Source of the DNA: Nitrospirales bacterium
GTDB lineage: Bacteria > Nitrospirota > Nitrospiria > Nitrospirales > UBA8639
Direction: 5' to 3'
DNA: 53,106 nt
Assembly: GCA_021604005.1 (NCBI GenBank)
Contig: BQIV01000033.1
Location: forward strand, 1 to 53,106
Shown: piece by piece, positions 1-53,106 of the stretch
How the letters are laid out: the number at the start of each line of letters is the position of its first letter
Position numbering within the stretch: the first letter of the stretch is position 1
The notes under the pieces: generated by a model
Database searches by the model: none
The model's input: only the letters and a program-made list of their open reading frames with translations
Told to the model about the DNA's origin: nothing
Position numbers and translations under genes: made by a program

Positions 1-129
1 CTGACGCCTGCAGGCTCTAGCCGTGCCACGACTCTTTCATACGGTTGACGTGTGTTCTTGCGTTCGACCGGGCATGTGGATTCCGCGAGATAGGATAAGG
101 TTTCGCTAGAGTCCGTTGAGTGAACGCCT

Positions 130-285
130 CTCATACTGGGCGGGCTTGTTTGAGCGCAGCGAGTTAGCCCGCCCCACCAACCGGGGTTCGGCTCATCCGA
201 TGAACCTGGCCTGGGCGTCAATGGTTTTGGGTCCTTTTGCCAAAACAAAAGGGCCTCGGCCGCCGGGACGAAACCCGGCAGGGAG
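130..285. repeat. Cluster of three intergenic hairpins
   Basis: Three strong inverted repeats sit side by side. Arms 138-146 and 166-174 form a perfect 9-bp stem (GGGCGGGCT/AGCCCGCCC). Arms 230-239 and 246-255 form a 10-bp stem with one G-U pair and a 6-nt loop. Arms 262-267 and 274-279 form a GCCGGG/CCCGGC stem. No U-tract follows, so these do not look like simple terminators. Similar hairpin-dense intergenic sequence is common in several bacterial genomes, and I take this to be a dispersed noncoding repeat. From 1 to about 705 I see no convincing gene, although the first 48 bases could be the last codons of one ending at a TGA. Confidence 0.55.
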
Positions 286-354
286 TCAAAACTGAGACGA
301 CAAAGAACATAGGCAATGAACGGTGGAGTGAGCAGTGGACTCGAGTAAATGGTT

Positions 355-500
355 GCTGGAAGCGAGAATTATAGGTGCCCTAGGCCACGGTATACGATGA
401 GGCAGAAGACTTTGGGTTAGGCAATTTTTGCTGAGAACGGATAGATGTTGGGCGCCGGAATTATAGGTGGTCTAGAGAACGTGGTTATTGTCTGATCATG
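355..500. repeat. Tandem 93-bp repeat with palindromic core, copy set 1
   Basis: Two degenerate units are seen, with cores GGTGCCCTAGGCCACGG near 373 and GGTGGTCTAGAGAACG near 466, about 93 bp apart. Each core is preceded by GAATTATA, and a shared stretch between them resembles GGCAATTTTTGCTGAGAACGG. The same unit occurs in the batA-batBC gap (37465-37766), where the core is closer to the palindrome GTGGCCTAGGCCAC. The copies are diverged, so the array is old. Confidence 0.65.
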
Positions 501-705
501 AAGTGTATTGACGAAGCTTATAGATGACGAATGGAGGCCGGCCTAGTAGAATGTTCTCTAGAATTGTTTTGATTTTCAGGGGTAAAGGCTGCCAACGTTC
601 AGTACATTCAGCTTCAGTGATGTTCATAGAGACACTCCGGGCTAAAAACTTCTGCGTTGATCGTTCTATACCAAGAGTCGGTTTCAGTATTTGAAGGGTG
701 TGATC

Positions 706-1707
706 ATGCCGCACGTTGAAACGCGAACAGAAATTATTGTGACTCCTGGGGAGTCAACAAAGCGGCTTGATCATTTTCTTGCCAATCGAGATCCGTATTT
801 CTCACGAACCGCCCTTCAACGTTTGATACTTGAAAGACATATCACCGTTGACGGCCAAACAGTCAAACCGAGTCACAAGATCAAGCCGGGTGATCGCATT
901 GTCCTCACCGTTCCCCGGCCTGAGCCCATAGATATCCAGCCTGAAGACATTCCCGTCGAAGTGATGTATGAGGATGATTCGTTGCTCGTCATGAATAAAC
1001 CGGCAGGGCTCGTGGTCCATCCCGCTCCCGGACATTGGAGTGGGACGTTAGTCAATGCGCTGCTTCATCATATGGAAAAGAGTGAGGGGGGCCTGTCAAA
1101 TATTGGCGGGAAAGAACGTCCAGGCCTTGTCCATCGATTGGATAAAGACACGACCGGGGTGATGGTGGTCGCAAAAAGCGATCAGGCACACCGATCGCTT
1201 GCGGCGCAGTTTAAGCAACATAGTATCACGCGCGTGTATGAGGCCGTCGTGTGGAGCAAACCCAAAATCACACACGGTCGTATAGAACTCGCTATTGGCC
1301 GCGATACGAAGGATCGAAAGAAGTTTTCCAGCCGGACGACACGTCCCAAAGAATCACTGACCATGTACCGGGTCATCGAGCGGTTTGGGAAATCTGCCAG
1401 TTTCTTGGAATTAATTCCCGGCACGGGTCGGACACATCAATTGCGAGTGCATCTCAACTCCTTGAATTGTCCCATTCTCGGCGATATAACATATGGTGGG
1501 AAAAAAGTCATGGCGGTGGAAGACGTCAGGGTTCCCCGTGTGATGCTGCATGCAAAGGTCTTGGGTTTTATTCATCCAACAACGGACAAAGAGTTGCTCT
1601 TGCAAGCACCATTGCCTCTGGATATAGTTGAGGTGATGGAAGGTCTACGACTTGCCACGGCTTCGGTAGACCGTCGCTCGACCAATCGGTTGCAGATGTC
1701 ACAATAG
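706..1707 (+). CDS. rluD: 23S rRNA pseudouridine synthase, RluD family
   Basis: RluA/RluD-family enzyme of 333 residues, expected to isomerise uridines in helix 69 of 23S rRNA in the cytoplasm. An N-terminal S4 RNA-binding domain (about residues 17-70) contains the pattern TRIxLQRLI-like helix and ITVDG. The catalytic motif HRLDKDTTG is at 143-151, with Asp146 as the nucleophile. The later motif GRTHQLRVH, typical of the family, is also present. I choose ATG at 706, with GAAGGG about 8 bases upstream; an in-frame TTG at 691 has no ribosome-binding site. The length is normal. It could be the paralogue RluC or RluA, because specificity cannot be read from sequence alone. The next gene follows after 19 bases. 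Confidence 0.93.
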   Translation: MPHVETRTEIIVTPGESTKRLDHFLANRDPYFSRTALQRLILERHITVDGQTVKPSHKIKPGDRIVLTVPRPEPIDIQPEDIPVEVMYEDDSLLVMNKPAGLVVHPAPGHWSGTLVNALLHHMEKSEGGLSNIGGKERPGLVHRLDKDTTGVMVVAKSDQAHRSLAAQFKQHSITRVYEAVVWSKPKITHGRIELAIGRDTKDRKKFSSRTTRPKESLTMYRVIERFGKSASFLELIPGTGRTHQLRVHLNSLNCPILGDITYGGKKVMAVEDVRVPRVMLHAKVLGFIHPTTDKELLLQAPLPLDIVEVMEGLRLATASVDRRSTNRLQMSQ

Positions 1708-1726
1708 ACGATAGGAATCATGGGAT

Positions 1727-2176
1727 GTGTTGAAGATGGAAAATTCTAAAGAACTTGAATCCTCCCAAGTGATTGATATTTTAGGTGAACTCGTGGCCGC
1801 ACTCGCCACGTTTTCGGCAAAAGTTCCGGCTCAGTCGTTTATGTCGATTCCCGGAGGCATCCGTCCGACGGAAGAAGCTGTAGAGGGGTATGAAGATATC
1901 GTCTATCGCTTTCGTGATCGAGCCGGAGCGACCTTTAAGAGTCTAAGCCCACTCTTCATTGATTCACTGGAAGCGTTTGAAACCGGGAAAGTCTTTAATG
2001 CGGTTCCTCCACTTCAGCAAGCGGTGGAACAATTAATCGAGATTCACAATGACAAAAAAATCGAAACGACGCAAGCCGGGCAGCAACGGATTCAAGATCT
2101 CTATCGTCGCCTCCACAAACTGTTACCGGAAGCCAACAAGCCGGAAGTCGATCTTCCTCCCCCGACCTCCTATTAG
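1727..2176 (+). CDS. Small soluble protein of unknown function
   Basis: A 149-residue acidic protein with no signal peptide or membrane segment, and I do not recognise the family. It is predicted to be largely helical, with an alanine-rich N-terminal helix, then a conserved-looking SIPGGIRP turn and a second helical part ending in a proline-rich tail (PPPTSY). The start is uncertain: GTG at 1727 has AGGAA at 1713-1717, while ATG at 1736 has GGGA at 1722-1725. It lies 19 bases after rluD on the same strand and is probably co-transcribed. Codon use looks like that of its neighbours. The nearest guess is a lineage-specific housekeeping accessory protein, and nothing seen supports a named function. 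Confidence 0.7.
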   Translation: MLKMENSKELESSQVIDILGELVAALATFSAKVPAQSFMSIPGGIRPTEEAVEGYEDIVYRFRDRAGATFKSLSPLFIDSLEAFETGKVFNAVPPLQQAVEQLIEIHNDKKIETTQAGQQRIQDLYRRLHKLLPEANKPEVDLPPPTSY

Positions 2177-2248
2177 TACTCGTTTCTTCTAGCGACCGAT
2201 GAAAAAATCTGTCAGCTCTGGCTCTCCCGACTTGTCGTTTGTGCTGGA

Positions 2249-2334
2249 ATGCGTATCTCGTCGCTCGTATTTCGTGGGGGAAATCCTTCAGTTTTTTGCG
2301 AGATACGAACGACGATTCACGAGATACATTTTTT
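2249..2334. repeat. Short interspersed GTATCTCG / CGAGATAC inverted repeats
   Basis: Between two convergent genes, GTATCTCGT near 2249 is answered by GCGAGATACGAACG near 2297 and by CACGAGATAC near 2319. Related strings such as CTCGTATTTCG lie between them. The stems overlap, so alternative hairpins are possible. It could act as a bidirectional terminator for the gene ending at 2176 and the one ending at 2338, though no clean U-tract is visible. Confidence 0.45.
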
Positions 2335-2337
2335 TCT

Positions 2338-3165
2338 TTATAACACCAGCCGCTCCAACATCTTCAACGCATTTGATAGGCCAACGTCTTTTCGAAATCG
2401 TTCAAACGCGGGAACAATAAGGGCACCCAAATCGGGATCATTCGGATTGAGTGCATCTTGAACGGCATCGAGTTCTTTCTGACTGAGGTGAATGCCTTCG
2501 GATCTGGCATAGAGGATAATCGCCAACCGTATCGTGTCATTCCCTAAAAGAGTATGAAGGGTTTGGGCAATTTGAAAGGGAGCCGCCTGTTGAAAAATCA
2601 CCTTCACCGTGTTGTGCAAAATGACGGGCTGGCGATTGAGTTTGCCGTCGTCAAGAAGGTCTTTTGTCACGAGCCGGATGCGCTTCGGGACTGTAGAGAG
2701 GTCGCGTTTAATGGCAATGATAAGTCGAATGGGGAGCCTTGGCAGCGAACGGATGTCTCGGACGACGGAAATGGGAAGATTGGGGATAAGGTGAAGCGCG
2801 GCTGCCGTTGCACCGGCAACATCGCCAACGAACTGTCCTGTAAGAAGCAAGTCGATCACGTCTTGCGCTTCCGAAGGCTTCAAGCCTGCCGGTAACGGAA
2901 CACGTTTCAGTGCGGCTCGAATGGCCTTAGAGTCGCGAATATCAAATGATGAGATTTTTTTGCTTTTGTCGCCGATTTTTGAGCCGGTTCCTTTAGCCAA
3001 AAACATCATCAGGGCTGGAAAGTTCAAATCTCGAATAAGTGGAAGGAAATCGGCAGCCTGTTCGCGTGAAATCCGTCCTTCCCGGACTCGATCTTTCAAG
3101 CGAAAGCGAAGTTCGGCAAACCCTTCATCAAGTAAATGATCAAACCCATCAATTCGTCCAATCAT
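2338..3165 (-). CDS. Protein of unknown function, 275 residues
   Basis: A soluble, helix-rich, Lys/Arg-rich protein with no signal peptide. I do not recognise the family. It has an N-terminal basic helix (FAELRFRLKDRVREGR), a central region with several LP.LP-type turns (LIPNLPISVV, SLPRLPIRLII), and a C-terminal helical part rich in leucine. The start ATG at 3165 is well supported by GAGGTG six bases upstream. It is convergent with the gene ending at 2176. The hydrophobic stretch around residues 105-155 is interrupted by charges and does not make convincing membrane helices. Composition matches the core genome around it. Confidence 0.7.
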   Translation of the reverse strand: MIGRIDGFDHLLDEGFAELRFRLKDRVREGRISREQAADFLPLIRDLNFPALMMFLAKGTGSKIGDKSKKISSFDIRDSKAIRAALKRVPLPAGLKPSEAQDVIDLLLTGQFVGDVAGATAAALHLIPNLPISVVRDIRSLPRLPIRLIIAIKRDLSTVPKRIRLVTKDLLDDGKLNRQPVILHNTVKVIFQQAAPFQIAQTLHTLLGNDTIRLAIILYARSEGIHLSQKELDAVQDALNPNDPDLGALIVPAFERFRKDVGLSNALKMLERLVL

Positions 3166-3330
3166 CAGTTCACCTCATTGACAGATTAGGAATGCAAATC
3201 AGTATTTCAGGTGTATCCTAACGAAATAGCATAGGATTGCAAGAGGTTTCTTGCGAATCACAAGAGGGATTCAGTCTGGCCATGCAGACGTTCAATACGT
3301 GATCACACGCTTCACGGATACGGAAGTTAT

Positions 3331-3427
3331 TTCGAGCAGCTCAAATAGATATCCGTCTGTACGATGCATGTTCCTGCGCTGTACACATGATGTGCATTCG
3401 AAAGGGAGATATTTAGTTTCGCTATAA
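3331..3427. repeat. Probable decayed MITE-like element, copy C
   Basis: The right end reads ATATTTAGTTTCGCTATA, matching the right end of the element at 52430-52526 (TTATTTGGTTTCGCTATAG). The preceding ATTCGAAAGGG and TGCGCTG also align in order with it. The left end (about 3331, CTCAAATAGATATCCG) is poorly preserved. Apart from this remnant I see nothing in the gap 3166-3573. Confidence 0.45.
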
Positions 3428-3573
3428 TTAAATCGACTTGCGGTGTATAAATTCGCAGGCAAGAGAGAGGAGCGGCAGGGCTCCGGCATGGGATGCATGA
3501 TCGAGCCTTTGTTGAGAAAAGAGTGGGTCGATCGCTTACGCTTAAGAAACAAACACGTTGCTTGCAATCGGCG

Positions 3574-4266
3574 CTACTGTTCCCCTAACGTCTTTTCCAG
3601 TCCAGTCGCAGGTTCTCTGCCCAAGTTCCCTACTCCATCCAGCTGCATTTTTTCCAATTGTTGGAGATTGCCACCGGCATTTTCTAGCTCGGAAGCCATG
3701 CGCCTCACCACAATCTCACTGCTGAGATTCGTTGTGATAAAGAAAACACCTAAAATTCCAAACACGACATACGCCGTTTTTTGTGGGAGACGATGCACTT
3801 CAGTGGTGGCCACAATCATGAGGTAAGTCCACCAGGCAATGCCAAGAATCGAGCCGAGATACGGAATCATGCTGGCGACAATGGAAATGGGGTATAAAGC
3901 TGAAGCATAGGCCATGCACCGATACGCCGCCTCAAACGGTTCTTGTGAACCAATGATTTTCCACACGACAAACACAATCCCCGCGCCAAGAAAACTCAAG
4001 GCCAACGCCATGATGGGAAGAAAAATAATTCCACCGAATCCCACGGCCATCGCCTCGCCAACGGTTCCAAGCCCGAAGAGGGAAAACACCGCCATCGCCA
4101 CGGCTGTCACGACGGCTATGACCAGGACAAAGGTGACCGGATCGCCAAACCCACCCGCTTTCGGCATGCGGCGGTAGAAGCCTGCAGGATTGGTGAGAAT
4201 GGTTCGAACATCTTGCAGAATGGCAGTTGCCAGGGGTGGATTCTCTCGTGGGTTCGTTTCTGACAT
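3574..4266 (-). CDS. Yip1-domain integral membrane protein
   Basis: A 230-residue protein with about five membrane segments, resembling the bacterial Yip1 family (PF04893-type). The cytoplasmic N-terminus carries a typical VRTILTNPAGFYRRMPKAGGF lead-in (seen in part at residues 20-40), followed by hydrophobic segments at about 45-65, 75-105, 115-140 and 165-185. The C-terminal 45 residues are soluble and polar. The family has no established biochemical function in bacteria. ATG at 4266 has GAGAGGAA nine bases upstream. It stands alone, with more than 300 non-coding bases on either side. Confidence 0.75.
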   Translation of the reverse strand: MSETNPRENPPLATAILQDVRTILTNPAGFYRRMPKAGGFGDPVTFVLVIAVVTAVAMAVFSLFGLGTVGEAMAVGFGGIIFLPIMALALSFLGAGIVFVVWKIIGSQEPFEAAYRCMAYASALYPISIVASMIPYLGSILGIAWWTYLMIVATTEVHRLPQKTAYVVFGILGVFFITTNLSSEIVVRRMASELENAGGNLQQLEKMQLDGVGNLGREPATGLEKTLGEQ

Positions 4267-4439
4267 AAATTAGGTTCCTCTCGCGGTGATTCGATGAATG
4301 GCGTACCTTACTCTGCGCTTTGAGGGGGCGTCAATTTGCCTTCCTACCCGTGATCATTGCTTTGTACTGGGAAAATAGTCGTGTAACAGAACTTACCTTT
4401 GCTCGCACGAGGATCCCGGGATGAGAAGAACATCGTTGG

Positions 4440-4525
4440 TTGACGGTTAGATTGAGGCAGGCAAAAAAGATGGGCGTCGTGCCCGTAGCTCAATGAATCT
4501 ATTGCTCATTGAGGGTGGGCAACTA
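4440..4525 (+). pseudogene. Decayed tRNA-Arg 5' copy with its promoter region
   Basis: TTGACG at 4440-4445, GATTGAGGCAGG and then GTGCCCGTAGCTCAATGAAT (4479-4498) align in order with the promoter and 5' half of the functional tRNA-Arg at 5721-5780. After that the copy has CTCATTGAGGGTGGG, matching the 3' side of the anticodon arm with the anticodon region deleted. The acceptor stem cannot form. It is a relic of a duplication or an earlier integration at this tRNA. The remainder of the 4267-4687 gap holds nothing else that I can identify. Confidence 0.6.
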
Positions 4526-4687
4526 ATATGTACCAGAACTTATCGAAAAGGAATGCAGTATAGGGGGCAGGAGGCTGGGACTGATGGTACGTATAAATGT
4601 GCTCTTGGCCATTGGGTGATTAACTCATTCACGAAACCCTCAAGAATTTTGGGATAATGCTTTTTCCTGCCCGCTAGCGTTGCCTTG

Positions 4688-4906
4688 TCAGCCAGCTCTC
4701 GATTCTCTGACGGCCCGCAGGATATCCTGAGTCGTGACTTTCGTTTTCACCCCGGGCACATCAAAAGGAGATGTGTCTTTTTCTCGTTTTGAAACAAGAG
4801 AAAAAACCGTGCCGTCTTTTCGACGAATTTCCACTTCTTCTTTCCTTGCTATATGTAATATTTTTGAAAAATTTTGCCGTGCTTCCGAATACGTAAATAC
4901 CTTCAT
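4688..4906 (-). CDS. Phd/YefM-type antitoxin
   Basis: A 72-residue antitoxin. The N-terminal pattern (TYSEARQNFSKILHIA, then an IRRKDGTVFSLVSK strand) is typical of the Phd/YefM fold, which dimerises and binds operator DNA. The C-terminal tail (VPGVKTKVTTQDILRAVRES) would wrap the toxin. It follows the PIN toxin gene by 6 bases on the same strand, so toxin precedes antitoxin, the reverse of the usual order. It probably neutralises and autoregulates that toxin. It has no promoter of its own in the 6-base gap, so it depends on the upstream promoter at 5310-5337. Confidence 0.85.
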   Translation of the reverse strand: MKVFTYSEARQNFSKILHIARKEEVEIRRKDGTVFSLVSKREKDTSPFDVPGVKTKVTTQDILRAVRESRAG

Positions 4907-4912
4907 GTTCTT

Positions 4913-5302
4913 TTACTCCAATACTTCGATCTTGAGATCGTTGGCAACTTGCTTCATACGTTTATCTAGTGTGAGGAGTGGACATGACAAGTACAACGCA
5001 CACTGTAAAAAGTACGCATCATAGGCATAAATATTATATTCGGCAGCTAATTTTACCGCATGCCGAATATCGGCAGATACCAACCGGACAGGAATCGCAC
5101 TGATAATCTCGAACGCCAACAATGCTTCTTTAAGAGTAAGCTGTTTTCGTTTCAGCATGGCTGTTAAGGCATTACCCACTTCATAGAGTAATATCTCCGG
5201 AGAGACAGCATTTGCTTCCGATGTCAGTTGGATAATGGCATCTTTCTCTGACTCGTCTAGAGCAACAGCTAGGAATATGTTTGTGTCTGCCACGACGTTC
5301 AT
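4913..5302 (-). CDS. PIN-domain ribonuclease toxin (VapC-like)
   Basis: A 129-residue PIN-domain endoribonuclease. All four acidic metal-ligand positions are present: Asp6 (VVADTN), Glu41 (LLYEVGNAL), Asp95 (YAYDAYFLQCA) and Asp113 (LLTLDKRM). An active Mg-dependent RNase is therefore expected. The downstream Phd-type gene is the antitoxin. A good promoter (TTGACA at 5332-5337, 16-base spacer, TACAAT at 5310-5315) would start transcription almost at the ATG (5302), so the mRNA should be leaderless or nearly so, and no Shine-Dalgarno is seen. A 12-bp palindrome overlaps the -10 box. Confidence 0.88.
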   Translation of the reverse strand: MNVVADTNIFLAVALDESEKDAIIQLTSEANAVSPEILLYEVGNALTAMLKRKQLTLKEALLAFEIISAIPVRLVSADIRHAVKLAAEYNIYAYDAYFLQCALYLSCPLLTLDKRMKQVANDLKIEVLE

Positions 5303-5304
5303 AA

Positions 5305-5337
5305 GTACAATTGTACAATTAAAGAAATGTTTGTCAA
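5305..5337 (-). promoter_or_regulatory. Promoter and palindromic operator of the PIN/Phd pair
   Basis: On the minus strand, TTGACA (5332-5337) and TACAAT (5310-5315) are separated by 16 bases. The palindrome GTACAATTGTAC (5305-5316) overlaps the -10 element, and AATTGTAC is directly repeated. Binding of the antitoxin-toxin complex there would block RNA polymerase. Autoregulation is inferred from the general behaviour of such pairs. The rest of the 5338-5720 gap holds no feature that I can support. Confidence 0.7.
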
Positions 5338-5720
5338 GTCCTTCTACGTAACTTCACCATGTTAAGTATATAATCCTAAGCCATCTCTCAATCTTCCCAT
5401 GAAAACCAGTTGGAGACGGACACATGTCCAACAAGGAACAACATCGGTCACCGCTTCGAGAAAACCCAAATGCTCATAGAATAAAGTCTAATTTTATATC
5501 AAGGGGGCAAGTCGAATGCTTCATAAGGTGCCTTCTAAAAACTAGGATTTTTTAGTGAGGAAAAGAGATCAAGATGCTTGTTTTATCATCCAAAGATGAC
5601 GCACCTTATTCTGTCTACTGGTGGTGGGGAAATAGGAGATCGACGGATCTCGCCGCTTTCGAAGGCGGGTTAACTCTTTATCAGGCATCAACCACTGGTG
5701 AGTACAGTAGAAAGTCTCGG

Positions 5721-5749
5721 TTGACGGGTTGAGTTGAGGAATGTATAAA
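5721..5749 (+). promoter_or_regulatory. tRNA-Arg promoter
   Basis: TTGACG (5721-5726), a 17-base spacer and TATAAA (5744-5749) lie 10 bases before the tRNA. This is close to the sigma-70 consensus and strongly placed. Confidence 0.75.
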
Positions 5750-5759
5750 GGATGGCCAC

Positions 5760-5835
5760 GCGCCCGTAGCTCAATGGATAGAGCATCGGTCTTCGGAACC
5801 GAGGGTTGGGAGTTCGAGTCTCTCCGGGCGCGCCA
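5760..5835 (+). tRNA. tRNA-Arg (anticodon UCG)
   Basis: A 76-nt tRNA with encoded CCA. The acceptor stem is GCGCCCG/CGGGCGC with G as discriminator. The D arm is GCTC...GAGC. The anticodon stem TCGGT/ACCGA closes the loop CTTCGGA, giving anticodon TCG, which reads CGA and probably other CGN codons. The T arm GGGAG/CTCTC has one G-U pair around TTCGAGT. The 46 bases from 5790 to the CCA are repeated exactly at 11998-12043, so this gene is the left boundary and attachment site of the island that follows. Confidence 0.95.
5790..5835. repeat. attL: 3' part of tRNA-Arg, 46-bp direct repeat
   Basis: From the base before the anticodon loop through CCA this stretch is identical to 11998-12043. Sequence diverges immediately on both sides, as expected for the core of a tRNA attachment site used by a site-specific integrase. 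The tRNA stays intact on this side of the island. Confidence 0.8.
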
Positions 5836-6027
5836 GCATTTCTAACCGTTTGAAATTAAAAGAGTAACTTGTTATTTACCGGTTCGGTGCCAAAATATAC
5901 TTGTCTTCGACGAAATCCTGTAAAAGTATTATGAGCAAAGGCGAAGGAGGAGTTCGAAAAAATCTCAAAAAATGATAAATCGACGGTAATCATTTCTGTT
6001 GAACCTATTCCTCGTAAACCCCCCTTA

Positions 6028-7266
6028 CTATGCTGACCACAAACCTGGCAGCGGCACAGCATACAAATCTTTACCAAACCCTCCCAAACAGTTTTCTCCT
6101 GTATAAAGGATAATACCTTTCTTAAATTTATTTCCGGCAAGATCGGCTAATCGTTTGAGCCCTTTGAAATCAGCAGCGTGCAAACTAGCAGATGATTTGA
6201 TTTCAATCCCATACAAATGCCCTTTTCCATCCTTGAGGACCAGATCAACTTCAGCCCCTTTATGAATGCTAAAATGGTAAGGCTTAAGTACAAGATCAGA
6301 CCAACTCAGTTGTTTCAATATTTCCATGACCACAAAGTTTTCCAAAAACGGCCCTGCTTGACTTCGTTCATTCAAAAAGCTCTCATCCCTCTGTTCAATA
6401 AAATGTGTGAGCAGCCCAGTGTCATTGAAGTACACTTTCGGAGATTTCACAAACTGGCCTTCCGTATTAGGCGTCCATGCTGGAATTTTGACGAGCAAGA
6501 AAATATGTTCCAGCAGTGCCAGATAACGCTGAAGAGTGGTATTTTTTGTCCCTGATAATCTAGCGATGTCTGACATATTCATCGTGCTGCCAATTCTTGT
6601 CGCAATCAGCTGAAGAATAGTCGGCAGAGCTGTCAGCCCTTCTATATTGGATAGCTCACGAACATCTTTTTGCAAAAGGCTCGTCATATAGGATTGAAAC
6701 CATTTGTTTTTTCGCGCAAAAGCCCGGCGCGCCAAAGGCTCTGGATAACCCCCGGCTCTTATCATCTGCGCAATATCTTTCCAGGCAACCTTCTTCCCCA
6801 TAAACCCATTCTCGCGGGCGACGAGTTTTTCAAGGAAACCGGAGTGCTTCCCCTTCATTTCATCCTGGGACAACGGCCAGAGGTTGTGAATTTCCAGGCG
6901 ACCGGCTAAAGAATCCCCCACCTTGGGTAACATCAGAACATCTGCAGAGCCCGTTAAGATCATACGCCGTCCTTTTCTGTCTTCATCCACCAGCTTTTTC
7001 ATGCTTAAGAACAAATCAGGTGCTCTTTGTACCTCGTCGATGATCGCATGTTTGTGTAAATCTTGAAGAAATCCGAGCGGATCTTTTTGGGCCGCACTTA
7101 AAGTCGCGGGATCATCCATCGTCACAAACTGACCTTCAAATGCTCCTGATTCAAGAAGCCCTTTGCAAAGCGTACTCTTCCCCACCTGCCGCGCCCCATT
7201 CACGAGGACCACTGGCGTATCATCTAAAGCTTCTATGATCGCATCCATTATGAATCTCTTATACAT
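6028..7266 (-). CDS. AAA-type ATPase with DUF4143 C-terminal domain
   Basis: A 412-residue member of the ATP-binding/DUF4143 family. Walker A is GARQVGKST (about residues 24-32). Walker B with HAIIDEVQR is near 93-101 and is followed by ILTGSADVL. A winged-helix-like middle part contains MNMSDIARLSGTKNTTLQRYL. The C-terminal DUF4143 part contains GAEVDLVLKDG and GIEIKSS, a PD-(D/E)xK-like arrangement. The family is widespread on mobile and accessory DNA; its biochemical role is not settled. The start may be the ATG at 7266 or the one at 7248, which has AAGAGA eight bases upstream. It lies just inside the island next to the tRNA and reads toward it. Confidence 0.88.
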   Translation of the reverse strand: MYKRFIMDAIIEALDDTPVVLVNGARQVGKSTLCKGLLESGAFEGQFVTMDDPATLSAAQKDPLGFLQDLHKHAIIDEVQRAPDLFLSMKKLVDEDRKGRRMILTGSADVLMLPKVGDSLAGRLEIHNLWPLSQDEMKGKHSGFLEKLVARENGFMGKKVAWKDIAQMIRAGGYPEPLARRAFARKNKWFQSYMTSLLQKDVRELSNIEGLTALPTILQLIATRIGSTMNMSDIARLSGTKNTTLQRYLALLEHIFLLVKIPAWTPNTEGQFVKSPKVYFNDTGLLTHFIEQRDESFLNERSQAGPFLENFVVMEILKQLSWSDLVLKPYHFSIHKGAEVDLVLKDGKGHLYGIEIKSSASLHAADFKGLKRLADLAGNKFKKGIILYTGENCLGGFGKDLYAVPLPGLWSA

Positions 7267-7796
7267 GCCATCATCTTAGAGGATTTTTGCTATCTTATCA
7301 ACAAAATTATGGGTAATTTTGTATTTAAGTATGGGTAAATATGTATTTTTATATGGTTAATATTGTGTAATTTTCTCGGCAGATATTCAAACGTCACCGT
7401 GCGCCACAGCCGTTTCATAAACTATGGTTTTGAGGGGCAAGCATATCTTGGGCTTTTCGTAAAGGAGGCAATCCTACGACCAGCCCCATCTTTCCTGGGA
7501 AACAGGGGTAGGTTAAGACTGTGAGTTGTCTGGGATGCGGTGGAGTTCGAGGACGATAAAGAAGCAGGCTAGACCAGCTCAACACGCGACTTAAGGGATT
7601 GTTTTCTAACGTTTATAGATATTTATAGAGATAGGCTAGGCTGCAAAGACGTGCCCTGAAGAATCCGATTCCATTTTCAAGAATTTCGAACAATAGAGCG
7701 AATCCCATTGAGTGCCGGTTGAGGCATACGGACTTTCTTCGCGGTATCAAGATCCCAAGTGTACGAAAGTTCATAGAATCGGCTATAAGTCCGAAC

Positions 7797-7990
7797 TTAC
7801 TCCTCCGGGGGCGCCAAGTCCTCTAACCGTTTGAAAATACAGAAAGAAACTCTCTTTTCTCTATAAAGGCCATTTCATACTCACTACTCTCCATATTTAT
7901 CGAAAAGGTTGTCTGGGAGCGGTGTTTGCGGGGTTCGAAAATATCGTCAAAACTTTTAGGAAGAAGGTAGTTATTTCTGTTGAGCAAATG
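7797..7990. repeat. Decayed second copy of the tRNA 3' flank
   Basis: CTCCGGGGGCGCCAAGTCCT, then CTCTAACCGTTTGAAAATAC, aligns with the end of the tRNA and its downstream flank at 5821-5860. Further on, GGGGTTCGAAAATATCGTC and GTAGTTATTTCTGTTGAGC align with 5950-6003 in the same order and spacing. It is a diverged duplicate of the tRNA 3' end plus about 150 bases, likely an older attachment-site scar. The rest of the gap 7267-8002 is A+T-rich near 7300-7380 (probably promoter DNA for the ATPase gene) and otherwise shows nothing. Confidence 0.6.
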
Positions 7991-8002
7991 TGCAACAGGA
8001 AG

Positions 8003-8419
8003 TTATTCCCAGGGATTGATTAGCAAGGCTCCTGTCCCTTCAAAATCAGAAACATTTCTGGTCATAATATGAAGGCCATGGCGCGTGGCTGTTGCAGCGA
8101 TGAAGCCGTCACTAACAGGAGTCGGCTTTCCTTTCTTCTGGGTAACGGCAAGGAGTTCTCCCCATAGTTTTATTATTTCAAGATCTATATTCAAGATATT
8201 TTGCTGATATTCGGTTTCCAGTAAAGCGAGTTTGTGTTGTAGGTCACGCTTCCTTTTACTTTCCTTAAGCAGATGAATCCCTTTGGTGATTTCGCCAACA
8301 GTCAAAACGGATAGAAAGCTATCCTCAGCTTTCAACACTGAAACACGCTTGCGAACCTTTTCAGACCCACCCTTGCGCCATAATTCAGAGACGACACACG
8401 TATCAAGTAAGACTCTCAT
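8003..8419 (-). CDS. PIN-domain toxin, FitB/VapC-like
   Basis: A 138-residue PIN-domain RNase. Acidic residues are Asp6 (LLDTCVVSEL), Glu43 (TVGEITKGI), Asp104 (PVSDGFIAATA) and Asp125 (TRNVSDFEG). The DTCVVSEL start and the TRNVSDF end are typical of the FitB subgroup. The start overlaps the antitoxin stop by four bases (ATGA), which implies translational coupling in the order antitoxin, then toxin. It probably cleaves RNA when the partner is degraded and stabilises the island in the host. Confidence 0.88.
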   Translation of the reverse strand: MRVLLDTCVVSELWRKGGSEKVRKRVSVLKAEDSFLSVLTVGEITKGIHLLKESKRKRDLQHKLALLETEYQQNILNIDLEIIKLWGELLAVTQKKGKPTPVSDGFIAATATRHGLHIMTRNVSDFEGTGALLINPWE

Positions 8420-8658
8420 AGTTCAGTCTTCCGAGATAAGGATCGGTCCCGTTTGAAGTCTACCCCTTCTAAGTCCATGTTTCCTCTCAGCAAGAATTCA
8501 ATAAAGTTAGGTTTTTCCCCTGTCAGATGCTGATAGTCGTGTTCCGAGATCACGACCACTCTCTCATCACGGCGAGATACCAATTGAGGGCCTTCTAACA
8601 GAGCTTTATTCACAAGCTCGCTAAATCGGTTCTTGGCTTCAGCAAGTTTCCATTTCAT
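8416..8658 (-). CDS. Phd/YefM-type antitoxin
   Basis: An 80-residue antitoxin with the pattern WKLAEAKNRFSELVNKAL, then PQLVSRRDERVVVISEHDYQHL, characteristic of Phd/YefM proteins. I start it at the ATG at 8658 because GGAGG at 8664-8668 lies five bases upstream. The ATG at 8670 would put that sequence inside the gene. It overlaps the toxin start by four bases. The C-terminus (MDLEGVDFKRDRSLSRKTEL) resembles the toxin-binding tails of FitA-like and Phd-like partners. It should repress the promoter at 8693-8721. Confidence 0.87.
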   Translation of the reverse strand: MKWKLAEAKNRFSELVNKALLEGPQLVSRRDERVVVISEHDYQHLTGEKPNFIEFLLRGNMDLEGVDFKRDRSLSRKTEL

Positions 8659-8676
8659 ATCTGCCTCCATATAGAG

Positions 8677-8721
8677 CTAGATTGTCTAGATTATTATAGT
8701 ACGGCCAGGAACGTTCGACAA
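8677..8721 (-). promoter_or_regulatory. Promoter and operator of the island Phd/PIN pair
   Basis: On the minus strand, TTGTCG (8716-8721), a 17-base spacer and TATAAT (8693-8698) form a good promoter. The direct repeat CTAGATT-GT-CTAGATT with an internal TCTAGA palindrome (8677-8692) lies just downstream and suits an antitoxin operator. The promoter occupies what was once the coding 5' region of the truncated recombinase on the other strand. Confidence 0.65.
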
Positions 8722-9178
8722 GTTTTCTTTTTGTTTGGGAAGTTTGTTTGAGGTGTCTATGGAGAATGCCGTTCTGTGTTGGCGCTTTGATCGGTTTGCT
8801 CGGTCAACCAAACATCTCATCACGGCCTTAGAAGAATTTCGCCACCTTGGTATTGATTTCATCTCGTACCAAGAAAATATTGATACAAGCTCTCCGCTGG
8901 GAAAAGCTGTCTTTACCATTGTTGGCGCGATCGCAGAGTCAGAGCGAAATATTATTGTGGAACGAATTAAAGGAGGCTTACGGAAAGCCAAAGATCAAGG
9001 AAAGAAATTAGGAAGGCGTCCTATAATTGATAAGAGGCTCATAGAGACAATTCACAGCATGAGAAATCAAGGTGTATCGCTTAGAGATATTGGGAAGACT
9101 TTGAATGTTTCTAAATCCCTTGTCCATAAATCCTGTCAAAAATTGAATCCTCCATCCTCCAAAATTTCAACGACTTAG
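8699..9178 (+). pseudogene. Serine recombinase (resolvase/invertase), N-terminus lost
   Basis: From 8699 the frame reads VRPGTFDKF and then VLCWRFDRFARSTKHLI, NIDTSSPLGKAVFTIVGAIAE and ERIKGGLRKAKDQGKKLGRR, which is the second half of a small serine recombinase catalytic domain and its E-helix. A C-terminal helix-turn-helix (VSLRDIGKTLNVSKSLVHK) follows. The first roughly 45-60 residues, which carry the catalytic serine, are missing; a stop codon lies at 8687. A product of about 140 residues could start at ATG 8759 (GAGG upstream) and bind DNA, but it cannot catalyse strand exchange. It is probably a relic of the recombinase that moved this DNA. Confidence 0.8.
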
Positions 9179-9262
9179 CAGGATGATTCAACCTGTCCGT
9201 AAATCAAATGATTTGAGGACAACGTTATGCGGAATGTCTTGTATTTAAATTATATTAGCAAA

Positions 9263-11716
9263 TCAATGTCGGAAGTTTCTTTTTTTGCGAAGCCAAGTAT
9301 AATAGTTGGGCATTTTCAAATAAATTGCTTGGGTGGAGTTAGAAAGATCCCTAAGTGTCCTGGTGCCATTGTAATGAGAAAATTTACTAAAAGGCCCACC
9401 CTTATTCTTCCAAGTATTACTGATGCCATTTTCTGCAAATAGCTCCGTCCCAGTTAATAAAATTACCCAATGCCTAGGCTCATGGTTAACGGGCCTTCTT
9501 GCCCAATCAATAAACTTTCTTAGAAGAGCTTTTTCATTACTTGAGAAATTTTCCTTCAGTACAGAAATGGTAATTACTGAATCGGGCAGCATTTCTGCTG
9601 CTATTTTTAGCTGAGAAATGTCCTTTTCCTTGATAATATTTTCGCCAAAAGACTTCGCTTCGCCTATAACCAACTTAGGGTTACTACAATAGTCATGACT
9701 ACTTACTTCTGAGGACCAAAGCGCGAAATCAATCTCACATTTCTTATCACTAGAAATGAGATCTAATGCCGTTGAGTAGTTGGTTGAACTAATCAACCCC
9801 GGCGAGCTTAATTTACTCAGTGCATTTATCGTTAATAGGGAGCAATAAGCACCCTGGGCGTAGTCCGGGACGGCAAATGGACCAACCACTCTATACATCC
9901 AATTACCATTTTGCTTTTTTAGATCAGCTTGTGGGAAATCATAGTATTTTAAACAGCGTTCACACCTCACTTCATAAGCTACTTCATTTAAGTCGTGCCA
10001 GTTTTTAGCGCCGCAATGACTACAATCAGTCTGAAGCCCAAGTCTTATCGCGTTGCATTTTGTATAGTCTGAAATATTGAATTTTGAAACATGGTTTGAA
10101 TTGTGCTTTCTTATTTGATTTTGCCATTCCTGTATAGAAGCTGTTCTTCCAGTAAAGTTTTCCTCGTGAATGAGCGAGTCGTCTACACCACCGTGGCGTC
10201 TAGTTCTCATGGCGAGTTTGTTAATAAACTTAACTATCTGAGGATCATTTACCAAATGTAATCTCCAAAAACCATCTAGGCTGTGAAGTATTTGTTTGGC
10301 AATACGTCCTGGTTCTGACAAAGTAGCACTAATGCCAAGCTTCTTAAACCATTGGGTGAAAGCTTGATCATTCTTTAAAAAGTATAATGGTTGGTGCCAA
10401 TCTTTGTAATCCTGCGTAAAAACCCAACCCTCTTGAGTTATGCAGACATTCTCGCCACCCAGACCAAGGGAAGGCCAACTTCGATCAAAAGTATTGTAAG
10501 GCAATACCGTGACTATTTCAGAATCGCTGTATGACTTCGGCACAATTACGTTTGCCCAACGAAAACTTGAACCACTGTATCTTTGTGCAAAAAAGGGAGA
10601 AAGTGTTTCAAATTGCGAATGCATTTGGCCATTATTTTTCAATGTGAGATGAACTTGCCTTTCGGATACCGATACCTTCATCCTTTCATATTGAGGTTTA
10701 TGTAAAACGTCAACTGGGGGGTGCCAGATTGAATTTCGCCACGGTTTGAATCGCCATGATCCTTGAGGTAGTTCATCAAACGCAGGCAAGATCACTTCTC
10801 TTGCCCTTTTCTCAGTAACCGACCTTGCTATTTCTACTGTCAGAGAATGCATGATTCCATGGGGATTATCTTTAAGAGGGCGATAATTTTGACTGATTAG
10901 GTTTTTTAAAAAATCAGATAAATCATCAAACCATTTTATGGGGACTGGGAATACAGGGGAAGGTTCAATTCTTATGTTCCATAGGTCTATAAGATCTAAT
11001 GAACTGTTTGGGTCAAATAAATAAATAATTGGTTCATGATGTGAGTACCTCACTCTCTCAATATGATTGAAAGTAATACCTAAAGGAAAAATAGGACTCT
11101 TACTATGCAGTTTCAACCATGTTTCAGGGCAAGAATCAACTTCTTCGGGACTAAACACATTACGAAACGCATCTGATAGATATTTTGTTCCATTGCCTTC
11201 TGGATATACACCTATACACGCGTGCGCAAAAAAATCATTCTTGCTGGAAGCTATGATAGCCGGACGTTCGTTCTTGAGAGTAAAACGCCGTTCACTTTCA
11301 TATGTGTGTTTCAGAACGTCATAAATACTTTGTCCAAAATATGGGTAATTGAATCCTTGATATTCTTTTGCCATAAATTCGTTCAAGCCAACCACTGCAC
11401 TATTTAACGAAGTTTCTGATCGCAAGGCGGCTAATCCAGCTTTCTCTAGGAGTCCTTCTTCGGCTTCTACATAGACATCTGGTTCAAAGAAACGAACATA
11501 TCCCTTTGCTATTTCATAACCTTTTAAATATTCAAGTCTATCAGATTGCCATTCTTTGGGAGTGACCTTGAAAATGGGGATTATCGGGTTATACTTACCA
11601 CCCCAAAGACAGGTGTTTATCTGCATTATTTTTCGTATAGACGCCTTATCGGATGGCCTGACAAGGAAACCGATTCGTGTCGGTCTTAGACGTAAATTTA
11701 AGGACAACTCTTTCAT
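9263..11716 (-). CDS. Large protein with zinc ribbon and PD-(D/E)xK-like domain
   Basis: An 817-residue cytosolic protein that I do not recognise. The N-terminus (RPTRIGFLVRPSDKASI, then CLWGGKYNPIIPIF at about residues 36-49) looks like a conserved alpha/beta start. The middle (200-550) shows no motif that I can name. A zinc ribbon is made by Cys565/Cys568 and Cys585/Cys588 (CSHC...CERC). The C-terminal part has EIDFALW (Glu661, Asp663), KLVIGEAKSFG (Glu686, Lys688) and a following Gln702, the order of ligands expected for a PD-(D/E)xK nuclease. It has no signal peptide. No clear Shine-Dalgarno precedes ATG 11716; TTGACA at 11784-11789 may be a -35 box. It is the main cargo of the island. 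A nuclease-type defence role is my inference. Confidence 0.8.
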   Translation of the reverse strand: MKELSLNLRLRPTRIGFLVRPSDKASIRKIMQINTCLWGGKYNPIIPIFKVTPKEWQSDRLEYLKGYEIAKGYVRFFEPDVYVEAEEGLLEKAGLAALRSETSLNSAVVGLNEFMAKEYQGFNYPYFGQSIYDVLKHTYESERRFTLKNERPAIIASSKNDFFAHACIGVYPEGNGTKYLSDAFRNVFSPEEVDSCPETWLKLHSKSPIFPLGITFNHIERVRYSHHEPIIYLFDPNSSLDLIDLWNIRIEPSPVFPVPIKWFDDLSDFLKNLISQNYRPLKDNPHGIMHSLTVEIARSVTEKRAREVILPAFDELPQGSWRFKPWRNSIWHPPVDVLHKPQYERMKVSVSERQVHLTLKNNGQMHSQFETLSPFFAQRYSGSSFRWANVIVPKSYSDSEIVTVLPYNTFDRSWPSLGLGGENVCITQEGWVFTQDYKDWHQPLYFLKNDQAFTQWFKKLGISATLSEPGRIAKQILHSLDGFWRLHLVNDPQIVKFINKLAMRTRRHGGVDDSLIHEENFTGRTASIQEWQNQIRKHNSNHVSKFNISDYTKCNAIRLGLQTDCSHCGAKNWHDLNEVAYEVRCERCLKYYDFPQADLKKQNGNWMYRVVGPFAVPDYAQGAYCSLLTINALSKLSSPGLISSTNYSTALDLISSDKKCEIDFALWSSEVSSHDYCSNPKLVIGEAKSFGENIIKEKDISQLKIAAEMLPDSVITISVLKENFSSNEKALLRKFIDWARRPVNHEPRHWVILLTGTELFAENGISNTWKNKGGPFSKFSHYNGTRTLRDLSNSTQAIYLKMPNYYTWLRKKRNFRH

Positions 11717-11836
11717 TAAATCATAAATAGAGAATATCGGTTTTTAAATTATGTGGAGATTGTTAAATAGGGTAGTAGGCTAATGTCAAGGTGCATGTTA
11801 ATCTACAATTATGAAGAAACCAAGTAGTTACCCTGA

Positions 11837-11876
11837 TCCCGGTTTTACTCCCGGTTCGGTCCCGGTTTTGGTCCCG
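11837..11876. repeat. Short direct repeats, TCCCGGTT units
   Basis: TCCCGGTTTT, TCCCGGTT, TCCCGGTTTT and TCCCG follow each other with a period of about 11-12 bases, 120 bases inside the right end of the island. Such iterated sites near an attachment core can be arm-type binding sites for an integrase or excisionase, but that is only a suggestion. The surrounding 11717-11997 gap has no gene. Confidence 0.4.
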
Positions 11877-11997
11877 ATTCTGAATCTACCTCAATCATCA
11901 ATCATAGCACTTCAAATTATAAAATCTAATGTTTTTACGAAGGCTTAGGAGCCTTAATCACACTTCATCATCATTAGTCGTATTGCCTTCAGATGCT

Positions 11998-12043
11998 TCT
12001 TCGGAACCGAGGGTTGGGAGTTCGAGTCTCTCCGGGCGCGCCA
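11998..12043. repeat. attR: exact 46-bp copy of tRNA-Arg 3' part
   Basis: Identical to 5790-5835, from the base before the anticodon loop to CCA. There is no 5' tRNA half here, so it is not a tRNA gene. It marks the right end of the integrated element, and what follows should be the original downstream flank of the tRNA. From 12044 to 12211 I see no other feature. Confidence 0.82.
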
Positions 12044-12211
12044 CTACTGCTTTACTCTCCTTGACTCTTTCCAAAAACATAAAGAGAGCAGTTTGAATGT
12101 CTTCGATTTGCTGTCAGGGTAATTCCTGGCGAACGCACTAATCTGACGACTGCTCTACACGGAAGTGAGAACGCATGTACGTTTCCTGGATGAGAAGTCC
12201 AGTGTGACGTT

Positions 12212-12400
12212 TTATAAATGGCTGGGAAAGTTCATGCGTTGGTGCAGTATTCGCAGCACATCGATATGGGAATTTTTAATCTGATGGACCAGGGCATGTT
12301 TTCTGATGTTAAAGCAGCGATGGTCTTCAGGTAGCAAGGTATGCCGATACCCAAGAAAGGGATTGTCTTTTACGATATCCAGAGCATGGGAGAGGGTGCA
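12212..12400 (-). pseudogene. ParE-family toxin remnant
   Basis: The minus-strand frame from 12400 to the TAA at 12212 reads LSHALDIVKDNPFLGYRH, then RCFNIRKHALVHQIK and DVLRILHQRMNFPSHL. This is the C-terminal two-thirds of a ParE/RelE toxin, with the diagnostic ending VLRILHQRM. The N-terminal roughly 35-40 residues are absent: the frame begins abruptly two bases after the antitoxin stop. The deletion joined the antitoxin end to the middle of the toxin. No functional toxin can be made. Confidence 0.75.
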
Positions 12401-12401
12401 T

Positions 12402-12701
12402 CTATTCAGAGAGGACAGCAGACTTAGGCTTGTGTCCTTCCTGAATTTTCCGTGTGGCAGTTTGTCGTAGCTCGTTCAGCACGTCTGGTGAGAGTTCCTG
12501 GTACTGTCCATTGGTGACTTGATCCTGCCCGACCTTGATTGCCGAAAGAAACTGGTTTTTGCGTTCATCTTCCTCGCGCATATGGCGAACGGCATCGCGA
12601 ACCAGCTCGGTTTCGTTCATGTAGAATCCGGCTTCGACTTTGACTTTGATGTAGTGTTCATTCGCATCGGGAAATCTGATATTCACAGCAATACCCTCCA
12701 A
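12402..12701 (-). CDS. ParD-like ribbon-helix-helix antitoxin, orphaned
   Basis: A 99-residue protein with the ribbon-helix-helix pattern VNIRFPDANEHYIKVKVEAG, NETELVRDAVRHMREEDERK, as in ParD/CopG antitoxins. A charged C-terminal tail ends in KPKSAVLSE. Its natural partner directly downstream is reduced to a fragment (12212-12400), so it can no longer be needed to neutralise that toxin. The reading frame is nevertheless intact, which suggests either recent toxin loss or retention as a repressor. It may start at ATG 12701, though no strong ribosome-binding site is seen. Confidence 0.8.
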   Translation of the reverse strand: MEGIAVNIRFPDANEHYIKVKVEAGFYMNETELVRDAVRHMREEDERKNQFLSAIKVGQDQVTNGQYQELSPDVLNELRQTATRKIQEGHKPKSAVLSE

Positions 12702-12712
12702 TTGACACCACG

Positions 12713-12913
12713 TTGGATGATCTCATCCCTCCGGATTCGGTCGACAGATTGTATGAAGCGGCCCAGAATCTCAAATCGCTATGGAAAGTCAAAGCCCCAC
12801 ATGGGAAAGGCTGGGACACTCATCCCGTAGAGTATGAGCACCGTGTCGTGGAATTTTGGAAGCGTACGCTTCATCCCCTCCAAGCCAATCGTTCCTCGAC
12901 AGCTATGGATTGA
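12713..12913 (+). pseudogene. Alpha/beta-hydrolase C-terminal fragment
   Basis: The frame reads LDDLIPPDSVDRLYEAAQ, then LWKVKAPHGKGWDTHP and EYEHRVVEFWKRTL. This matches the end of bacterial alpha/beta hydrolases, where the catalytic Asp loop (here DDLIPP) is followed by the catalytic His region, which here is shifted to PHGKGW. Everything upstream, including the nucleophile elbow, is missing. It is a remnant. Confidence 0.55.
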
Positions 12914-12948
12914 TGGCATTTCTCGGTTTCTTCGATTGACAGAATCCC

Positions 12949-13098
12949 TATGTCATTAAAGCACAAAGTGTCTTTCGCTTGCTGACGCATTTTCCACATC
13001 TCGAACTCATCGAAGTGAACGCTCGGATTGCCTATGACGCGTCACGGCTTCGGGCCGAATCGTCACTTCAAATCTCTGATGTCTTGAATGACGTCTAG
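12949..13098 (+). pseudogene. PIN-domain toxin fragment
   Basis: A 49-codon stretch reads YVIKAQSVFRLLTHFP, LELIEVNARIAYDASRLRAE, SLQISDVLNDV and then stops. LIEVNARIAYDASRLRAE followed by an ISD step is typical of the C-terminal half of VapC-type PIN domains, just before the third acidic residue. Both ends are missing, so it is a relic. The nearby DNA up to 13144 has no other gene. Confidence 0.5.
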
Positions 13099-13144
13099 AA
13101 TCTAACGTATTTCAACCGTTAGGAGGTCTATAAAACTTCGACGA

Positions 13145-13405
13145 TTATTGAGGTGGTCCAAATGGTTCGATTGGTGGGTTGGAAAACGGGCCCTTGATGC
13201 CTGTATCGTCTTGAGTGAACTGTGGGTTGATTCTCTGAGCGGCTTCATGATCCACGAGAATGCTGTAAAGATTGTCTTGTGGGTCAATCTCGATGATTCC
13301 ATATTCCTGGTCAATTTCTTCCAGCTTCAATCCGTATTTTTTACACACATCCTTGAGAGTGGGAACACCTTTTTCCCAACTAATAGTCACGAGTACCTTC
13401 GGCAT
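13145..13405 (-). CDS. Propeptide-like partner of the adjacent S8 protease
   Basis: An 86-residue cytosolic protein (MPKVLVTISWEKGVPTLKDV, then KYGLKLEEIDQEYGIIEIDP and YSILVDHEAAQRI). The alternation of strands and helices, and the ending GPFSNPPIEPFGPP, resemble the inhibitor_I9/propeptide fold whose tail lies in a subtilisin active site. The protease upstream carries a similar segment (KIYADRELQPM) in its own N-terminal region. I infer a trans-acting chaperone or inhibitor. ATG 13405 has GAGAGGTC six bases upstream. It lies 152 bases after the protease, with a strong hairpin between them that may set the expression ratio. Confidence 0.75.
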   Translation of the reverse strand: MPKVLVTISWEKGVPTLKDVCKKYGLKLEEIDQEYGIIEIDPQDNLYSILVDHEAAQRINPQFTQDDTGIKGPFSNPPIEPFGPPQ

Positions 13406-13492
13406 GCTGACCTCTCAAAACTGGTTCATGTCTACGGTTCAACATACCATTGTAGCATTTCTACTGTACCGTTCGCTGGTACTGAGAAAGCA

Positions 13493-13521
13493 GGCCTGTT
13501 TGGCAAGTTGCCAAACAGGCC
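13493..13521. terminator. Perfect 14-bp inverted repeat between protease and partner
   Basis: Arms 13493-13506 and 13508-13521 are exact reverse complements around a single base, starting GGCCTGTTTGG. There is no U-tract on either strand, so it may be an attenuator, an RNA-processing or stability element, or a DNA-binding site rather than a full terminator. Confidence 0.5.
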
Positions 13522-13557
13522 CAATACGAGAAGATATGTTTGTAAACGTGTCTAGGG

Positions 13558-15276
13558 TTATGTCCCCGTACACTTGCAAGGATGTGTTTGAGTTTGCTCC
13601 TCAGTCCTTGTGTTTTCTTTACCCGCAAGATAGCCCTTTAAAAAAGCCAGCTGATCTAAGGTTAAATCTTGTTCTAAGGATTCTGGCATAACACGACTGA
13701 GCAGTTCTCGAACGTCTGGTCGTTGTTGGATTTCCTGTCCCCAGACGGCAATATCACTCTCCAGTGTTGAACTGCTTGGGTTCGAAGATGTCCCAAGTGG
13801 TGAGCCTAGATCTCTTATCAAGTCCCAGCGACAGAGCCAGGGATATCGCCGACATAGCTCGAGATGGCTGCAGATCCAGGGATAGCGTTCACAAATGTCG
13901 ATTACAGGAGGAACGATCTTATCAACGATCTTGCACCCGTTCACCACTCCATGACCATGTTGGAAGTCGTATCCGGTGGGTCCGAGATCTTCGGCGGTTT
14001 GCGTCAGTAAATTCCGAAGAGCTGCTGGACTGGTCTGAGAGTCGCTCGCGTTATAGGGGCGACGAGTGCGTATGGCTGCCACGACTCCTGAAACAACAGG
14101 ACAGGCGGCTGAGGTTCCACCATCGGCAGTATAAACGCCCGAGCCGGCAAAGTGCGTGTAACCGGAAATGTCAGGTTTGCGTTGCTCCAGCCGTCCCGGC
14201 CCGATCGCGGAATAGCCCACGCGAGCCTTGGTTGTATCGACGCCAGCCACGCAGGTGACTGCTGGGTGGGAGTTGGCGCCCCAAATGGTCTTTGTGGTGA
14301 CACCTTGACAGCGTCCGTCTGGACAATCTGCTCCGCAATTACCGGCAGCAAACAAAATGTCTGCTCCCGCACGTTCGAGCGTAGCGACGATGCGACTGAA
14401 TGGGTGGTTGAGATTATCGCTGTAATTCCCTGGATGTCCTACAGGGAAATCCCAGCTTGAATGGAACATTCCCCAACTGTTGTTTACCACGAGAGAACGA
14501 TGTTCTCCGGGACGTCGAGGAGCATTCATCACGGACAAAAGGTGTCGGTAGGCGCGAATGGCATCAGAGAGAAATGCACCAAATCCTGTGGGTGTGGGGA
14601 CAAATGGGTGCAATAAAGCGATATCAAGAATCGTACAGTCTGGTGCTGAAATACAGACGTCAAAGGCCACCATGGTCCCATGGCCCACTGGTGCACTTCC
14701 GGGAGTCACACTTGCCGGGTCCCATGCCCAGCTTCGACTTGCATCAAAGGTTGGAGTTTTCCCCTGGCTATTGAGATAGGCCATATTGACTCCCGTATCC
14801 ACAATAGCCACTAAGACCCCGCTTCCGTTCATGCGATTGCGGTGCATTTTTTTCACACAAAGCAGGTTTTCGACGTCTGTATCTGTCCCTACCGCAGGTG
14901 ATCCGGGGCAGACAATCATTGGCTGAAGCTCACGATCAGCGTATATTTTAACGGGAGACTTACTTTTTTGCGCTGCTGCCTCTACCTGCGAGATGGTGTT
15001 TTCCTCGACTGTCCCACGAACTAAAAACGTCGAAGTTTCCAGGTTATCATCAAAATCCAAGTTAGCCGTAGAGTCGTAAAGTTCGCTTTCAGGGTATTCA
15101 TGTTCTATCAGCTTCGGCATTGCAACGACAGGAAAGTTTTCATCATATTCTAACCCCTCTATTCTCGGAACCGCGGCTGACGCTAGACTTGTCTTGTTAG
15201 TGGTCATCGCGTTTAGGGCTTCGCTTTCAAGTTGTTTTGTCCGGCTTAGTTCTATAATGACAGGTCGTTTTGCCAT
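13558..15276 (-). CDS. Subtilisin-like serine protease (S8), cytosolic
   Basis: A 572-residue peptidase. The triad is Asp160 (VAIVDTGVNMAY), His199 (VGHGTMVA) and Ser389 (GGTSAACPVVSG), with the oxyanion Asn near 313 (AAGNCG), so it should be active. The N-terminal 120 residues hold a propeptide-like strand-helix unit (STFLVRGTVEENTISQVEAA, then KIYADRELQP). There is no signal peptide, which points to an intracellular role. After the catalytic domain, residues 462-483 repeat C-RYPW-C twice, followed by a Ser/Thr-rich linker and a helical tail with Cys-Lys-Cys near the end. AAAGGAGT lies just before ATG 15276. It is followed by the propeptide-like gene, its probable regulator. Confidence 0.9.
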   Translation of the reverse strand: MAKRPVIIELSRTKQLESEALNAMTTNKTSLASAAVPRIEGLEYDENFPVVAMPKLIEHEYPESELYDSTANLDFDDNLETSTFLVRGTVEENTISQVEAAAQKSKSPVKIYADRELQPMIVCPGSPAVGTDTDVENLLCVKKMHRNRMNGSGVLVAIVDTGVNMAYLNSQGKTPTFDASRSWAWDPASVTPGSAPVGHGTMVAFDVCISAPDCTILDIALLHPFVPTPTGFGAFLSDAIRAYRHLLSVMNAPRRPGEHRSLVVNNSWGMFHSSWDFPVGHPGNYSDNLNHPFSRIVATLERAGADILFAAGNCGADCPDGRCQGVTTKTIWGANSHPAVTCVAGVDTTKARVGYSAIGPGRLEQRKPDISGYTHFAGSGVYTADGGTSAACPVVSGVVAAIRTRRPYNASDSQTSPAALRNLLTQTAEDLGPTGYDFQHGHGVVNGCKIVDKIVPPVIDICERYPWICSHLELCRRYPWLCRWDLIRDLGSPLGTSSNPSSSTLESDIAVWGQEIQQRPDVRELLSRVMPESLEQDLTLDQLAFLKGYLAGKENTRTEEQTQTHPCKCTGT

Positions 15277-15519
15277 GGTTGACTCCTTTCATATGTCGCC
15301 CTTGTTATTGTTAGGGATCCAAGCCTCGGCGACTAATGGTTAGATCCTGGTTTGAAAAAATTATGAATGACGCAACATAGATTGACGAATTAAGAATCAG
15401 TGTAACTTTAGTGTCTGGAATTTAGGGTCAAATCTAGTTTTATAATGTCAACGCCGAATATAGAAATTTTCGATAGACACGTACATGAATATTCCAAGAA
15501 GACCAGCTATTGTCTGCTG

Positions 15520-16254
15520 CTATGCCGTGGCCATCCCTGCATCGAGTGCAAGGAGGTACAGGTCATAGCTTTTTTGTATGGCATGTTTGACCCGCTGTAC
15601 TCGTGATTCTTCCGGCGTATCCCCGAGCAGATTGTAAATCAAGTCCAAGGCATCCACCGGATGCGTTTCATCATACGCCGCGTGGGCTTGAATCCACTTC
15701 ATAGCCTTTTTGCGCTGTCCTTCGGCAAAAAAGAGTTTATAGTTTGGACTTTCCCACACGAGCTGTGTCCATTCTTGGGTGACACCTTCTATGGCGAAAT
15801 TGGTAGCCGCCATGGCTTCGGCTAACCCGTCGACTTGGCAGACATGCCAACACCAATCGGTGACGGCTATGGCTGCGGTTGGACGCTGGTCGTTAAACAA
15901 TTTCTTTCGTGGGATGCCCGCGCATTGAGCCCAATCTTCGTACAATTCGACGTGTCGTTGCTCGATACGAAGATTGTTGATCAACCACCCACGAATCGTG
16001 TTCAGCCCTGGCTGTTCTCCGTAGGAACATTTCAGAAGATTAAGGGCGAGAAATTGTGGAAAGCGTTCGATGAGAGGCCATAACCCCATCAATAAAGCCT
16101 GGTGTTTGGCTTGAGGGATCGTCCCGTCACTAAACCGAAACCAGGCTTCGTGTTTGGCAACGGACTGTGCTCCTGCTTCTGTCTCTTCGACGATTGTTTG
16201 AATCCACGTCGGATAGCGGCCTGAATGAATGGCGGTTTCGACGGTTTGTAACAT
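15520..16254 (-). CDS. PqqC/TenA-like (heme-oxygenase fold) protein
   Basis: A 244-residue all-helical protein of the TENA/THI-4/PqqC superfamily, closest by eye to the iron-containing CADD/HDO-type proteins. Candidate metal ligands occur on three helices: Glu and His in IEQRHVELYEDWA, Glu in FAIEGVTQEW, and the His-Asp-His set in AHAAYDETHPVDALDLI. A di-iron oxygenase is therefore plausible, but the substrate is unknown. GGAAGG lies before ATG 16254. It ends 243 bases upstream of the S8 protease gene on the same strand, and co-expression is possible. TenA thiaminase is less likely because no thiamin genes are near. Confidence 0.78.
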   Translation of the reverse strand: MLQTVETAIHSGRYPTWIQTIVEETEAGAQSVAKHEAWFRFSDGTIPQAKHQALLMGLWPLIERFPQFLALNLLKCSYGEQPGLNTIRGWLINNLRIEQRHVELYEDWAQCAGIPRKKLFNDQRPTAAIAVTDWCWHVCQVDGLAEAMAATNFAIEGVTQEWTQLVWESPNYKLFFAEGQRKKAMKWIQAHAAYDETHPVDALDLIYNLLGDTPEESRVQRVKHAIQKSYDLYLLALDAGMATA

Positions 16255-16475
16255 TACGTCCTTCCTACCTATCTGACATCCATGCTGACAAAGGTTTCTT
16301 TTCTGACATCGTTATCTTTTGTGGCTGCGTTGTAACGGAAACAGCTTCGTTAATGTTGAATGAAGCAAAAGGAAGGCCAGATTGGGTGAACGAGTGGATG
16401 ACGTGAAGGACAGTGGTTTTTCATGCCGTAACGACATGTCATCGTAACAACGATCTCAAGTTTGCCATGCGATGT

Positions 16476-16515
16476 GGTATCGCTTCGGATACGTTGTCGT
16501 ATCTGAAGAGATACC
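16476..16515. repeat. 18-bp imperfect hairpin in divergent intergenic region
   Basis: Arms 16476-16493 (GGTATCGCTTCGGATACG) and 16498-16515 pair with two mismatches around a TTGT loop. It lies in the 400-base gap (16255-16655) between divergent genes, upstream of both starts, and no run of T follows. It could be a regulator site or a short interspersed repeat. The remainder of the gap is A+T-rich before 16655, consistent with promoters that I cannot place exactly. Confidence 0.5.
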
Positions 16516-16655
16516 GATGCAGTGTGATAGGTGGGGAAATTTCATTTAAGAATCAAGCATTCAATCGGTATAGCATTTGCTTTTATTTGTAAAGAATAAT
16601 GAGGTGCTTGCCAACATTCATTGAGCTTGAACGACGATGACAGAGGAGAGGAATC

Positions 16656-17651
16656 ATGCCCCTACATCAATACGGTATTCTCAAAGGACGGCCAATTCAA
16701 AAGCGTTTGGGTATGGGGCAAAGCCCCCATTATCAAATTCATATTGTTGATGACGAGACGGACTATCGCATTGCCATCAATGTGAAATCGAAGTTAAGCC
16801 CATCGGAATTGTTATACGTGGTGGATGAACGATTTGAGCATTCGCTGCTGGCGGAGCTGGAAACGCAGCCAATGGGTTTTACGCTTTTGCCCAGCCAACC
16901 GGACAGTCTTGCGTTGGATTTTATTCGAGGGAATCTGTTTGATCGTGGTGATCTTATTCCTCTTCCCCATGATGTGCCTGGGCCTGATAATGATTTAAAT
17001 GAAAAAATCGATGCGCATGTGACGCGGGCGCTCGCAGAAGAAGATGCCGTCGTGTATGCCTTTGGCGAACGATGGGGACCGGAGGCCAACAGTCGGGACA
17101 AGTATTTTGGCTTTCGACCAGGGAACGGCATTCACGATATTCACATGAATCAGGGTAACGTTGGCCGGTTTGTGAAGGATGACGGTGTCTGGCAAGACGG
17201 GGCACTCATGATTCACTTTCCCAGCGAGGATCGGTGGGTAGCCATTTTTCTGGCATTTCAGTCGCAGTCGTGGCACACCGACGATCAGACCGGGCACACG
17301 ATTCCAATGGAACCTGGGAAAGACCCGCAAGGACAGATCAACATCATCGCGGCGCAGGTGAATCCTGAAGGTGGCGATGTAGGAAGAGAAACCGTCACGC
17401 TCTTGAATCTAACGCCAACCCCGATCGATATCTCAGGTTGGGGAATTTTGGATAAGCATAAGAAGCGTGAGATGCTGACCGGCGTCATAGATCCGGGTGA
17501 AGCCGTGCGCGTGACCTTAACGGGGAACGGAGCTCAACTTTCCAACAAAGGCGGGATCATTACTCTGGTAGATCAGAATGGTATGAAGATAGATGGCGTG
17601 TCGTATACGAAAAAGGATGCTGAGCGGCAAGGGTGGACACTGGTTTTCTAA
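16656..17651 (+). CDS. DUF2278 protein with C-terminal lamin-tail domain
   Basis: A 331-residue protein. Residues 1-220 match the DUF2278 (YukJ-type) family, with the start MPLHQYGILKGRPIQKRL, HYQIHIVD, ALDFIRGNLFD, AFGERWGPE and GIHDIHMNQGN. Residues about 225-331 form a lamin-tail/LTD beta-sandwich (IAAQVNPEGGDVGRETVTLL, IDISGWGILDKHKK, VSYTKKDAERQGWTLVF). LTD domains often bind nucleic acids or partners in bacterial proteins. Function is otherwise unknown. GAGGAGAGG precedes ATG 16656 at good spacing. It is monocistronic as far as can be seen. Confidence 0.85.
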   Translation: MPLHQYGILKGRPIQKRLGMGQSPHYQIHIVDDETDYRIAINVKSKLSPSELLYVVDERFEHSLLAELETQPMGFTLLPSQPDSLALDFIRGNLFDRGDLIPLPHDVPGPDNDLNEKIDAHVTRALAEEDAVVYAFGERWGPEANSRDKYFGFRPGNGIHDIHMNQGNVGRFVKDDGVWQDGALMIHFPSEDRWVAIFLAFQSQSWHTDDQTGHTIPMEPGKDPQGQINIIAAQVNPEGGDVGRETVTLLNLTPTPIDISGWGILDKHKKREMLTGVIDPGEAVRVTLTGNGAQLSNKGGIITLVDQNGMKIDGVSYTKKDAERQGWTLVF

Positions 17652-17743
17652 GAGCATGAAGCGCCCTTCATGAGGCGAAAAAAGTAGAAAAGTCCTCCTC
17701 CGAGATACGTTCTTTTCTTCCACGAGCGACGGTAGCACGACAA

Positions 17744-18535
17744 TCATGTCGATTGTGGTTCTTCTTTGAGTTGAATGGTTTCGACACGAACCCGGGCCAG
17801 ACCTTTTTTCGCAAATCCTAACCGTTGAGCAGCCCCCCAACTGAGATCGATAATCCGTTTTCCGGACTCGGCATTATGGATGCTCGGGAACGGCCCGCGA
17901 TCGTTCACCCGTACAATAATGGATCGGCCATTCTCAAGATTCGTGACTTGGACGTTTATGGGCAATGGCAAGTATTTGTGCGCGGCGGTGAGTCCTTTCG
18001 GGCTAAAGGCCTCGCCGTTTGCCGTCATATGCCCACCTTTTTGTCGTCGTGTTTCCGCGCCGTACCATGACGCGATACCTGTCTCTTGGTATGTTTGGGC
18101 CATTGCGACTGTCATCGGCACATAGCGACGACCTTTAACGGTATAGGGAGCAGTTTTGACGCGGCCTTGTCGAATAGCCTCTTTGACCGGCAGTCCATCG
18201 ACGGTTTCGAGATCGTCGTTCATAAGAGGCCAATCGAATGGTGCCTGTACGACTTCGAACGTAAACTTTCCAATTTGGTAGATGACTTTCGATGTTCCGA
18301 CTGTCAGTTCATAAGCCCCCTTGATCACCCACACCGTTCCCTTTACTGTCCCCGATACGACATTGGCTGTCCCTTTGATTATAGAACAGCTCGGCATGGC
18401 CGCTCCGACCAACAAGATCAAAAGACTAACGAAGGCGAAAGGCCGTATGACCGATACCCATAGATGGTGACGTGTCGGTGTACGTACTTGGCCGTTATGT
18501 ATCAACCATCCCCACGACCGTAAGAAGTTGTTCAC
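17744..18535 (-). CDS. rlpA: RlpA-like septal ring lytic transglycosylase
   Basis: A 263-residue envelope protein. A membrane-targeting segment (FAFVSLLILLVGAAMPSC) near residues 33-50 ends at a Cys that may be lipidated, although -MPSC is a poor lipobox. A Gly/Val-rich linker follows. The double-psi beta-barrel RlpA domain (about 150-250) has TGIASWYGAETRRQKGG, TANGEAFSP, LTAAHKYLPLP and VRVNDRGPF, including the conserved Glu, His and Asp. It should cleave naked glycan strands in peptidoglycan. I place the start at GTG 18535 (GGAG seven bases upstream) rather than TTG 18550. The SPOR domain found in some RlpA proteins is absent. It is divergent from the glycosyltransferase gene. Confidence 0.85.
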   Translation of the reverse strand: MNNFLRSWGWLIHNGQVRTPTRHHLWVSVIRPFAFVSLLILLVGAAMPSCSIIKGTANVVSGTVKGTVWVIKGAYELTVGTSKVIYQIGKFTFEVVQAPFDWPLMNDDLETVDGLPVKEAIRQGRVKTAPYTVKGRRYVPMTVAMAQTYQETGIASWYGAETRRQKGGHMTANGEAFSPKGLTAAHKYLPLPINVQVTNLENGRSIIVRVNDRGPFPSIHNAESGKRIIDLSWGAAQRLGFAKKGLARVRVETIQLKEEPQST

Positions 18536-18657
18536 AAATGATCTCCACAATGCTGCGGGCTCTCGTTACAATACCATGTTGCGCTTTGGTTTTTGGGAGC
18601 AAGGGGAACGGCTCCGTGACGGCAGCTTCTCTTGCGTCATGAAATGATCTTCATCCT

Positions 18658-20346
18658 ATGCGATTTCTGAAACAGGATTGTCGGACTGAATGGGCGCATT
18701 GGCTCATGCTTGGGGCCCTGAGCATCCTCGCATTCTTTTACAACTTGCCGTCATCGCTGTTTGGAGTGACGGAAGGCCTGTATGCAGCCGTGACCGAGAC
18801 GATGGTGCGGACGGGTGAATATGTGCATCTCAGCCTGCATGGTCAGTCGTATTTCAACAAACCTCCCTTATTTTTTTGGTTTCAAGCCCTCTCCACGAAA
18901 ATTTTTGGGTGGGGGGAAACGGCCTTGCGTTTCCCTTCAGCTCTCTTAAGTTTTGGGACGGTGGTCGTGACCTATTGGGTGGGAAGAACATTGTACTCGG
19001 CAACAGCCGGCTTCTGGGCGGCTTTGGTCGTCATCACGAGTTATGTAACGTTGTGGTTTGGGCAAATGGCAATCATCGACCCCGTGCTGACCTTTTTCAT
19101 GACTTTGGGTATCTTGGGATTGGTCCGGGCTTACTTTCAAGAAGGGACATCCTGGTGGTACGTCGTTGGCTTTGTGGCATTGGCTTTTGGAGCCATGGTG
19201 AAAAACCTTCACGCGTTCGCGATGCCGGTCATACTCTTTCTCGTGTTGCTCTGGATCTGCCGCGATAGAACGCCCCTGAAATCCTCTGCCTTTTGGGTTG
19301 GTTTGATGGTGTTTGTGGGACTTCTTGGATCGTATTATGCCTACTTAGGCCAAGAGTTTATTCAGCATTATGTTTTAAAAGAAAATGTACAACGCATGAC
19401 CAAGTTAGCTGGAGATACCCAAGGAAGCGCTTTCGATGCGTATTTCGGGAAACGTCCTATTATGTGGTATGGCTTTGTCGTGTGGTTTGATTTTTTCCCC
19501 TGGTCCCTTCTACTCCCTTCCGGACTGCTTGTTCTCTGGACACAACGGCCATTGCAGCGGTATCCCAGAGAAGCGTTTCTTCTCATGTGGGTACTAGGAT
19601 ATTTTCTGGCCTTTTCCTTGTTTCCGGAAAAACATGAACGGTATCTCATGCCGATGGTTCCCGGGGTCGCGGTCTTGATTGGGTATTTCTATCACAGAGT
19701 GTTTGAGACGCGAGATCTCGAGGTCTGGAAGTCTGCGATGTATAAACCCACGCTCGGTCTGTTGAGTCTTCTCTGTCTCGTCTTAGTGTTCTTGGCCCCG
19801 TTTCTTTTACATAAAAAATGGAACCTGCCGACGGATGTATTCCCGTGGTGGTATCAACTGACGATACTTGCCGGGATCGGAGTCTTGCTCTATTCGATGG
19901 CCAGGAAGAGAGTCACTGTTGCTCTAAGGATGGTGGGGGTATTGTCTGTCGCGCTGATGGTCGGCGTTGTCGTTTTCGTTGTACCCGGTATTCATGCCGT
20001 GGCATCGCCCAAACTCATCATGACGGAGGTCCAATCGTATTTGCACAATCCCAATGATCCTATCCGGACGTTTCAACATTGGAACTGGCGGAGTGATGAG
20101 GATCTGTACTATTGGCAACATGTTCATAATGGTGCTGGTGTGATTGGGGGAGAACGCAGTGATCAACATGCCTTGGAAGTATTAGAGCACCAAGTCGAGC
20201 AATCAGGATCTCTGATTATTTTGATGACTGAAAGGCAATATGGAGAGATTGTTAACCCCTCCCCCAAACTTTCGACAACGGTCCTAAGGAAATTTCTGAG
20301 ACCGAAAAAGACAATTCTGTTGGTTTCAATAGCGTTGAAAGCGTAA
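18658..20346 (+). CDS. ArnT/PMT-type (GT39/GT83) membrane glycosyltransferase
   Basis: A 562-residue polytopic enzyme with roughly 11-12 membrane helices. It shows the conserved first periplasmic loop acid (GVTEGLYAAV; normally EPRYA) and the motif SYFNKPPLFFW typical of ArnT-like dolichyl- or undecaprenyl-phosphate sugar transferases. EKHERYLMPMVP is the usual later motif. The C-terminal 110 residues are periplasmic. It probably transfers a sugar from a polyprenyl-phosphate carrier to lipid A, a glycan or a protein; the acceptor is unknown. There is no strong ribosome-binding site before ATG 18658. It converges with the TPR gene, leaving only 7 bases between the stops. Confidence 0.88.
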   Translation: MRFLKQDCRTEWAHWLMLGALSILAFFYNLPSSLFGVTEGLYAAVTETMVRTGEYVHLSLHGQSYFNKPPLFFWFQALSTKIFGWGETALRFPSALLSFGTVVVTYWVGRTLYSATAGFWAALVVITSYVTLWFGQMAIIDPVLTFFMTLGILGLVRAYFQEGTSWWYVVGFVALAFGAMVKNLHAFAMPVILFLVLLWICRDRTPLKSSAFWVGLMVFVGLLGSYYAYLGQEFIQHYVLKENVQRMTKLAGDTQGSAFDAYFGKRPIMWYGFVVWFDFFPWSLLLPSGLLVLWTQRPLQRYPREAFLLMWVLGYFLAFSLFPEKHERYLMPMVPGVAVLIGYFYHRVFETRDLEVWKSAMYKPTLGLLSLLCLVLVFLAPFLLHKKWNLPTDVFPWWYQLTILAGIGVLLYSMARKRVTVALRMVGVLSVALMVGVVVFVVPGIHAVASPKLIMTEVQSYLHNPNDPIRTFQHWNWRSDEDLYYWQHVHNGAGVIGGERSDQHALEVLEHQVEQSGSLIILMTERQYGEIVNPSPKLSTTVLRKFLRPKKTILLVSIALKA

Positions 20347-20353
20347 GTTGACT

Positions 20354-21865
20354 TTACATTCCCAAGCTAGTCAATCCCTTCAACGATAGTCGACGTTTCG
20401 GAGCGCGTTTCAAGGCTTGCTCAAATTCTTCCTTTGCCTTTTGGGGTTGATCTAGTTCCGTGTAGATTTCTCCCAACAATTCATGAGTTGGTTTAATAGG
20501 AATTGGAGGACCATAATCGTAGGGCAAGCTATCTTCTAGAGCAGCCGCTTCACGCAAGACTGTCAAGGCCTTTTGCGTGTTTGATTCCTGAAAAAGAATC
20601 ATTCCCTCAAGTTCTTTCGCCATGCTGCGCCCTGCCACTTCGTCTTGAGAGAGGGAAGCGTCACCCTGGCGGTTTAAGCGTTCAGTCAGTTGATCGAGCG
20701 CTTGCTGGGCGACAGACAGGTTGTTTGTATGAACTGCACTCATCCCGATGGCAAAGAGTTCGCTGGCGGCAAAGGATAATCGAAGCCCGCTTCGGTCGTC
20801 ATTGAGATGACTCGTCTTCCATTCCTGAGTCTCGATGGTATAGATCGCTCGCATGGACGCTCGATACTCTCTGGCGTAGCGTGATTGGGACTGTTGTGCA
20901 TCTTCTTCAATGATGGTTAAGACGCGTTTGGCTTCCTCTTTCTTTCCGATTTGCAGGTAGGCGTACATGAGCCACTTGAGCGTATGGTAGGGCCTGGCTA
21001 ATATTGTGAGTCCTTGCTGTGCGATTCGTGCCTCACTTGATGCCCACGAGGCTTCGTTCGAGGCAATCACGTCCTCCCACATCCCCAAAGCCATGAAAAT
21101 GTGTGACGGCATGTGCTGCGCATGCGAGGCAGCTGGAGCGAGTGACGAATAGATTTGAGCTGCATGCAAGCCCAATGGCGCGTGAATGGGGTCATCATAG
21201 GAATGAATTAAATAATGCACGGCGCCTGGGTGTTCGGGGTTCTTCCGAAAAACATCTTCTGCGATGGCTGCTGCTTGCATATACGTTGCCGTGTCGCGTT
21301 GACCTTGCGCGCTTCCCAGCATGGCTAAAGCCAAAAAAGCTTTGGCCTCCAGATCATGAGGAAACTCTTCAGAGAGCTGGCGCATCGCATCGGCATAGGC
21401 CCGGTCGCGTGCCTGCTTGTTTCCCGTTCCATACAGGGCTTCAACCGCCCGTATGTACCCTTGTTCTCGCTTTGTCGAGGCTTTGGCTAATCGAACTTTC
21501 GGGTCCGAGGCAAGTCGAGAAAGAATGGTGCGGCCTTCTTTGAGATTTTGTTCGCCCCATAGCGGGTGATTTTCGGTCATCGCTTCTCCCCAATAGGCCA
21601 TGGCAAAGTCCGGAGCTATCCGTTGAGCCTGTTGAAAGGCCTCTTTCGCATCGTCATATTGAAAGTTGTGGAGAAGGAGCACGCCACGAACAAACCATGG
21701 TTGTGCGTCAGAGGGTCCCGATGTCGGAAAATCAATCTGTCCGAGTCCAACGATGGATGGTGCTGTTTTTTCCGATGAGTCAGCGGGGACAACAGTTGTA
21801 GTTGCTATCCATAAAAGTCCAGTCAGTCCCAGGATAGGCAAGAAGAGATTCGCGCATCGCTTCAT
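20354..21865 (-). CDS. Exported TPR-repeat protein
   Basis: A 503-residue protein starting at ATG 21865 (AAGGATGG upstream). The start MKRCANLFLPILGLTGLLWI is a signal peptide or membrane anchor. TPR-like helical repeats begin at about residue 55 (FVRGVLLLHNFQYDDAKEAF, QRIAPDFAMAYWGEAM), continue around MPSHIFMALGMWEDVIASNE, and end with GEIYTELDQPQKAKEEFEQA. The histidine-rich HYLIHSYDDPIHAPLG and HAQHMPSHIFM segments recur in this TPR family. The start overlaps the stop of the cytochrome gene (ATGA), so it is translationally coupled to the SoxC-like pair. It may help assembly of that system, but this is inference from position. Confidence 0.82.
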   Translation of the reverse strand: MKRCANLFLPILGLTGLLWIATTTVVPADSSEKTAPSIVGLGQIDFPTSGPSDAQPWFVRGVLLLHNFQYDDAKEAFQQAQRIAPDFAMAYWGEAMTENHPLWGEQNLKEGRTILSRLASDPKVRLAKASTKREQGYIRAVEALYGTGNKQARDRAYADAMRQLSEEFPHDLEAKAFLALAMLGSAQGQRDTATYMQAAAIAEDVFRKNPEHPGAVHYLIHSYDDPIHAPLGLHAAQIYSSLAPAASHAQHMPSHIFMALGMWEDVIASNEASWASSEARIAQQGLTILARPYHTLKWLMYAYLQIGKKEEAKRVLTIIEEDAQQSQSRYAREYRASMRAIYTIETQEWKTSHLNDDRSGLRLSFAASELFAIGMSAVHTNNLSVAQQALDQLTERLNRQGDASLSQDEVAGRSMAKELEGMILFQESNTQKALTVLREAAALEDSLPYDYGPPIPIKPTHELLGEIYTELDQPQKAKEEFEQALKRAPKRRLSLKGLTSLGM

Positions 21866-22443
21866 GGGACCATCCTTGAAACATCTGGTCGTGTATCTCG
21901 AACAAAACCCTTCTGGTTGGGCATGTGAACAGCGGGAAGTGTTTGCGCATTCAAGATGGTGGATTCTTCGATGATCCCGTTCCGAAACAGAATCCAGGCG
22001 ACAACGGCATAGACTTGTTGAGGAGATAAAGACTGTGGGGCGTTCAATGGCATAGCCCGATAAATATAATCGTATAATGTCGTGGCATACGGCCAATAGC
22101 TTCCTACGGTCTTCAGTGGCTGATTGGTCGTGAGTGTGTCACGACCTCCAATGAGGATTGGCATGGGACCTTCTATTCCTGTAAGACCATGACAGGATGC
22201 GCATATGTTTGTATAGACGGTCGCACCCTCTATAACGGTTCCCTGTCCTGAAGGGAGACCCTCACCATTCGGTGCAATGTCAATATTCCACGCGTGAATT
22301 TCTGCTTGTGAAGCAGGGCGGCCAATATTGTACGTTGGGGTATGTTCAGACTCGGCTGCAGCAGAAACGAGAGCCGAGACACATATGAACATAACGGTCA
22401 TGACCCATATGGGTGTGAGAGTCCATTTGTTAGATGTGAACAT
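21862..22443 (-). CDS. Periplasmic c-type cytochrome, partner of SoxC-like enzyme
   Basis: A 193-residue protein. A signal peptide (VMTVMFICVSALVSAAAE) is followed by SoxD-like sequence: YNIGRPASQAEIHAWNIDI, heme motif CASCH, VGSYWPYATTLYDYIYRAMP and then HMPNQKGFV. There is one heme, whereas classical SoxD has two, so it is closer to SorB-like partners. It should accept electrons from the molybdenum centre and pass them to the respiratory chain. ATG 22443 has GGAAGG eight bases upstream and lies inside the end of the molybdoenzyme gene (14-base overlap). The TPR gene follows with an ATGA overlap. Confidence 0.88.
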   Translation of the reverse strand: MFTSNKWTLTPIWVMTVMFICVSALVSAAAESEHTPTYNIGRPASQAEIHAWNIDIAPNGEGLPSGQGTVIEGATVYTNICASCHGLTGIEGPMPILIGGRDTLTTNQPLKTVGSYWPYATTLYDYIYRAMPLNAPQSLSPQQVYAVVAWILFRNGIIEESTILNAQTLPAVHMPNQKGFVRDTRPDVSRMVP

Positions 22444-23710
22444 TGTGGACCTTCCCGTCTTCGGTGATTTTCCAACTTTGAATGGCGTTGTTATGGTAGT
22501 ACGAATGTGTTCCACGGATGGCAATGAGGTCGGCAAGAGTCGGTTGAACATACCCGGTCTCATCGTGGCAACGACTTTGAAGAATCGTTGCCTGTCCATT
22601 CCACTCCCAGGCTAAACGAAAGCGTGTATGGCACATGGGTAGAACGGGTTGTTGTAGCGCAGCGGCTTGCCAAGATTGTCCCCCATCCGTACTGACATCG
22701 ACATGCGTAATCCGGCCACGCCCGGTCCAAGCCAATCCTCGAATTTCGACAAAACCGGGTTTTTCTAATTGTTGTCCGCCTGAAGGGAACGTGATGACCG
22801 ACTTGGCTTCCATGTCAAAGGTGAATTGTCGCGCTGTCCCGTCCGGCATGAGGTCGGTATATTTCGAAGTTTCTTCGCGAGTCATTGCGGGACTAGTCAT
22901 CAGTTTGAGACGCCGCAACCACTTTACACATGTGTTGCCTTCCCAGCCTGGAAGGAGTAAGCGCAACGGGTAGCCCTGTTCAGGACGAAGCGGTTCGCCG
23001 TTTTGTGCATAGCACAACAGTGCCTGCTCAAGTCCAGCGTCAAGCGGGATGCTGCGTGTTAACGCTGCTGCATCACTCCCTTCAGCTAGCATCCATTTGG
23101 CCTCGGACCTGATCCCGGCCTCGTGAAGGATCGTGGCGAGTGAGACACCTGTCCATTCACTGGTGCTCGTCAGGCCGTGCGTTTCTTGTACGGTGCGTCC
23201 TTTGGGACCGTTCCATTCTTTCCCGGAATTTCCCGAACATTCAATAAACGCCAGGCGGGATTCGGCGGGAAATCGTTTGAGCTCTTCCACGGTAAAGATC
23301 ATGGGCTGGTGGACCAGTCCATGAACTAACAGACGATGTTTCTGTGGATCGATAAGGGGAACGCCATTATGATGCCGTTCAAAATGCAGAGCCGAGGGGG
23401 TGATGATCCCAGATAACTGTTGCAGCGGGGTCAATGATCGTGTGGAAGTGGTCAACCGTTGAGCATGCTCGAACGTCGCACGCGTTCCATACGCAGAGGC
23501 TTCCATGCCTGGAGTGCGAGCCGGATCGCTGGGGGAAGATGCGGTTGCCGCCGATGTTGGGGTGAGCATGTGAGCCGCTGTAACAGCCAATGTCGACGAA
23601 GCGGTAAGCAGAAACGTTCGACGGTTAAGAGGAGAGTCTGTTTCCGGGTTATCTGATGATTCAGAATGAGATGATGGGTTTTCGGCCAAAGGCGCGTCGT
23701 TGTTGTTCAT
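22430..23710 (-). CDS. soxC: SoxC/SorA-type sulfite (sulfane) dehydrogenase, Mo subunit
   Basis: A 426-residue periplasmic molybdopterin enzyme. A twin-arginine-like signal (NRRTFLLTASSTLAVTAAHM) lies near residues 28-50. The sulfite-oxidase fold follows: RTPGMEASAYGTRATFE and FERHHNGVP, then the Mo-ligand Cys in FIECSGNSGKEWNG. WTGVSLATIL, LLLPGWEGNTCVKWLRRL and the dimerisation domain (VDVSTDGGQSWQAA, RCHDETGYVQPT) complete it. It oxidises sulfite or sulfane sulfur and passes electrons to the cytochrome encoded next. No other sox genes are in the window, so a stand-alone sulfite-detoxifying or energy-conserving pair is most likely. The start at 23710 is plausible, with AGGAG upstream. Confidence 0.88.
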   Translation of the reverse strand: MNNNDAPLAENPSSHSESSDNPETDSPLNRRTFLLTASSTLAVTAAHMLTPTSAATASSPSDPARTPGMEASAYGTRATFEHAQRLTTSTRSLTPLQQLSGIITPSALHFERHHNGVPLIDPQKHRLLVHGLVHQPMIFTVEELKRFPAESRLAFIECSGNSGKEWNGPKGRTVQETHGLTSTSEWTGVSLATILHEAGIRSEAKWMLAEGSDAAALTRSIPLDAGLEQALLCYAQNGEPLRPEQGYPLRLLLPGWEGNTCVKWLRRLKLMTSPAMTREETSKYTDLMPDGTARQFTFDMEAKSVITFPSGGQQLEKPGFVEIRGLAWTGRGRITHVDVSTDGGQSWQAAALQQPVLPMCHTRFRLAWEWNGQATILQSRCHDETGYVQPTLADLIAIRGTHSYYHNNAIQSWKITEDGKVHNVHI

Positions 23711-24001
23711 GAGAATCTCCTGACTATCCGAACTCTCGCTATTCTTGTATTATAAGAATCGAAGAGCTGTAACTTCCACCGGAGGTGTGAAGGCTCCAAC
23801 GATCATACGGGAACCATTGCGGATATAGAAGATGAAGTCAAGTGGGATAGGCCGGGGCTACGAACACGAAACAATGTGGACGGTTTACGACAGATGCTCT
23901 AGCAGATCAATCGTCATGAAACGATGCGTGTCATAAGGCGAGTCTCTCTTGTGGCAGTGGTGGGAGTTTCACGATCACAAAACCGAGAATGAAGCGAAAC
24001 A

Positions 24002-25225
24002 TCAATCTGAAGGCACCATGATGGAGGAAGCTAACTGTTCCATTGACTTAGTATTAGTATCAAAATCCGGTGTGCCCACTTCTTGGTTCTGTACGGGCAT
24101 GATGACGTGCATCGGTGAGGTGATCGGAGATAGTTCCGCTATTTGATGTAATCGCCCGAGCATCCATGGTGTCAAGAGTTGGCCTTTGGGGATCAGCACT
24201 TTTCCGGTTGTGTCGGTGATCGGTTCTCCGACAATCATATTCGGTTCGAGTTCGTCTAACTCGAGTGTGGCTACGGTATGCTGTTGCTCAGGGACAAACA
24301 CGGCATAGAGAGCTTGAAGCACGTCAGGATCATAGAACCCTGTTCGACTCTGGAGTTCCTGGAACGCTTCTATTCTTGGGATGTTTTTTGTGCGAAGTGT
24401 GTCAAAGTCTAATGCGACTTTCAGGAGGCGGGCACCTAAGGGAATGTCGTAACCCTTAACGGCGTTTCTCGGTGTTCCCGAGCCATCGAAATGTTTTAAC
24501 TGATATTCAATCATCATTGACACTTCTTGCATTCGAGGAATTCTTGCAAGAAGGTCCGCTCCGGTCGGGGGGCATTGTTCGTAAATTTGTGTTTCTTCAG
24601 GGGAAAGGGATTCACCTGTTTTAATCTTTTCAAACAATGAATTCGGGGCAATCACGTAGCCGATTTGCGATAGGGAAGAGGCAATTTCAAATTGCCAGAT
24701 ATTGGGTAGTTTCATATATTCGGCAAGGCCTTGCACGTAGCGTTTAATCCGTGAGGCCTTTCCAAAGGCTTCGGGATCAATAATGGCCAACACATCGGCC
24801 AAGGCTTTTAGGCTTCCGGTGAGTGTTTCTTCTAGGAGTTCCTTTTCCGCATGGATGAGGTGATAGTGTTGAATGCCATCGGAGACGGCTTTGATTAATG
24901 TTTCCGGGGAGCAGGGTTTGTTCAAAAACCGGAAAATGGCGCCCTCATTGACGGCATCGACGACTGCCGCCATATCTGCCTGTCCCGAGAGCATCATGCG
25001 GACGCTGTCAGGGGCAAGGGCTTTGACCATGGCAAGAAATTGCGTTCCGTTCATTCCCGCCATCCGGAAATCTGACACGATAAGCGGAAATGGTCCATGG
25101 GTAGCTAATGTCGAAAGGCCCGCATCTGCTCCCTCGGCAATTTCAACCTGAAAGAACTTACGAAGACTGCGTTGATATCCCTCCAATACCAACGGTTCAT
25201 CATCGACAAACAGAACTTTTTCCAT
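24002..25225 (-). CDS. Response regulator with degenerate HD-GYP output domain
   Basis: A 407-residue regulator. The receiver (about 1-120) has FVDDEP, phospho-acceptor Asp in VSDFRMAGMNG, and the Lys in LNKPCS. The output half resembles HD-GYP, with FDGSGTP and IPLGARLLKVALDFDTL. The metal-binding HD pair is replaced (ASSLSQIGYVIAP instead of a LLHDIGKIGIP-like motif), so cyclic-di-GMP hydrolysis is unlikely and a binding or scaffolding role is more probable. The C-terminal 90 residues carry a conserved tail with VLIPKGQLLT. ATG 25225 has AAAGGAGT nine bases upstream. It is the last gene of the three-gene operon, 14 bases after the HDOD regulator. Confidence 0.87.
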   Translation of the reverse strand: MEKVLFVDDEPLVLEGYQRSLRKFFQVEIAEGADAGLSTLATHGPFPLIVSDFRMAGMNGTQFLAMVKALAPDSVRMMLSGQADMAAVVDAVNEGAIFRFLNKPCSPETLIKAVSDGIQHYHLIHAEKELLEETLTGSLKALADVLAIIDPEAFGKASRIKRYVQGLAEYMKLPNIWQFEIASSLSQIGYVIAPNSLFEKIKTGESLSPEETQIYEQCPPTGADLLARIPRMQEVSMMIEYQLKHFDGSGTPRNAVKGYDIPLGARLLKVALDFDTLRTKNIPRIEAFQELQSRTGFYDPDVLQALYAVFVPEQQHTVATLELDELEPNMIVGEPITDTTGKVLIPKGQLLTPWMLGRLHQIAELSPITSPMHVIMPVQNQEVGTPDFDTNTKSMEQLASSIMVPSD

Positions 25226-25239
25226 GGTAGAGACTCCTT

Positions 25240-26442
25240 TTATAACCCCGAGGCGTTGCAGATTTCTCGCCATGTCGATAGGTGGCCGGTAAGGTTAAGG
25301 CTGTCAATGTAATCTTCTTGAATGCCTTGTCCATCACGGAGTTGACCGGTATGCATGTTTTCTGTGTGCAGAGCATTCGCGATATGGACGGCTGTTAATG
25401 GGGTGAACTGCTGGGATTCGAGTTTCTTGGGTTGATGATGGAAGGCCACAGCTTCGACCACTGGATGCCGTAATCCCCAGAGTCCAAGAAGATAGCCACC
25501 CAATTCTGCGTGTGATGCCGACATGATCTGTTGTTCGGCTACATGGAGTGAAATGTGTTGTGTGTTCGACAACTCTATTGCTGCGGTGAACTGATCGGGA
25601 AGTTGTGAGGCAAGAAGTAGAGCGCCAACATCGTGAAGCATGCCTGCGGTCAAGGTGTCGGCAATTAAGGAGTTGTCTAATCCCTCGGCCTGTGCAATTC
25701 TTCGTGCATATTCTCCCGTTTGAATACTGTGTTCCCATAAGGCTTCAACGGAAAATCCGGCGATGGCTTGAGGCGTGAGTTCTTCGAATACCTGAACCGT
25801 GAGCACCAGCGTTTTGAGTGTTTCGATTCCGAGGTAGGAAATGGCTTGGCTGGGGCTCGAAATTTGTCGTGGCAGTCCGAAAAACGCAGAATTTACGAGT
25901 TTAAGTATCTTGGCAGTCATCCCCATATCTTTCTCCACAATCGTGGAGATACGCTCAAGGGTTGATTCTGGATCTTCCAGTGTACGGACGAGTTCGGCAT
26001 AGAGTGAAGGCAAAGTCGGAATGGTGACCATTTGCGATGCCAGTTCTTTCAATGTGGGATCTTCCAGCACGGCACTCAAGGCACAGGTTCGCGAAATTGT
26101 TGTTTTGAGCATATCGGCGTCGCATGGTTTGGACAGAAACTGATGCGCCGGTCCAACGGCTTTCAGAATGGTTTCCTCTCCCGCCTGTCCGGTCAACAGC
26201 AGTCTCGTCATCTGCGGGTATTGCGATCGCACGGCGGTGAGCAGTTCGACTCCATCCATCCCTGGCATTTTCACGTCGGAGACGATGACATCGTAAGGGG
26301 CCTGCGCGAGATGGGCGAATGCGTCTTGGCTACTATTGGCAAAATCCATATCCCATTCCCCTCGCATCGACCGGAGCATGCGCTGAAGCCCTTGCAAGAT
26401 ATTGGAGTCGTCATCGACGAATAAGATTCGACGTTTCATCAT
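25240..26442 (-). CDS. Response regulator with HDOD output domain
   Basis: A 400-residue regulator. The receiver (1-125) has LFVDDDSN, Asp in VSDVKMPGMDG, and the Lys of LSKPCD. The HDOD domain (about 140-340) shows IPTLPSLYAELVRTLED, ILKLVNSAFFGLPRQISS, YLGIETLKTLVL and AGMLHDVGALLLAS, with an unusually well kept HD pair and then HHQPKKL. HDOD domains usually act in signalling without known catalysis. I start at ATG 26442 (AGGA seven bases upstream) instead of TTG 26448. The gene sits between the sensor kinase, ending nine bases upstream, and the HD-GYP-like regulator, so all three are probably co-transcribed. Confidence 0.88.
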   Translation of the reverse strand: MMKRRILFVDDDSNILQGLQRMLRSMRGEWDMDFANSSQDAFAHLAQAPYDVIVSDVKMPGMDGVELLTAVRSQYPQMTRLLLTGQAGEETILKAVGPAHQFLSKPCDADMLKTTISRTCALSAVLEDPTLKELASQMVTIPTLPSLYAELVRTLEDPESTLERISTIVEKDMGMTAKILKLVNSAFFGLPRQISSPSQAISYLGIETLKTLVLTVQVFEELTPQAIAGFSVEALWEHSIQTGEYARRIAQAEGLDNSLIADTLTAGMLHDVGALLLASQLPDQFTAAIELSNTQHISLHVAEQQIMSASHAELGGYLLGLWGLRHPVVEAVAFHHQPKKLESQQFTPLTAVHIANALHTENMHTGQLRDGQGIQEDYIDSLNLTGHLSTWREICNASGL

Positions 26443-26451
26443 TCTCAATTC

Positions 26452-28902
26452 CTAATTATGCGCGACCGAGCCGCTGGACGTTTCCGTCTGTGTTGGTGTG
26501 ATTGGAAGAAGGATAATAAATGTGGTCCCTTTTTCAGGGATGGATTCCACCGTGAGTGTTCCCTGATGTTTATTCACCACGACATCATGGGCAATGGCTA
26601 AGCCTTGGCCGGTGCCCTTTCCCACGTCCTTGGTTGTGAAGAATGGATCGAAGATTTTGTGTTGGATAGATTCAGGGATTCCGGGTCCGGTATCGGAAAT
26701 GCGAATCTCCACATTCGGTCCGACCGTGCCTGCGGTAATTAGAATCGTGCCTTTTTCATCGCCTGTGTTCTGGTGGCCGACATCGGAAATGGCATGTGCC
26801 GCATTCACGATAATATTCAAGAACACTTGATTTAGTTCGCCTGGAAGGCAGGGGATAACCGGAAGATCATCTTCAATCTGCATCTCGACTTCGGCCACAT
26901 ATTTCCATTCGTTGCTCGCGACTGTAATGGTGTTTTCAATGGCGTGACGCAGGTCCGTCGGTTTCTTTTGGGTGTTTCCCGGGTGCGAGAACTCTTTCAT
27001 GGCACGAACGATTTTTGCGACGCGATCCACGCCATCAAGCGATTGTCCGATGGCTTTGGGTACTTCGTCGGTCAGGTATTCGAGGTCGGCTTCTGTGATG
27101 GCGGCCCGGCCCGTCGCCAGCAACTCGGGATCGACGACTCCAGCTTCTAAGGCCTCGTGGAGGGATCCGTATGCGGTCAGTACGCCATCAAGACTGGCGA
27201 AGCTGTCTTTAAGGAATTGGAGGTTGTCGTTGACAAACTGAATGGGCGTATTAATTTCATGGGCAATGCCTGCCGCTAAATGGCCGATCGATTCCATTTT
27301 TTGCACGAGACTGAGCTGCGTTTGGAGTTGCTTTTTTTCCGTCATATCCGTGGCCAGAATGAGATGCCCGGAGATGTGCTGATCTTCCCCCATAATCGGC
27401 GTCACGAACACTTCTAGGATGCCTTCTTGACCATCGGGTTTCGTAAAGGTCACTTCGTTCAGACAAATTGTTTTTTCAACCGTCAGGCAATCTAAAATAG
27501 CCAGGCAAATCGGTTGCATATCGATAGGAATGCCTGACGCTAAAAAGGGTTTGCCCAAAACCTGATCTGCGGAAAGTGAAAAGGTATTCTTTGCGGCGTT
27601 ATTCCAGCGCATAATGCAATCGTTTCGATCAATGCCAATGAGGATGGAGGACAGGGAGGCGAGTAGTTTATCCGTGAACAAAAACGAGTTTTTCAGGGCC
27701 TTATCGGCCTCGATACGGTCCGTAATATCATTAAACACCACAACCGCTCCGGATACGGTGGTTCCATCAAGTATGGGCGTGCTTGTGTACGAGATCGGGA
27801 ACGATGTGCCGTCTTTGCGCCAGAGTATTTCGTCTTCTGAATGATGGGATTGCCCATCGTGTAAGGTCGAAAAAAGAGGGCAGTGTTCCCATTGATACGG
27901 TGATCCATCGGAGTGTGTATGGTGGATGATCGCATGCATGGAGCGTCCGATTAAGTCACTTGCCTCATGCCCTAACATGCGAGCCGCTGCTTGATTGAGA
28001 AAGGTTGTCTTGCCTTCGGAATCCAATCCATAAATGCCTTCTCCGGCTGATTGGAGAATATTGTGATGATGAAGGCTCAGCTGTTGGAGCGCATGTTCCG
28101 TGTGCTTGCGTTCTTCGATTTCCGAGGCGAGCGACGTATTGACGTCCATCAATTCCGTTGTTCGTTTGTCAACTTGAGCTTCCAGGTCTTGTGAATCACG
28201 ACGGAGTCGTGTCAGCCCGAACAGAATTCCGCCAATACCGAAGGCGATGATACTCAGAAAAATTAGGACGGTGTCTTGCAGGTTTTCCCGCAATTGTATA
28301 ACAGCGTCTTCGAGCGGATGGATGACTTCTAGCACGCCACGCACGTCTCCCACCTTCCAATCCGTTTTGGGACTGTCGGGGTGTGTGTTGTGACAGTCGA
28401 TGCATGTCTCGCGCATACGGTCGGCTGTGGCGTAGCGTAACACGCTTTTCCCGTTGAGGGTCGTAAACTGAAAAAACGGTTCTTGAGGATTGTTCTTGAG
28501 TTGGTGAAGCGCTTCTCGCTCAAAGTTGTCAACAGGACCGCCATCGGTTCGAGACGGAAATGGATAGTCGCTGTAGAGTCTGACTTGGCTCCCGGTGTGT
28601 GTTGCGTTCAGACGTTTGCCTAGTTCGATGCTGAGGGTAGCCGGAAGAGGGATCGCACCGTCATGCTTAGTGTAATCATGAAGAACTTCAACGCCAACGC
28701 TTGAGGCTCTCGCCACAACTTCGGATGTATAGACAGCGCGAAAATGTGTGAGCGTCTCTGCAAATTTTTTAGTTTCCTCTAGCGCTAATGATTGAATTAA
28801 GTTGTTGGAAACCGTGTTCAGCTGCCAAAGAATGCCAACAATGCCTACTAGGGACAGAATGATTAACGGAGGGATGGGTCGCTCTATGATCCTGGTCCAC
28901 AT
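26452..28902 (-). CDS. Heme-binding (DUF3365-type) PAS sensor histidine kinase
   Basis: An 816-residue membrane kinase. Membrane helix 1 (about 10-30) is followed by a periplasmic Tll0287/DUF3365-like sensor domain with a c-type heme motif CIDCH (167-171), and then by helix 2 (about 213-232). A coiled region leads to two PAS domains (about 285-395 and 405-515). HisKA follows with the phospho-acceptor His548 ([14 protein letters not shown]). The HATPase domain has [20 protein letters not shown] and GKGTGQGLA. Covalent heme in the periplasmic domain suggests redox or gas (NO/CO/O2) sensing. It should phosphorylate one or both receivers encoded immediately downstream. Confidence 0.9.
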
Positions 28903-29222
28903 ATGAGGGGGCCCTAGTTGTCGTGACCCGTAGGCATGGAGTGCTCAAGGAATCGTAATGGAGCACGGCCTGTTGTTTTGAATTGTCTCTTCATGATGGT
29001 ATTCTGCTGTCTTACGTATCGGTTGAAACTCATAAAATATTGACGGAATCATTGGGGTGACCAGATTGCGAGAAAACGGTCTATTTTAGGGTTTCTTGAA
29101 ATCCTGCCAGAGTTCCGTTGATCAACAGTACTTAGTTGTAACTATGTAGTTTCATTTCGCGAATTTCCTCTATCACTACACGTGAAGAGAAGACATCGTT
29201 CATAATCTTTTGTCCAGGAGGC
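28903..29222. other. Intergenic region, divergent promoters
   Basis: About 320 bases between the divergent kinase and hydrolase genes. I see no conserved RNA, repeat or clear operator. AGGAGG at 29216-29221 is the ribosome-binding site of the hydrolase. Confidence 0.4.
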
Positions 29223-29231
29223 TTGCGTCAG

Positions 29232-30023
29232 ATGCTTAAACGACAGTTGTTTTTAGTGAGTTTTGTCATATGGGTGTGTGCAACTCCGGTTCAAGCCAAA
29301 ATCCAGGAGCAGACCATTCCCTACACTCACGGGGAAACGCAGCTTCAGGGATATCTCGTCTGGGATGATTCGATAAAGGGCAAACGTCCAGGCGTGCTCG
29401 TTGTCCATGAATGGTGGGGGTTGAATGCGTATGCAAAAGCACGGGCGAAGCAATTAGCCGAAATGGGCTATGTCGCGTTTGCTGTGGACATGTACGGAAC
29501 AGGTAAAGTCACCGACCATCCGAAACAGGCTGGAGAGTGGATGAAAGAAACGACGGCGAATGTGAAAACCTGGCAAGATCGAGCAATCGAGGGGCTTAAG
29601 GTTTTTCAAAAGCAGGACATGGTGGATGTCGAAAGCGTTGCTGCCATCGGATATTGTTTTGGCGGAGCCACCGTTGTGCAGCTAGTCTACAGTGGAGCGC
29701 CGGTACGAGGCGTCGTCAGTTTTCACGGAGCCTTACCACTACCAAACAAGGGGCAAGCCATCAACACGAATGCCAAGGTGCTTATTGCCCATGGCAACGA
29801 AGATCCGTTTCTCAAAGAAGAGCACATTCAACAATTTCGTAGTGCGTTGGAAGAGGCTGACCTTGACTGGCAGATGGTCATCTACGCGGGCGCTCGTCAT
29901 AGTTTTACCAATCCCGGTGCCGATAAGGTTGGAATGGATGCCCTTAAATATAACAAGAAAGCCGACGAGCGCTCTTGGAAGCATATGAAACTCTTTTTTG
30001 ATGAGTTGTTTGGGAAAAAGTAG
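29232..30023 (+). CDS. Exported dienelactone-hydrolase family protein
   Basis: A 263-residue alpha/beta hydrolase. The signal peptide LFLVSFVIWVCATPVQA is cleaved before KIQEQT. The fold shows GVLVVHEWWGLNAYAK, the nucleophile elbow GYCFGG (Cys nucleophile), the Asp region HGNEDPFL and the catalytic His in GARHSFTNPG. Dienelactone hydrolase relatives act on esters or lactones; the substrate here is unknown and the periplasm is the likely site. I start at ATG 29232, ten bases after AGGAGG, since TTG 29223 is too close. A decayed paralogue lies at 31330-31620. Confidence 0.9.
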   Translation: MLKRQLFLVSFVIWVCATPVQAKIQEQTIPYTHGETQLQGYLVWDDSIKGKRPGVLVVHEWWGLNAYAKARAKQLAEMGYVAFAVDMYGTGKVTDHPKQAGEWMKETTANVKTWQDRAIEGLKVFQKQDMVDVESVAAIGYCFGGATVVQLVYSGAPVRGVVSFHGALPLPNKGQAINTNAKVLIAHGNEDPFLKEEHIQQFRSALEEADLDWQMVIYAGARHSFTNPGADKVGMDALKYNKKADERSWKHMKLFFDELFGKK

Positions 30024-30196
30024 AAAAACTTGAATTTGACTTCTTTGAATACCGAGGCGATCAACGGACAAGACGAAAGAGTACCTCCTCTCTTTTTAGA
30101 ATGTTGAAATGTGTAGTGTTCGGAATGCTGAACGCCCTACGCTAAAGAAGATAGACTCATTGACAATCAAGTAAATTCAGGGAAGATGTCATAATC

Positions 30197-30862
30197 ATGA
30201 TGAGCAACGATTGGCGATTAGATGTCTTGCCGCCGTCACAACGGCAATTATGGGACGAATTGATTGATATCCCCGACGAATTCACGTTGTATGGGGGGAC
30301 GGCGATTGCGTTGTATTTAGGGCATCGGCAGTCCGTGGATTTCGACTTTTTTAGTTTTCAAGACTGTGATCCGGAGGCTTTACTTCGTCACATACCATTT
30401 TTGCACGAGGCCATGGTTATCCAGCAAGCTCCTAACACCCTGAGTTGTTTGGTTGAGCGCGGGGAAAAGGTGCAAATTTCCTTTTTTGGCGTGAAAGGAC
30501 TGCGCCGCATAGACCTTCCCAATGTGGTAGAAACCAATCAGCTCAAAGTCGCCAGTTTGCTTGATTTAGCAGGGATGAAAGCCGCCGTCGTCCAGAAGCG
30601 TGCACAGGCCAAGGATTATATCGATATGAGCACGATGATTGAGCGAGGAGCTGTTGATTTGCCGACGGCGTTGGCTGCGGCCCGCGTGATTTATGGGCCG
30701 TCGTTTAATCCCGAATTGACTCTGAAGGCATTTTCCTATTACGGAGATGGAAATCTTGAGACTGTGCCCGAAGAACAAAAAGAGTGCCTCTTGCGAGAGG
30801 TGCGGTCTGTTGATCTTACGTATGTGTCTGAATTGGAGAAACGTCTAATGTCCAATCATTGA
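30197..30862 (+). CDS. AbiEii/AbiGii-type nucleotidyltransferase, putative toxin
   Basis: A 221-residue protein with the nucleotidyltransferase signature TLYGGTAIALYLGHRQSVDFDFF (about residues 31-53, seen in parts): GG, then the acidic DFD metal site. A later LLDLAGMKAAVVQKRAQAKDY motif (Lys and Asp) is typical of the AbiEii family used in type IV-like toxin-antitoxin and abortive-infection systems. It probably modifies RNA or a protein with nucleotides. It overlaps or abuts the next small gene, the likely antitoxin. The pair sits between the intact dienelactone hydrolase gene and its broken duplicate, suggesting insertion there. Confidence 0.82.
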   Translation: MMSNDWRLDVLPPSQRQLWDELIDIPDEFTLYGGTAIALYLGHRQSVDFDFFSFQDCDPEALLRHIPFLHEAMVIQQAPNTLSCLVERGEKVQISFFGVKGLRRIDLPNVVETNQLKVASLLDLAGMKAAVVQKRAQAKDYIDMSTMIERGAVDLPTALAAARVIYGPSFNPELTLKAFSYYGDGNLETVPEEQKECLLREVRSVDLTYVSELEKRLMSNH

Positions 30863-30867
30863 AAGTC

Positions 30868-31203
30868 ATGAAGTTCATGAATGCCCTACCCGTCACAGAT
30901 GAACTTGTCCAGGTTGCGGAACGAATTATGTGGTTTGACAGGCCACAGAACGCCTTAGCGAATCCCATTCTCTTTCTGAACTATGCTATGCGTTATGCCA
31001 TGCCTGAAGACATGAACGTGATACGGCGCTATGTGTCTGACGATGACTTACGTGAAGCGTTGGTGAACGCTCATCCCGGCATTATCGATGGCCGCTCCTG
31101 GGCGTACTGGCATTTAAAACTCGATATGTACCCGCCGCCGAAGCTTCCAGAACGCCATCTAGAAGATGTCAAAGTGGAGAGGGCAATACCTCGAAATCCG
31201 TAA
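30868..31203 (+). CDS. Partner (putative antitoxin) of the AbiEii-type gene
   Basis: A 111-residue acidic protein: FMNALPVTDELVQVAERIMW, RPQNALANPILFLNYAMRYA, then VIRRYVSDDDLREALVNAHP and a WAYWHLKLDMYPPPKLPER end. Short proteins of this shape commonly accompany AbiEii-like genes, and I take it as the antitoxin; no DNA-binding motif is visible. The start could be TTG 30859 (overlapping the upstream stop as TTGA), ATG 30868 or ATG 30877. None has a strong ribosome-binding site, so translation is probably coupled to the upstream gene. Confidence 0.7.
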   Translation: MKFMNALPVTDELVQVAERIMWFDRPQNALANPILFLNYAMRYAMPEDMNVIRRYVSDDDLREALVNAHPGIIDGRSWAYWHLKLDMYPPPKLPERHLEDVKVERAIPRNP

Positions 31204-31329
31204 TCGACATGTCTCTGCGCCCATGCGAAAGCGTCCGTTGTGAATGAACAGGTGATGCGGAAGGTGAAGCGACTTCTCTTTGAAGGACATGCTCTACACT
31301 GTTGTAAGGATTTGCAAATGAGGGCTGAA

Positions 31330-31620
31330 GAGTATGCCCAATCACGGGCGAAACAAGCAGCACGAACGCCAAAGTGTTCATTGCCCATGGCAATGAAGAA
31401 CCGTTTCTCAAAGAAGAGCACATTCAACAATTTCGCAGTGCTTTAAAAAAGCTGGAGTGGATTGGTAGATGATTGTCTACGCGGGAGCCCGACATAGTTT
31501 TACCAACCCTGGTGCCGACAAGGTTGGAATGGACGCACTCAAATATAACAAGAAAGCCAACGAGCGTTCCTGGAAACATATGCAGCTCTTTTTTAATGAA
31601 CTGTTTGGGGGATCCAAATA
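31330..31620 (+). pseudogene. Decayed dienelactone hydrolase duplicate
   Basis: GAGTATGCCCAATCACGGGC aligns with 29430-29450 of the intact gene. After a junction near 31355 the copy then matches 29768-30023 almost base for base up to the stop, including the His region and FFNELFG end. The middle (about 300 bases with the Cys nucleophile) is deleted and at least one frameshift separates the pieces around 31440-31470. It is an inactive paralogue. I could not assign the 31204-31329 stretch. Confidence 0.8.
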
Positions 31621-31790
31621 GCGATTCTCGCACAGCGCGGTTCTGTTTTCTGGCCCTCTTTGGTGTGGGAACCTAGGCAAATACACATCATGATCATCTC
31701 AAAAAGAGTACACCCAAAATGAGGGGGCCAAAAATCAGCACAAAAAAGATGAGATTTAGGCTAAGGTTCGGGCATAGCGCAAGGCCGATC

Positions 31791-31988
31791 GTGGCTAAGT
31801 ATTGTCTGTCCCAATTGCCCAAGGAGGACCTGGCAGGGATCGCCCAATCTGATCGCTACCGCAATCAACAGAGCGTCTGCGGAGTTCACTCTATTTATTA
31901 CCGCATTGATGAACAGAATGTAGAAATTAGGCACGTATTGGGAAGACAAGATTCTGAGAGACGATTGTGGGGAGGCAAGTACGAATGA
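31791..31988 (+). pseudogene. ParE toxin with internal deletion
   Basis: From GTG 31791 the frame reads AKYCLSQLPKEDLAGIAQ, a ParE N-terminus. It jumps directly to SVCGVHSIYYRIDEQNVEIR and HVLGRQDSERRLW, a ParE C-terminus. About 45 residues, including the FG-QA-Y-helix, are missing between them. The frame is open, so a short protein could be made, but it cannot fold as a normal toxin. Confidence 0.6.
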
Positions 31989-32137
31989 AAGTAGAGGACG
32001 ACCTCATACGCATGCATCAACATGGCGTTTGCGAGCATAGCGAAACACAGGCCGGCAAATATTATGAGGCTTTTGGGGATCGATTTGAACAACTGAATGA
32101 ATATATCTGCACAGCAAGTCCATCCATGACATTCTAA
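31985..32137 (+). pseudogene. ParE toxin N-terminal/central fragment
   Basis: ATG 31985 overlaps the previous stop and gives 50 residues: MKVEDDLIRMHQHGV, then ETQAGKYYEAFGDRFEQLNE and a short unrelated tail. This is the ParE part that is missing from the preceding fragment, with its C-terminus lost. The two pieces may come from one rearranged toxin or from two related copies. Confidence 0.55.
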
Positions 32138-32160
32138 GGTGAGAAGATAAGGAGTAGGGT

Positions 32161-32400
32161 ATGCTAAAAGCCAAATTCACGGAAAAACAGGAAGCATATA
32201 TTTCATCGCAACTTGAATATGGTGATTATCAGAATGTCAGTGAAGTAGTAAGAGATGCGCTGAGATTACATGAAGTATACCGGCATCGAGTGTTTGAGGA
32301 ACTGCGGGCAGAAATTGCAAAGGGATGGGATGGAGTTTTCAGTACACGAACGGTCAAAGATATTGTTCAGGCTAAAGTGAGGTCGAGGAAGATTGCTTGA
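32161..32400 (+). CDS. ParD-like antitoxin, toxin lost
   Basis: A 79-residue ribbon-helix-helix antitoxin: KAKFTEKQEAYISSQLEYGD, NVSEVVRDALRLHEVYRHR, FEELRAEIAKGWDG and STRTVKDIVQAKVRSRK. The KGWDG...STR...DI ending is the usual toxin-binding tail of the ParD family. Directly after its stop only 28 codons of a ParE C-terminus survive (32397-32483). The frame and an upstream AAGGAG-like ribosome-binding site (AGGAGTAGGGT at 32150-32160) are intact, so it is probably still expressed. Confidence 0.85.
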   Translation: MLKAKFTEKQEAYISSQLEYGDYQNVSEVVRDALRLHEVYRHRVFEELRAEIAKGWDGVFSTRTVKDIVQAKVRSRKIA

Positions 32401-32483
32401 AGGTCAAGTCCGAGTCCGTTCAACCCATCCACATCGTAAGAGTTCTTCATGACAGTCGAGATGTGTTCAAGTTTCTGACCTAA
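32397..32483 (+). pseudogene. ParE toxin C-terminal stub
   Basis: A TTG overlapping the ParD stop opens 28 codons, with PIHIVRVLHDSRDVFKFLT at the end. IVRVLHDSRD is the diagnostic ParE terminus. About 70 N-terminal residues were deleted, fusing the stub to the antitoxin stop. Confidence 0.65.
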
Positions 32484-32627
32484 CTGTTCTCCGTCTTTGC
32501 CGTATTGATGATCGCCAGATCATATTCACGGAAACTCTCCTTTATACTTTAATAAGACACCAAAAAAATTTAAAACGAATATGAAAGACTATGTCAGGAA
32601 TGGGTGGGGTGGGATAGAAAACACATC

Positions 32628-32650
32628 GGGAGCCGCATGACGCGGCTCCC
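32628..32650 (-). terminator. Terminator after the small heat-shock gene
   Basis: Perfect 9-bp stem GGGAGCCGC/GCGGCTCCC with a 5-base loop, 14 bases after the Hsp20 stop. In the minus direction it is followed by GATGTGTTTTC, a weak T-rich run. Confidence 0.7.
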
Positions 32651-32664
32651 CTCTGGAGTGAGAG

Positions 32665-33084
32665 TTATCGGACGGCGATCTGGCGTGGCCTGGCATCTTC
32701 CCGCTTGGGGAATCCAATGGTCAGGATTCCATTGGTGAAGGATGCATCAGCTTTATCCCATTGTAGGTTTGTCGGCAAGCGGAACGATCGTTTAAACGAA
32801 GCCGAATTGACTTCTCTCACGTGATACCGTCGACTGGATTTCGCTTCCTTGTCATTGGCCTCCTCTTGTTTGCCTTCGACCGTTAAGACGCCCTTATCCA
32901 CTTGAACATTGACTTGTTCGGACTTCCAGCCTGGCAGAGCAAGCTCGATCCCGAACGTGTCGGGATCTTCCCAGGCATTACTGGCAGGAGCCCAGCTGGC
33001 AACATCGTGATCGAAGGCTCGAACAGCATCGTTCAGTAATCGGTCAATCTGAATATCGAATGGCGCATATCGTGTGAGTGTCAT
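32665..33084 (-). CDS. Small heat-shock protein, Hsp20 family
   Basis: A 139-residue alpha-crystallin-type chaperone that holds unfolding proteins in the cytoplasm. The N-terminal arm (to about 35) precedes the alpha-crystallin domain: AWEDPDTFGIELALPGWKSE, VNVQVDKGVLTVEGKQEE, then ASFKRSFRLPTNL and ASFTNGILTIGFPK. The A-x-x-x-n-G-x-L motif is present as ASFTNGILTI. The C-terminal I-x-I/V anchor appears as RQIAVR, a weak version. AAGGAGGGTG precedes ATG 33084. A sigma-70-like promoter is seen at 33155-33182. I found no ROSE-like or CIRCE element in the leader. Confidence 0.93.
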   Translation of the reverse strand: MTLTRYAPFDIQIDRLLNDAVRAFDHDVASWAPASNAWEDPDTFGIELALPGWKSEQVNVQVDKGVLTVEGKQEEANDKEAKSSRRYHVREVNSASFKRSFRLPTNLQWDKADASFTNGILTIGFPKREDARPRQIAVR

Positions 33085-33154
33085 GGCACCCTCCTTATCT
33101 CTATCATGTTATTGTGATCCGTTTTCTTGTTGTATCTCTCGCCGGCTTGTTGAA

Positions 33155-33182
33155 TAGATAAGTCTATATTGGAAAAAGTCAA
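33155..33182 (-). promoter_or_regulatory. Probable promoter of the Hsp20 gene
   Basis: On the minus strand, TTGACT (33177-33182), 16 bases and TATCTA (33155-33160), about 70 bases before the start codon. It resembles a vegetative promoter more than a heat-shock sigma-32 promoter. The remaining stretch 33183-33334 shows nothing else. Confidence 0.5.
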
Positions 33183-33334
33183 GTGACGAATGTTCGAAAA
33201 CTATTCATGGAAGTAGGACTCGTGCGTATTGTCGCGATAATGTCGATTGAGTGGATAGGAGAAATGTGAGAGGAGGAGGGAGGGGGAGCGAAGTTATGTT
33301 TGTGGGCAAAATATATATTTTGATAGCTGGAAGT

Positions 33335-33360
33335 GCTGACCCCATTTCCATGGGGCCAGC
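33335..33360 (-). terminator. Hairpin after the small proline-rich gene
   Basis: GCTG-CCCCAT/ATGGGG-CAGC arms with one mismatch and a TTCC loop, 15 bases after the stop. No U-run follows, so termination may be partial. Confidence 0.5.
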
Positions 33361-33375
33361 ATGCGCAAAACGGTA

Positions 33376-33525
33376 CTAAGGTCTTGGCGGGTTTATGGTC
33401 TCCGACGGCTTGAGACTGGGATCTGACGGAGGCTCATGTGTGTCCTTCGATGCACGGGGCTTCCGGGTAGAATCATCCGGTGCGGTGAGTGGCTCTGGAA
33501 TGAGCGCTGGGTAGCCTGTGTCCAT
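33376..33525 (-). CDS. Small proline-rich protein
   Basis: A 49-residue, probably disordered protein: MDTGYPALIPEPLTAPDDS, then a KPRASKDTHEPPSDPS stretch and a PPRP end. I do not recognise it. The start at ATG 33525 is supported by AAGGAGG ten bases upstream, which is the main reason to believe in the gene, together with a hairpin after its stop. It may be a lineage-specific small protein. From 33526 to 33822 there is only promoter DNA for moxR (TATACT at 33705-33710 is a possible -10 box). Confidence 0.55.
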   Translation of the reverse strand: MDTGYPALIPEPLTAPDDSTRKPRASKDTHEPPSDPSLKPSETINPPRP

Positions 33526-33822
33526 GCGATGAGACCTCCTTGTTAATCGATTACGAACAGTCGACATTGACCCATCATTCATATTGTCGGCTGGGTGAAG
33601 CCTTGTGTAAAGGAAAATACGACCACAAGGTGGAATTTCTGGGACACAAAAACTTTTGTTACATTTTGTGCCCTCTTGACTCCTTCTCTCATAGTATTAT
33701 CTGGTATACTATAGGATAATTCGCATAGCAGACTGCTTGATGGTCCCCGTATTATCGGGGATATCTTGGGCTCTTATTAAATTTAACACAACGCGATTAC
33801 ATCGAGGTTCTCATCAAGACCC

Positions 33823-34800
33823 ATGTCGAGATTTGAACGCGAGAACATTGACCACCTTCTCGAGTACCTGAATCAACAGATAATCGGGCAAGAAGGTCTT
33901 ATCCTTCGATTGCTCATTGCCTTGTTGGCGGACGGACATCTTCTTGTTGAAGGCGCTCCCGGTCTTGCCAAAACAACAGCGATTAAGACCTTGGCGTCGG
34001 GTCTTGAAGCTGATTTCCACCGCGTTCAATTTACTCCAGACCTCTTGCCCGCTGATATTACGGGGACAGATATCTACCGCCCGCATGACGGTTCCTTCAC
34101 ATTCCAACAGGGTCCGGTATTTCATAACCTGTTGCTGGCGGATGAGATTAACCGCGCTCCGGCTAAAGTCCAGGCCGCCTTGTTAGAAGCTATGGCTGAG
34201 CGTCAAGTCACGATCGGACGCACAAGTTATCCCCTCCCCGAACTCTTCATGGTCATGGCGACTCAGAATCCCATTGAACAGGAAGGGACCTACCCCCTTC
34301 CCGAAGCCCAGCTAGATCGGTTTCTCATGTTTATAAAGGTGGGATATCCCACTGTTGAATCAGAACGGAACATTGCCAAACTTGTTCGTCGTCAGACTCA
34401 AGCGTTACCACCGACGGTGAGTCAGGGAATGCAATCTCCCATTCCACAAAAAATAATCTTTTCCGCTCGTCAGGAATTGTTTTCCCTTCATCTGGCCGAA
34501 AGTCTTGAAGAATATATTGTGCAGTTGGTGGTGGCGACCAGGAATCCAACGCCCTATAGCGAAGAACTCGGACGATACGTCCGGTATGGGGCAAGTCCTC
34601 GTGCGACCATTGGTCTTGAGCGATGCGCGCGCGCGCATGCCTGGCTCGCAGGGCGGGATTATGTTTCCCCAGAGGATATCCAAGCGATTGCGCCGGATGT
34701 GCTGCGGCACCGTGTCTTACTCTCGTTTGAAGCGGAAGCTGAAAATATCAGCACCGATCATGTGATTGCGGAGATACTCGCTCGTGTGGCCGTTCCCTGA
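33823..34800 (+). CDS. moxR: MoxR-family AAA+ ATPase
   Basis: A 325-residue AAA+ chaperone-like ATPase. Walker A is EGAPGLAKT (43-51), Walker B is LLLADEINRAP, and sensor 1 is MATQNPIEQEGTYPLPEAQLDRF. The C-terminal lid has YGASPRATIGLERCARAHAW and SPEDIQAIAPDVLRHR. MoxR proteins work with von Willebrand factor A partners to mature or insert complexes. Here it heads the cluster that encodes two such partners (BatA, BatBC). The next gene overlaps its 3' end by 17 bases. The ribosome-binding site before ATG 33823 is weak (GAGG is 15 bases away). Confidence 0.93.
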   Translation: MSRFERENIDHLLEYLNQQIIGQEGLILRLLIALLADGHLLVEGAPGLAKTTAIKTLASGLEADFHRVQFTPDLLPADITGTDIYRPHDGSFTFQQGPVFHNLLLADEINRAPAKVQAALLEAMAERQVTIGRTSYPLPELFMVMATQNPIEQEGTYPLPEAQLDRFLMFIKVGYPTVESERNIAKLVRRQTQALPPTVSQGMQSPIPQKIIFSARQELFSLHLAESLEEYIVQLVVATRNPTPYSEELGRYVRYGASPRATIGLERCARAHAWLAGRDYVSPEDIQAIAPDVLRHRVLLSFEAEAENISTDHVIAEILARVAVP

Positions 34801-35809
34801 TCAAACGATTTCTAAGCCGGAATCTTTCTCTGCGAACAATCATGATTCCGGAACAACCGTACAGTTACGTGAATTGATTGATGCGCGACATGCAATTACC
34901 GCATTAGGCATGGGTGCCAAAAAAGGCGTATATTCGCTCTTGGCAGGCGGGGAGCGATCGCCTTTCAAGGGACGAGGCGTCGACTTTGATGAAGTTCGGC
35001 GTTATCAAGGTGGCGATGATGTCCGGCATATGGATTGGCGCGTGACGGCACGGTCGGGTGAACCGCATCTTAAAATCTTTCGTGAAGAGCGGGAGCGTCC
35101 CGTCTTTATCGTGGTCGATTATTCCCACTCCATGTTATTCGGGACGAAAATTGCGTTTAAGTCGGTTGTTGCGGCTCGCGCCGCCAGTCTGTTGGCGTGG
35201 GCTTCCCACCACCGGGGCGATCGCACCGGCGTCGTGGTGTTTTCAAGTCATGGACACCAAGAGCGGCGTCCACGTGGAGGAAAGTCCGGAGTGCTCCGCG
35301 TATTAGATGTCTTAGCGAGACATCATCAACAAGCACGAGAACCCCATCCATCCCAGTCTTTTGCAGAGGAACAGAGTCATTCGTCCTTTGTCTCTGCCCT
35401 AGCTCGCGTAACACGTACGGCTCGTCCGGGGAGTTTGATCTTCCTATTGAGCGACTTTCGAAACGTGAATGCACAAGCCCTACCGTATCTGAAGCAACTG
35501 AGCGTCCATCAAGACGTCGTGAATGTATTGGTGTTTGATCCGCTTGAGCGCGATCCACCGGCTGCAGGAGTGTACCGTGTCACGAATGGCATAGACTTCG
35601 GCGTGTTAGACTCTCGCTCGACGTCGCTTATTGAGGGCTATCGTCGACAATTCCGTGAGCGATTGGAGTTCGTGGAACAACTGAGTCGACAGCATGGCAT
35701 GGGATTTTTTTCGATTGGGACTCACGAGTCGATTGCCGAAGCCGTTCTGCAAGGTCTCCGGAACGTTGGCGCCCGTCGAAAACATATCCCTGTAGGAAAT
35801 GGAAAGTGA
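34784..35809 (+). CDS. DUF58 protein of the MoxR/Bat cluster
   Basis: A 341-residue protein of the DUF58 family, usually second in MoxR operons. It shows LRELIDARHAITALGMGAKKG, SLLAGGERSPFKGRG, the signature FDEVRRYQGGDDVRHMDWRV and then LKIFREERERPVFIVVDYSHS, a vWA-like fold with a partial MIDAS (DYSHSM). No membrane segment is seen, so it is cytoplasmic or peripheral. I start at GTG 34784 because GGAG (34770-34773) fits; TTG 34766 is possible. It overlaps the moxR end, so translation is coupled. Confidence 0.87.
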   Translation: MWPFPDQTISKPESFSANNHDSGTTVQLRELIDARHAITALGMGAKKGVYSLLAGGERSPFKGRGVDFDEVRRYQGGDDVRHMDWRVTARSGEPHLKIFREERERPVFIVVDYSHSMLFGTKIAFKSVVAARAASLLAWASHHRGDRTGVVVFSSHGHQERRPRGGKSGVLRVLDVLARHHQQAREPHPSQSFAEEQSHSSFVSALARVTRTARPGSLIFLLSDFRNVNAQALPYLKQLSVHQDVVNVLVFDPLERDPPAAGVYRVTNGIDFGVLDSRSTSLIEGYRRQFRERLEFVEQLSRQHGMGFFSIGTHESIAEAVLQGLRNVGARRKHIPVGNGK

Positions 35810-35886
35810 AAAATGTACATTGCCAAATATGAGATAGGTCTGAATGTCTGAGTCAGCCTTCTTCATTTTACACTTTGCATTTTTCA
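35807..35886. repeat. Inverted repeat at the DUF58-DUF4381 junction
   Basis: TGAAAAATG (35807-35815, beginning at the DUF58 stop) and CATTTTTCA (35878-35886) pair across a 62-base loop, with further partial pairing. It is one of several long inverted repeats at junctions in this cluster and may alter mRNA stability or processing. Confidence 0.5.
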
Positions 35887-35899
35887 TTGAGTCTATCTA

Positions 35900-36388
35900 A
35901 TGGATCCACTTGAGCAACTACGTGACCTGCATATGCCCGATCCCGTTTCTGTTTGGCCACCTGTCTTTGGATGGTGGATCGTGCTGCTTTTCGCCATCAT
36001 ATGTGTCGCTATCGGGTTGTGGATCAAGCGGTATCGTCAGGCAACAGCTCCTCGTCGAGTCGCCTTAGCCGCGTTGATCGACTTACACACGTCATTTAAC
36101 GAGACGCAAGACATCACCAAATTGATGGCTGGGCTTTCGCAATTGATTCGACGATACGCACTTGTGTGTTTTGGCCGTCAGAACGTTGCAGGGCTCACAG
36201 GAGCGGCGTGGCTTACGTTTTTGGATGAGCGAGGGAAGTCGCCACTATTTTCCAGTGAACGAATTCAGCAGGCCTTAACGGCTGTTCCATATGGTTCGCA
36301 GGGATCGGTGGATGCTGAAGAGATGGTGACGCTCGTCAAACGTTGGATCAAACAGACTCCCGTGCCGTCGAAGAGGACACCCGTATGA
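35900..36388 (+). CDS. DUF4381 membrane protein of the Bat cluster
   Basis: A 162-residue protein with one membrane helix (FGWWIVLLFAIICVAIGLWI, about 24-43). It starts with the family lead DPLEQLRDLHMPDPVSVWPP. The cytoplasmic part contains LSQLIRRYALVCFGRQNVAGLTG and AWLTFLDE, typical of DUF4381 proteins found between DUF58 and batA genes. Its role is unknown but it presumably belongs to the membrane-bound Bat complex. Its stop overlaps the batA start as ATGA. Confidence 0.82.
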   Translation: MDPLEQLRDLHMPDPVSVWPPVFGWWIVLLFAIICVAIGLWIKRYRQATAPRRVALAALIDLHTSFNETQDITKLMAGLSQLIRRYALVCFGRQNVAGLTGAAWLTFLDERGKSPLFSSERIQQALTAVPYGSQGSVDAEEMVTLVKRWIKQTPVPSKRTPV

Positions 36389-37431
36389 TCTCACTCGCTT
36401 GGCCATGGGTGTTGGTGCTATTTCCGATTCCTTGGATAGTTCGACGTGTTGCCAAACCTGTCAAACATCTCGAGGAATCGTCATTGCGCGTCCCATTTTT
36501 TCAAGAAATCATGCGTATAGAAACCGGCGGTCAAACGATACAGAAAGAAACAATTTCGTCAAGGCGATTTTGGTTCGGGGTGGTGATTTGGGCCCTCTTA
36601 CTGCTTGCTGCTGCGCGTCCACTGTGGATTGGTGATCCAGTAGCCTTACCAGTGAGCGGTCGCGACTTAATGATGGCTGTTGATATATCTGGAAGCATGG
36701 AAATTCCAGATTTTACTTTACAAGGGGAACAGGTTAATCGCTTGATGGTCGTCAAAAAAGTCGCCGGTGAATTCATCCAACGCCGGCATGGCGATCGTAT
36801 CGGGTTAGTCTTATTTGGAGCGCAAGCCTATGTACAAACGCCCCTCACATTTGATCGTGATACGGTCCAGGCCATGTTGACGGAATCGGAAATAGGGTTA
36901 GCTGGAAAAGAAACCGCGATTGGCGATGCTATTGGTTTGGTTGTGAAAAGGCTCAAAGACCAATCGCATGAGAACCGTGTCCTGATTTTATTGACTGATG
37001 GCGCGAATACGTCAGGTGACATTCGTCCTATTCAAGCGGCAAAGTTAGCTGCAGAGCAAGGTATTCGCATCTACACCATCGGTGTGGGTGCCGATCACAT
37101 GGAAGTGTCTTCGTTCTTTGGCAATCGAATGGTCAACCCTTCCAAGGATTTGGATGAAGATACATTAAAGACCATTGCTGAATTGACAGGCGGTGTGTAT
37201 TTACGAGCGAAAGATTCAATGCAGCTTGATGACGTGTACCGCCAATTGGATCGTTTGGAACCGGCAGCCCAAGAGGCTGAACTTTTTAGACCGACGGATG
37301 AGCTCTATTCTTGGCCTTTAGGTTTTGGGCTTTTGCTTTCGGTTTTGATGGTGCTTGGTCTCATTCGAATACCGGTATTTGGTGCAAGGAGTTCGGTCTC
37401 CAAGCCTGTATCCATCTCACCTGCGGTGTGA
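36385..37431 (+). CDS. batA: BatA-like vWA membrane protein
   Basis: A 348-residue protein. N-terminal helix ISLAWPWVLVLFPIPWIV and a second helix (WFGVVIWALLLLAAARPLWI) precede the vWA domain. The MIDAS is complete: DISGSM, the Thr in QTPLTF and LTDGANTSGD. A C-terminal helix (GFGLLLSVLMVLGLIRIPVF) anchors the domain on the periplasmic side. Bat proteins are linked to oxygen tolerance in Bacteroides and to stress resistance elsewhere. I start at ATG 36385 (GAGG ten bases upstream, ATGA overlap with DUF4381) rather than at the upstream in-frame TTG. Confidence 0.9.
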   Translation: MISLAWPWVLVLFPIPWIVRRVAKPVKHLEESSLRVPFFQEIMRIETGGQTIQKETISSRRFWFGVVIWALLLLAAARPLWIGDPVALPVSGRDLMMAVDISGSMEIPDFTLQGEQVNRLMVVKKVAGEFIQRRHGDRIGLVLFGAQAYVQTPLTFDRDTVQAMLTESEIGLAGKETAIGDAIGLVVKRLKDQSHENRVLILLTDGANTSGDIRPIQAAKLAAEQGIRIYTIGVGADHMEVSSFFGNRMVNPSKDLDEDTLKTIAELTGGVYLRAKDSMQLDDVYRQLDRLEPAAQEAELFRPTDELYSWPLGFGLLLSVLMVLGLIRIPVFGARSSVSKPVSISPAV

Positions 37432-37464
37432 GGGATTTTTAAATAGTGGATAAAGGGGGAAGTC

Positions 37465-37766
37465 GGTTTTACGGGTGCTAGGCCACGGTAGTTGTCTGTA
37501 ATGAAGGCTATTGTGATGGGCAATCATTATATGCAGAACTGACGGCTGCTGGGAGCGAGAATTACAGGTGGCCTAGAGGCCACGGTCGCTGTATAGACAA
37601 ATAGCCAAAGTGAGGCAATCTTTGTTGAGGAATGGATAGGGCAAATGGATGTTGGGATTACAGGTGGCCTAGTCCACGATAGTTGATGGGGCAATGGCTG
37701 ATATTGGGCAATCTTTGTTGGGGAACGAGTAAGCAATGGAGGGTGCGATTACAGGTGGCCTAGGCA
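37465..37766. repeat. Tandem 93-95-bp repeat with palindromic core, copy set 2
   Basis: Cores lie near 37473 (GGTGCTAGGCCACGG), 37567 (GGTGGCCTAGAGGCCACGG), 37662 (GGTGGCCTAGTCCACG) and 37754 (GGTGGCCTAGGC), about 92-95 bases apart. GATTACA or AATTACA comes before each later core, and GGCAATCTTTGTTG lies between them. The ideal core GTGGCCTAGGCCAC is a palindrome. The array fills the whole batA-batBC gap and runs about 30 bases into the annotated batBC frame. Copy set 1 is at 355-500. Confidence 0.75.
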
Positions 37767-39691
37767 TACATTTTTTGCGGCCGTGGTGGTTTCTTGGTTT
37801 CTTGCCGTTAGGCCTAATTGTATTCTTTCTTGTGCGCCAACGTGTGGGGGCGCAGGGGTGGGAAGCGGTGTGTGATGCGCATTTACTTCCGCATCTACTC
37901 GTTGGCAATAATCGGACGTCGTCTCGTGGTCCGTATATCCTTTTGGCGGTTGTCTGGTTTTTGTGCTTGTTGGCCTTAGCCGGTCCGGTGTGGTCGAAGT
38001 TGCCTCAGCTGGTATTTCGTGCGCAATCCGCTCTCGTGTTGGTGGTGGATCTTTCACGATCGATGGATGCACAAGATATCCAACCTTCCCGTCTGACTCG
38101 CGCAAAGCACAAAGTGCTGGATATTTTGAAGCGTCGGCAAGAGGGCCAAACGGCCTTGGTCGTCTTTTCGGGAGAACCTTATGTTGTCTCTCCGCTGACG
38201 GAAGATGCCAATACGATTGCCGCCATGGTTTCTTCGCTTGAAACCAGTCTGATGCCGGCTCTCGGAAGTCGCCCGGATCTGGCCTTGCTCCAAGCGCAGG
38301 ACTTGTTGGAACAGAGTGGTATTTCGAATGGCACGATTTTGCTCATGACGGATGGAGTCGATATGAGCGACATTCAACCTGTGGTGAAGAAATTACGCAG
38401 TCAACAACACCGAGTGTCCGTGCTGGGGATCGGTACATCAGAAGGCGCCCCTATTCCACAAAGTGATGGGTTTCTCAAGGATGAGAATGGAGCCATTGTT
38501 CTTCCGAAATTGAACCCGAAAGAACTTAAGGAAGTGGCCAAGATGGGGAAGGGGCGATATGCCACCATACGTGTCGATGATCAGGATCTTGACGCGGTCC
38601 TCTCATCTGATTGGACGATCGAGAAGCAACAAGGCGATCCCACAACATCACGGACTACCGAACTATGGCGTGAGGAAGGGCCGTGGCTTGTTCTGGGAAT
38701 TGTGGCGCTCACGATCCCGGCGTTTCGCTCGGGATGGCTCGGTATTGTTTTCGCCATGCTCCTGTTGACGCCGTCTCCAGGTCAGGCGTTCTTTGGTGAA
38801 GACTGGTGGTTCCGGCCTGATCAACGAGGTGTTCAGGCCATGAAGCAGAAAGATCCTCAAAAAGCGGCCACGTTATTTGAAGACCCGTCATGGAAAGGTG
38901 TTGCGAATTATCGAGCAGGCAACTTTGAAGAGGCGGTGGAAAGTTTCAGTCAGGATAACTCGCCCGATGGACATTTTAATCGAGGCAATGCCTTAGCCAG
39001 AGCAGGAAGACTTCAAGAAGCCCTAGAAGCTTACCAAACCGCTTTACAACAGGCGCCGTCCCATCAAGATGCTCAACATAACCATGCGTTGATTGAGGAG
39101 TTGCTGAAAGAACAAGAAGACCAGAAAGACTCTGATTCGACGGGGGATCCTTCACAAGACGACCAATCTTCGGAGTCCAAAGAATCAGAGGGAAAGCAGG
39201 CTCAAAAGAGTGAAGGTCAGGAAGGTCAGCAAGAGGGGAAAGAGTCCTCAGGCAATGCACAGGCTGGGACACAATCTGATGCAGGATCACAAGAGGACAC
39301 AGAGACATCATCTCAGGATATGAAAAACCAGGCACCCCAGCCCTCATCAGGTTCTTCCGGAGAACAGCAAGAATCTCCCCCCGAGTTCGCGCAACAAGGG
39401 GATTCCGAAGAAGCTGTCGATGAAGCCGAAAAACAGGAACCACGTGCTGGCAGTCTTCCTGAAGAATCTTCAACAGATCCGAATGAGCCTGAAATGGAAC
39501 AGGCGCCCATGACAACAGCAGAGTTGTCCCGGGAAGAAAAGACGGAATTGGAATCTCAGCAAGCCACGGAGCAGTGGCTTCGTCGTATTCCCGATGATCC
39601 AGGAGGTCTGTTACGTCGCAAGTTTCTCCTTGAACATCGCCGACGGCAGGAAGCAGGCCAAGGCCGAGTCTCAGGTGGGAAGACATGGTGA
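37736..39691 (+). CDS. batB: BatB-BatC fusion: vWA plus TPR membrane protein
   Basis: A 651-residue fusion. Two N-terminal helices (FLRPWWFLGFLPLGLIVFFL and ILLAVVWFLCLLALAGPVW) precede a vWA domain with MIDAS DLSRSMD and LMTDGVDMSD. A helix near 310-345 is followed by a TPR (GHFNRGNALARAGRLQEALE). Next come about 140 residues of Ser/Gln/Glu-rich low complexity, and then the BatC motif WLRRIPDDPGGLLRRKF. The first ten residues (MEGAITGGLG) are encoded by the tandem repeat, so the native start has probably been replaced; homologues would begin near the IHFLRPWW segment. No good ribosome-binding site is seen. It overlaps batD. Confidence 0.88.
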   Translation: MEGAITGGLGIHFLRPWWFLGFLPLGLIVFFLVRQRVGAQGWEAVCDAHLLPHLLVGNNRTSSRGPYILLAVVWFLCLLALAGPVWSKLPQLVFRAQSALVLVVDLSRSMDAQDIQPSRLTRAKHKVLDILKRRQEGQTALVVFSGEPYVVSPLTEDANTIAAMVSSLETSLMPALGSRPDLALLQAQDLLEQSGISNGTILLMTDGVDMSDIQPVVKKLRSQQHRVSVLGIGTSEGAPIPQSDGFLKDENGAIVLPKLNPKELKEVAKMGKGRYATIRVDDQDLDAVLSSDWTIEKQQGDPTTSRTTELWREEGPWLVLGIVALTIPAFRSGWLGIVFAMLLLTPSPGQAFFGEDWWFRPDQRGVQAMKQKDPQKAATLFEDPSWKGVANYRAGNFEEAVESFSQDNSPDGHFNRGNALARAGRLQEALEAYQTALQQAPSHQDAQHNHALIEELLKEQEDQKDSDSTGDPSQDDQSSESKESEGKQAQKSEGQEGQQEGKESSGNAQAGTQSDAGSQEDTETSSQDMKNQAPQPSSGSSGEQQESPPEFAQQGDSEEAVDEAEKQEPRAGSLPEESSTDPNEPEMEQAPMTTAELSREEKTELESQQATEQWLRRIPDDPGGLLRRKFLLEHRRRQEAGQGRVSGGKTW

Positions 39692-41517
39692 TGCGGCGCG
39701 TGTGGTCTGTATTTCTTTTTCTCCTCATCACACTGACTTTTGCTCCGAGCGTTTGGGGGCAAACGGTTCGAGCCTATGTCGACCGCAATCCTATTACCAT
39801 TGCTGAAACGGTACGTCTGATTGTCGAGCAGCAAGGCTCAACGACGGGAGACGCTCCCGATCAGTCAATGCTCCAAAAGGATTTCGACATTTTGGGGACA
39901 TCGCAAAGCAGTCAAACCAGTATTATCAATGGACAGTCCTCAATCATGCGGCAATGGATCATGACGCTGGCGCCGAAACATGACGGAGAGATCACCATTC
40001 CATCGATTACCGTAGGCACCCAGCAGAGCACTCCTCTTGTCTTGAGGGTTCAACCGTCCTCTCAAGGGACGGCAGGCGTCGCCGAAAAAGATATTTTTCT
40101 TGAATCCACCGTCGAGCCGCAACGTCCCTATGTGCAAAGCCAAATTGTCTATACCTTGCGCTTATATCATGCCGTGTCAATCCTTGAGGGCCAGATTGAA
40201 GATCCTCAAATGAGTCCAGCGGTCGTGGAACGGGTTGGAGAGGATCGTTCATTTGATACGGTTCGAGACGGTCGTCGGTACCAGGTTGTCGAGCGTCGCT
40301 ATCTGATTGTTCCCCAGGCGAGCGGTTCATTGAAGATTCCCCCAGTCCTGTTTACGGGAAAGGTTCCAGACGGTCGAAGGTCGCGGTCGATGTTTGACGA
40401 TATGTTTGGCAACGGTCCTGGTTCGTTGGGGAGGAAATTTCAATCCGCGAAAATTGTACGTGCGCGGAGCCAAGAGTTGACGTTGCAGGTTCAAGAAATT
40501 CCTTCAGGCATGAACGGTGACACCTGGTTACCGGCTCGAGAGTTTTCACTCACAGAAACATGGTCCATCGACCCGTTGGAAGTGCAGATCGGCGAGCCGG
40601 TCACCAGAACGATCACGATGCAGGCAAAGGGACTCACCGGAGAGCAATTGCCGGAGTTGTCCATTGCAGACAATGCGCACATGAAGGTCTATCCTGAACA
40701 GCCGACGATTACCACAGGGTTTGATGGGTCATGGGCAGTCGGCAGTCGAGAACAAAAGCTGGCATTGGTCCCAACGCAACCTGGTCACCTGACCATTCCG
40801 GAAATTCGCATTCAATGGTGGAATCTTGAACAACACAAGACTGAGGAGGCGGTGCTTCCCGCACGTGATCTAACCGTATTGGGTTCGGCCTCTTCTTCAA
40901 ATTCGTCTGCGGTCCTTGAAAGCAAACGTAATGGTGACGCGAGTGAACCGGTCACGCCAGTTCCCTCTCTTGAGACCAATGTCCCGTTGCGCAATGAACA
41001 TGAGCACGGACTCCCTACGGCTCCCCCGATGGGTCAATGGCCAGTCATGGCAAGCCTCTTCCTTGTGCTGTGGGTTCTTACCCTTGTTGGGTGGTGGTAT
41101 GACAGAAGAACGTCTCACGCAAATCGGACATCCGTGAAAACCCAAAATGATGAACATGTTCGCCGTTCTCTTCGTTCGGTTAGAGAGGCCGTCAAGAAGG
41201 CGTGCTTGGAGAACTCGCCGACTCACACTCGAGAGGCAATGCTCCAATGGGCTTCAGTGACGTGGGGGAGTCGGGTTCATCGAAATCTTGGGAGTATTGC
41301 CCGGAACCTTTCAAGCGAAGAATCGCATCATGCTGATGCACAACAAGCCATTTGGGAGTTAGATCGGAAACTGTACGCTGCGCAATCAGACGCCTGGGAT
41401 GGGAAACAATTTTGGAAACATGTTGAACCGGCAATGAAACATGTAGAGAAAAGGAATAGAACGGGATCTTCTCAGCCAACGCACGAGTTAGCTCCGCTCT
41501 ATTTGTCGTCGTCATGA
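39685..41517 (+). CDS. batD: BatD-like (oxygen tolerance) membrane protein
   Basis: A 610-residue protein with a signal peptide (VWSVFLFLLITLTFAPSVWG) and a long periplasmic part of beta-rich domains: RAYVDRNPITIAETVRLIVE, LGTSQSSQTSIINGQSSI, then RRYLIVPQASGSLKIPPV and PTQPGHLTIPEIRIQWW. One membrane helix (WPVMASLFLVLWVLTLVGWW, about 448-467) leads to a cytoplasmic helical tail. It is the usual last Bat gene. The ATG at 39685 lies within the batBC end (ATGGTGATG); either that or ATG 39691 can start it, and both imply coupling. Confidence 0.9.
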   Translation: MVMRRVWSVFLFLLITLTFAPSVWGQTVRAYVDRNPITIAETVRLIVEQQGSTTGDAPDQSMLQKDFDILGTSQSSQTSIINGQSSIMRQWIMTLAPKHDGEITIPSITVGTQQSTPLVLRVQPSSQGTAGVAEKDIFLESTVEPQRPYVQSQIVYTLRLYHAVSILEGQIEDPQMSPAVVERVGEDRSFDTVRDGRRYQVVERRYLIVPQASGSLKIPPVLFTGKVPDGRRSRSMFDDMFGNGPGSLGRKFQSAKIVRARSQELTLQVQEIPSGMNGDTWLPAREFSLTETWSIDPLEVQIGEPVTRTITMQAKGLTGEQLPELSIADNAHMKVYPEQPTITTGFDGSWAVGSREQKLALVPTQPGHLTIPEIRIQWWNLEQHKTEEAVLPARDLTVLGSASSSNSSAVLESKRNGDASEPVTPVPSLETNVPLRNEHEHGLPTAPPMGQWPVMASLFLVLWVLTLVGWWYDRRTSHANRTSVKTQNDEHVRRSLRSVREAVKKACLENSPTHTREAMLQWASVTWGSRVHRNLGSIARNLSSEESHHADAQQAIWELDRKLYAAQSDAWDGKQFWKHVEPAMKHVEKRNRTGSSQPTHELAPLYLSSS

Positions 41518-41648
41518 CGTTTCGCATGACATTGTCGGTAATCAGCGGTATAAGAAGAAAAGAGAGTTTGAACGTGGCATTGCGAATCTATCGTGGTGGA
41601 CGGTCATCGGAAGAACACGGTATAGCCTAGCCAAGAGGGTAATCTATT

Positions 41649-42605
41649 ATGGGGACGATGGTTGATATCACGGGTTTACGCAAGGAGTTTGGGTCAATTG
41701 TCGCCGTTGATGGCGTGTCATTTACTGTTGGTCAAGGAGAAGTCCTGGGATTTCTCGGGCCAAATGGTGCAGGGAAATCCACGACCATGAAAATGATTAC
41801 GGGGTTTCTGACGCCAACGGGTGGAACGGCCAAAATCTGTGGCTATGACATTTTAGAACAGCCGTTAGAAGCCAAGAAACGGATTGGCTATTTGCCGGAA
41901 GGTGCGCCGGCCTACCAAGATATGACTCCCTCCGCTTTTCTGACCTTTATTGGAGAAATGAGAGGATTGAGCGGAGAGGACCTTCGAAAGCGGGTTTCCG
42001 GCACAGTTGAAAAAGTCAACCTTCAAAGTGTCCTGGAACAACCCATTGAAACGCTCTCCAAAGGGTTCAAGCGGCGACTGGGGTTGGCGCAAGCTATTCT
42101 TCATGACCCCGAGGTGCTGATACTTGATGAGCCGACTGATGGATTGGATCCCAATCAAAAACATGAAGTTCGCACATTGATACGGACCATGGCACCGGAA
42201 AAAGCCATTATTCTTTCAACGCACATTCTGGAAGAGGTTCAAGCCGTCTGCACACGTGCCATGATTATCGCCAAAGGAAAGGTGGTCACCGATGGAACGC
42301 CTGCCGATCTGGAAGGTCAATCGCCCACGCATAACACGATTGTGCTCACGGTTCGAAGTGGCGATGTCTATGCCATGCAAGCGCAACTGGCCAAAATTGA
42401 TGGTGTGAAGAAGGTTGAAGAAATGGGACAGGATGGCGAGTTTACACAATTTCGAATTTTCCCAGATCCTGGTCGATGGATTATTGCCGATGTAGGGCAA
42501 TGCGCGCGGGAGCAACAGTGGGAAGTGGCGGAGCTGCAGGTCGAACGTGGTCAGTTGGATGAAGTGTTCCGGAATTTAACGGCACCGAAGCAGGCACTCA
42601 CATAA
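41649..42605 (+). CDS. ABC transporter ATPase, GldA-like
   Basis: A 318-residue nucleotide-binding subunit. It has Walker A GPNGAGKST, Q-loop YLPEGAPAYQDM, signature LSKGFKRR, Walker B VLILDEPTDGLDP and switch His in LSTHILEEV. The C-terminal 90 residues form the extension common in GldA/NatA-type exporters. It is followed by the matching permease, a GldG-like protein and a DUF4340 protein, forming one export or envelope-assembly module that is not restricted to gliding bacteria. ATG 41649 has AGAGGG about ten bases upstream. Position suggests expression with the Bat cluster after a 131-base gap. Confidence 0.9.
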   Translation: MGTMVDITGLRKEFGSIVAVDGVSFTVGQGEVLGFLGPNGAGKSTTMKMITGFLTPTGGTAKICGYDILEQPLEAKKRIGYLPEGAPAYQDMTPSAFLTFIGEMRGLSGEDLRKRVSGTVEKVNLQSVLEQPIETLSKGFKRRLGLAQAILHDPEVLILDEPTDGLDPNQKHEVRTLIRTMAPEKAIILSTHILEEVQAVCTRAMIIAKGKVVTDGTPADLEGQSPTHNTIVLTVRSGDVYAMQAQLAKIDGVKKVEEMGQDGEFTQFRIFPDPGRWIIADVGQCAREQQWEVAELQVERGQLDEVFRNLTAPKQALT

Positions 42606-42613
42606 AAAAGATT

Positions 42614-42688
42614 AGAGTCTAAAGTTTCGAGTTTAAAGACTGAAGAGGGTACGGTACTTTGAACCCCAGACTTTGAACTTTAGACTCT
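42614..42688. repeat. Long inverted repeat at the ABC ATPase-permease junction
   Basis: AGAGTCTAAAGTT (42614-42626) and AACTTTAGACTCT (42676-42688) are a perfect 13-bp pair. Further partial pairing (GTTTAAAGACTG with CAGACTTTGAA) extends the stem. It ends just before the ribosome-binding site of the permease gene. Confidence 0.65.
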
Positions 42689-42705
42689 CAGGAAAGGATT
42701 CAACC

Positions 42706-43440
42706 GTGGGAAGAATAAAGGTCATACTCAAACGAGAGTTAGCCGGGTATTTTGCGACGCCGATTGCGGCGGTGTTCATTGTCATTTTTCTTTTGCTGAG
42801 TGGAGCATTTACGTTTTATTTAGGAAACTTTTTTGTTCGTGGACAGGCTGACTTGATTCCCTTCTTTGACTTTCATCCCTGGTTGTATCTGGTGTTGATT
42901 CCGGCTCTAGCGATGCGCCTGTGGGCGGAGGAGCGGAAGGAAGGCACCATTGAAATGCTCCTCACCCTGCCGGTCACGATGTGGGAGGTGGTTGTGGGGA
43001 AATTCTTAGCGGCTTGGGTCTTTACGGGCATTGCACTGGCCCTCACCTTTCCCATGTGGATAACCGTGAACATGTTGGGTAATCCGGATAATGGGGTGAT
43101 TGTCGCTAGTTATCTGGGAAGCCTGCTCATGGCCGGAGGGTTTTTAGCCATTGGGTCATGTATGTCCGCGTTGACCAAGAATCAAGTCATCGCTTTTATT
43201 CTCAGCGTGGTAGTGGGGTTGGCCTTTGTGTTAAGCGGATTCCCGATGATTCTGAACCTGTTCAGCGGATGGACGCCACATTTTATCTTAAACGCCGTGA
43301 GTTCATTTAGTTTTTTGACACATTTTCACTCGATTAGTAAGGGAGTCCTGGACCTACGGGATATTTTCTTTTTTGTCTCGTTAATCGCGTTTTGGCTATT
43401 TGCGACAGCCACCATCATTGATATGAAGAAAGCGGAATGA
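42706..43440 (+). CDS. ABC transporter permease, GldF-like
   Basis: A 244-residue integral membrane protein of the ABC-2 type with six helices (for example AAVFIVIFLLLSGAFTFYLG, AAWVFTGIALALTFPMWITV, VIAFILSVVVGLAFVLSGFP). It shows the conserved cytoplasmic ERKEGTIEMLLTLPVTMWEVV motif of GldF/NosY-type permeases. I start at GTG 42706, preceded by AGGAAAGG; an upstream in-frame TTG at 42673 falls in the inverted repeat. It should form the channel for the ATPase encoded just before it. Confidence 0.88.
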   Translation: MGRIKVILKRELAGYFATPIAAVFIVIFLLLSGAFTFYLGNFFVRGQADLIPFFDFHPWLYLVLIPALAMRLWAEERKEGTIEMLLTLPVTMWEVVVGKFLAAWVFTGIALALTFPMWITVNMLGNPDNGVIVASYLGSLLMAGGFLAIGSCMSALTKNQVIAFILSVVVGLAFVLSGFPMILNLFSGWTPHFILNAVSSFSFLTHFHSISKGVLDLRDIFFFVSLIAFWLFATATIIDMKKAE

Positions 43441-43544
43441 GGGAATTGTGACGTGTCCTTCGTGAAGTGTGAAACATTAAAGAAGATGGAAGGACTCTTG
43501 ACGTGTTCAATAGCCCCAATAACAAAGAGCAAAGGTAGAACTAT

Positions 43545-45470
43545 ATGAATAAAACACTGCTGACCGGGACAGGCCTTTTGATTGCCGCGGTGTTGTTTGG
43601 AGCCGCAAATATGATGAGTAATGCCGCGTTGAGTTCAGCACGTTTCGATCTTACGGAACATAACCTCTATACCCTTTCCGAGGGAACGAAAAACATCATG
43701 CAAGGGGTGGAAGAACCCATTACGCTACGCTTGTATCTGTCGAAAAAACTTGCTACGGGATTACCGGGGATTAAAAGTTATGCCAACCGCGTTGAAGAGA
43801 TGCTGGAAGAGTTCGAGCAGGTGTCAGGTGGAGGTATTCATTTAGAAGTTATTGACCCTGAGCCATTTTCGGAAGAGGAAGATCGTGCCGTTGCCGAAGG
43901 GCTCCAGGGTATTCCCTTGGAAGGCGGGACGAAACAGTTTTATTTTGGAATGGTGGGGAGCAGTTCGACGGATGCGCAGGAAGTTATCCCATTTTTTCAG
44001 CCTGAGCGTGAGGAGTTTTTGGAGTACGATCTTGCCAAGTTGGTGTATACCTTAGCCAACCCCAAGAAACAAGTTGTGGGGCTGATGAGTGGTCTTCCGA
44101 TGGAGGGAGCGCCGCCGAATCCCATGATGCCGCAGTCTGGGGGAGGGGCTCCATGGATGGTCTTAGATCATATTCGACAGTTGGTCGAAGTGCGAACCAT
44201 CGAGCAAACGGTAACGGACATCCCTGAGGATGTGAGCGTACTTATGATTGTGCATCCCAAGAATTTGCAAGATGAAACGCTCTACGCGATTGACCAATAT
44301 GTGCTGCGTGGTGGACGTGCCCTAGTATTCGTGGATTCCCATGCCGAAGCGGATCGAGGTATGGCGACGCCCAACAATCCCTTTGGAGGAACAGGGCCAA
44401 AGAATTCAGACTTAGGGAAGGTATTTGATGCATGGGGGGTCGAACTTGTGAAAGGAAAGGTTGTGGGCGACCTACCTCTGGCCAAAAAGGTGCAAATTCA
44501 ACAGCAGGGACGAATGCAAGTCGTCGATTATCCTGTGTGGATTGGGTTAGAACAGTCTCATATGAGTCCCGATGACATTGTGACGGCGCAAATACCGAAT
44601 CTCAACCTGGCTTCACCCGGTATCTTGAAAAAGAAAGACGATAGTGAAACCGAATTGATCCCGCTTCTCCAATCTGATGAAGCCGCCATGCAAATTGAGG
44701 CGACACGTCTTTCTATGATGCCGGATGTCGCCGGTCTTTTAAATAACTATAAGCCCGGTGGAGAGAAGTTGACGCTGGGAGCACGAATTCGAGGGAAGGT
44801 GAAAACAGCCTTTCCCGAGGGAAGGCCGCAATCAAAGAAAGTCGATTCAGAAGACGAAAAGTCGGATGCATCATCTGATTCGTCTTCTCAGGAACATCTC
44901 ACGGAATCGAAAGAACCGATTAATGTCATTGTCATTGCCGATACGGATCTCTTGCAAGATCGATTTTGGGTGCAGGTTCAAAACTTTTTTGGACAACGAA
45001 TTGGTATTCCAAATGCGGGGAATGGCAGTTTTGTGACGAATGCCATCGACAATCTTGGCGGGAGCAATGATTTGATTAGCGTCAGAAGCCGATCAGGCTT
45101 CTCTCGTCCATTTACACTCGTCAAAGCCATCCAGCAAGAGGCGGAACAAAAATTTCGGCAAAAAGAGCAAGCGCTGCAAAATCGCATGAAAGCGACAGAA
45201 CAGAAGATTCAGGACATGCAAAGCCAGAAACAAGAAGGCAATGCATTAATTCTTAGCCCTGAGCAGCAGGAAGAAATTGCAAAATTTCGTCAGGAACTCG
45301 TGCACGTACGAAAAGAACTGCGCGGTGTGCAACATGAGCTGGTTAAAAATATTGATGGGTTAGAAGGGTGGGTGAAATTTCTCAATATCGGATTTGTCCC
45401 GTTGTTAATTGGCATTGCCGGTGTATGGGTCGGTGGCCAACGACTGCGACGGCGAACGTCCAAGAAATAA
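43545..45470 (+). CDS. GldG-like protein (periplasmic, two membrane anchors)
   Basis: A 641-residue protein. An N-terminal helix (LLTGTGLLIAAVLFGAANM) is followed by ARFDLTEHNLYTLSEGTKNI and EEPITLRLYLSK, the standard start of the GldG/ABC auxiliary family. The central domain contains DVSVLMIVHPKNLQDETLYA and GGRALVFVDSHAE. A Ser/Asp/Glu-rich loop lies near 430-450. A coiled coil (about 535-600, KAIQQEAEQKFRQKEQALQ and beyond) leads to the C-terminal helix GFVPLLIGIAGVWVGGQRL. It probably works on the outer face with the ABC subunits. AAAGGT precedes ATG 43545. Confidence 0.87.
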   Translation: MNKTLLTGTGLLIAAVLFGAANMMSNAALSSARFDLTEHNLYTLSEGTKNIMQGVEEPITLRLYLSKKLATGLPGIKSYANRVEEMLEEFEQVSGGGIHLEVIDPEPFSEEEDRAVAEGLQGIPLEGGTKQFYFGMVGSSSTDAQEVIPFFQPEREEFLEYDLAKLVYTLANPKKQVVGLMSGLPMEGAPPNPMMPQSGGGAPWMVLDHIRQLVEVRTIEQTVTDIPEDVSVLMIVHPKNLQDETLYAIDQYVLRGGRALVFVDSHAEADRGMATPNNPFGGTGPKNSDLGKVFDAWGVELVKGKVVGDLPLAKKVQIQQQGRMQVVDYPVWIGLEQSHMSPDDIVTAQIPNLNLASPGILKKKDDSETELIPLLQSDEAAMQIEATRLSMMPDVAGLLNNYKPGGEKLTLGARIRGKVKTAFPEGRPQSKKVDSEDEKSDASSDSSSQEHLTESKEPINVIVIADTDLLQDRFWVQVQNFFGQRIGIPNAGNGSFVTNAIDNLGGSNDLISVRSRSGFSRPFTLVKAIQQEAEQKFRQKEQALQNRMKATEQKIQDMQSQKQEGNALILSPEQQEEIAKFRQELVHVRKELRGVQHELVKNIDGLEGWVKFLNIGFVPLLIGIAGVWVGGQRLRRRTSKK

Positions 45471-45512
45471 AGAAATGGAACCAGGGTCGTATAACGTGAA
45501 GAAGGGTGTCGT

Positions 45513-46709
45513 ATGAAACTAAAGTCGTTGTTGATGCTGACAGGCATCACCCTGATGGTCACCATTGGAGCCCTCCTGTTGAATCAGGAGCGGCAGGATA
45601 GGCCTGAACAGAACGGGAAGTTGTTTTTTCCAGACCTGATGAATCGAATCAATGATATTCGCACAATGACGATCGAAACCAAAGACGGCACGGTGACGCT
45701 TGTCCGGGAATCCAGCACGTGGAGCGTACAGGAACGAGCCGGGTATACGGCAGCAGTTGAAAAGATCAAGCCGGTCTTGATCGGGATGGCGGAACTCCGT
45801 ATCCGTGAACCCAAAACAAAGAATCCAGAGTTACATGAAAAACTCGGTCTGCTGAATCACGATGCCGAAGGGTCTTCTTCAACGTTACTCACATTGAAGA
45901 CCGAGGATGCCGAGCCTACCGCTAGCGTGCTTGTAGGGAATCAACGACTCGCAAAAAGTGCTTCGACTAAGAGTGAACTGTATGTGCGAAAGCCTGACGA
46001 AACGCAAACATGGCTGGTTGCGGGAAATCTTCCTATTTTAAAACTTCCTGAGGAGTGGTTGAATAACGATTTGCTGACAGTCGCCAATAAACGCGTTCAA
46101 CGCGTGCGCGTGACCCATGCGGATGGAGAAATATTGACCGTCTACAAGGATACACCCGATGCGCTTGATTTTAAAATAGACGGTCTTCCCAATGAAGCAA
46201 AAGTCAATTCGCAATTTAACGTAAATAATGTCGCGACGACATTGGCGCAACTCACAATGGAGGATGTGCGGAAATCCGATGCATTCGAGTTTTCAGCAAA
46301 AAACAGCGTCAAAGCGGTACTTGAGACATTTGATGGATTGCGACTCACGGTTGAGACAATGCCAAAGGATGACGTGACGTTTGGCAAGATTGCTGCGGCG
46401 TTTGATCCGGCTCTCGTGTACAAAGAGCCGGTCAACGCGTCATCGGAACAAAAGGAACGCGTTGATGCGGAATCGGATACGGATAGCGAGAAAGACGAAA
46501 CGGAAAGCGACAAAGGCGATAACACAGATCAAAGCGATCAAACAAAAAACCAATCCGAACCGAAAGAATCAATCCTGAAATCTGAAGAGGATGTTCAAAC
46601 AGAAGTCGCCGAGATCAACGGAAAACTCAACGATTGGATCTTCGAACTCCCGAAGTTCAAAGTGGATAATTTCGCGAAAAAGAAACAAGACTTGATTGCA
46701 GCGGACTAG
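45513..46709 (+). CDS. DUF4340 protein of the Gld-type ABC module
   Basis: A 398-residue protein with an N-terminal signal-anchor (LLMLTGITLMVTIGALLLN) and periplasmic beta-rich repeats. The family pattern is visible in IRTMTIETKDGTVTLVRESS, WLVAGNLPILKLPEEWLNND and LLTVANKRVQRVRVTH. A long acidic Ser/Asp/Glu/Lys-rich insertion occurs near residues 310-350, followed by a C-terminal helical end (LNDWIFELPKFKVDNFAKK). It is the usual last gene after GldG-like genes. GAAGGGTG precedes ATG 45513. Its function is unknown, presumably part of the same envelope complex. Confidence 0.85.
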   Translation: MKLKSLLMLTGITLMVTIGALLLNQERQDRPEQNGKLFFPDLMNRINDIRTMTIETKDGTVTLVRESSTWSVQERAGYTAAVEKIKPVLIGMAELRIREPKTKNPELHEKLGLLNHDAEGSSSTLLTLKTEDAEPTASVLVGNQRLAKSASTKSELYVRKPDETQTWLVAGNLPILKLPEEWLNNDLLTVANKRVQRVRVTHADGEILTVYKDTPDALDFKIDGLPNEAKVNSQFNVNNVATTLAQLTMEDVRKSDAFEFSAKNSVKAVLETFDGLRLTVETMPKDDVTFGKIAAAFDPALVYKEPVNASSEQKERVDAESDTDSEKDETESDKGDNTDQSDQTKNQSEPKESILKSEEDVQTEVAEINGKLNDWIFELPKFKVDNFAKKKQDLIAAD

Positions 46710-46742
46710 CTGTCTCTCAGATGAAGTCTTGACTTATACAAC

Positions 46743-46961
46743 TTAAGAAGCCCATCGTATTTTTAATTTTCGGTGACTCGCTGCACAATCTCTGAGATAG
46801 AGATTAATAAGATGTTGATACGGAATACCCGTTTCCGTTCCCATTTCTTTAAAATATCTCACGATATCCTTGTCCAGGCGGATAGTGACAGGTTGTTTCA
46901 GATGCTTCGTATAGGGATTCTTCTTCCCTTTCATTTTTGAAAAGTCGTAGTGTGCTTTCAT
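46743..46961 (-). CDS. BrnA/CopG-like antitoxin, no toxin partner
   Basis: A 72-residue ribbon-helix-helix protein: HYDFSKMKGKKNPYTKHLK, VTIRLDKDIVRYFKEMG, GIPYQHLINLYLRDCAA, then a short basic tail. This is typical of BrnA/CopG antitoxins that bind DNA as dimers. GGGAG lies eight bases before ATG 46961. No BrnT-type toxin is adjacent; the only toxin sequence upstream is a broken HigB/RelE-type gene whose own antitoxin seems to have been cut off after about nine codons. Confidence 0.78.
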   Translation of the reverse strand: MKAHYDFSKMKGKKNPYTKHLKQPVTIRLDKDIVRYFKEMGTETGIPYQHLINLYLRDCAASHRKLKIRWAS

Positions 46962-47013
46962 TGCCTTGTCTCCCAGTAAACCTTTTCCTCTGCTTGATAG
47001 GATCGGCTATTCC

Positions 47014-47250
47014 TCATATTCGCCTCCGGTAATCATCCCGGTAGAGTTTGGCAAGCTCGATATCTTTCTCCTGAGAACTTTTGTCGCCTCCGCACAACAG
47101 AATGACAAGTGTTTCGTCAACATGTCCAAAGTATACACGGTATTCTGTATCGAAGTTCATACGAAGTTCTTGAACACCATTGCCAACTCCGCGACAATCG
47201 CCAAAGTTTGCTAAACGAACTCTATCCTATCCATTCGCACCCGAATCCCC
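47014..47250 (-). pseudogene. HigB/RelE-type toxin remnant, frameshifted
   Basis: On the minus strand LANFGDCRGVGNGVQELRMN, EYRVYFGHVDETLVILLCGG, and KDIELAKLYRDDYRRR match the end of RelE/HigB addiction-module killer proteins. Just upstream IRVRMDRIEF belongs to the same protein but is one frame away, and the first roughly 50 residues are missing. After the stop, MRNSRSYQ looks like the beginning of the HigA-type partner, which is cut off and replaced by the CopG-like gene. Confidence 0.65.
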
Positions 47251-47287
47251 ATTCCTTGCTTTTACATCCACGTAAAAATTGATGTCA

Positions 47288-47382
47288 CTATAGCGAATCC
47301 AAATAAGTTCCAATTCGTTTTGACAACAAACCCCGCGAAATAAAGACGTTGAACGGTCGGAAATTATTTGAAACGGCTATAG
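47288..47382. repeat. MITE-like element, copy A
   Basis: A 95-bp element bounded by CTATAG at 47288-47293 and 47377-47382. The left end continues CGAATCCAAATAAGTTCC and the right end reads CGGAAATTATTTGAAACGG, imperfect inverted repeats of about 25 bases. Copy B at 52430-52526 is in the opposite orientation, with related internal sequence. It carries no coding sequence. The rest of 47251-47558 shows nothing else. Confidence 0.65.
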
Positions 47383-47558
47383 GATAGCGTTCCTAAAACA
47401 TTGGTGCATTTATGCCACTAAAATATGTGTCAATGCCAAAATAGGCGAGCTGAACGCTTGACGGGGAAGCTTACAATGATAGGAACATGCTTATCTGACC
47501 GTTCTTAATCGACCTAAATTTTCTAGTAGAGCTAAAAATTATGGTCTCGTGCATAGAT

Positions 47559-47577
47559 AGTATGATATATTCATACT
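47559..47577 (+). promoter_or_regulatory. ParDE operator and promoter region
   Basis: AGTATGATATATTCATACT is a 19-bp inverted repeat (7-bp arms) ending 15 bases before the parD start, overlapping a TATGAT-type -10 box at 47561-47566. It is a natural binding site for ParD. No good -35 box is visible. Confidence 0.6.
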
Positions 47578-47592
47578 AAAGGAGTTAAAAAC

Positions 47593-47847
47593 ATGGCAAC
47601 GATAAGAAAGACGATTACTTTGACAGAACAGCAAGATCAATGGATCAAAGCTCAGATCGAGGGTGGTGATTTTACAAATGACAGTGAATATATTCGTGAC
47701 CTTGTCCGAAGGGATCAAGAACAGAACGCGAAGTTTCGTGCCTTGAAAACAGCTATTCAGGAGGGATTAGACAGTGGCATAAGTCATAAAACCGTGGGTG
47801 ATGTTTGGAAAGAGGCCGAAGCACGGCACCAAGCAAAACATGGCTAG
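47593..47847 (+). CDS. parD: ParD-type antitoxin
   Basis: An 84-residue ribbon-helix-helix antitoxin: RKTITLTEQQDQWIKAQIEG, NDSEYIRDLVRRDQEQNAKF and a tail ISHKTVGDVWKEAEARH. AAAGGAG lies eight bases before ATG 47593. It overlaps the toxin gene by eight bases. It should neutralise ParE by wrapping its C-terminal tail around the toxin and repress the operon through the inverted repeat upstream. This is the only complete ParDE pair in the window. Confidence 0.9.
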   Translation: MATIRKTITLTEQQDQWIKAQIEGGDFTNDSEYIRDLVRRDQEQNAKFRALKTAIQEGLDSGISHKTVGDVWKEAEARHQAKHG

Positions 47848-48151
47848 GTATCAACTGAGCGTCCGTGCTCAGTCTGATCTTGACGAGATCGCCGACTATA
47901 CGATTAACACATTTGGCATTGAACAAGCCCGTCGCTATCGTGACAGCCTTGAAACGTGTTTTCAAACCCTTGCAGAGAGTCCGCTTCTAGGTCGCAGTGC
48001 CGCCCAACTTTCGCCTGATCTGAGACGCTACGAAATCCAATTGCATGTTGTGTTTTATATACTCACCGAAACAGGAGTGCTAATCGTACGAGTACTCCAC
48101 GAGAGAAGAGATGCTTCCAAGCAGATCAATCCTTCTAGTGAACACAAATAG
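47840..48151 (+). CDS. parE: ParE-type toxin
   Basis: A 103-residue toxin: ARYQLSVRAQSDLDEIADYT, FGIEQARRYRDSLETCFQTL, LLGRSAAQLSPDLRRYEIQ, HVVFYILTETGVLIVRVLHE and RRDASKQ. The full fold is present, unlike the ParE relics elsewhere in the window. ParE proteins typically poison DNA gyrase. ATG 47840 overlaps the parD stop (ATGGCTAG), so translation is coupled and toxin cannot be made without antitoxin. Confidence 0.9.
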   Translation: MARYQLSVRAQSDLDEIADYTINTFGIEQARRYRDSLETCFQTLAESPLLGRSAAQLSPDLRRYEIQLHVVFYILTETGVLIVRVLHERRDASKQINPSSEHK

Positions 48152-48520
48152 GTTCCAGTCGCTCATACTCCAGTATGGGTTGATTGAACCTGCATCTCAT
48201 GTCCTCCCTTTCTTTCCTGAACATGTAAACCTGAGATTCCCATGTCAATATCAGGTGTTCATGGATGATATTTAGGTGTTTTAACGAACCCTGACTGATA
48301 ATTATCTCGTGCTCGCTCTTTCTTCCGGAACAGGCTGGCATGGCAAATTTATCATGGTTTATGCCTGACCCCTTATATCCATACCTATTCATTTTGTCGA
48401 AAAAGTTGCTAAAGGAACGAGCTACACAGATGCGCTCAAAAGACCCAACGCATGGGTCGCTGTCTAGCCCTTTCACACAGGATTTGACGACGGTTCTCTA
48501 GCCATATCTACATGCCAATA
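48152..48520. other. Intergenic region without identified features
   Basis: About 370 bases between parE and the end of the lipoprotein gene. A minus-strand open frame here has no ribosome-binding site and no recognisable sequence. I see no repeat or clear terminator. Confidence 0.35.
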
Positions 48521-51500
48521 TTACTTTTTCGTCAATTTCAAGTTATTGTGAACAACTAACTTTTTGCCTTTGCCATACATAATCTCCAAAGTGAAATCTT
48601 CGAAGCCTGAAATTTTAGCAAGATCAGGAATAAGGGAGGTTAGATCTTCTGGAGTAATGCTTAAAATTTTCTCGTCGTTTTTATAGGGAGAATCTTTGAC
48701 GGACGGAGTGTTTATATCCAAGACTAACTGATTTATCGATTGATTAGACGTTGGATTTAGAATGAGCTTAACCCCTGTTTGTAGAGCTGCGAAAAAATCA
48801 GGAAATGCATCCAACAGCAATTTATTAAAAGACAGGTTAATGCCTTTTTTATCGCTTAACGTTATCGATTCGTTTTTACCGCTCGTCATGATTTTGAAAT
48901 CTAAGTTTTTATTTACAAGGGTCGCATTTTTTGCACTCTGTTTTCCAAAATAGACAAAGGTGCCTATTGTCTCAGCTTTGCCAAGTTTTTGGTACACATC
49001 GTCAGGGCTTTTCTGGACTTTGACTAAAGCCTCTAAATGTTCCACATCATTTGGATTGCTCCCCCGAAAAATTTTGTTTGGTAACGCAACGGTGAAAAAA
49101 GTCTTGGCCTTTCCGGAGGCGATTTGTTTACGAGAGTGTGTTCCTAGGTCAAGCCAATCTGCAAAGGTGCCTCTCTTCCTACGGACAAATAATTTTGCTC
49201 CACTGAAGCGTTCAAGCGGTGTACTTGGTTCAACCGAAATTTCTATATCATCCCCGTTATCAACAAACGTAGAAACTAATTTCACCGTAGACGTTTTTGT
49301 GACAGACTTCCTTCCAAGAATCGTCACCGCATTGGGTCGTACCGATTGGCCTGTGCTGGTCACAACTCGTAAGTCCCAGGTGTTACTCTTATTGCCTGGC
49401 TTGCGAACAGGCAATTGTAATTTGTTGAATGTTGCGACAATTCCATCCATGTCAGATTGTATTGTGATCTTGTCGGCTTCTTGATGGCCAACAAATACTT
49501 GAGGATTACGCCATAATTCTTTACCCCGAATTACGAGTTGGGTCTCACAAGGATTTTCTTGATTAAGTGCTAGCTTACAGTTGGCTGGCGCAGCCTGAAT
49601 AACATAGTTTAAAGAGGGATCCAAAAGAGGTCTTCTCGTTTCGTTTCCAGCCATAAAGGACGTGGTGAGGGCAGAATAATCTGTTGGCAAATTAACCTTG
49701 TCCGGCTTTTGATGTTCTAATATTCTCCCATTGGGGGTTGGCGATTTCCAACTAAATTCTGGGCAAGACTCTGTGTTGACGGGTTCACCATCTTTATTCA
49801 ACCAAAAACATTTTGCGGTGATACGAATATAAGGATACCATGCCGGAGCAACAACAGAAGCATGAAATGAATGTTGTTGCGCGGTGTGCTCGAATGCTGC
49901 TTTAATTTCCTTATCTCCAAATGGCCAAAATGACCAAAATCCCTCTTGATGTTCTATCTTGAATTTAGGTCCAAACACCCAACCAAATTTCGTACGACCT
50001 TTCAAAAAGCCTACCGCTAGTGGTTTACGTTGAATACTGTGCAATACTTCTTGAGAACGATTCAATTTTTCAAGATAGCCTTCGATATTGGTGCCAGCTT
50101 GAGGCAATATGGCTTTTAACGAAAGGATAAAGTTTTTCATCTCTTCTCTTGCCGCCATTTCAGAGATATTTTGCGCATATTCCTTCGGCTCGACGGAGTA
50201 TGCATATGGTTTAATGTCGTGAACATCATTTAACTCTTTTATTTTTTCGAGAAACTTTGCAAACCGTTTCCACTTGTCGTTATTAATTGATTTCTCGATA
50301 TAAAGGGAACACGAATCATCCATGCCCTGCTTATTCTGCGGATCTTTTGAAAAATAAATTTTTACAGGAGCAAAGTCTTTAACTTTGTCATGGTATTTGT
50401 GCCAAAGAGCGCCGCATATCTGAGCATTTGTTGGAATAGGCTCTGTGCTTAAAATACCCATCATTCCCGCCCCAGAAGAGCATCGACTATTCCCCTGTTT
50501 GTTGGAAAACGATTTCTCACAAGTTCTCTCGCTGTCATTTTTAGAGTCAATTTCCTTACTCATTTCTTTCTGTATAGTGCTCCAGCAGGTAGGGGTACTA
50601 CCCTTTGCCTTTGCCTCTACCTCTTTATCATTACTGTACTTTACGTATTTTACGCATGCATTATTGAGCTGATTTGATGTTTGTTGAGAGAGCAGTGCCG
50701 TGTGTCTACGTATATCGATTATCTCCTCATCTCCCAACTCGCCTTTCGTGCGTTTCGCTTGAAGGATGTAGGTTTTTTCAGCAATCTCTCTTTCAAAACT
50801 TTCAAGCCAATGCTCATAGACACCCAACATTTCTAGGAGTTCAATTTTTTGAAAATCAATTTCTTCATCAATTTCCTTTTTACTAGGGAGGTTGTAGCCA
50901 GTCTCTTCCATCATGCTTTTTACTTTTTCCCGAAGTTGCTCATTACCGTGTATTCCTTTAGGGTCACAATATGAATGGGATTCAAAATCGTTATTGCCAG
51001 AAGAAATGCATTCTCGGACAATAAAAGTGTCTAGCAGATTTGACTCATTCAACTTAATTTCAACTTCCGCTAATGTATCCTCACCCTCCCCAGGGATTAT
51101 TGTAGAATCAAATTTAAGGGTGTAGAGTCCATATCCCAGAAGATCGTGCGAGTCATCGAGCTCGGTTTCACTTATCATTCCGTTGACAATATCTCGATAG
51201 GCTTTTTCATCACGCAGTAAATCGATGCTGCTCAAATTAGCCTTATTTTCATCTGTAATGGATAAATCAGGCAATTTCGTTTCTGCATCGTTCGAAAGAG
51301 TTCCTACTAGAGGCGCTCCCTGGCCTGCATCCGGTTTCCCCGGGTCATTCTCCTCGGTTTTTTCTTGCTCTATCTCGTTCTCCTCAGAAGTGGCTTTTGT
51401 AGATTCTGAGCCGTCCGAACTTTTTAGTTTCTTAATATCTTTTTTTAGCTGCAATACCTTTTTTTTGTGTTCCAGACGTGCCAGTTCATCCTTCCGTTCG

Positions 51501-51832
51501 GCTTCATGAATATCATTATTCTTTTCTACCGCATCTAACGCTCCTTGTAGTGGATCAATCGTGGCTTTTACTGATCCCAACAATCCTGCAAACTGTTTAG
51601 TTGTACGATGAGCTCCGAATGATTGATGAAATTCTCCAGATTTAAGCTTGCCTCGAAGCCATTCTAATTCACCATGTCTTCGTGAAACTAATCGTTCGCG
51701 CGTAAAGGCTTCTGGCCGGTCAACGACAATCTGCCCCTTTTGGGGGCTAGACGAACAACCTATCAGGTAGGTCGAATTCATAATAAGACACGCTAACACT
51801 AGGTTGGTGAATTTGATCTTCCGCATCATCAT
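48521..51832 (-). CDS. Very large putative lipoprotein, family unknown
   Basis: A 1103-residue exported protein. The signal (FTNLVLACLIMNSTYLIGC) ends in a lipobox LIGC followed by SSS, so it is probably outer-membrane anchored. A charged coiled-coil segment (about 95-140) and a Glu/Ser-rich linker (140-190) precede a helical middle with many Cys residues (CISSGNNDFESHSYC, CVKYVKY, CWSTIQ, CEKSF, CSSGAG). From about 740 on it is beta-rich, with YVIQAAPANCKLALNQENPC and then IRGKELWRNPQVFVGHQEA, resembling IPT/Ig-like domains. GGAGG lies 4-10 bases before the ATG triplet at 51832. It is richer in A+T than the Bat region, suggesting acquired DNA. No function can be assigned. Confidence 0.8.
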   Translation of the reverse strand: MMMRKIKFTNLVLACLIMNSTYLIGCSSSPQKGQIVVDRPEAFTRERLVSRRHGELEWLRGKLKSGEFHQSFGAHRTTKQFAGLLGSVKATIDPLQGALDAVEKNNDIHEAERKDELARLEHKKKVLQLKKDIKKLKSSDGSESTKATSEENEIEQEKTEENDPGKPDAGQGAPLVGTLSNDAETKLPDLSITDENKANLSSIDLLRDEKAYRDIVNGMISETELDDSHDLLGYGLYTLKFDSTIIPGEGEDTLAEVEIKLNESNLLDTFIVRECISSGNNDFESHSYCDPKGIHGNEQLREKVKSMMEETGYNLPSKKEIDEEIDFQKIELLEMLGVYEHWLESFEREIAEKTYILQAKRTKGELGDEEIIDIRRHTALLSQQTSNQLNNACVKYVKYSNDKEVEAKAKGSTPTCWSTIQKEMSKEIDSKNDSERTCEKSFSNKQGNSRCSSGAGMMGILSTEPIPTNAQICGALWHKYHDKVKDFAPVKIYFSKDPQNKQGMDDSCSLYIEKSINNDKWKRFAKFLEKIKELNDVHDIKPYAYSVEPKEYAQNISEMAAREEMKNFILSLKAILPQAGTNIEGYLEKLNRSQEVLHSIQRKPLAVGFLKGRTKFGWVFGPKFKIEHQEGFWSFWPFGDKEIKAAFEHTAQQHSFHASVVAPAWYPYIRITAKCFWLNKDGEPVNTESCPEFSWKSPTPNGRILEHQKPDKVNLPTDYSALTTSFMAGNETRRPLLDPSLNYVIQAAPANCKLALNQENPCETQLVIRGKELWRNPQVFVGHQEADKITIQSDMDGIVATFNKLQLPVRKPGNKSNTWDLRVVTSTGQSVRPNAVTILGRKSVTKTSTVKLVSTFVDNGDDIEISVEPSTPLERFSGAKLFVRRKRGTFADWLDLGTHSRKQIASGKAKTFFTVALPNKIFRGSNPNDVEHLEALVKVQKSPDDVYQKLGKAETIGTFVYFGKQSAKNATLVNKNLDFKIMTSGKNESITLSDKKGINLSFNKLLLDAFPDFFAALQTGVKLILNPTSNQSINQLVLDINTPSVKDSPYKNDEKILSITPEDLTSLIPDLAKISGFEDFTLEIMYGKGKKLVVHNNLKLTKK

Positions 51833-52429
51833 TGTTCCTCCGAATGAATAGATGTAGAAACTTTATAGGTATTTACAACCAGATGTTTTCTGAATTTGAC
51901 ACACACCTTTCCCCAGTTCAGAGTATTCAGTGATAATTTTTAATACGTCTCCTAGCCCATGCAAAGACTTATGATCTATTGGATCTCATAAGTCTAAGGT
52001 TATCTTATACGAAAATTACCCACTCCACAGTCTGTGCACAAATTCACATTTGACTGAAATTGTCGATGTATTAAATTGTAAAGAAGTATGTTTTTGACAT
52101 TAGCAAGAACAGGTCCAGGAAAGATTTGAAAACAACGCAAGGTTTTCTTTTCCTAGTCATTCTTGGGCGAAGGAGTGTTCTGAAAATTATGTTGCTTAAT
52201 AAAATATATAGAATGAAATTCGTCATCTGTATCTATTCCGATAACGCATGTATCTTTTTCGATAACTTTAAATGTGAAAAATTTTGAGCATTCGTTCTTG
52301 TCGTAGGTTTTCCAGGCACGACTCACAAAAGGAGAAAGTATTTTTGTGGGTACATGCTTGCTGAATAGGCAGATTAAACCTTTTTCAAGGTTTGGCAGAG
52401 CTATTAGCTGTATCTATTTAGATACATTT

Positions 52430-52526
52430 CTATAGCCGTTCCAATTAGTTTCCGTACGTATGAAGCGGTGTTTCGCGCTGAGTTGGTTTATTTGAAACGG
52501 CCGGAAGTTATTTGGTTTCGCTATAG
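52430..52526. repeat. MITE-like element, copy B
   Basis: A 97-bp element with CTATAG at 52430-52435 and 52521-52526. The left end continues CCGTTCCAATTAGTTTCCG; the right end reads CGGAAGTTATTTGGTTTCG, about 25 bases of imperfect inverted repeat. It is homologous to copy A (47288-47382) in the opposite orientation. It lies in the 745-base gap 51833-52577, which otherwise is A+T-rich and shows no gene. Confidence 0.65.
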
Positions 52527-52577
52527 TGAGGGAAGGATGGAGTTGACGCAGAAATTACTAACAATTGAGGTAAAGCG

Positions 52578-53106
52578 TTAAGCTGGAGAGTTTTTCTTAC
52601 CCCCCAACTGTTCCTGTAACTCGTGATAGACTTGCATGAGTCGTTGGTCTTCGAGACGATAGGCAAGAGAGAGCAGAATCAATCCAAAGATCAAGACGAG
52701 GATTCCCAGCGCCACAATTCCAACTCCCAACATCATCCCACTCCCCGTTCCAAACCCGCCGTCCAGTGCAAACATCGCGACAAAGGTCAGGGTGCCAATC
52801 ACGACGATGCCCATCCACAGCGTTGTGATCACGGCAGAGGACCATGGCGTACGTTTGACCAGTTCAAGGAGCAGGTCTTTCCCATCTGCTTGAACTTCAA
52901 TGGTGCCTTTCAAGGGCCACGCGGTCCGGAATCTCATGGAAAACAGATGGTAATAGGGCCGAATGATAATAAGATTCTGGTCCCGCAAATATCGAGCGAG
53001 TCCATGAGGCAGTTCAAGAAGGCCCTGCTTTGTGAAATGTTTGTGGAGGTTCGAGGATCCTGACAGAGTGAGAGGATCTCGTCGTCGTGCGAGACGACAC
53101 CCGTAG
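52578..53106 (-). CDS. Membrane protein, 5' part beyond the window
   Basis: The minus-strand frame is open from the right edge of the window to the stop at 52578, at least 175 codons. It begins YGCRLARRRDPLTLSGS, continues HFTKQGLLELPHGLARYLRD, and then runs through LIIIRPYYHLFSMRFRTAWP and KGTIEVQADGKDLLLELVKR. Two membrane helices follow (VITTLWMGIVVIGTLTFVAM and MLGVGIVALGILVLIFGLIL), and the end is helical (LEDQRLMQVYHELQEQLGG). A TTG at 52988 is internal; sequence before it is clearly coding-like and no start codon lies in frame within the window. I do not recognise the family. Confidence 0.65.
   Translation of the reverse strand, partial: YGCRLARRRDPLTLSGSSNLHKHFTKQGLLELPHGLARYLRDQNLIIIRPYYHLFSMRFRTAWPLKGTIEVQADGKDLLLELVKRTPWSSAVITTLWMGIVVIGTLTFVAMFALDGGFGTGSGMMLGVGIVALGILVLIFGLILLSLAYRLEDQRLMQVYHELQEQLGGKKNSPA

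Follow-up and report, generated by a model that had tools for sequence, protein, structure and literature searches.

An exact 46-bp copy of the 3' part of a tRNA-Arg(TCG) gene, found again 6.2 kb downstream in a 53,106-nucleotide stretch of DNA from a Nitrospirales bacterium (here called the window), raises the question of what the two copies enclose: a single integrated element, perhaps still mobile, or the residue of several. The window is contig C33 of a 4.7-Mb, 92-contig Nitrospirota assembly (G000). A first-pass annotation had described the interval as one genomic island flanked by attL and attR of an element that integrates at tRNA genes. A repeat search combined with ARAGORN confirmed the coordinates of both copies (46 nt, 100% identical, spacing 6208) as well as the divergence of the flanks immediately outside of the repeat; by simple counting, the chance expectation of an exact 46-bp repeat in 53 kb is ~1e-19. 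The search also revealed a third, degenerate copy of the tRNA 3' end (repeat D2) at 7787-7816, which had gone unnoticed. Named records with an exact match to the 46-bp repeat all belong to 'Nitrospirales bacterium NPIRA01/03/04'.

On the 5' side of the tRNA gene, positions 4438-4498 represent a 79% copy of 5719-5779, that is, of the tRNA promoter region and the first ~19 nt of the tRNA. This partial copy is located 1.3 kb upstream, and the two copies are separated by a Phd/PIN toxin-antitoxin pair (4688-5302); in relatives, unlike in the window, the same upstream gene is found close to tRNA-Arg(TCG). Taken together, these features suggest that another, separate insertion took place 5' of tRNA-Arg(TCG).

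Table 1. Features of the interval and its right neighbour, in window coordinates (LSR, large serine recombinase; z-scores from mononucleotide shuffles)
Feature	Position	Strand	Basis or remark
tRNA-Arg(TCG), integration target	5760..5835	+	ARAGORN
46-bp repeat, left copy (tRNA position 31 to CCA)	5790..5835	+	repeat search
Left end 1, decayed LSR-gene 3' end	5836..6030		DNA alignment
412-aa AAA_14-DUF4143 protein, PADLOC candidate defence family PDC-S01	6028..7266	-	Pfam; PADLOC E 7e-145
Right-end B, degenerate LSR-type, interrupted by ~94 bp	7648..7816	+	ends in tRNA-3'-end-like core 7787-7816
Left end 2, decayed LSR-gene 3' end	7817..8003		z 8.2, 7.2, 5.3 vs three intact LSR 3' ends
PIN-domain (VapC-like) toxin	8003..8419	-	Pfam PF01850
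Phd/YefM antitoxin	8416..8670	-	Pfam PF02604
Truncated serine recombinase, without first ~64 positions of resolvase domain	8735..9178	+	Pfam; unnoticed in first-pass annotation
817-aa cargo protein of no described family	9263..11716	-	sequence searches
Right arm, four direct repeats (TCCCGGTT x3, TCCCGATT)	11837..11879	+	repeat-array match to tyrosine-integrase element family
attR core, right 46-bp copy (tRNA position 31 to CCA)	11998..12043	+	repeat search, spacing to right arm
Left end 3, decayed 3' end of older LSR gene, pre-insertion neighbour	12044..12210		z 5-9 vs intact LSR 3' ends
ParE-type toxin gene fragment	12207..12407	-	intact on contig C32 of the same genome, behind LSR
Ribbon-helix-helix (ParD-like) antitoxin gene	12402..12701	-	Pfam + comparison with relatives

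The interval contains accessory genes only, as initially proposed: AAA_14/DUF4143, PIN, Phd, a partial resolvase and an 817-aa protein without family (Table 1). It also lacks a tyrosine integrase, in line with the first reading; the PF00589 matches of the genome are all on contigs other than that of the window. The truncated serine recombinase shows 92.5% nucleotide identity to a likewise truncated copy in NPIRA01. The 817-aa protein gave no match in Pfam, PADLOC or NCBIfam. Its C-terminus carries E-x-D...GEAK, PD-(D/E)XK-like by motif only, plus two CxxC pairs, and structure prediction from the single sequence was unusable (mean pLDDT 35). Homologues are rare, with one among 344 other Nitrospirota genomes (44% identical) and one on a Photobacterium plasmid (33%); viral contigs contained no close relatives. 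At the Nitrospirota homologue (L172, G286:C117, 6509-9916) the gene is followed by genes for 284-aa and 301-aa proteins, with an AbrB-like/PIN pair nearby, an arrangement that possibly represents a multi-gene system without counterpart at the window copy.

What kind of element produced the right copy can be read from the DNA in front of it. The ~220 bp to the left of 12043 resemble DNA from several genera, where it abuts the 3' ends of different tRNAs, and the conserved part consists of four TCCCGGTT-like direct repeats, 11-12 bp apart. A sequence-only model of this right end, comprising 86 positions (R1), matched in 51 of 345 Nitrospirota genomes. We were able to delimit 21 elements in other Nitrospirota, mostly in metagenome assemblies; these elements are related and share loci, and their counts do not represent independent events. 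All follow the same order, with the tRNA, a two-repeat left arm, the cargo, a four-repeat array and the tRNA-copy core. In each of the 21, the left arm is 49-51 or 74-75 bp away from CCA, near or inside the end of a tyrosine-integrase gene whose antisense reading frame reaches the tRNA or overlaps it; the right arm starts ~150-175 bp (mostly 160-163) before the core, and the core repeats the tRNA exactly or almost exactly from position 28-33 to CCA. Of the 21 elements, 20 encode a full-length integrase of the same family, in antisense orientation across the tRNA or next to it, and the remaining one (L092) carries a C-terminal remnant. Eight tRNA isoacceptors serve as targets (Cys-GCA, Arg-TCG, Arg-TCT, Arg-ACG, Gln-TTG, Gln-CTG, Lys-TTT and Gly-GCC). 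Elements that share a tRNA mostly cluster in the integrase tree, with the targets varying among groups.

The TCMCRGTT repeats are best read as putative arm-binding sites of the integrase. Repeat variants (TCA vs TCC) agree between the left and right arm of an element with r = 0.90 (21 elements), a value not reached in any of 5000 permutations, albeit for elements that are related to each other. In 1.69 Mb of strand the arm-pair motif was counted 113 times, against a single occurrence in shuffled sequence; as the loci were chosen for containing the motif, these counts indicate only a pattern not due to chance. Exact matches to the arm pattern were absent from viral contigs. Tyrosine integrases with arm-binding domains use such sites to steer integration and excision. 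In the complete elements, the integrase most likely joins the core of the circular element to the 3' part of the tRNA, which is thereby restored with element-borne sequence, and the two-repeat and four-repeat arms would direct integration and excision.

Defence-type genes in complete elements of the family include an AAA_15/OLD-like ATPase, PDC-S06, an AbiLi-like ATPase and Abi_alpha/PDC-S47; one of the complete elements (L096) also has a Toprim/DnaB-type protein. Several genomes have tandem right arms 0.3-4 kb apart, suggesting an integron-like cassette array. Second right ends occur at 13347-14696 in L152, where the unit is a single Abi_alpha gene, and at 13090-13620 (- strand) in L150. The cassette reading was rejected, as the inner ends in these two have non-cognate tRNA cores (an Arg-TCG-type core inside an Arg-TCT element in L152, a Lys-type core inside a Cys element in L150) and the remaining inner ends are coreless; they look like captured ends rather than cassettes. 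At another locus (L079 in G015; 7918-7993 and 11135-11338) a tRNA-Arg(TCG)-type core and right arm are inverted 3.2 kb from the tRNA, which suggests an inversion or integration elsewhere.

In the window, the four-repeat array begins 161 bp before a core that spans tRNA positions 31-76. Given this array at the spacing of the family, the right copy is, as judged by its sequence context, the true attR of a definable family of tyrosine-integrase elements. The other half of such an element is missing. No two-repeat left arm at 49-51 or 74-75 bp from CCA was found on either strand of 5700-8000, gene and Pfam annotation of the interval revealed no tyrosine integrase in antisense orientation next to the tRNA or across it, and tblastn detected no homologues of the family's integrases in 7817-11830. 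With both the integrase and the left repeats missing, the tyrosine-type half of the window is an end without a partner. Thus, the idea of an attL/attR pair holds in that the repeats derive from att sites at an integration hotspot and the right copy is an attR, and fails in that the two copies are not a matched pair.

R1 has no second match in the window's own genome. The nearest relative of the integrase in that genome was rejected as a helper, as it belongs to a complete element with different arm repeats. This 9.1-kb element (L173, G000:C58, 1219-10373) at tRNA-Leu(CAG) encodes a tyrosine integrase and has att repeats that are identical over 65 bp; close to each of its ends are arm repeats around ATTGTCAAGT, with a sequence unlike TCMCRGTT.

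The remaining ends in the window are of a different type. Three LSR-type left ends are arranged in tandem, each behind a copy of the tRNA 3' end (5835, 7816, 12043). No LSR gene runs into tRNA-Arg(TCG) in the window; decayed 3' ends of such genes start at 7817, 12044 and, with weaker similarity, at 5836. Left end 1 aligns with left end 2 (z 10) and with the left end in a relative, G001 (z 12), and weakly with one intact LSR 3' end (z 3). Intact genes of this kind overlap tRNAs in several genomes. In NPIRA01 the same locus holds a 37-kb interval between the same cores, opening with a 533-aa LSR antisense into tRNA-Arg(TCG); at tRNA-Arg(ACG) in the window's own genome (C32) a 523-aa LSR, 75% identical to that of NPIRA01, is followed by a ParE/ParD pair. 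Other LSR homologues overlap tRNA-Ala(CGC) in G022 and tRNA-Arg(TCT) in G046, and G004 has an LSR homologue that is 91% identical. The matching right end, right-end B, has the signature GRTTCCATTCTTCAAG...GTTCGAACTTACTCC...GGCGCGCCA and precedes the tRNA-3'-end-like core of the window in a degenerate, interrupted form. Further copies are found in G001 and G003, at two places in NPIRA01, behind the LSR element on C32, and in G022 with a tRNA-Ala-like core; the recurrence at the C32 element and relatives assigns right-end B to the LSR family. The C32 element itself (L088, 6360 to ~11536), with ParE/ParD, a 702-aa protein and right-end B, appears intact and is a candidate for present activity.

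Comparison with other genomes shows what the site looks like with different content. Both the upstream genes (from an rluD-like gene through the one that ends near 4340) and the downstream genes are syntenic with NPIRA01, implying the same locus with different content: 6.2 kb in the window, 37 kb in NPIRA01 and, in G001, a 1-kb HigBA-like unit. Two loci provide the junction expected of a site without the island, in which the LSR 3' end that directly follows CCA shows homology to 12044-12210 (z 6-9), namely tRNA-Arg(ACG) of the same genome and the orthologous tRNA of NPIRA01. The predicted empty site, with 5835 joined to 12044, is therefore represented by homologous loci, and a same-species case is not among them. 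Three further candidates were set aside: in G002 and G032 the DNA after the tRNA is dissimilar to 12044-12210, and G004 is suggestive by protein comparison and not by DNA alignment (z 2.3).

The NPIRA01 locus also indicates how cargo may have been exchanged. The block at 11800-12300 is 96% identical to NPIRA01, compared to 74-82% for neighbouring core genes, while between the recombinase fragment and the right end NPIRA01 has a PIN_12 and a pentapeptide-repeat protein rather than the window cargo. The 96% block continues ~250 bp past attR into the remnant of the old LSR gene, which makes homologous recombination a better explanation for the swap than excision followed by reintegration. Most simply, the cargo reaching from the recombinase fragment (8794-9220) to attR would have been swapped among related strains by homologous recombination at shared ends.

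These observations converge on a reading to which we assign a probability of roughly 0.8: rather than one element, the 6.2 kb contain at least two integrative units, decayed and stacked at tRNA-Arg(TCG), that together form an immobile composite. The single island of the first-pass annotation is split by right-end B into at least two units that both start with LSR-type left ends, and the layers are unit 1 (5836-7816), unit 2 (7817-12043) and, from 12044 onward, the margin of an older element. The LSR-type left ends, right-end B, the tyrosine-type arm with attR, the missing integrase and left arm, and the junction at homologous loci are seen in the sequence; from them we infer the order of events, the deletion and the immobility. 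An LSR element with ParDE would have occupied the site first, leaving the remnant 12044-12701. A tyrosine-integrase element with TCCCGGTT arms would then have inserted between the tRNA and this remnant, its right arm and attR being what is left at 11837-12043, and units of LSR type, with left ends at 7817 and 5836 and right-end B at 7648-7816, would have inserted beside the tRNA. The LSR genes, like the tyrosine integrase and its left arm, were presumably lost by deletion or recombination. With one arm and the core kept and the other arm and the enzyme gone, we judge the interval to be fixed, and the composite is probably unable to move by itself; of the two options offered initially, fixed or mobilised in trans, the former is thus better supported. 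Excision would require a helper plus tolerance of the missing arm. Three points weigh against the composite reading: the outer core is perfect (46/46) and the inner one decayed, which could mean that the whole composite moved recently as a unit whose functional ends were the outer repeats; left end 1 is tied to LSR genes mainly via left end 2 and G001; and the empty-site comparison rests on homologous loci rather than a same-species genome.

An alternative that we consider unlikely is that the units are LSR-driven satellites, non-autonomous carriers of defence or toxin-antitoxin cargo moved in trans by an LSR such as that on C32, with the tyrosine-type attR being incidental. In unit 1, LSR-type ends on the left and right enclose a single gene and no LSR, the HigBA-like unit in G001 has the same two ends with no LSR between them, and an intact LSR exists in the same genome. 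However, unit 1 is degenerate at either end, the last segment terminates in a tyrosine-type attR, and deletion derivatives of full LSR elements would look identical.

It is more doubtful that the 46-bp copies are a working attL/attR pair of a non-autonomous, CIME-like element excised by a helper with TCCCGGTT-arm specificity. The perfect identity of the copies beside a heavily decayed right neighbour, the intact right arm at standard spacing, and the 500-bp block around attR, which points to recent movement of something, would fit such a history. Yet attL lacks the left arm that all delimited elements have, the genome contains neither a cognate integrase nor a second R1 site, and the block crosses attR by 250 bp, as better explained by homologous recombination. 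Slimmer still is the chance that serine and tyrosine systems share one tRNA target and recombine their ends, such that the stripped composite could still be moved in trans by either helper; if true, a defence/toxin-antitoxin composite would stay mobilisable by two unrelated recombinase types. A partial tRNA duplication without any link to integration can practically be dismissed, since, although partial tRNA copies do occur, as upstream at 4438-4498 (promoter and tRNA 5' end), the boundaries of this copy are those of the cores in the 21 delimited elements, behind a conserved arm at the same spacing.

Through the study of this fossil locus, a phylum-wide family was uncovered in nitrite-oxidising bacteria and their relatives. 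Its attachment-site anatomy is unusually readable, with two repeats where the integrase gene ends, four at the opposite side of the element, fixed spacing and eight isoacceptors, and the ends of complete and broken members are detectable from sequence alone, offering a direct route to delimiting defence cargo in Nitrospirota. The family also allows a test of how arm specificity is kept while the tRNA target changes within one integrase family. We found no description of such elements in a Nitrospirales comparative-genomics paper (PMC12342949).

The general class of locus, composite tRNA islands built by accretion, is already known. Cis-mobilisable elements (CIMEs) are att-flanked, retain functional attL and attR and lack integrase and transfer genes, and integrative elements can accrete in tandem. 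The window shares the att flanks, the lack of integrase and transfer genes and the tandem accretion, but its inner site is degenerate and its left arm is missing, the latter arguing against a functional attL/attR. P4-like elements, PICI and PICMI are tRNA-targeting satellites that carry defence genes. The complete relatives of the window element resemble them, as read from genes alone, in the integrase beside the tRNA and the variable defence cargo, whereas the window has remnants only. Tycheposons, in the second-hand description of PMC10872708, are tRNA-linked cargo elements with a tyrosine recombinase; as far as that description goes, the tRNA target, the recombinase beside the tRNA and the variable cargo are alike, and the window lacks the recombinase. 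By analogy, the nearest described parallel to the LSR layers is provided by the ssrA genomic islands of Dehalococcoides with the serine integrase DsiB, which form tandem islands behind one RNA gene, split by copies of its 3' end; the LSR gene carries the att repeat at its end, and many islands without an integration module are possible cis-mobilisable elements (PMC3146451). The window has the same tandem units after tRNA-3'-end copies, ends of the same recombinase type and units without an integration module. In Dehalococcoides, however, one LSR system acts at ssrA with a 20-bp repeat, whereas the window mixes LSR- and tyrosine-type ends at one tRNA and has an outer repeat of 46 bp with tyrosine-type arms. 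The locus is best read as a broken stack, the fossil of two element families sharing one tRNA.

Follow-up and report, generated by a model that had tools for sequence, protein, structure and literature searches.

An 817-codon gene on a small island bounded by a tRNA gene raises two questions, namely whether its product defends the host and whether it does so by itself. The initial annotation, made from the letters of the window (the whole 53,106-nucleotide stretch of Nitrospirales DNA analysed here), had proposed a stand-alone nuclease-based anti-phage system or the effector of one. In this study, the 817-aa protein was found to be a member of a coherent family that is unnamed in the libraries checked. 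The stand-alone alternative fits this family better than an effector of a multi-gene system because no conserved partner gene accompanies it, and the data are best read as a nuclease-based anti-phage system that acts alone, although this is unproven.

The gene and its family

The open reading frame runs on the minus strand from 11716 to 9263 over 817 codons, and a plus-strand reading of the same region meets many stops. Its assignment as a sensor-nuclease family gene (9263..11716, minus strand) is based on this frame, on 103 relatives and on a start aligned with homologues, and the start codon is sound because close homologues begin at the same Met. The gene has a GC content of 39% against 48-50% in its flanks, and scans for a promoter and a terminator returned matches at chance level only. 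As the initial annotation had held, the protein belongs to no family that can be named: Pfam, NCBIfam and PADLOC gave 0 matches to it and none common to 58 relatives, a PDB sequence search with the 65-row profile gave nothing significant, and the family is described in no paper found in the literature searched, where subscription papers were mostly outside reach.

The paired CxxC...CxxC pattern occurred in 0 of 5000 shuffled sequences. The pattern E.D.{10,40}E.K alone occurred in 24% of shuffles and therefore proves nothing in one sequence; the catalytic motif is nevertheless real, because all eight zinc-ribbon and catalytic residues (C565, C568, C585, C588, E661, D663, E686 and K688) are invariant over a 73-row alignment, down to 21-24% sequence identity. 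The zinc ribbon claimed earlier (residues 557-600, 9917..10048, minus strand) is thus present, with its hairpins seen in the model, and so are E661-x-D663 (9728..9736, minus strand) and E686-x-K688 (9653..9661, minus strand), which lie on model strands 658-668 and 681-688, respectively. Q702, which had been listed as a further PD-(D/E)xK ligand, did not hold up, being Q in only 4 of 73 rows and mostly R or K elsewhere; D699 is a conserved acidic residue near it (64/73). G169, D241, W246, N247, G612, G622 and T755 are likewise at 1.00 in the 73-row alignment. Residues 1-90 and 241-260 rank among the best-conserved parts of the protein and the middle among the least conserved.

A first genome scan with the single sequence as query found 0 relatives. 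Led by the alignment, a scan of 84,980 species genomes recovered 103, a lower bound owing to pattern seeding, of which 80 were fetched. They are spread over about a dozen phyla, including Pseudomonadota, Nitrospinota, Nitrospirota, Acidobacteriota, Planctomycetota, Poribacteria, Myxococcota, Latescibacterota and Omnitrophota. The gene is single-copy in its own genome, which is the sole carrier among 60 of its relatives and one of only 2 carriers in 296 sampled genomes of its phylum; the other is a Nitrospira MAG (44% identity; locus L005, the same as L013). A full-length homologue (WP_341509620.1, 33%) is present in a plasmid record of Photobacterium damselae, and a remote one (WP_231145838.1, 21% over the whole length; L004:10777-13083) on a plasmid of Bradyrhizobium barranii, where it lies directly 3' of a PrlF/YhaV pair. 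This remote branch was also seen as a partial match on the Sphingomonas plasmid NZ_CP032828.1 (13361-14171). The E. coli genomes and phage records searched contained 0 homologues. The tree of the 73 rows mixes phyla and departs from host phylogeny, with 10 changes required for Pseudomonadota. In it, the window protein is placed beside two Nitrospinota proteins (support 95), and two Halomonadaceae proteins join this group next (support 100). Some rows in the alignment and tree are MAGs with possible misbinning, which leaves the window copy unaffected. In five loci (L023, L048, L062, L063 and L068) the gene is broken across two or three frames.

The predicted nuclease half and its nearest structures

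The AlphaFold2 model built from 65 rows (pLDDT 89.3, pTM 0.87) has the nuclease fold that the initial annotation had looked for, and D663, E686 and K688, whose conservation it had made a second check, are those invariant among the 73 homologues. In the model, the acidic pair and the (D/E)xK lie on core strands of a predicted restriction-endonuclease-like alpha/beta fold, and the PD-(D/E)xK core (residues 606-817, 9266..9901, minus strand) was delimited by VIA-align to Cdn1, Card1, Can2, FokI and HindIII. Judged by this model, the protein is almost certainly a nuclease of the PD-(D/E)xK type. The best PDB match by Foldseek was Cdn1 with cA4 (E 1.5e-3, probability 0.98), and VIA-align also ranked Cdn1 first (Z 11.4, 226 aligned, rmsd 4.4), followed by Card1 (10.2), Can2 of several sources (9.4-8.4) and VC1899 (9.1). 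Lower scores followed: FokI 7.8, HindIII 6.7, EndoMS 5.9, AspBHI 5.6 and MspJI 5.4. A fold search of a viral structure library gave no match.

The aligned span covers model residues 451-790 against chain positions of about 140-379, that is, the core together with the preceding helices and two antiparallel strands. Can2 and VC1899 carry an accessory motif of four helices flanking two antiparallel strands (PMC7969007), and this motif fits the family because the span includes helices and two antiparallel strands before the core; the corresponding module (residues 448-545, 10082..10375, minus strand) precedes the nuclease core as in the Can2/Card1 build. The motif residues are equivalent in pattern to those mutated in Can2 proteins, namely E276A/D278A in SthCan2 for E661/D663 and E302A/K304A in TsuCan2 for E686/K688 (PMC7969007). 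Can2, Card1, Cdn1 (DUF1887, PF09002) and the orphan VC1899 therefore resemble the family in a PD-(D/E)xK core with E-x-D...E-x-K (Z 11.4-8.4) and, likewise, in an accessory helical/beta module and a Rossmann-like region N-terminal to the nuclease. However, the new family is about twice as long as Can2, Card1 and Cdn1, with an extra zinc ribbon and beta-rich region, and unlike Can2 and Card1 it has a 330-aa N-terminal region without a recognisable CARF. The ribbon, at about 557-600, falls inside the aligned span and has no counterpart in the description of Can2 and VC1899 (PMC7969007). The Card1_endonuc/DUF1887 profile gave no Pfam match to the protein and none common to 58 members, a PF09002 search of its whole genome gave 0 matches, and profile-profile comparison of either half with 16 Can2-type proteins from the same phylum found no match. 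Because sequence and profile similarity are lacking, we regard this as structural resemblance to Can2 and not as demonstrated membership.

Two further kinds of enzyme resemble the family in build. Shedu (SduA, DUF4263) is a single-gene defence protein in which an N-terminal part for recognition is joined to a PD-(D/E)xK nuclease (PMC12904381). The family is like it in consisting of one gene with an N-terminal part and such a nuclease, but differs in that the DUF4263/Shedu profile is unmatched in the protein and 58 relatives; no Shedu or SRA-domain structure appeared among the fold-list matches, but a fold of either kind may nevertheless be present. The modification-dependent restriction enzymes MspJI and AspBHI (Z 5.4-5.6) are likewise PD-(D/E)xK cutters; they read DNA through a separate N-terminal domain and lack a methylase of their own. 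Their structural match lies below that of the CARF nucleases, and the family differs in having a zinc ribbon beside the nuclease and in that no known base-reading domain was found in it.

This likeness bears on the main rival to a gated nuclease, the direct reading of foreign DNA features: the protein might be a stand-alone modification-dependent (Type IV-like) restriction enzyme whose N-terminal and middle regions would read a chemical mark or structure of foreign DNA for the PD-(D/E)xK domain to cut, without any signalling ligand. The nuclease region does match FokI, HindIII, AspBHI and MspJI, a conserved methylase partner is absent as expected of a Type IV enzyme, Type I restriction neighbours recur (see below), and zinc ribbons are frequent nucleic-acid binders. 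However, CARF nucleases clearly outrank restriction enzymes (Z 11.4 against 7.8), SRA, PUA-like, EVE and other base-reading domains are unmatched by sequence, and the N-terminal region is Rossmann-like, so that we consider a Type IV-like enzyme unlikely. A nuclease gated by something that its own N-terminal part detects is favoured over direct DNA reading, since the protein is built like Can2 and its N-terminus is Rossmann-like and under strong constraint.

The tRNA-Arg island and the neighbourhoods of homologues

The bounding of the island by a tRNA proved stronger than had been claimed. The last 46 bp (5790-5835) of a tRNA-Arg (TCG) gene (5760..5835, plus strand), the integration target, form an att-like repeat, and an exact second copy of this 3' end (11998..12043, plus strand) marks the far boundary of a 6.2-kb island; 0 exact repeats of 46 bp are expected by chance. 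The sensor-nuclease gene lies, as stated, beside toxin-antitoxin genes, but it is not alone. By profile match, the island also carries an AAA_14 + DUF4143 ATPase (6028..7266, minus strand), a Phd/YefM antitoxin and PIN toxin pair (8003..8670, minus strand) and a truncated serine recombinase (resolvase; 8735..9178, plus strand), which covers profile positions 65-145 of 145, lacks the first 64 and has a 94% DNA match in a related island. The latter is a 37-kb element in a same-genus genome (G296:C12, about 11357-48678; L103, L104) at the same tRNA with the same repeats, with a 533-aa serine recombinase beside the tRNA and, by eye, relaxase-like genes. The same element encodes a 2165-aa protein of no recognised kind (L103:10100-16597). 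In another relative (G297), the tRNA is followed by other genes, among which an HNH-like protein, a DUF4143-type ATPase and a pair resembling toxin-antitoxin genes were recognised by eye. The tRNA-Arg site is an integration hotspot. The window island has no complete recombinase of its own and could be decaying after recombinase loss, with the sensor-nuclease gene intact.

Several other genes were noted around the island in the window. A second Phd/PIN pair lies just left of the tRNA (4688-5302), and to the right of the island is a ParD-like antitoxin for which no toxin is evident (12402-12701). Just outside the island are a 572-aa subtilase-family S8 peptidase with a weak mycosin match (13558-15276) and a haem-oxygenase-like/CADD-type protein (15520-16254), and towards the right end of the window, where GC is low (39-43%), a 1103-aa predicted lipoprotein-like protein is encoded (48521-51832).

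No partner gene recurs in most loci of the family. Counted over 83 loci, co-directional genes at a distance of up to 120 bp number 20 upstream and 15 downstream, and these are mostly different from one another. The recurrent neighbours are Type I restriction genes, identified from Pfam/PADLOC tallies and sequences: an HsdM-like gene lies within 6 kb in 6 loci, five of them independent, an HsdR-like gene in 4 and an HsdS-like gene in 3. HsdM in 6 of 80 flanks compares with about 0.17 expected, a rough estimate with a baseline from 20 genomes only (26 HsdM_N places in about 116 Mb of the 20 carrier genomes, for 0.77 Mb of flank). Two Poribacteria loci (L060 and L066) have the gene placed after hsdM and 5 bp before hsdS, with hsdS/hsdR on that side. 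In Citrobacter R56, a Type I operon flanks the gene on one side, and a P4-type integrase, recognised by eye, stands two genes away on the other. In one of the Poribacteria MAGs (L066:6837-8704), the Type I restriction operon also contains, between hsdM and the sensor-nuclease, an AAA ATPase and a gene that looks PIN-like by eye.

Other associations are single cases. In the Nitrospira MAG (L005:5626-7363, also L013:3237-4971), a 284-aa protein without a Pfam match lies 43 bp downstream and is followed by a TIR-domain protein, possibly a separate two-gene defence operon. In an alphaproteobacterial MAG (L010:8347-9960), a fused AAA_21-DUF4435 protein, which looks like the two PARIS proteins in a single chain, lies 11 bp upstream of the family member. 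A SIR2-like gene (by eye), Hypoth_Ymh, and an annotated Abi-family gene with an S8 peptidase and an ATP-binding protein were found elsewhere. Many other loci lie amid ordinary genes such as tRNA synthetases, sulfatases and HSP70. Confinement to housekeeping contexts, which the initial annotation had named as a refutation, is thus not seen, since several homologues lie within Type I restriction operons or next to these, to TIR, to SIR2-like or to PARIS-like genes. A sporadic distribution and clustering with defence genes were both found, the clustering in a minority of loci. A near-versus-far tally of PADLOC matches was uninformative and not a clean test, because one restriction gene matches many redundant models.

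These neighbourhoods also bear on the proposal that the nuclease serves mobile-element biology or DNA repair, e.g. by processing island or incoming plasmid DNA, and not phage defence. Carriage on a tRNA island with a recombinase remnant and toxin-antitoxin genes, the plasmid copies in Photobacterium and Bradyrhizobium and the many loci without a defence neighbour are all consistent with such a role. On the other hand, no single type of integrase, relaxase or replication gene accompanies the family, and the excess of Type I restriction neighbours is unexpected for a transfer gene, which makes this proposal improbable.

The putative sensor and its proposed mode of action

The N-terminal 330 residues (10727..11716, minus strand) form a Rossmann-like alpha/beta region, the putative sensor, as defined by AlphaFold2 models of the whole protein and of the region alone, fold searches and conservation. 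Folded alone, it gave pLDDT 91.1 and pTM 0.91, again alpha/beta and Rossmann-like. It is followed by a beta-rich region (residues 331-447, 10376..10726, minus strand), delimited by model secondary structure and the conservation profile, in which the protein is least conserved. The N-terminus had been described as conserved-looking, and indeed RPxR and WGGxxNP are conserved, with R11, P12, W38, G39, G40 and N43 each at 0.97. In the 65-row alignment these six residues are invariant, together with P47, P79, D80, V83, G128, G169, D241, W246 and N247. Such conservation points to a strongly constrained functional pocket or interface. The best structural match was a lobe of the GluA1 amino-terminal domain (Z 8.1), over 85 residues only; the C. 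difficile Cwb2 cell-wall domains matched at Z 7.9 over 222 residues, and the Csm6 CARF (Z 5.2) and Cap5 SAVED (Z 5.1) matches were within background level. All these scores are no higher than unrelated folds would be expected to give, and the GluA1 and Cwb2 matches were judged to be background. The label 'sensor' rests on architecture, because no sensor superfamily is clearly matched by the region (best Z about 8). WGGKYNPIIP and LWNIRIEPSPVFPVP look alike, but an internal N-terminal duplication was rejected after a profile-profile test gave no support.

The Can2-like shape raises the possibility of a CARF/SAVED-type effector responding to a cyclic oligonucleotide that type III CRISPR or CBASS would supply in trans, from elsewhere in the genome. 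The nuclease half is closest to Cdn1, Card1 and Can2, the N-terminus is Rossmann-like with the weak Csm6 CARF and Cap5 SAVED matches, and the own genome encodes one SMODS cyclase. However, a Csm1-type Cas10 above the cut-off was found in 0 of 20 carrier genomes (the search covered the Csm1 type), and type III CRISPR signalling is therefore unlikely as a general trigger; in the own genome, two sub-threshold Csm1 matches cover the first 125 profile positions only. A SMODS cyclase was found in 6 of the 20, no CD-NTase/cyclase partner adjoining the gene recurs across loci, and neither end has profile similarity to the Can2 family. Association with type III CRISPR is no absolute feature of the Can2 group, VC1899 being itself an orphan. 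Taken on both sides, an effector of this kind is very improbable. An ordinary Type II restriction enzyme is unlikely because the gene has no conserved methylase.

We return to the stand-alone anti-phage nuclease. The protein is probably an anti-virus defence protein because a front domain is coupled to a nuclease domain and the gene is carried on a small mobile island; a defence role, judged from family, fold and context, is likely. With somewhat less confidence, we favour a self-contained single-gene sensor-nuclease that defends the host, or its island, against phages or other invading DNA. Whether the nuclease is ligand-gated rather than always-on is evenly balanced in our judgement. The resting protein would be inactive, and the N-terminal 330 residues would bind an infection-related ligand or structure. 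The activated nuclease domain might then nick DNA and/or cut RNA via E661/D663/E686/K688, and the phage or the cell would be stopped. More tentatively, the family may be a new CRISPR-independent, one-protein sensor-nuclease group in which a hitherto undescribed Rossmann-like sensor would recognise an infection signal common to many cases and thereby activate the Can2-like nuclease. The putative sensor's invariant set (RPxR, WGGxxNPxxP, PDxxV and DLxDxWN) might, equally tentatively, mark a cyclase-free counterpart of Card1/Can2.

Few single-gene nucleases, Shedu being one, detect phage themselves, and their discrimination of self from non-self is an active question. Given the spread of the family and the strict conservation of its nuclease site and N-terminal set, one structure could reveal a new infection signal. 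If the proposed reading is true, the Can2-type nuclease shape would work outside CRISPR signalling, which would bear on the origin of CARF nucleases and on the role of the orphan VC1899.
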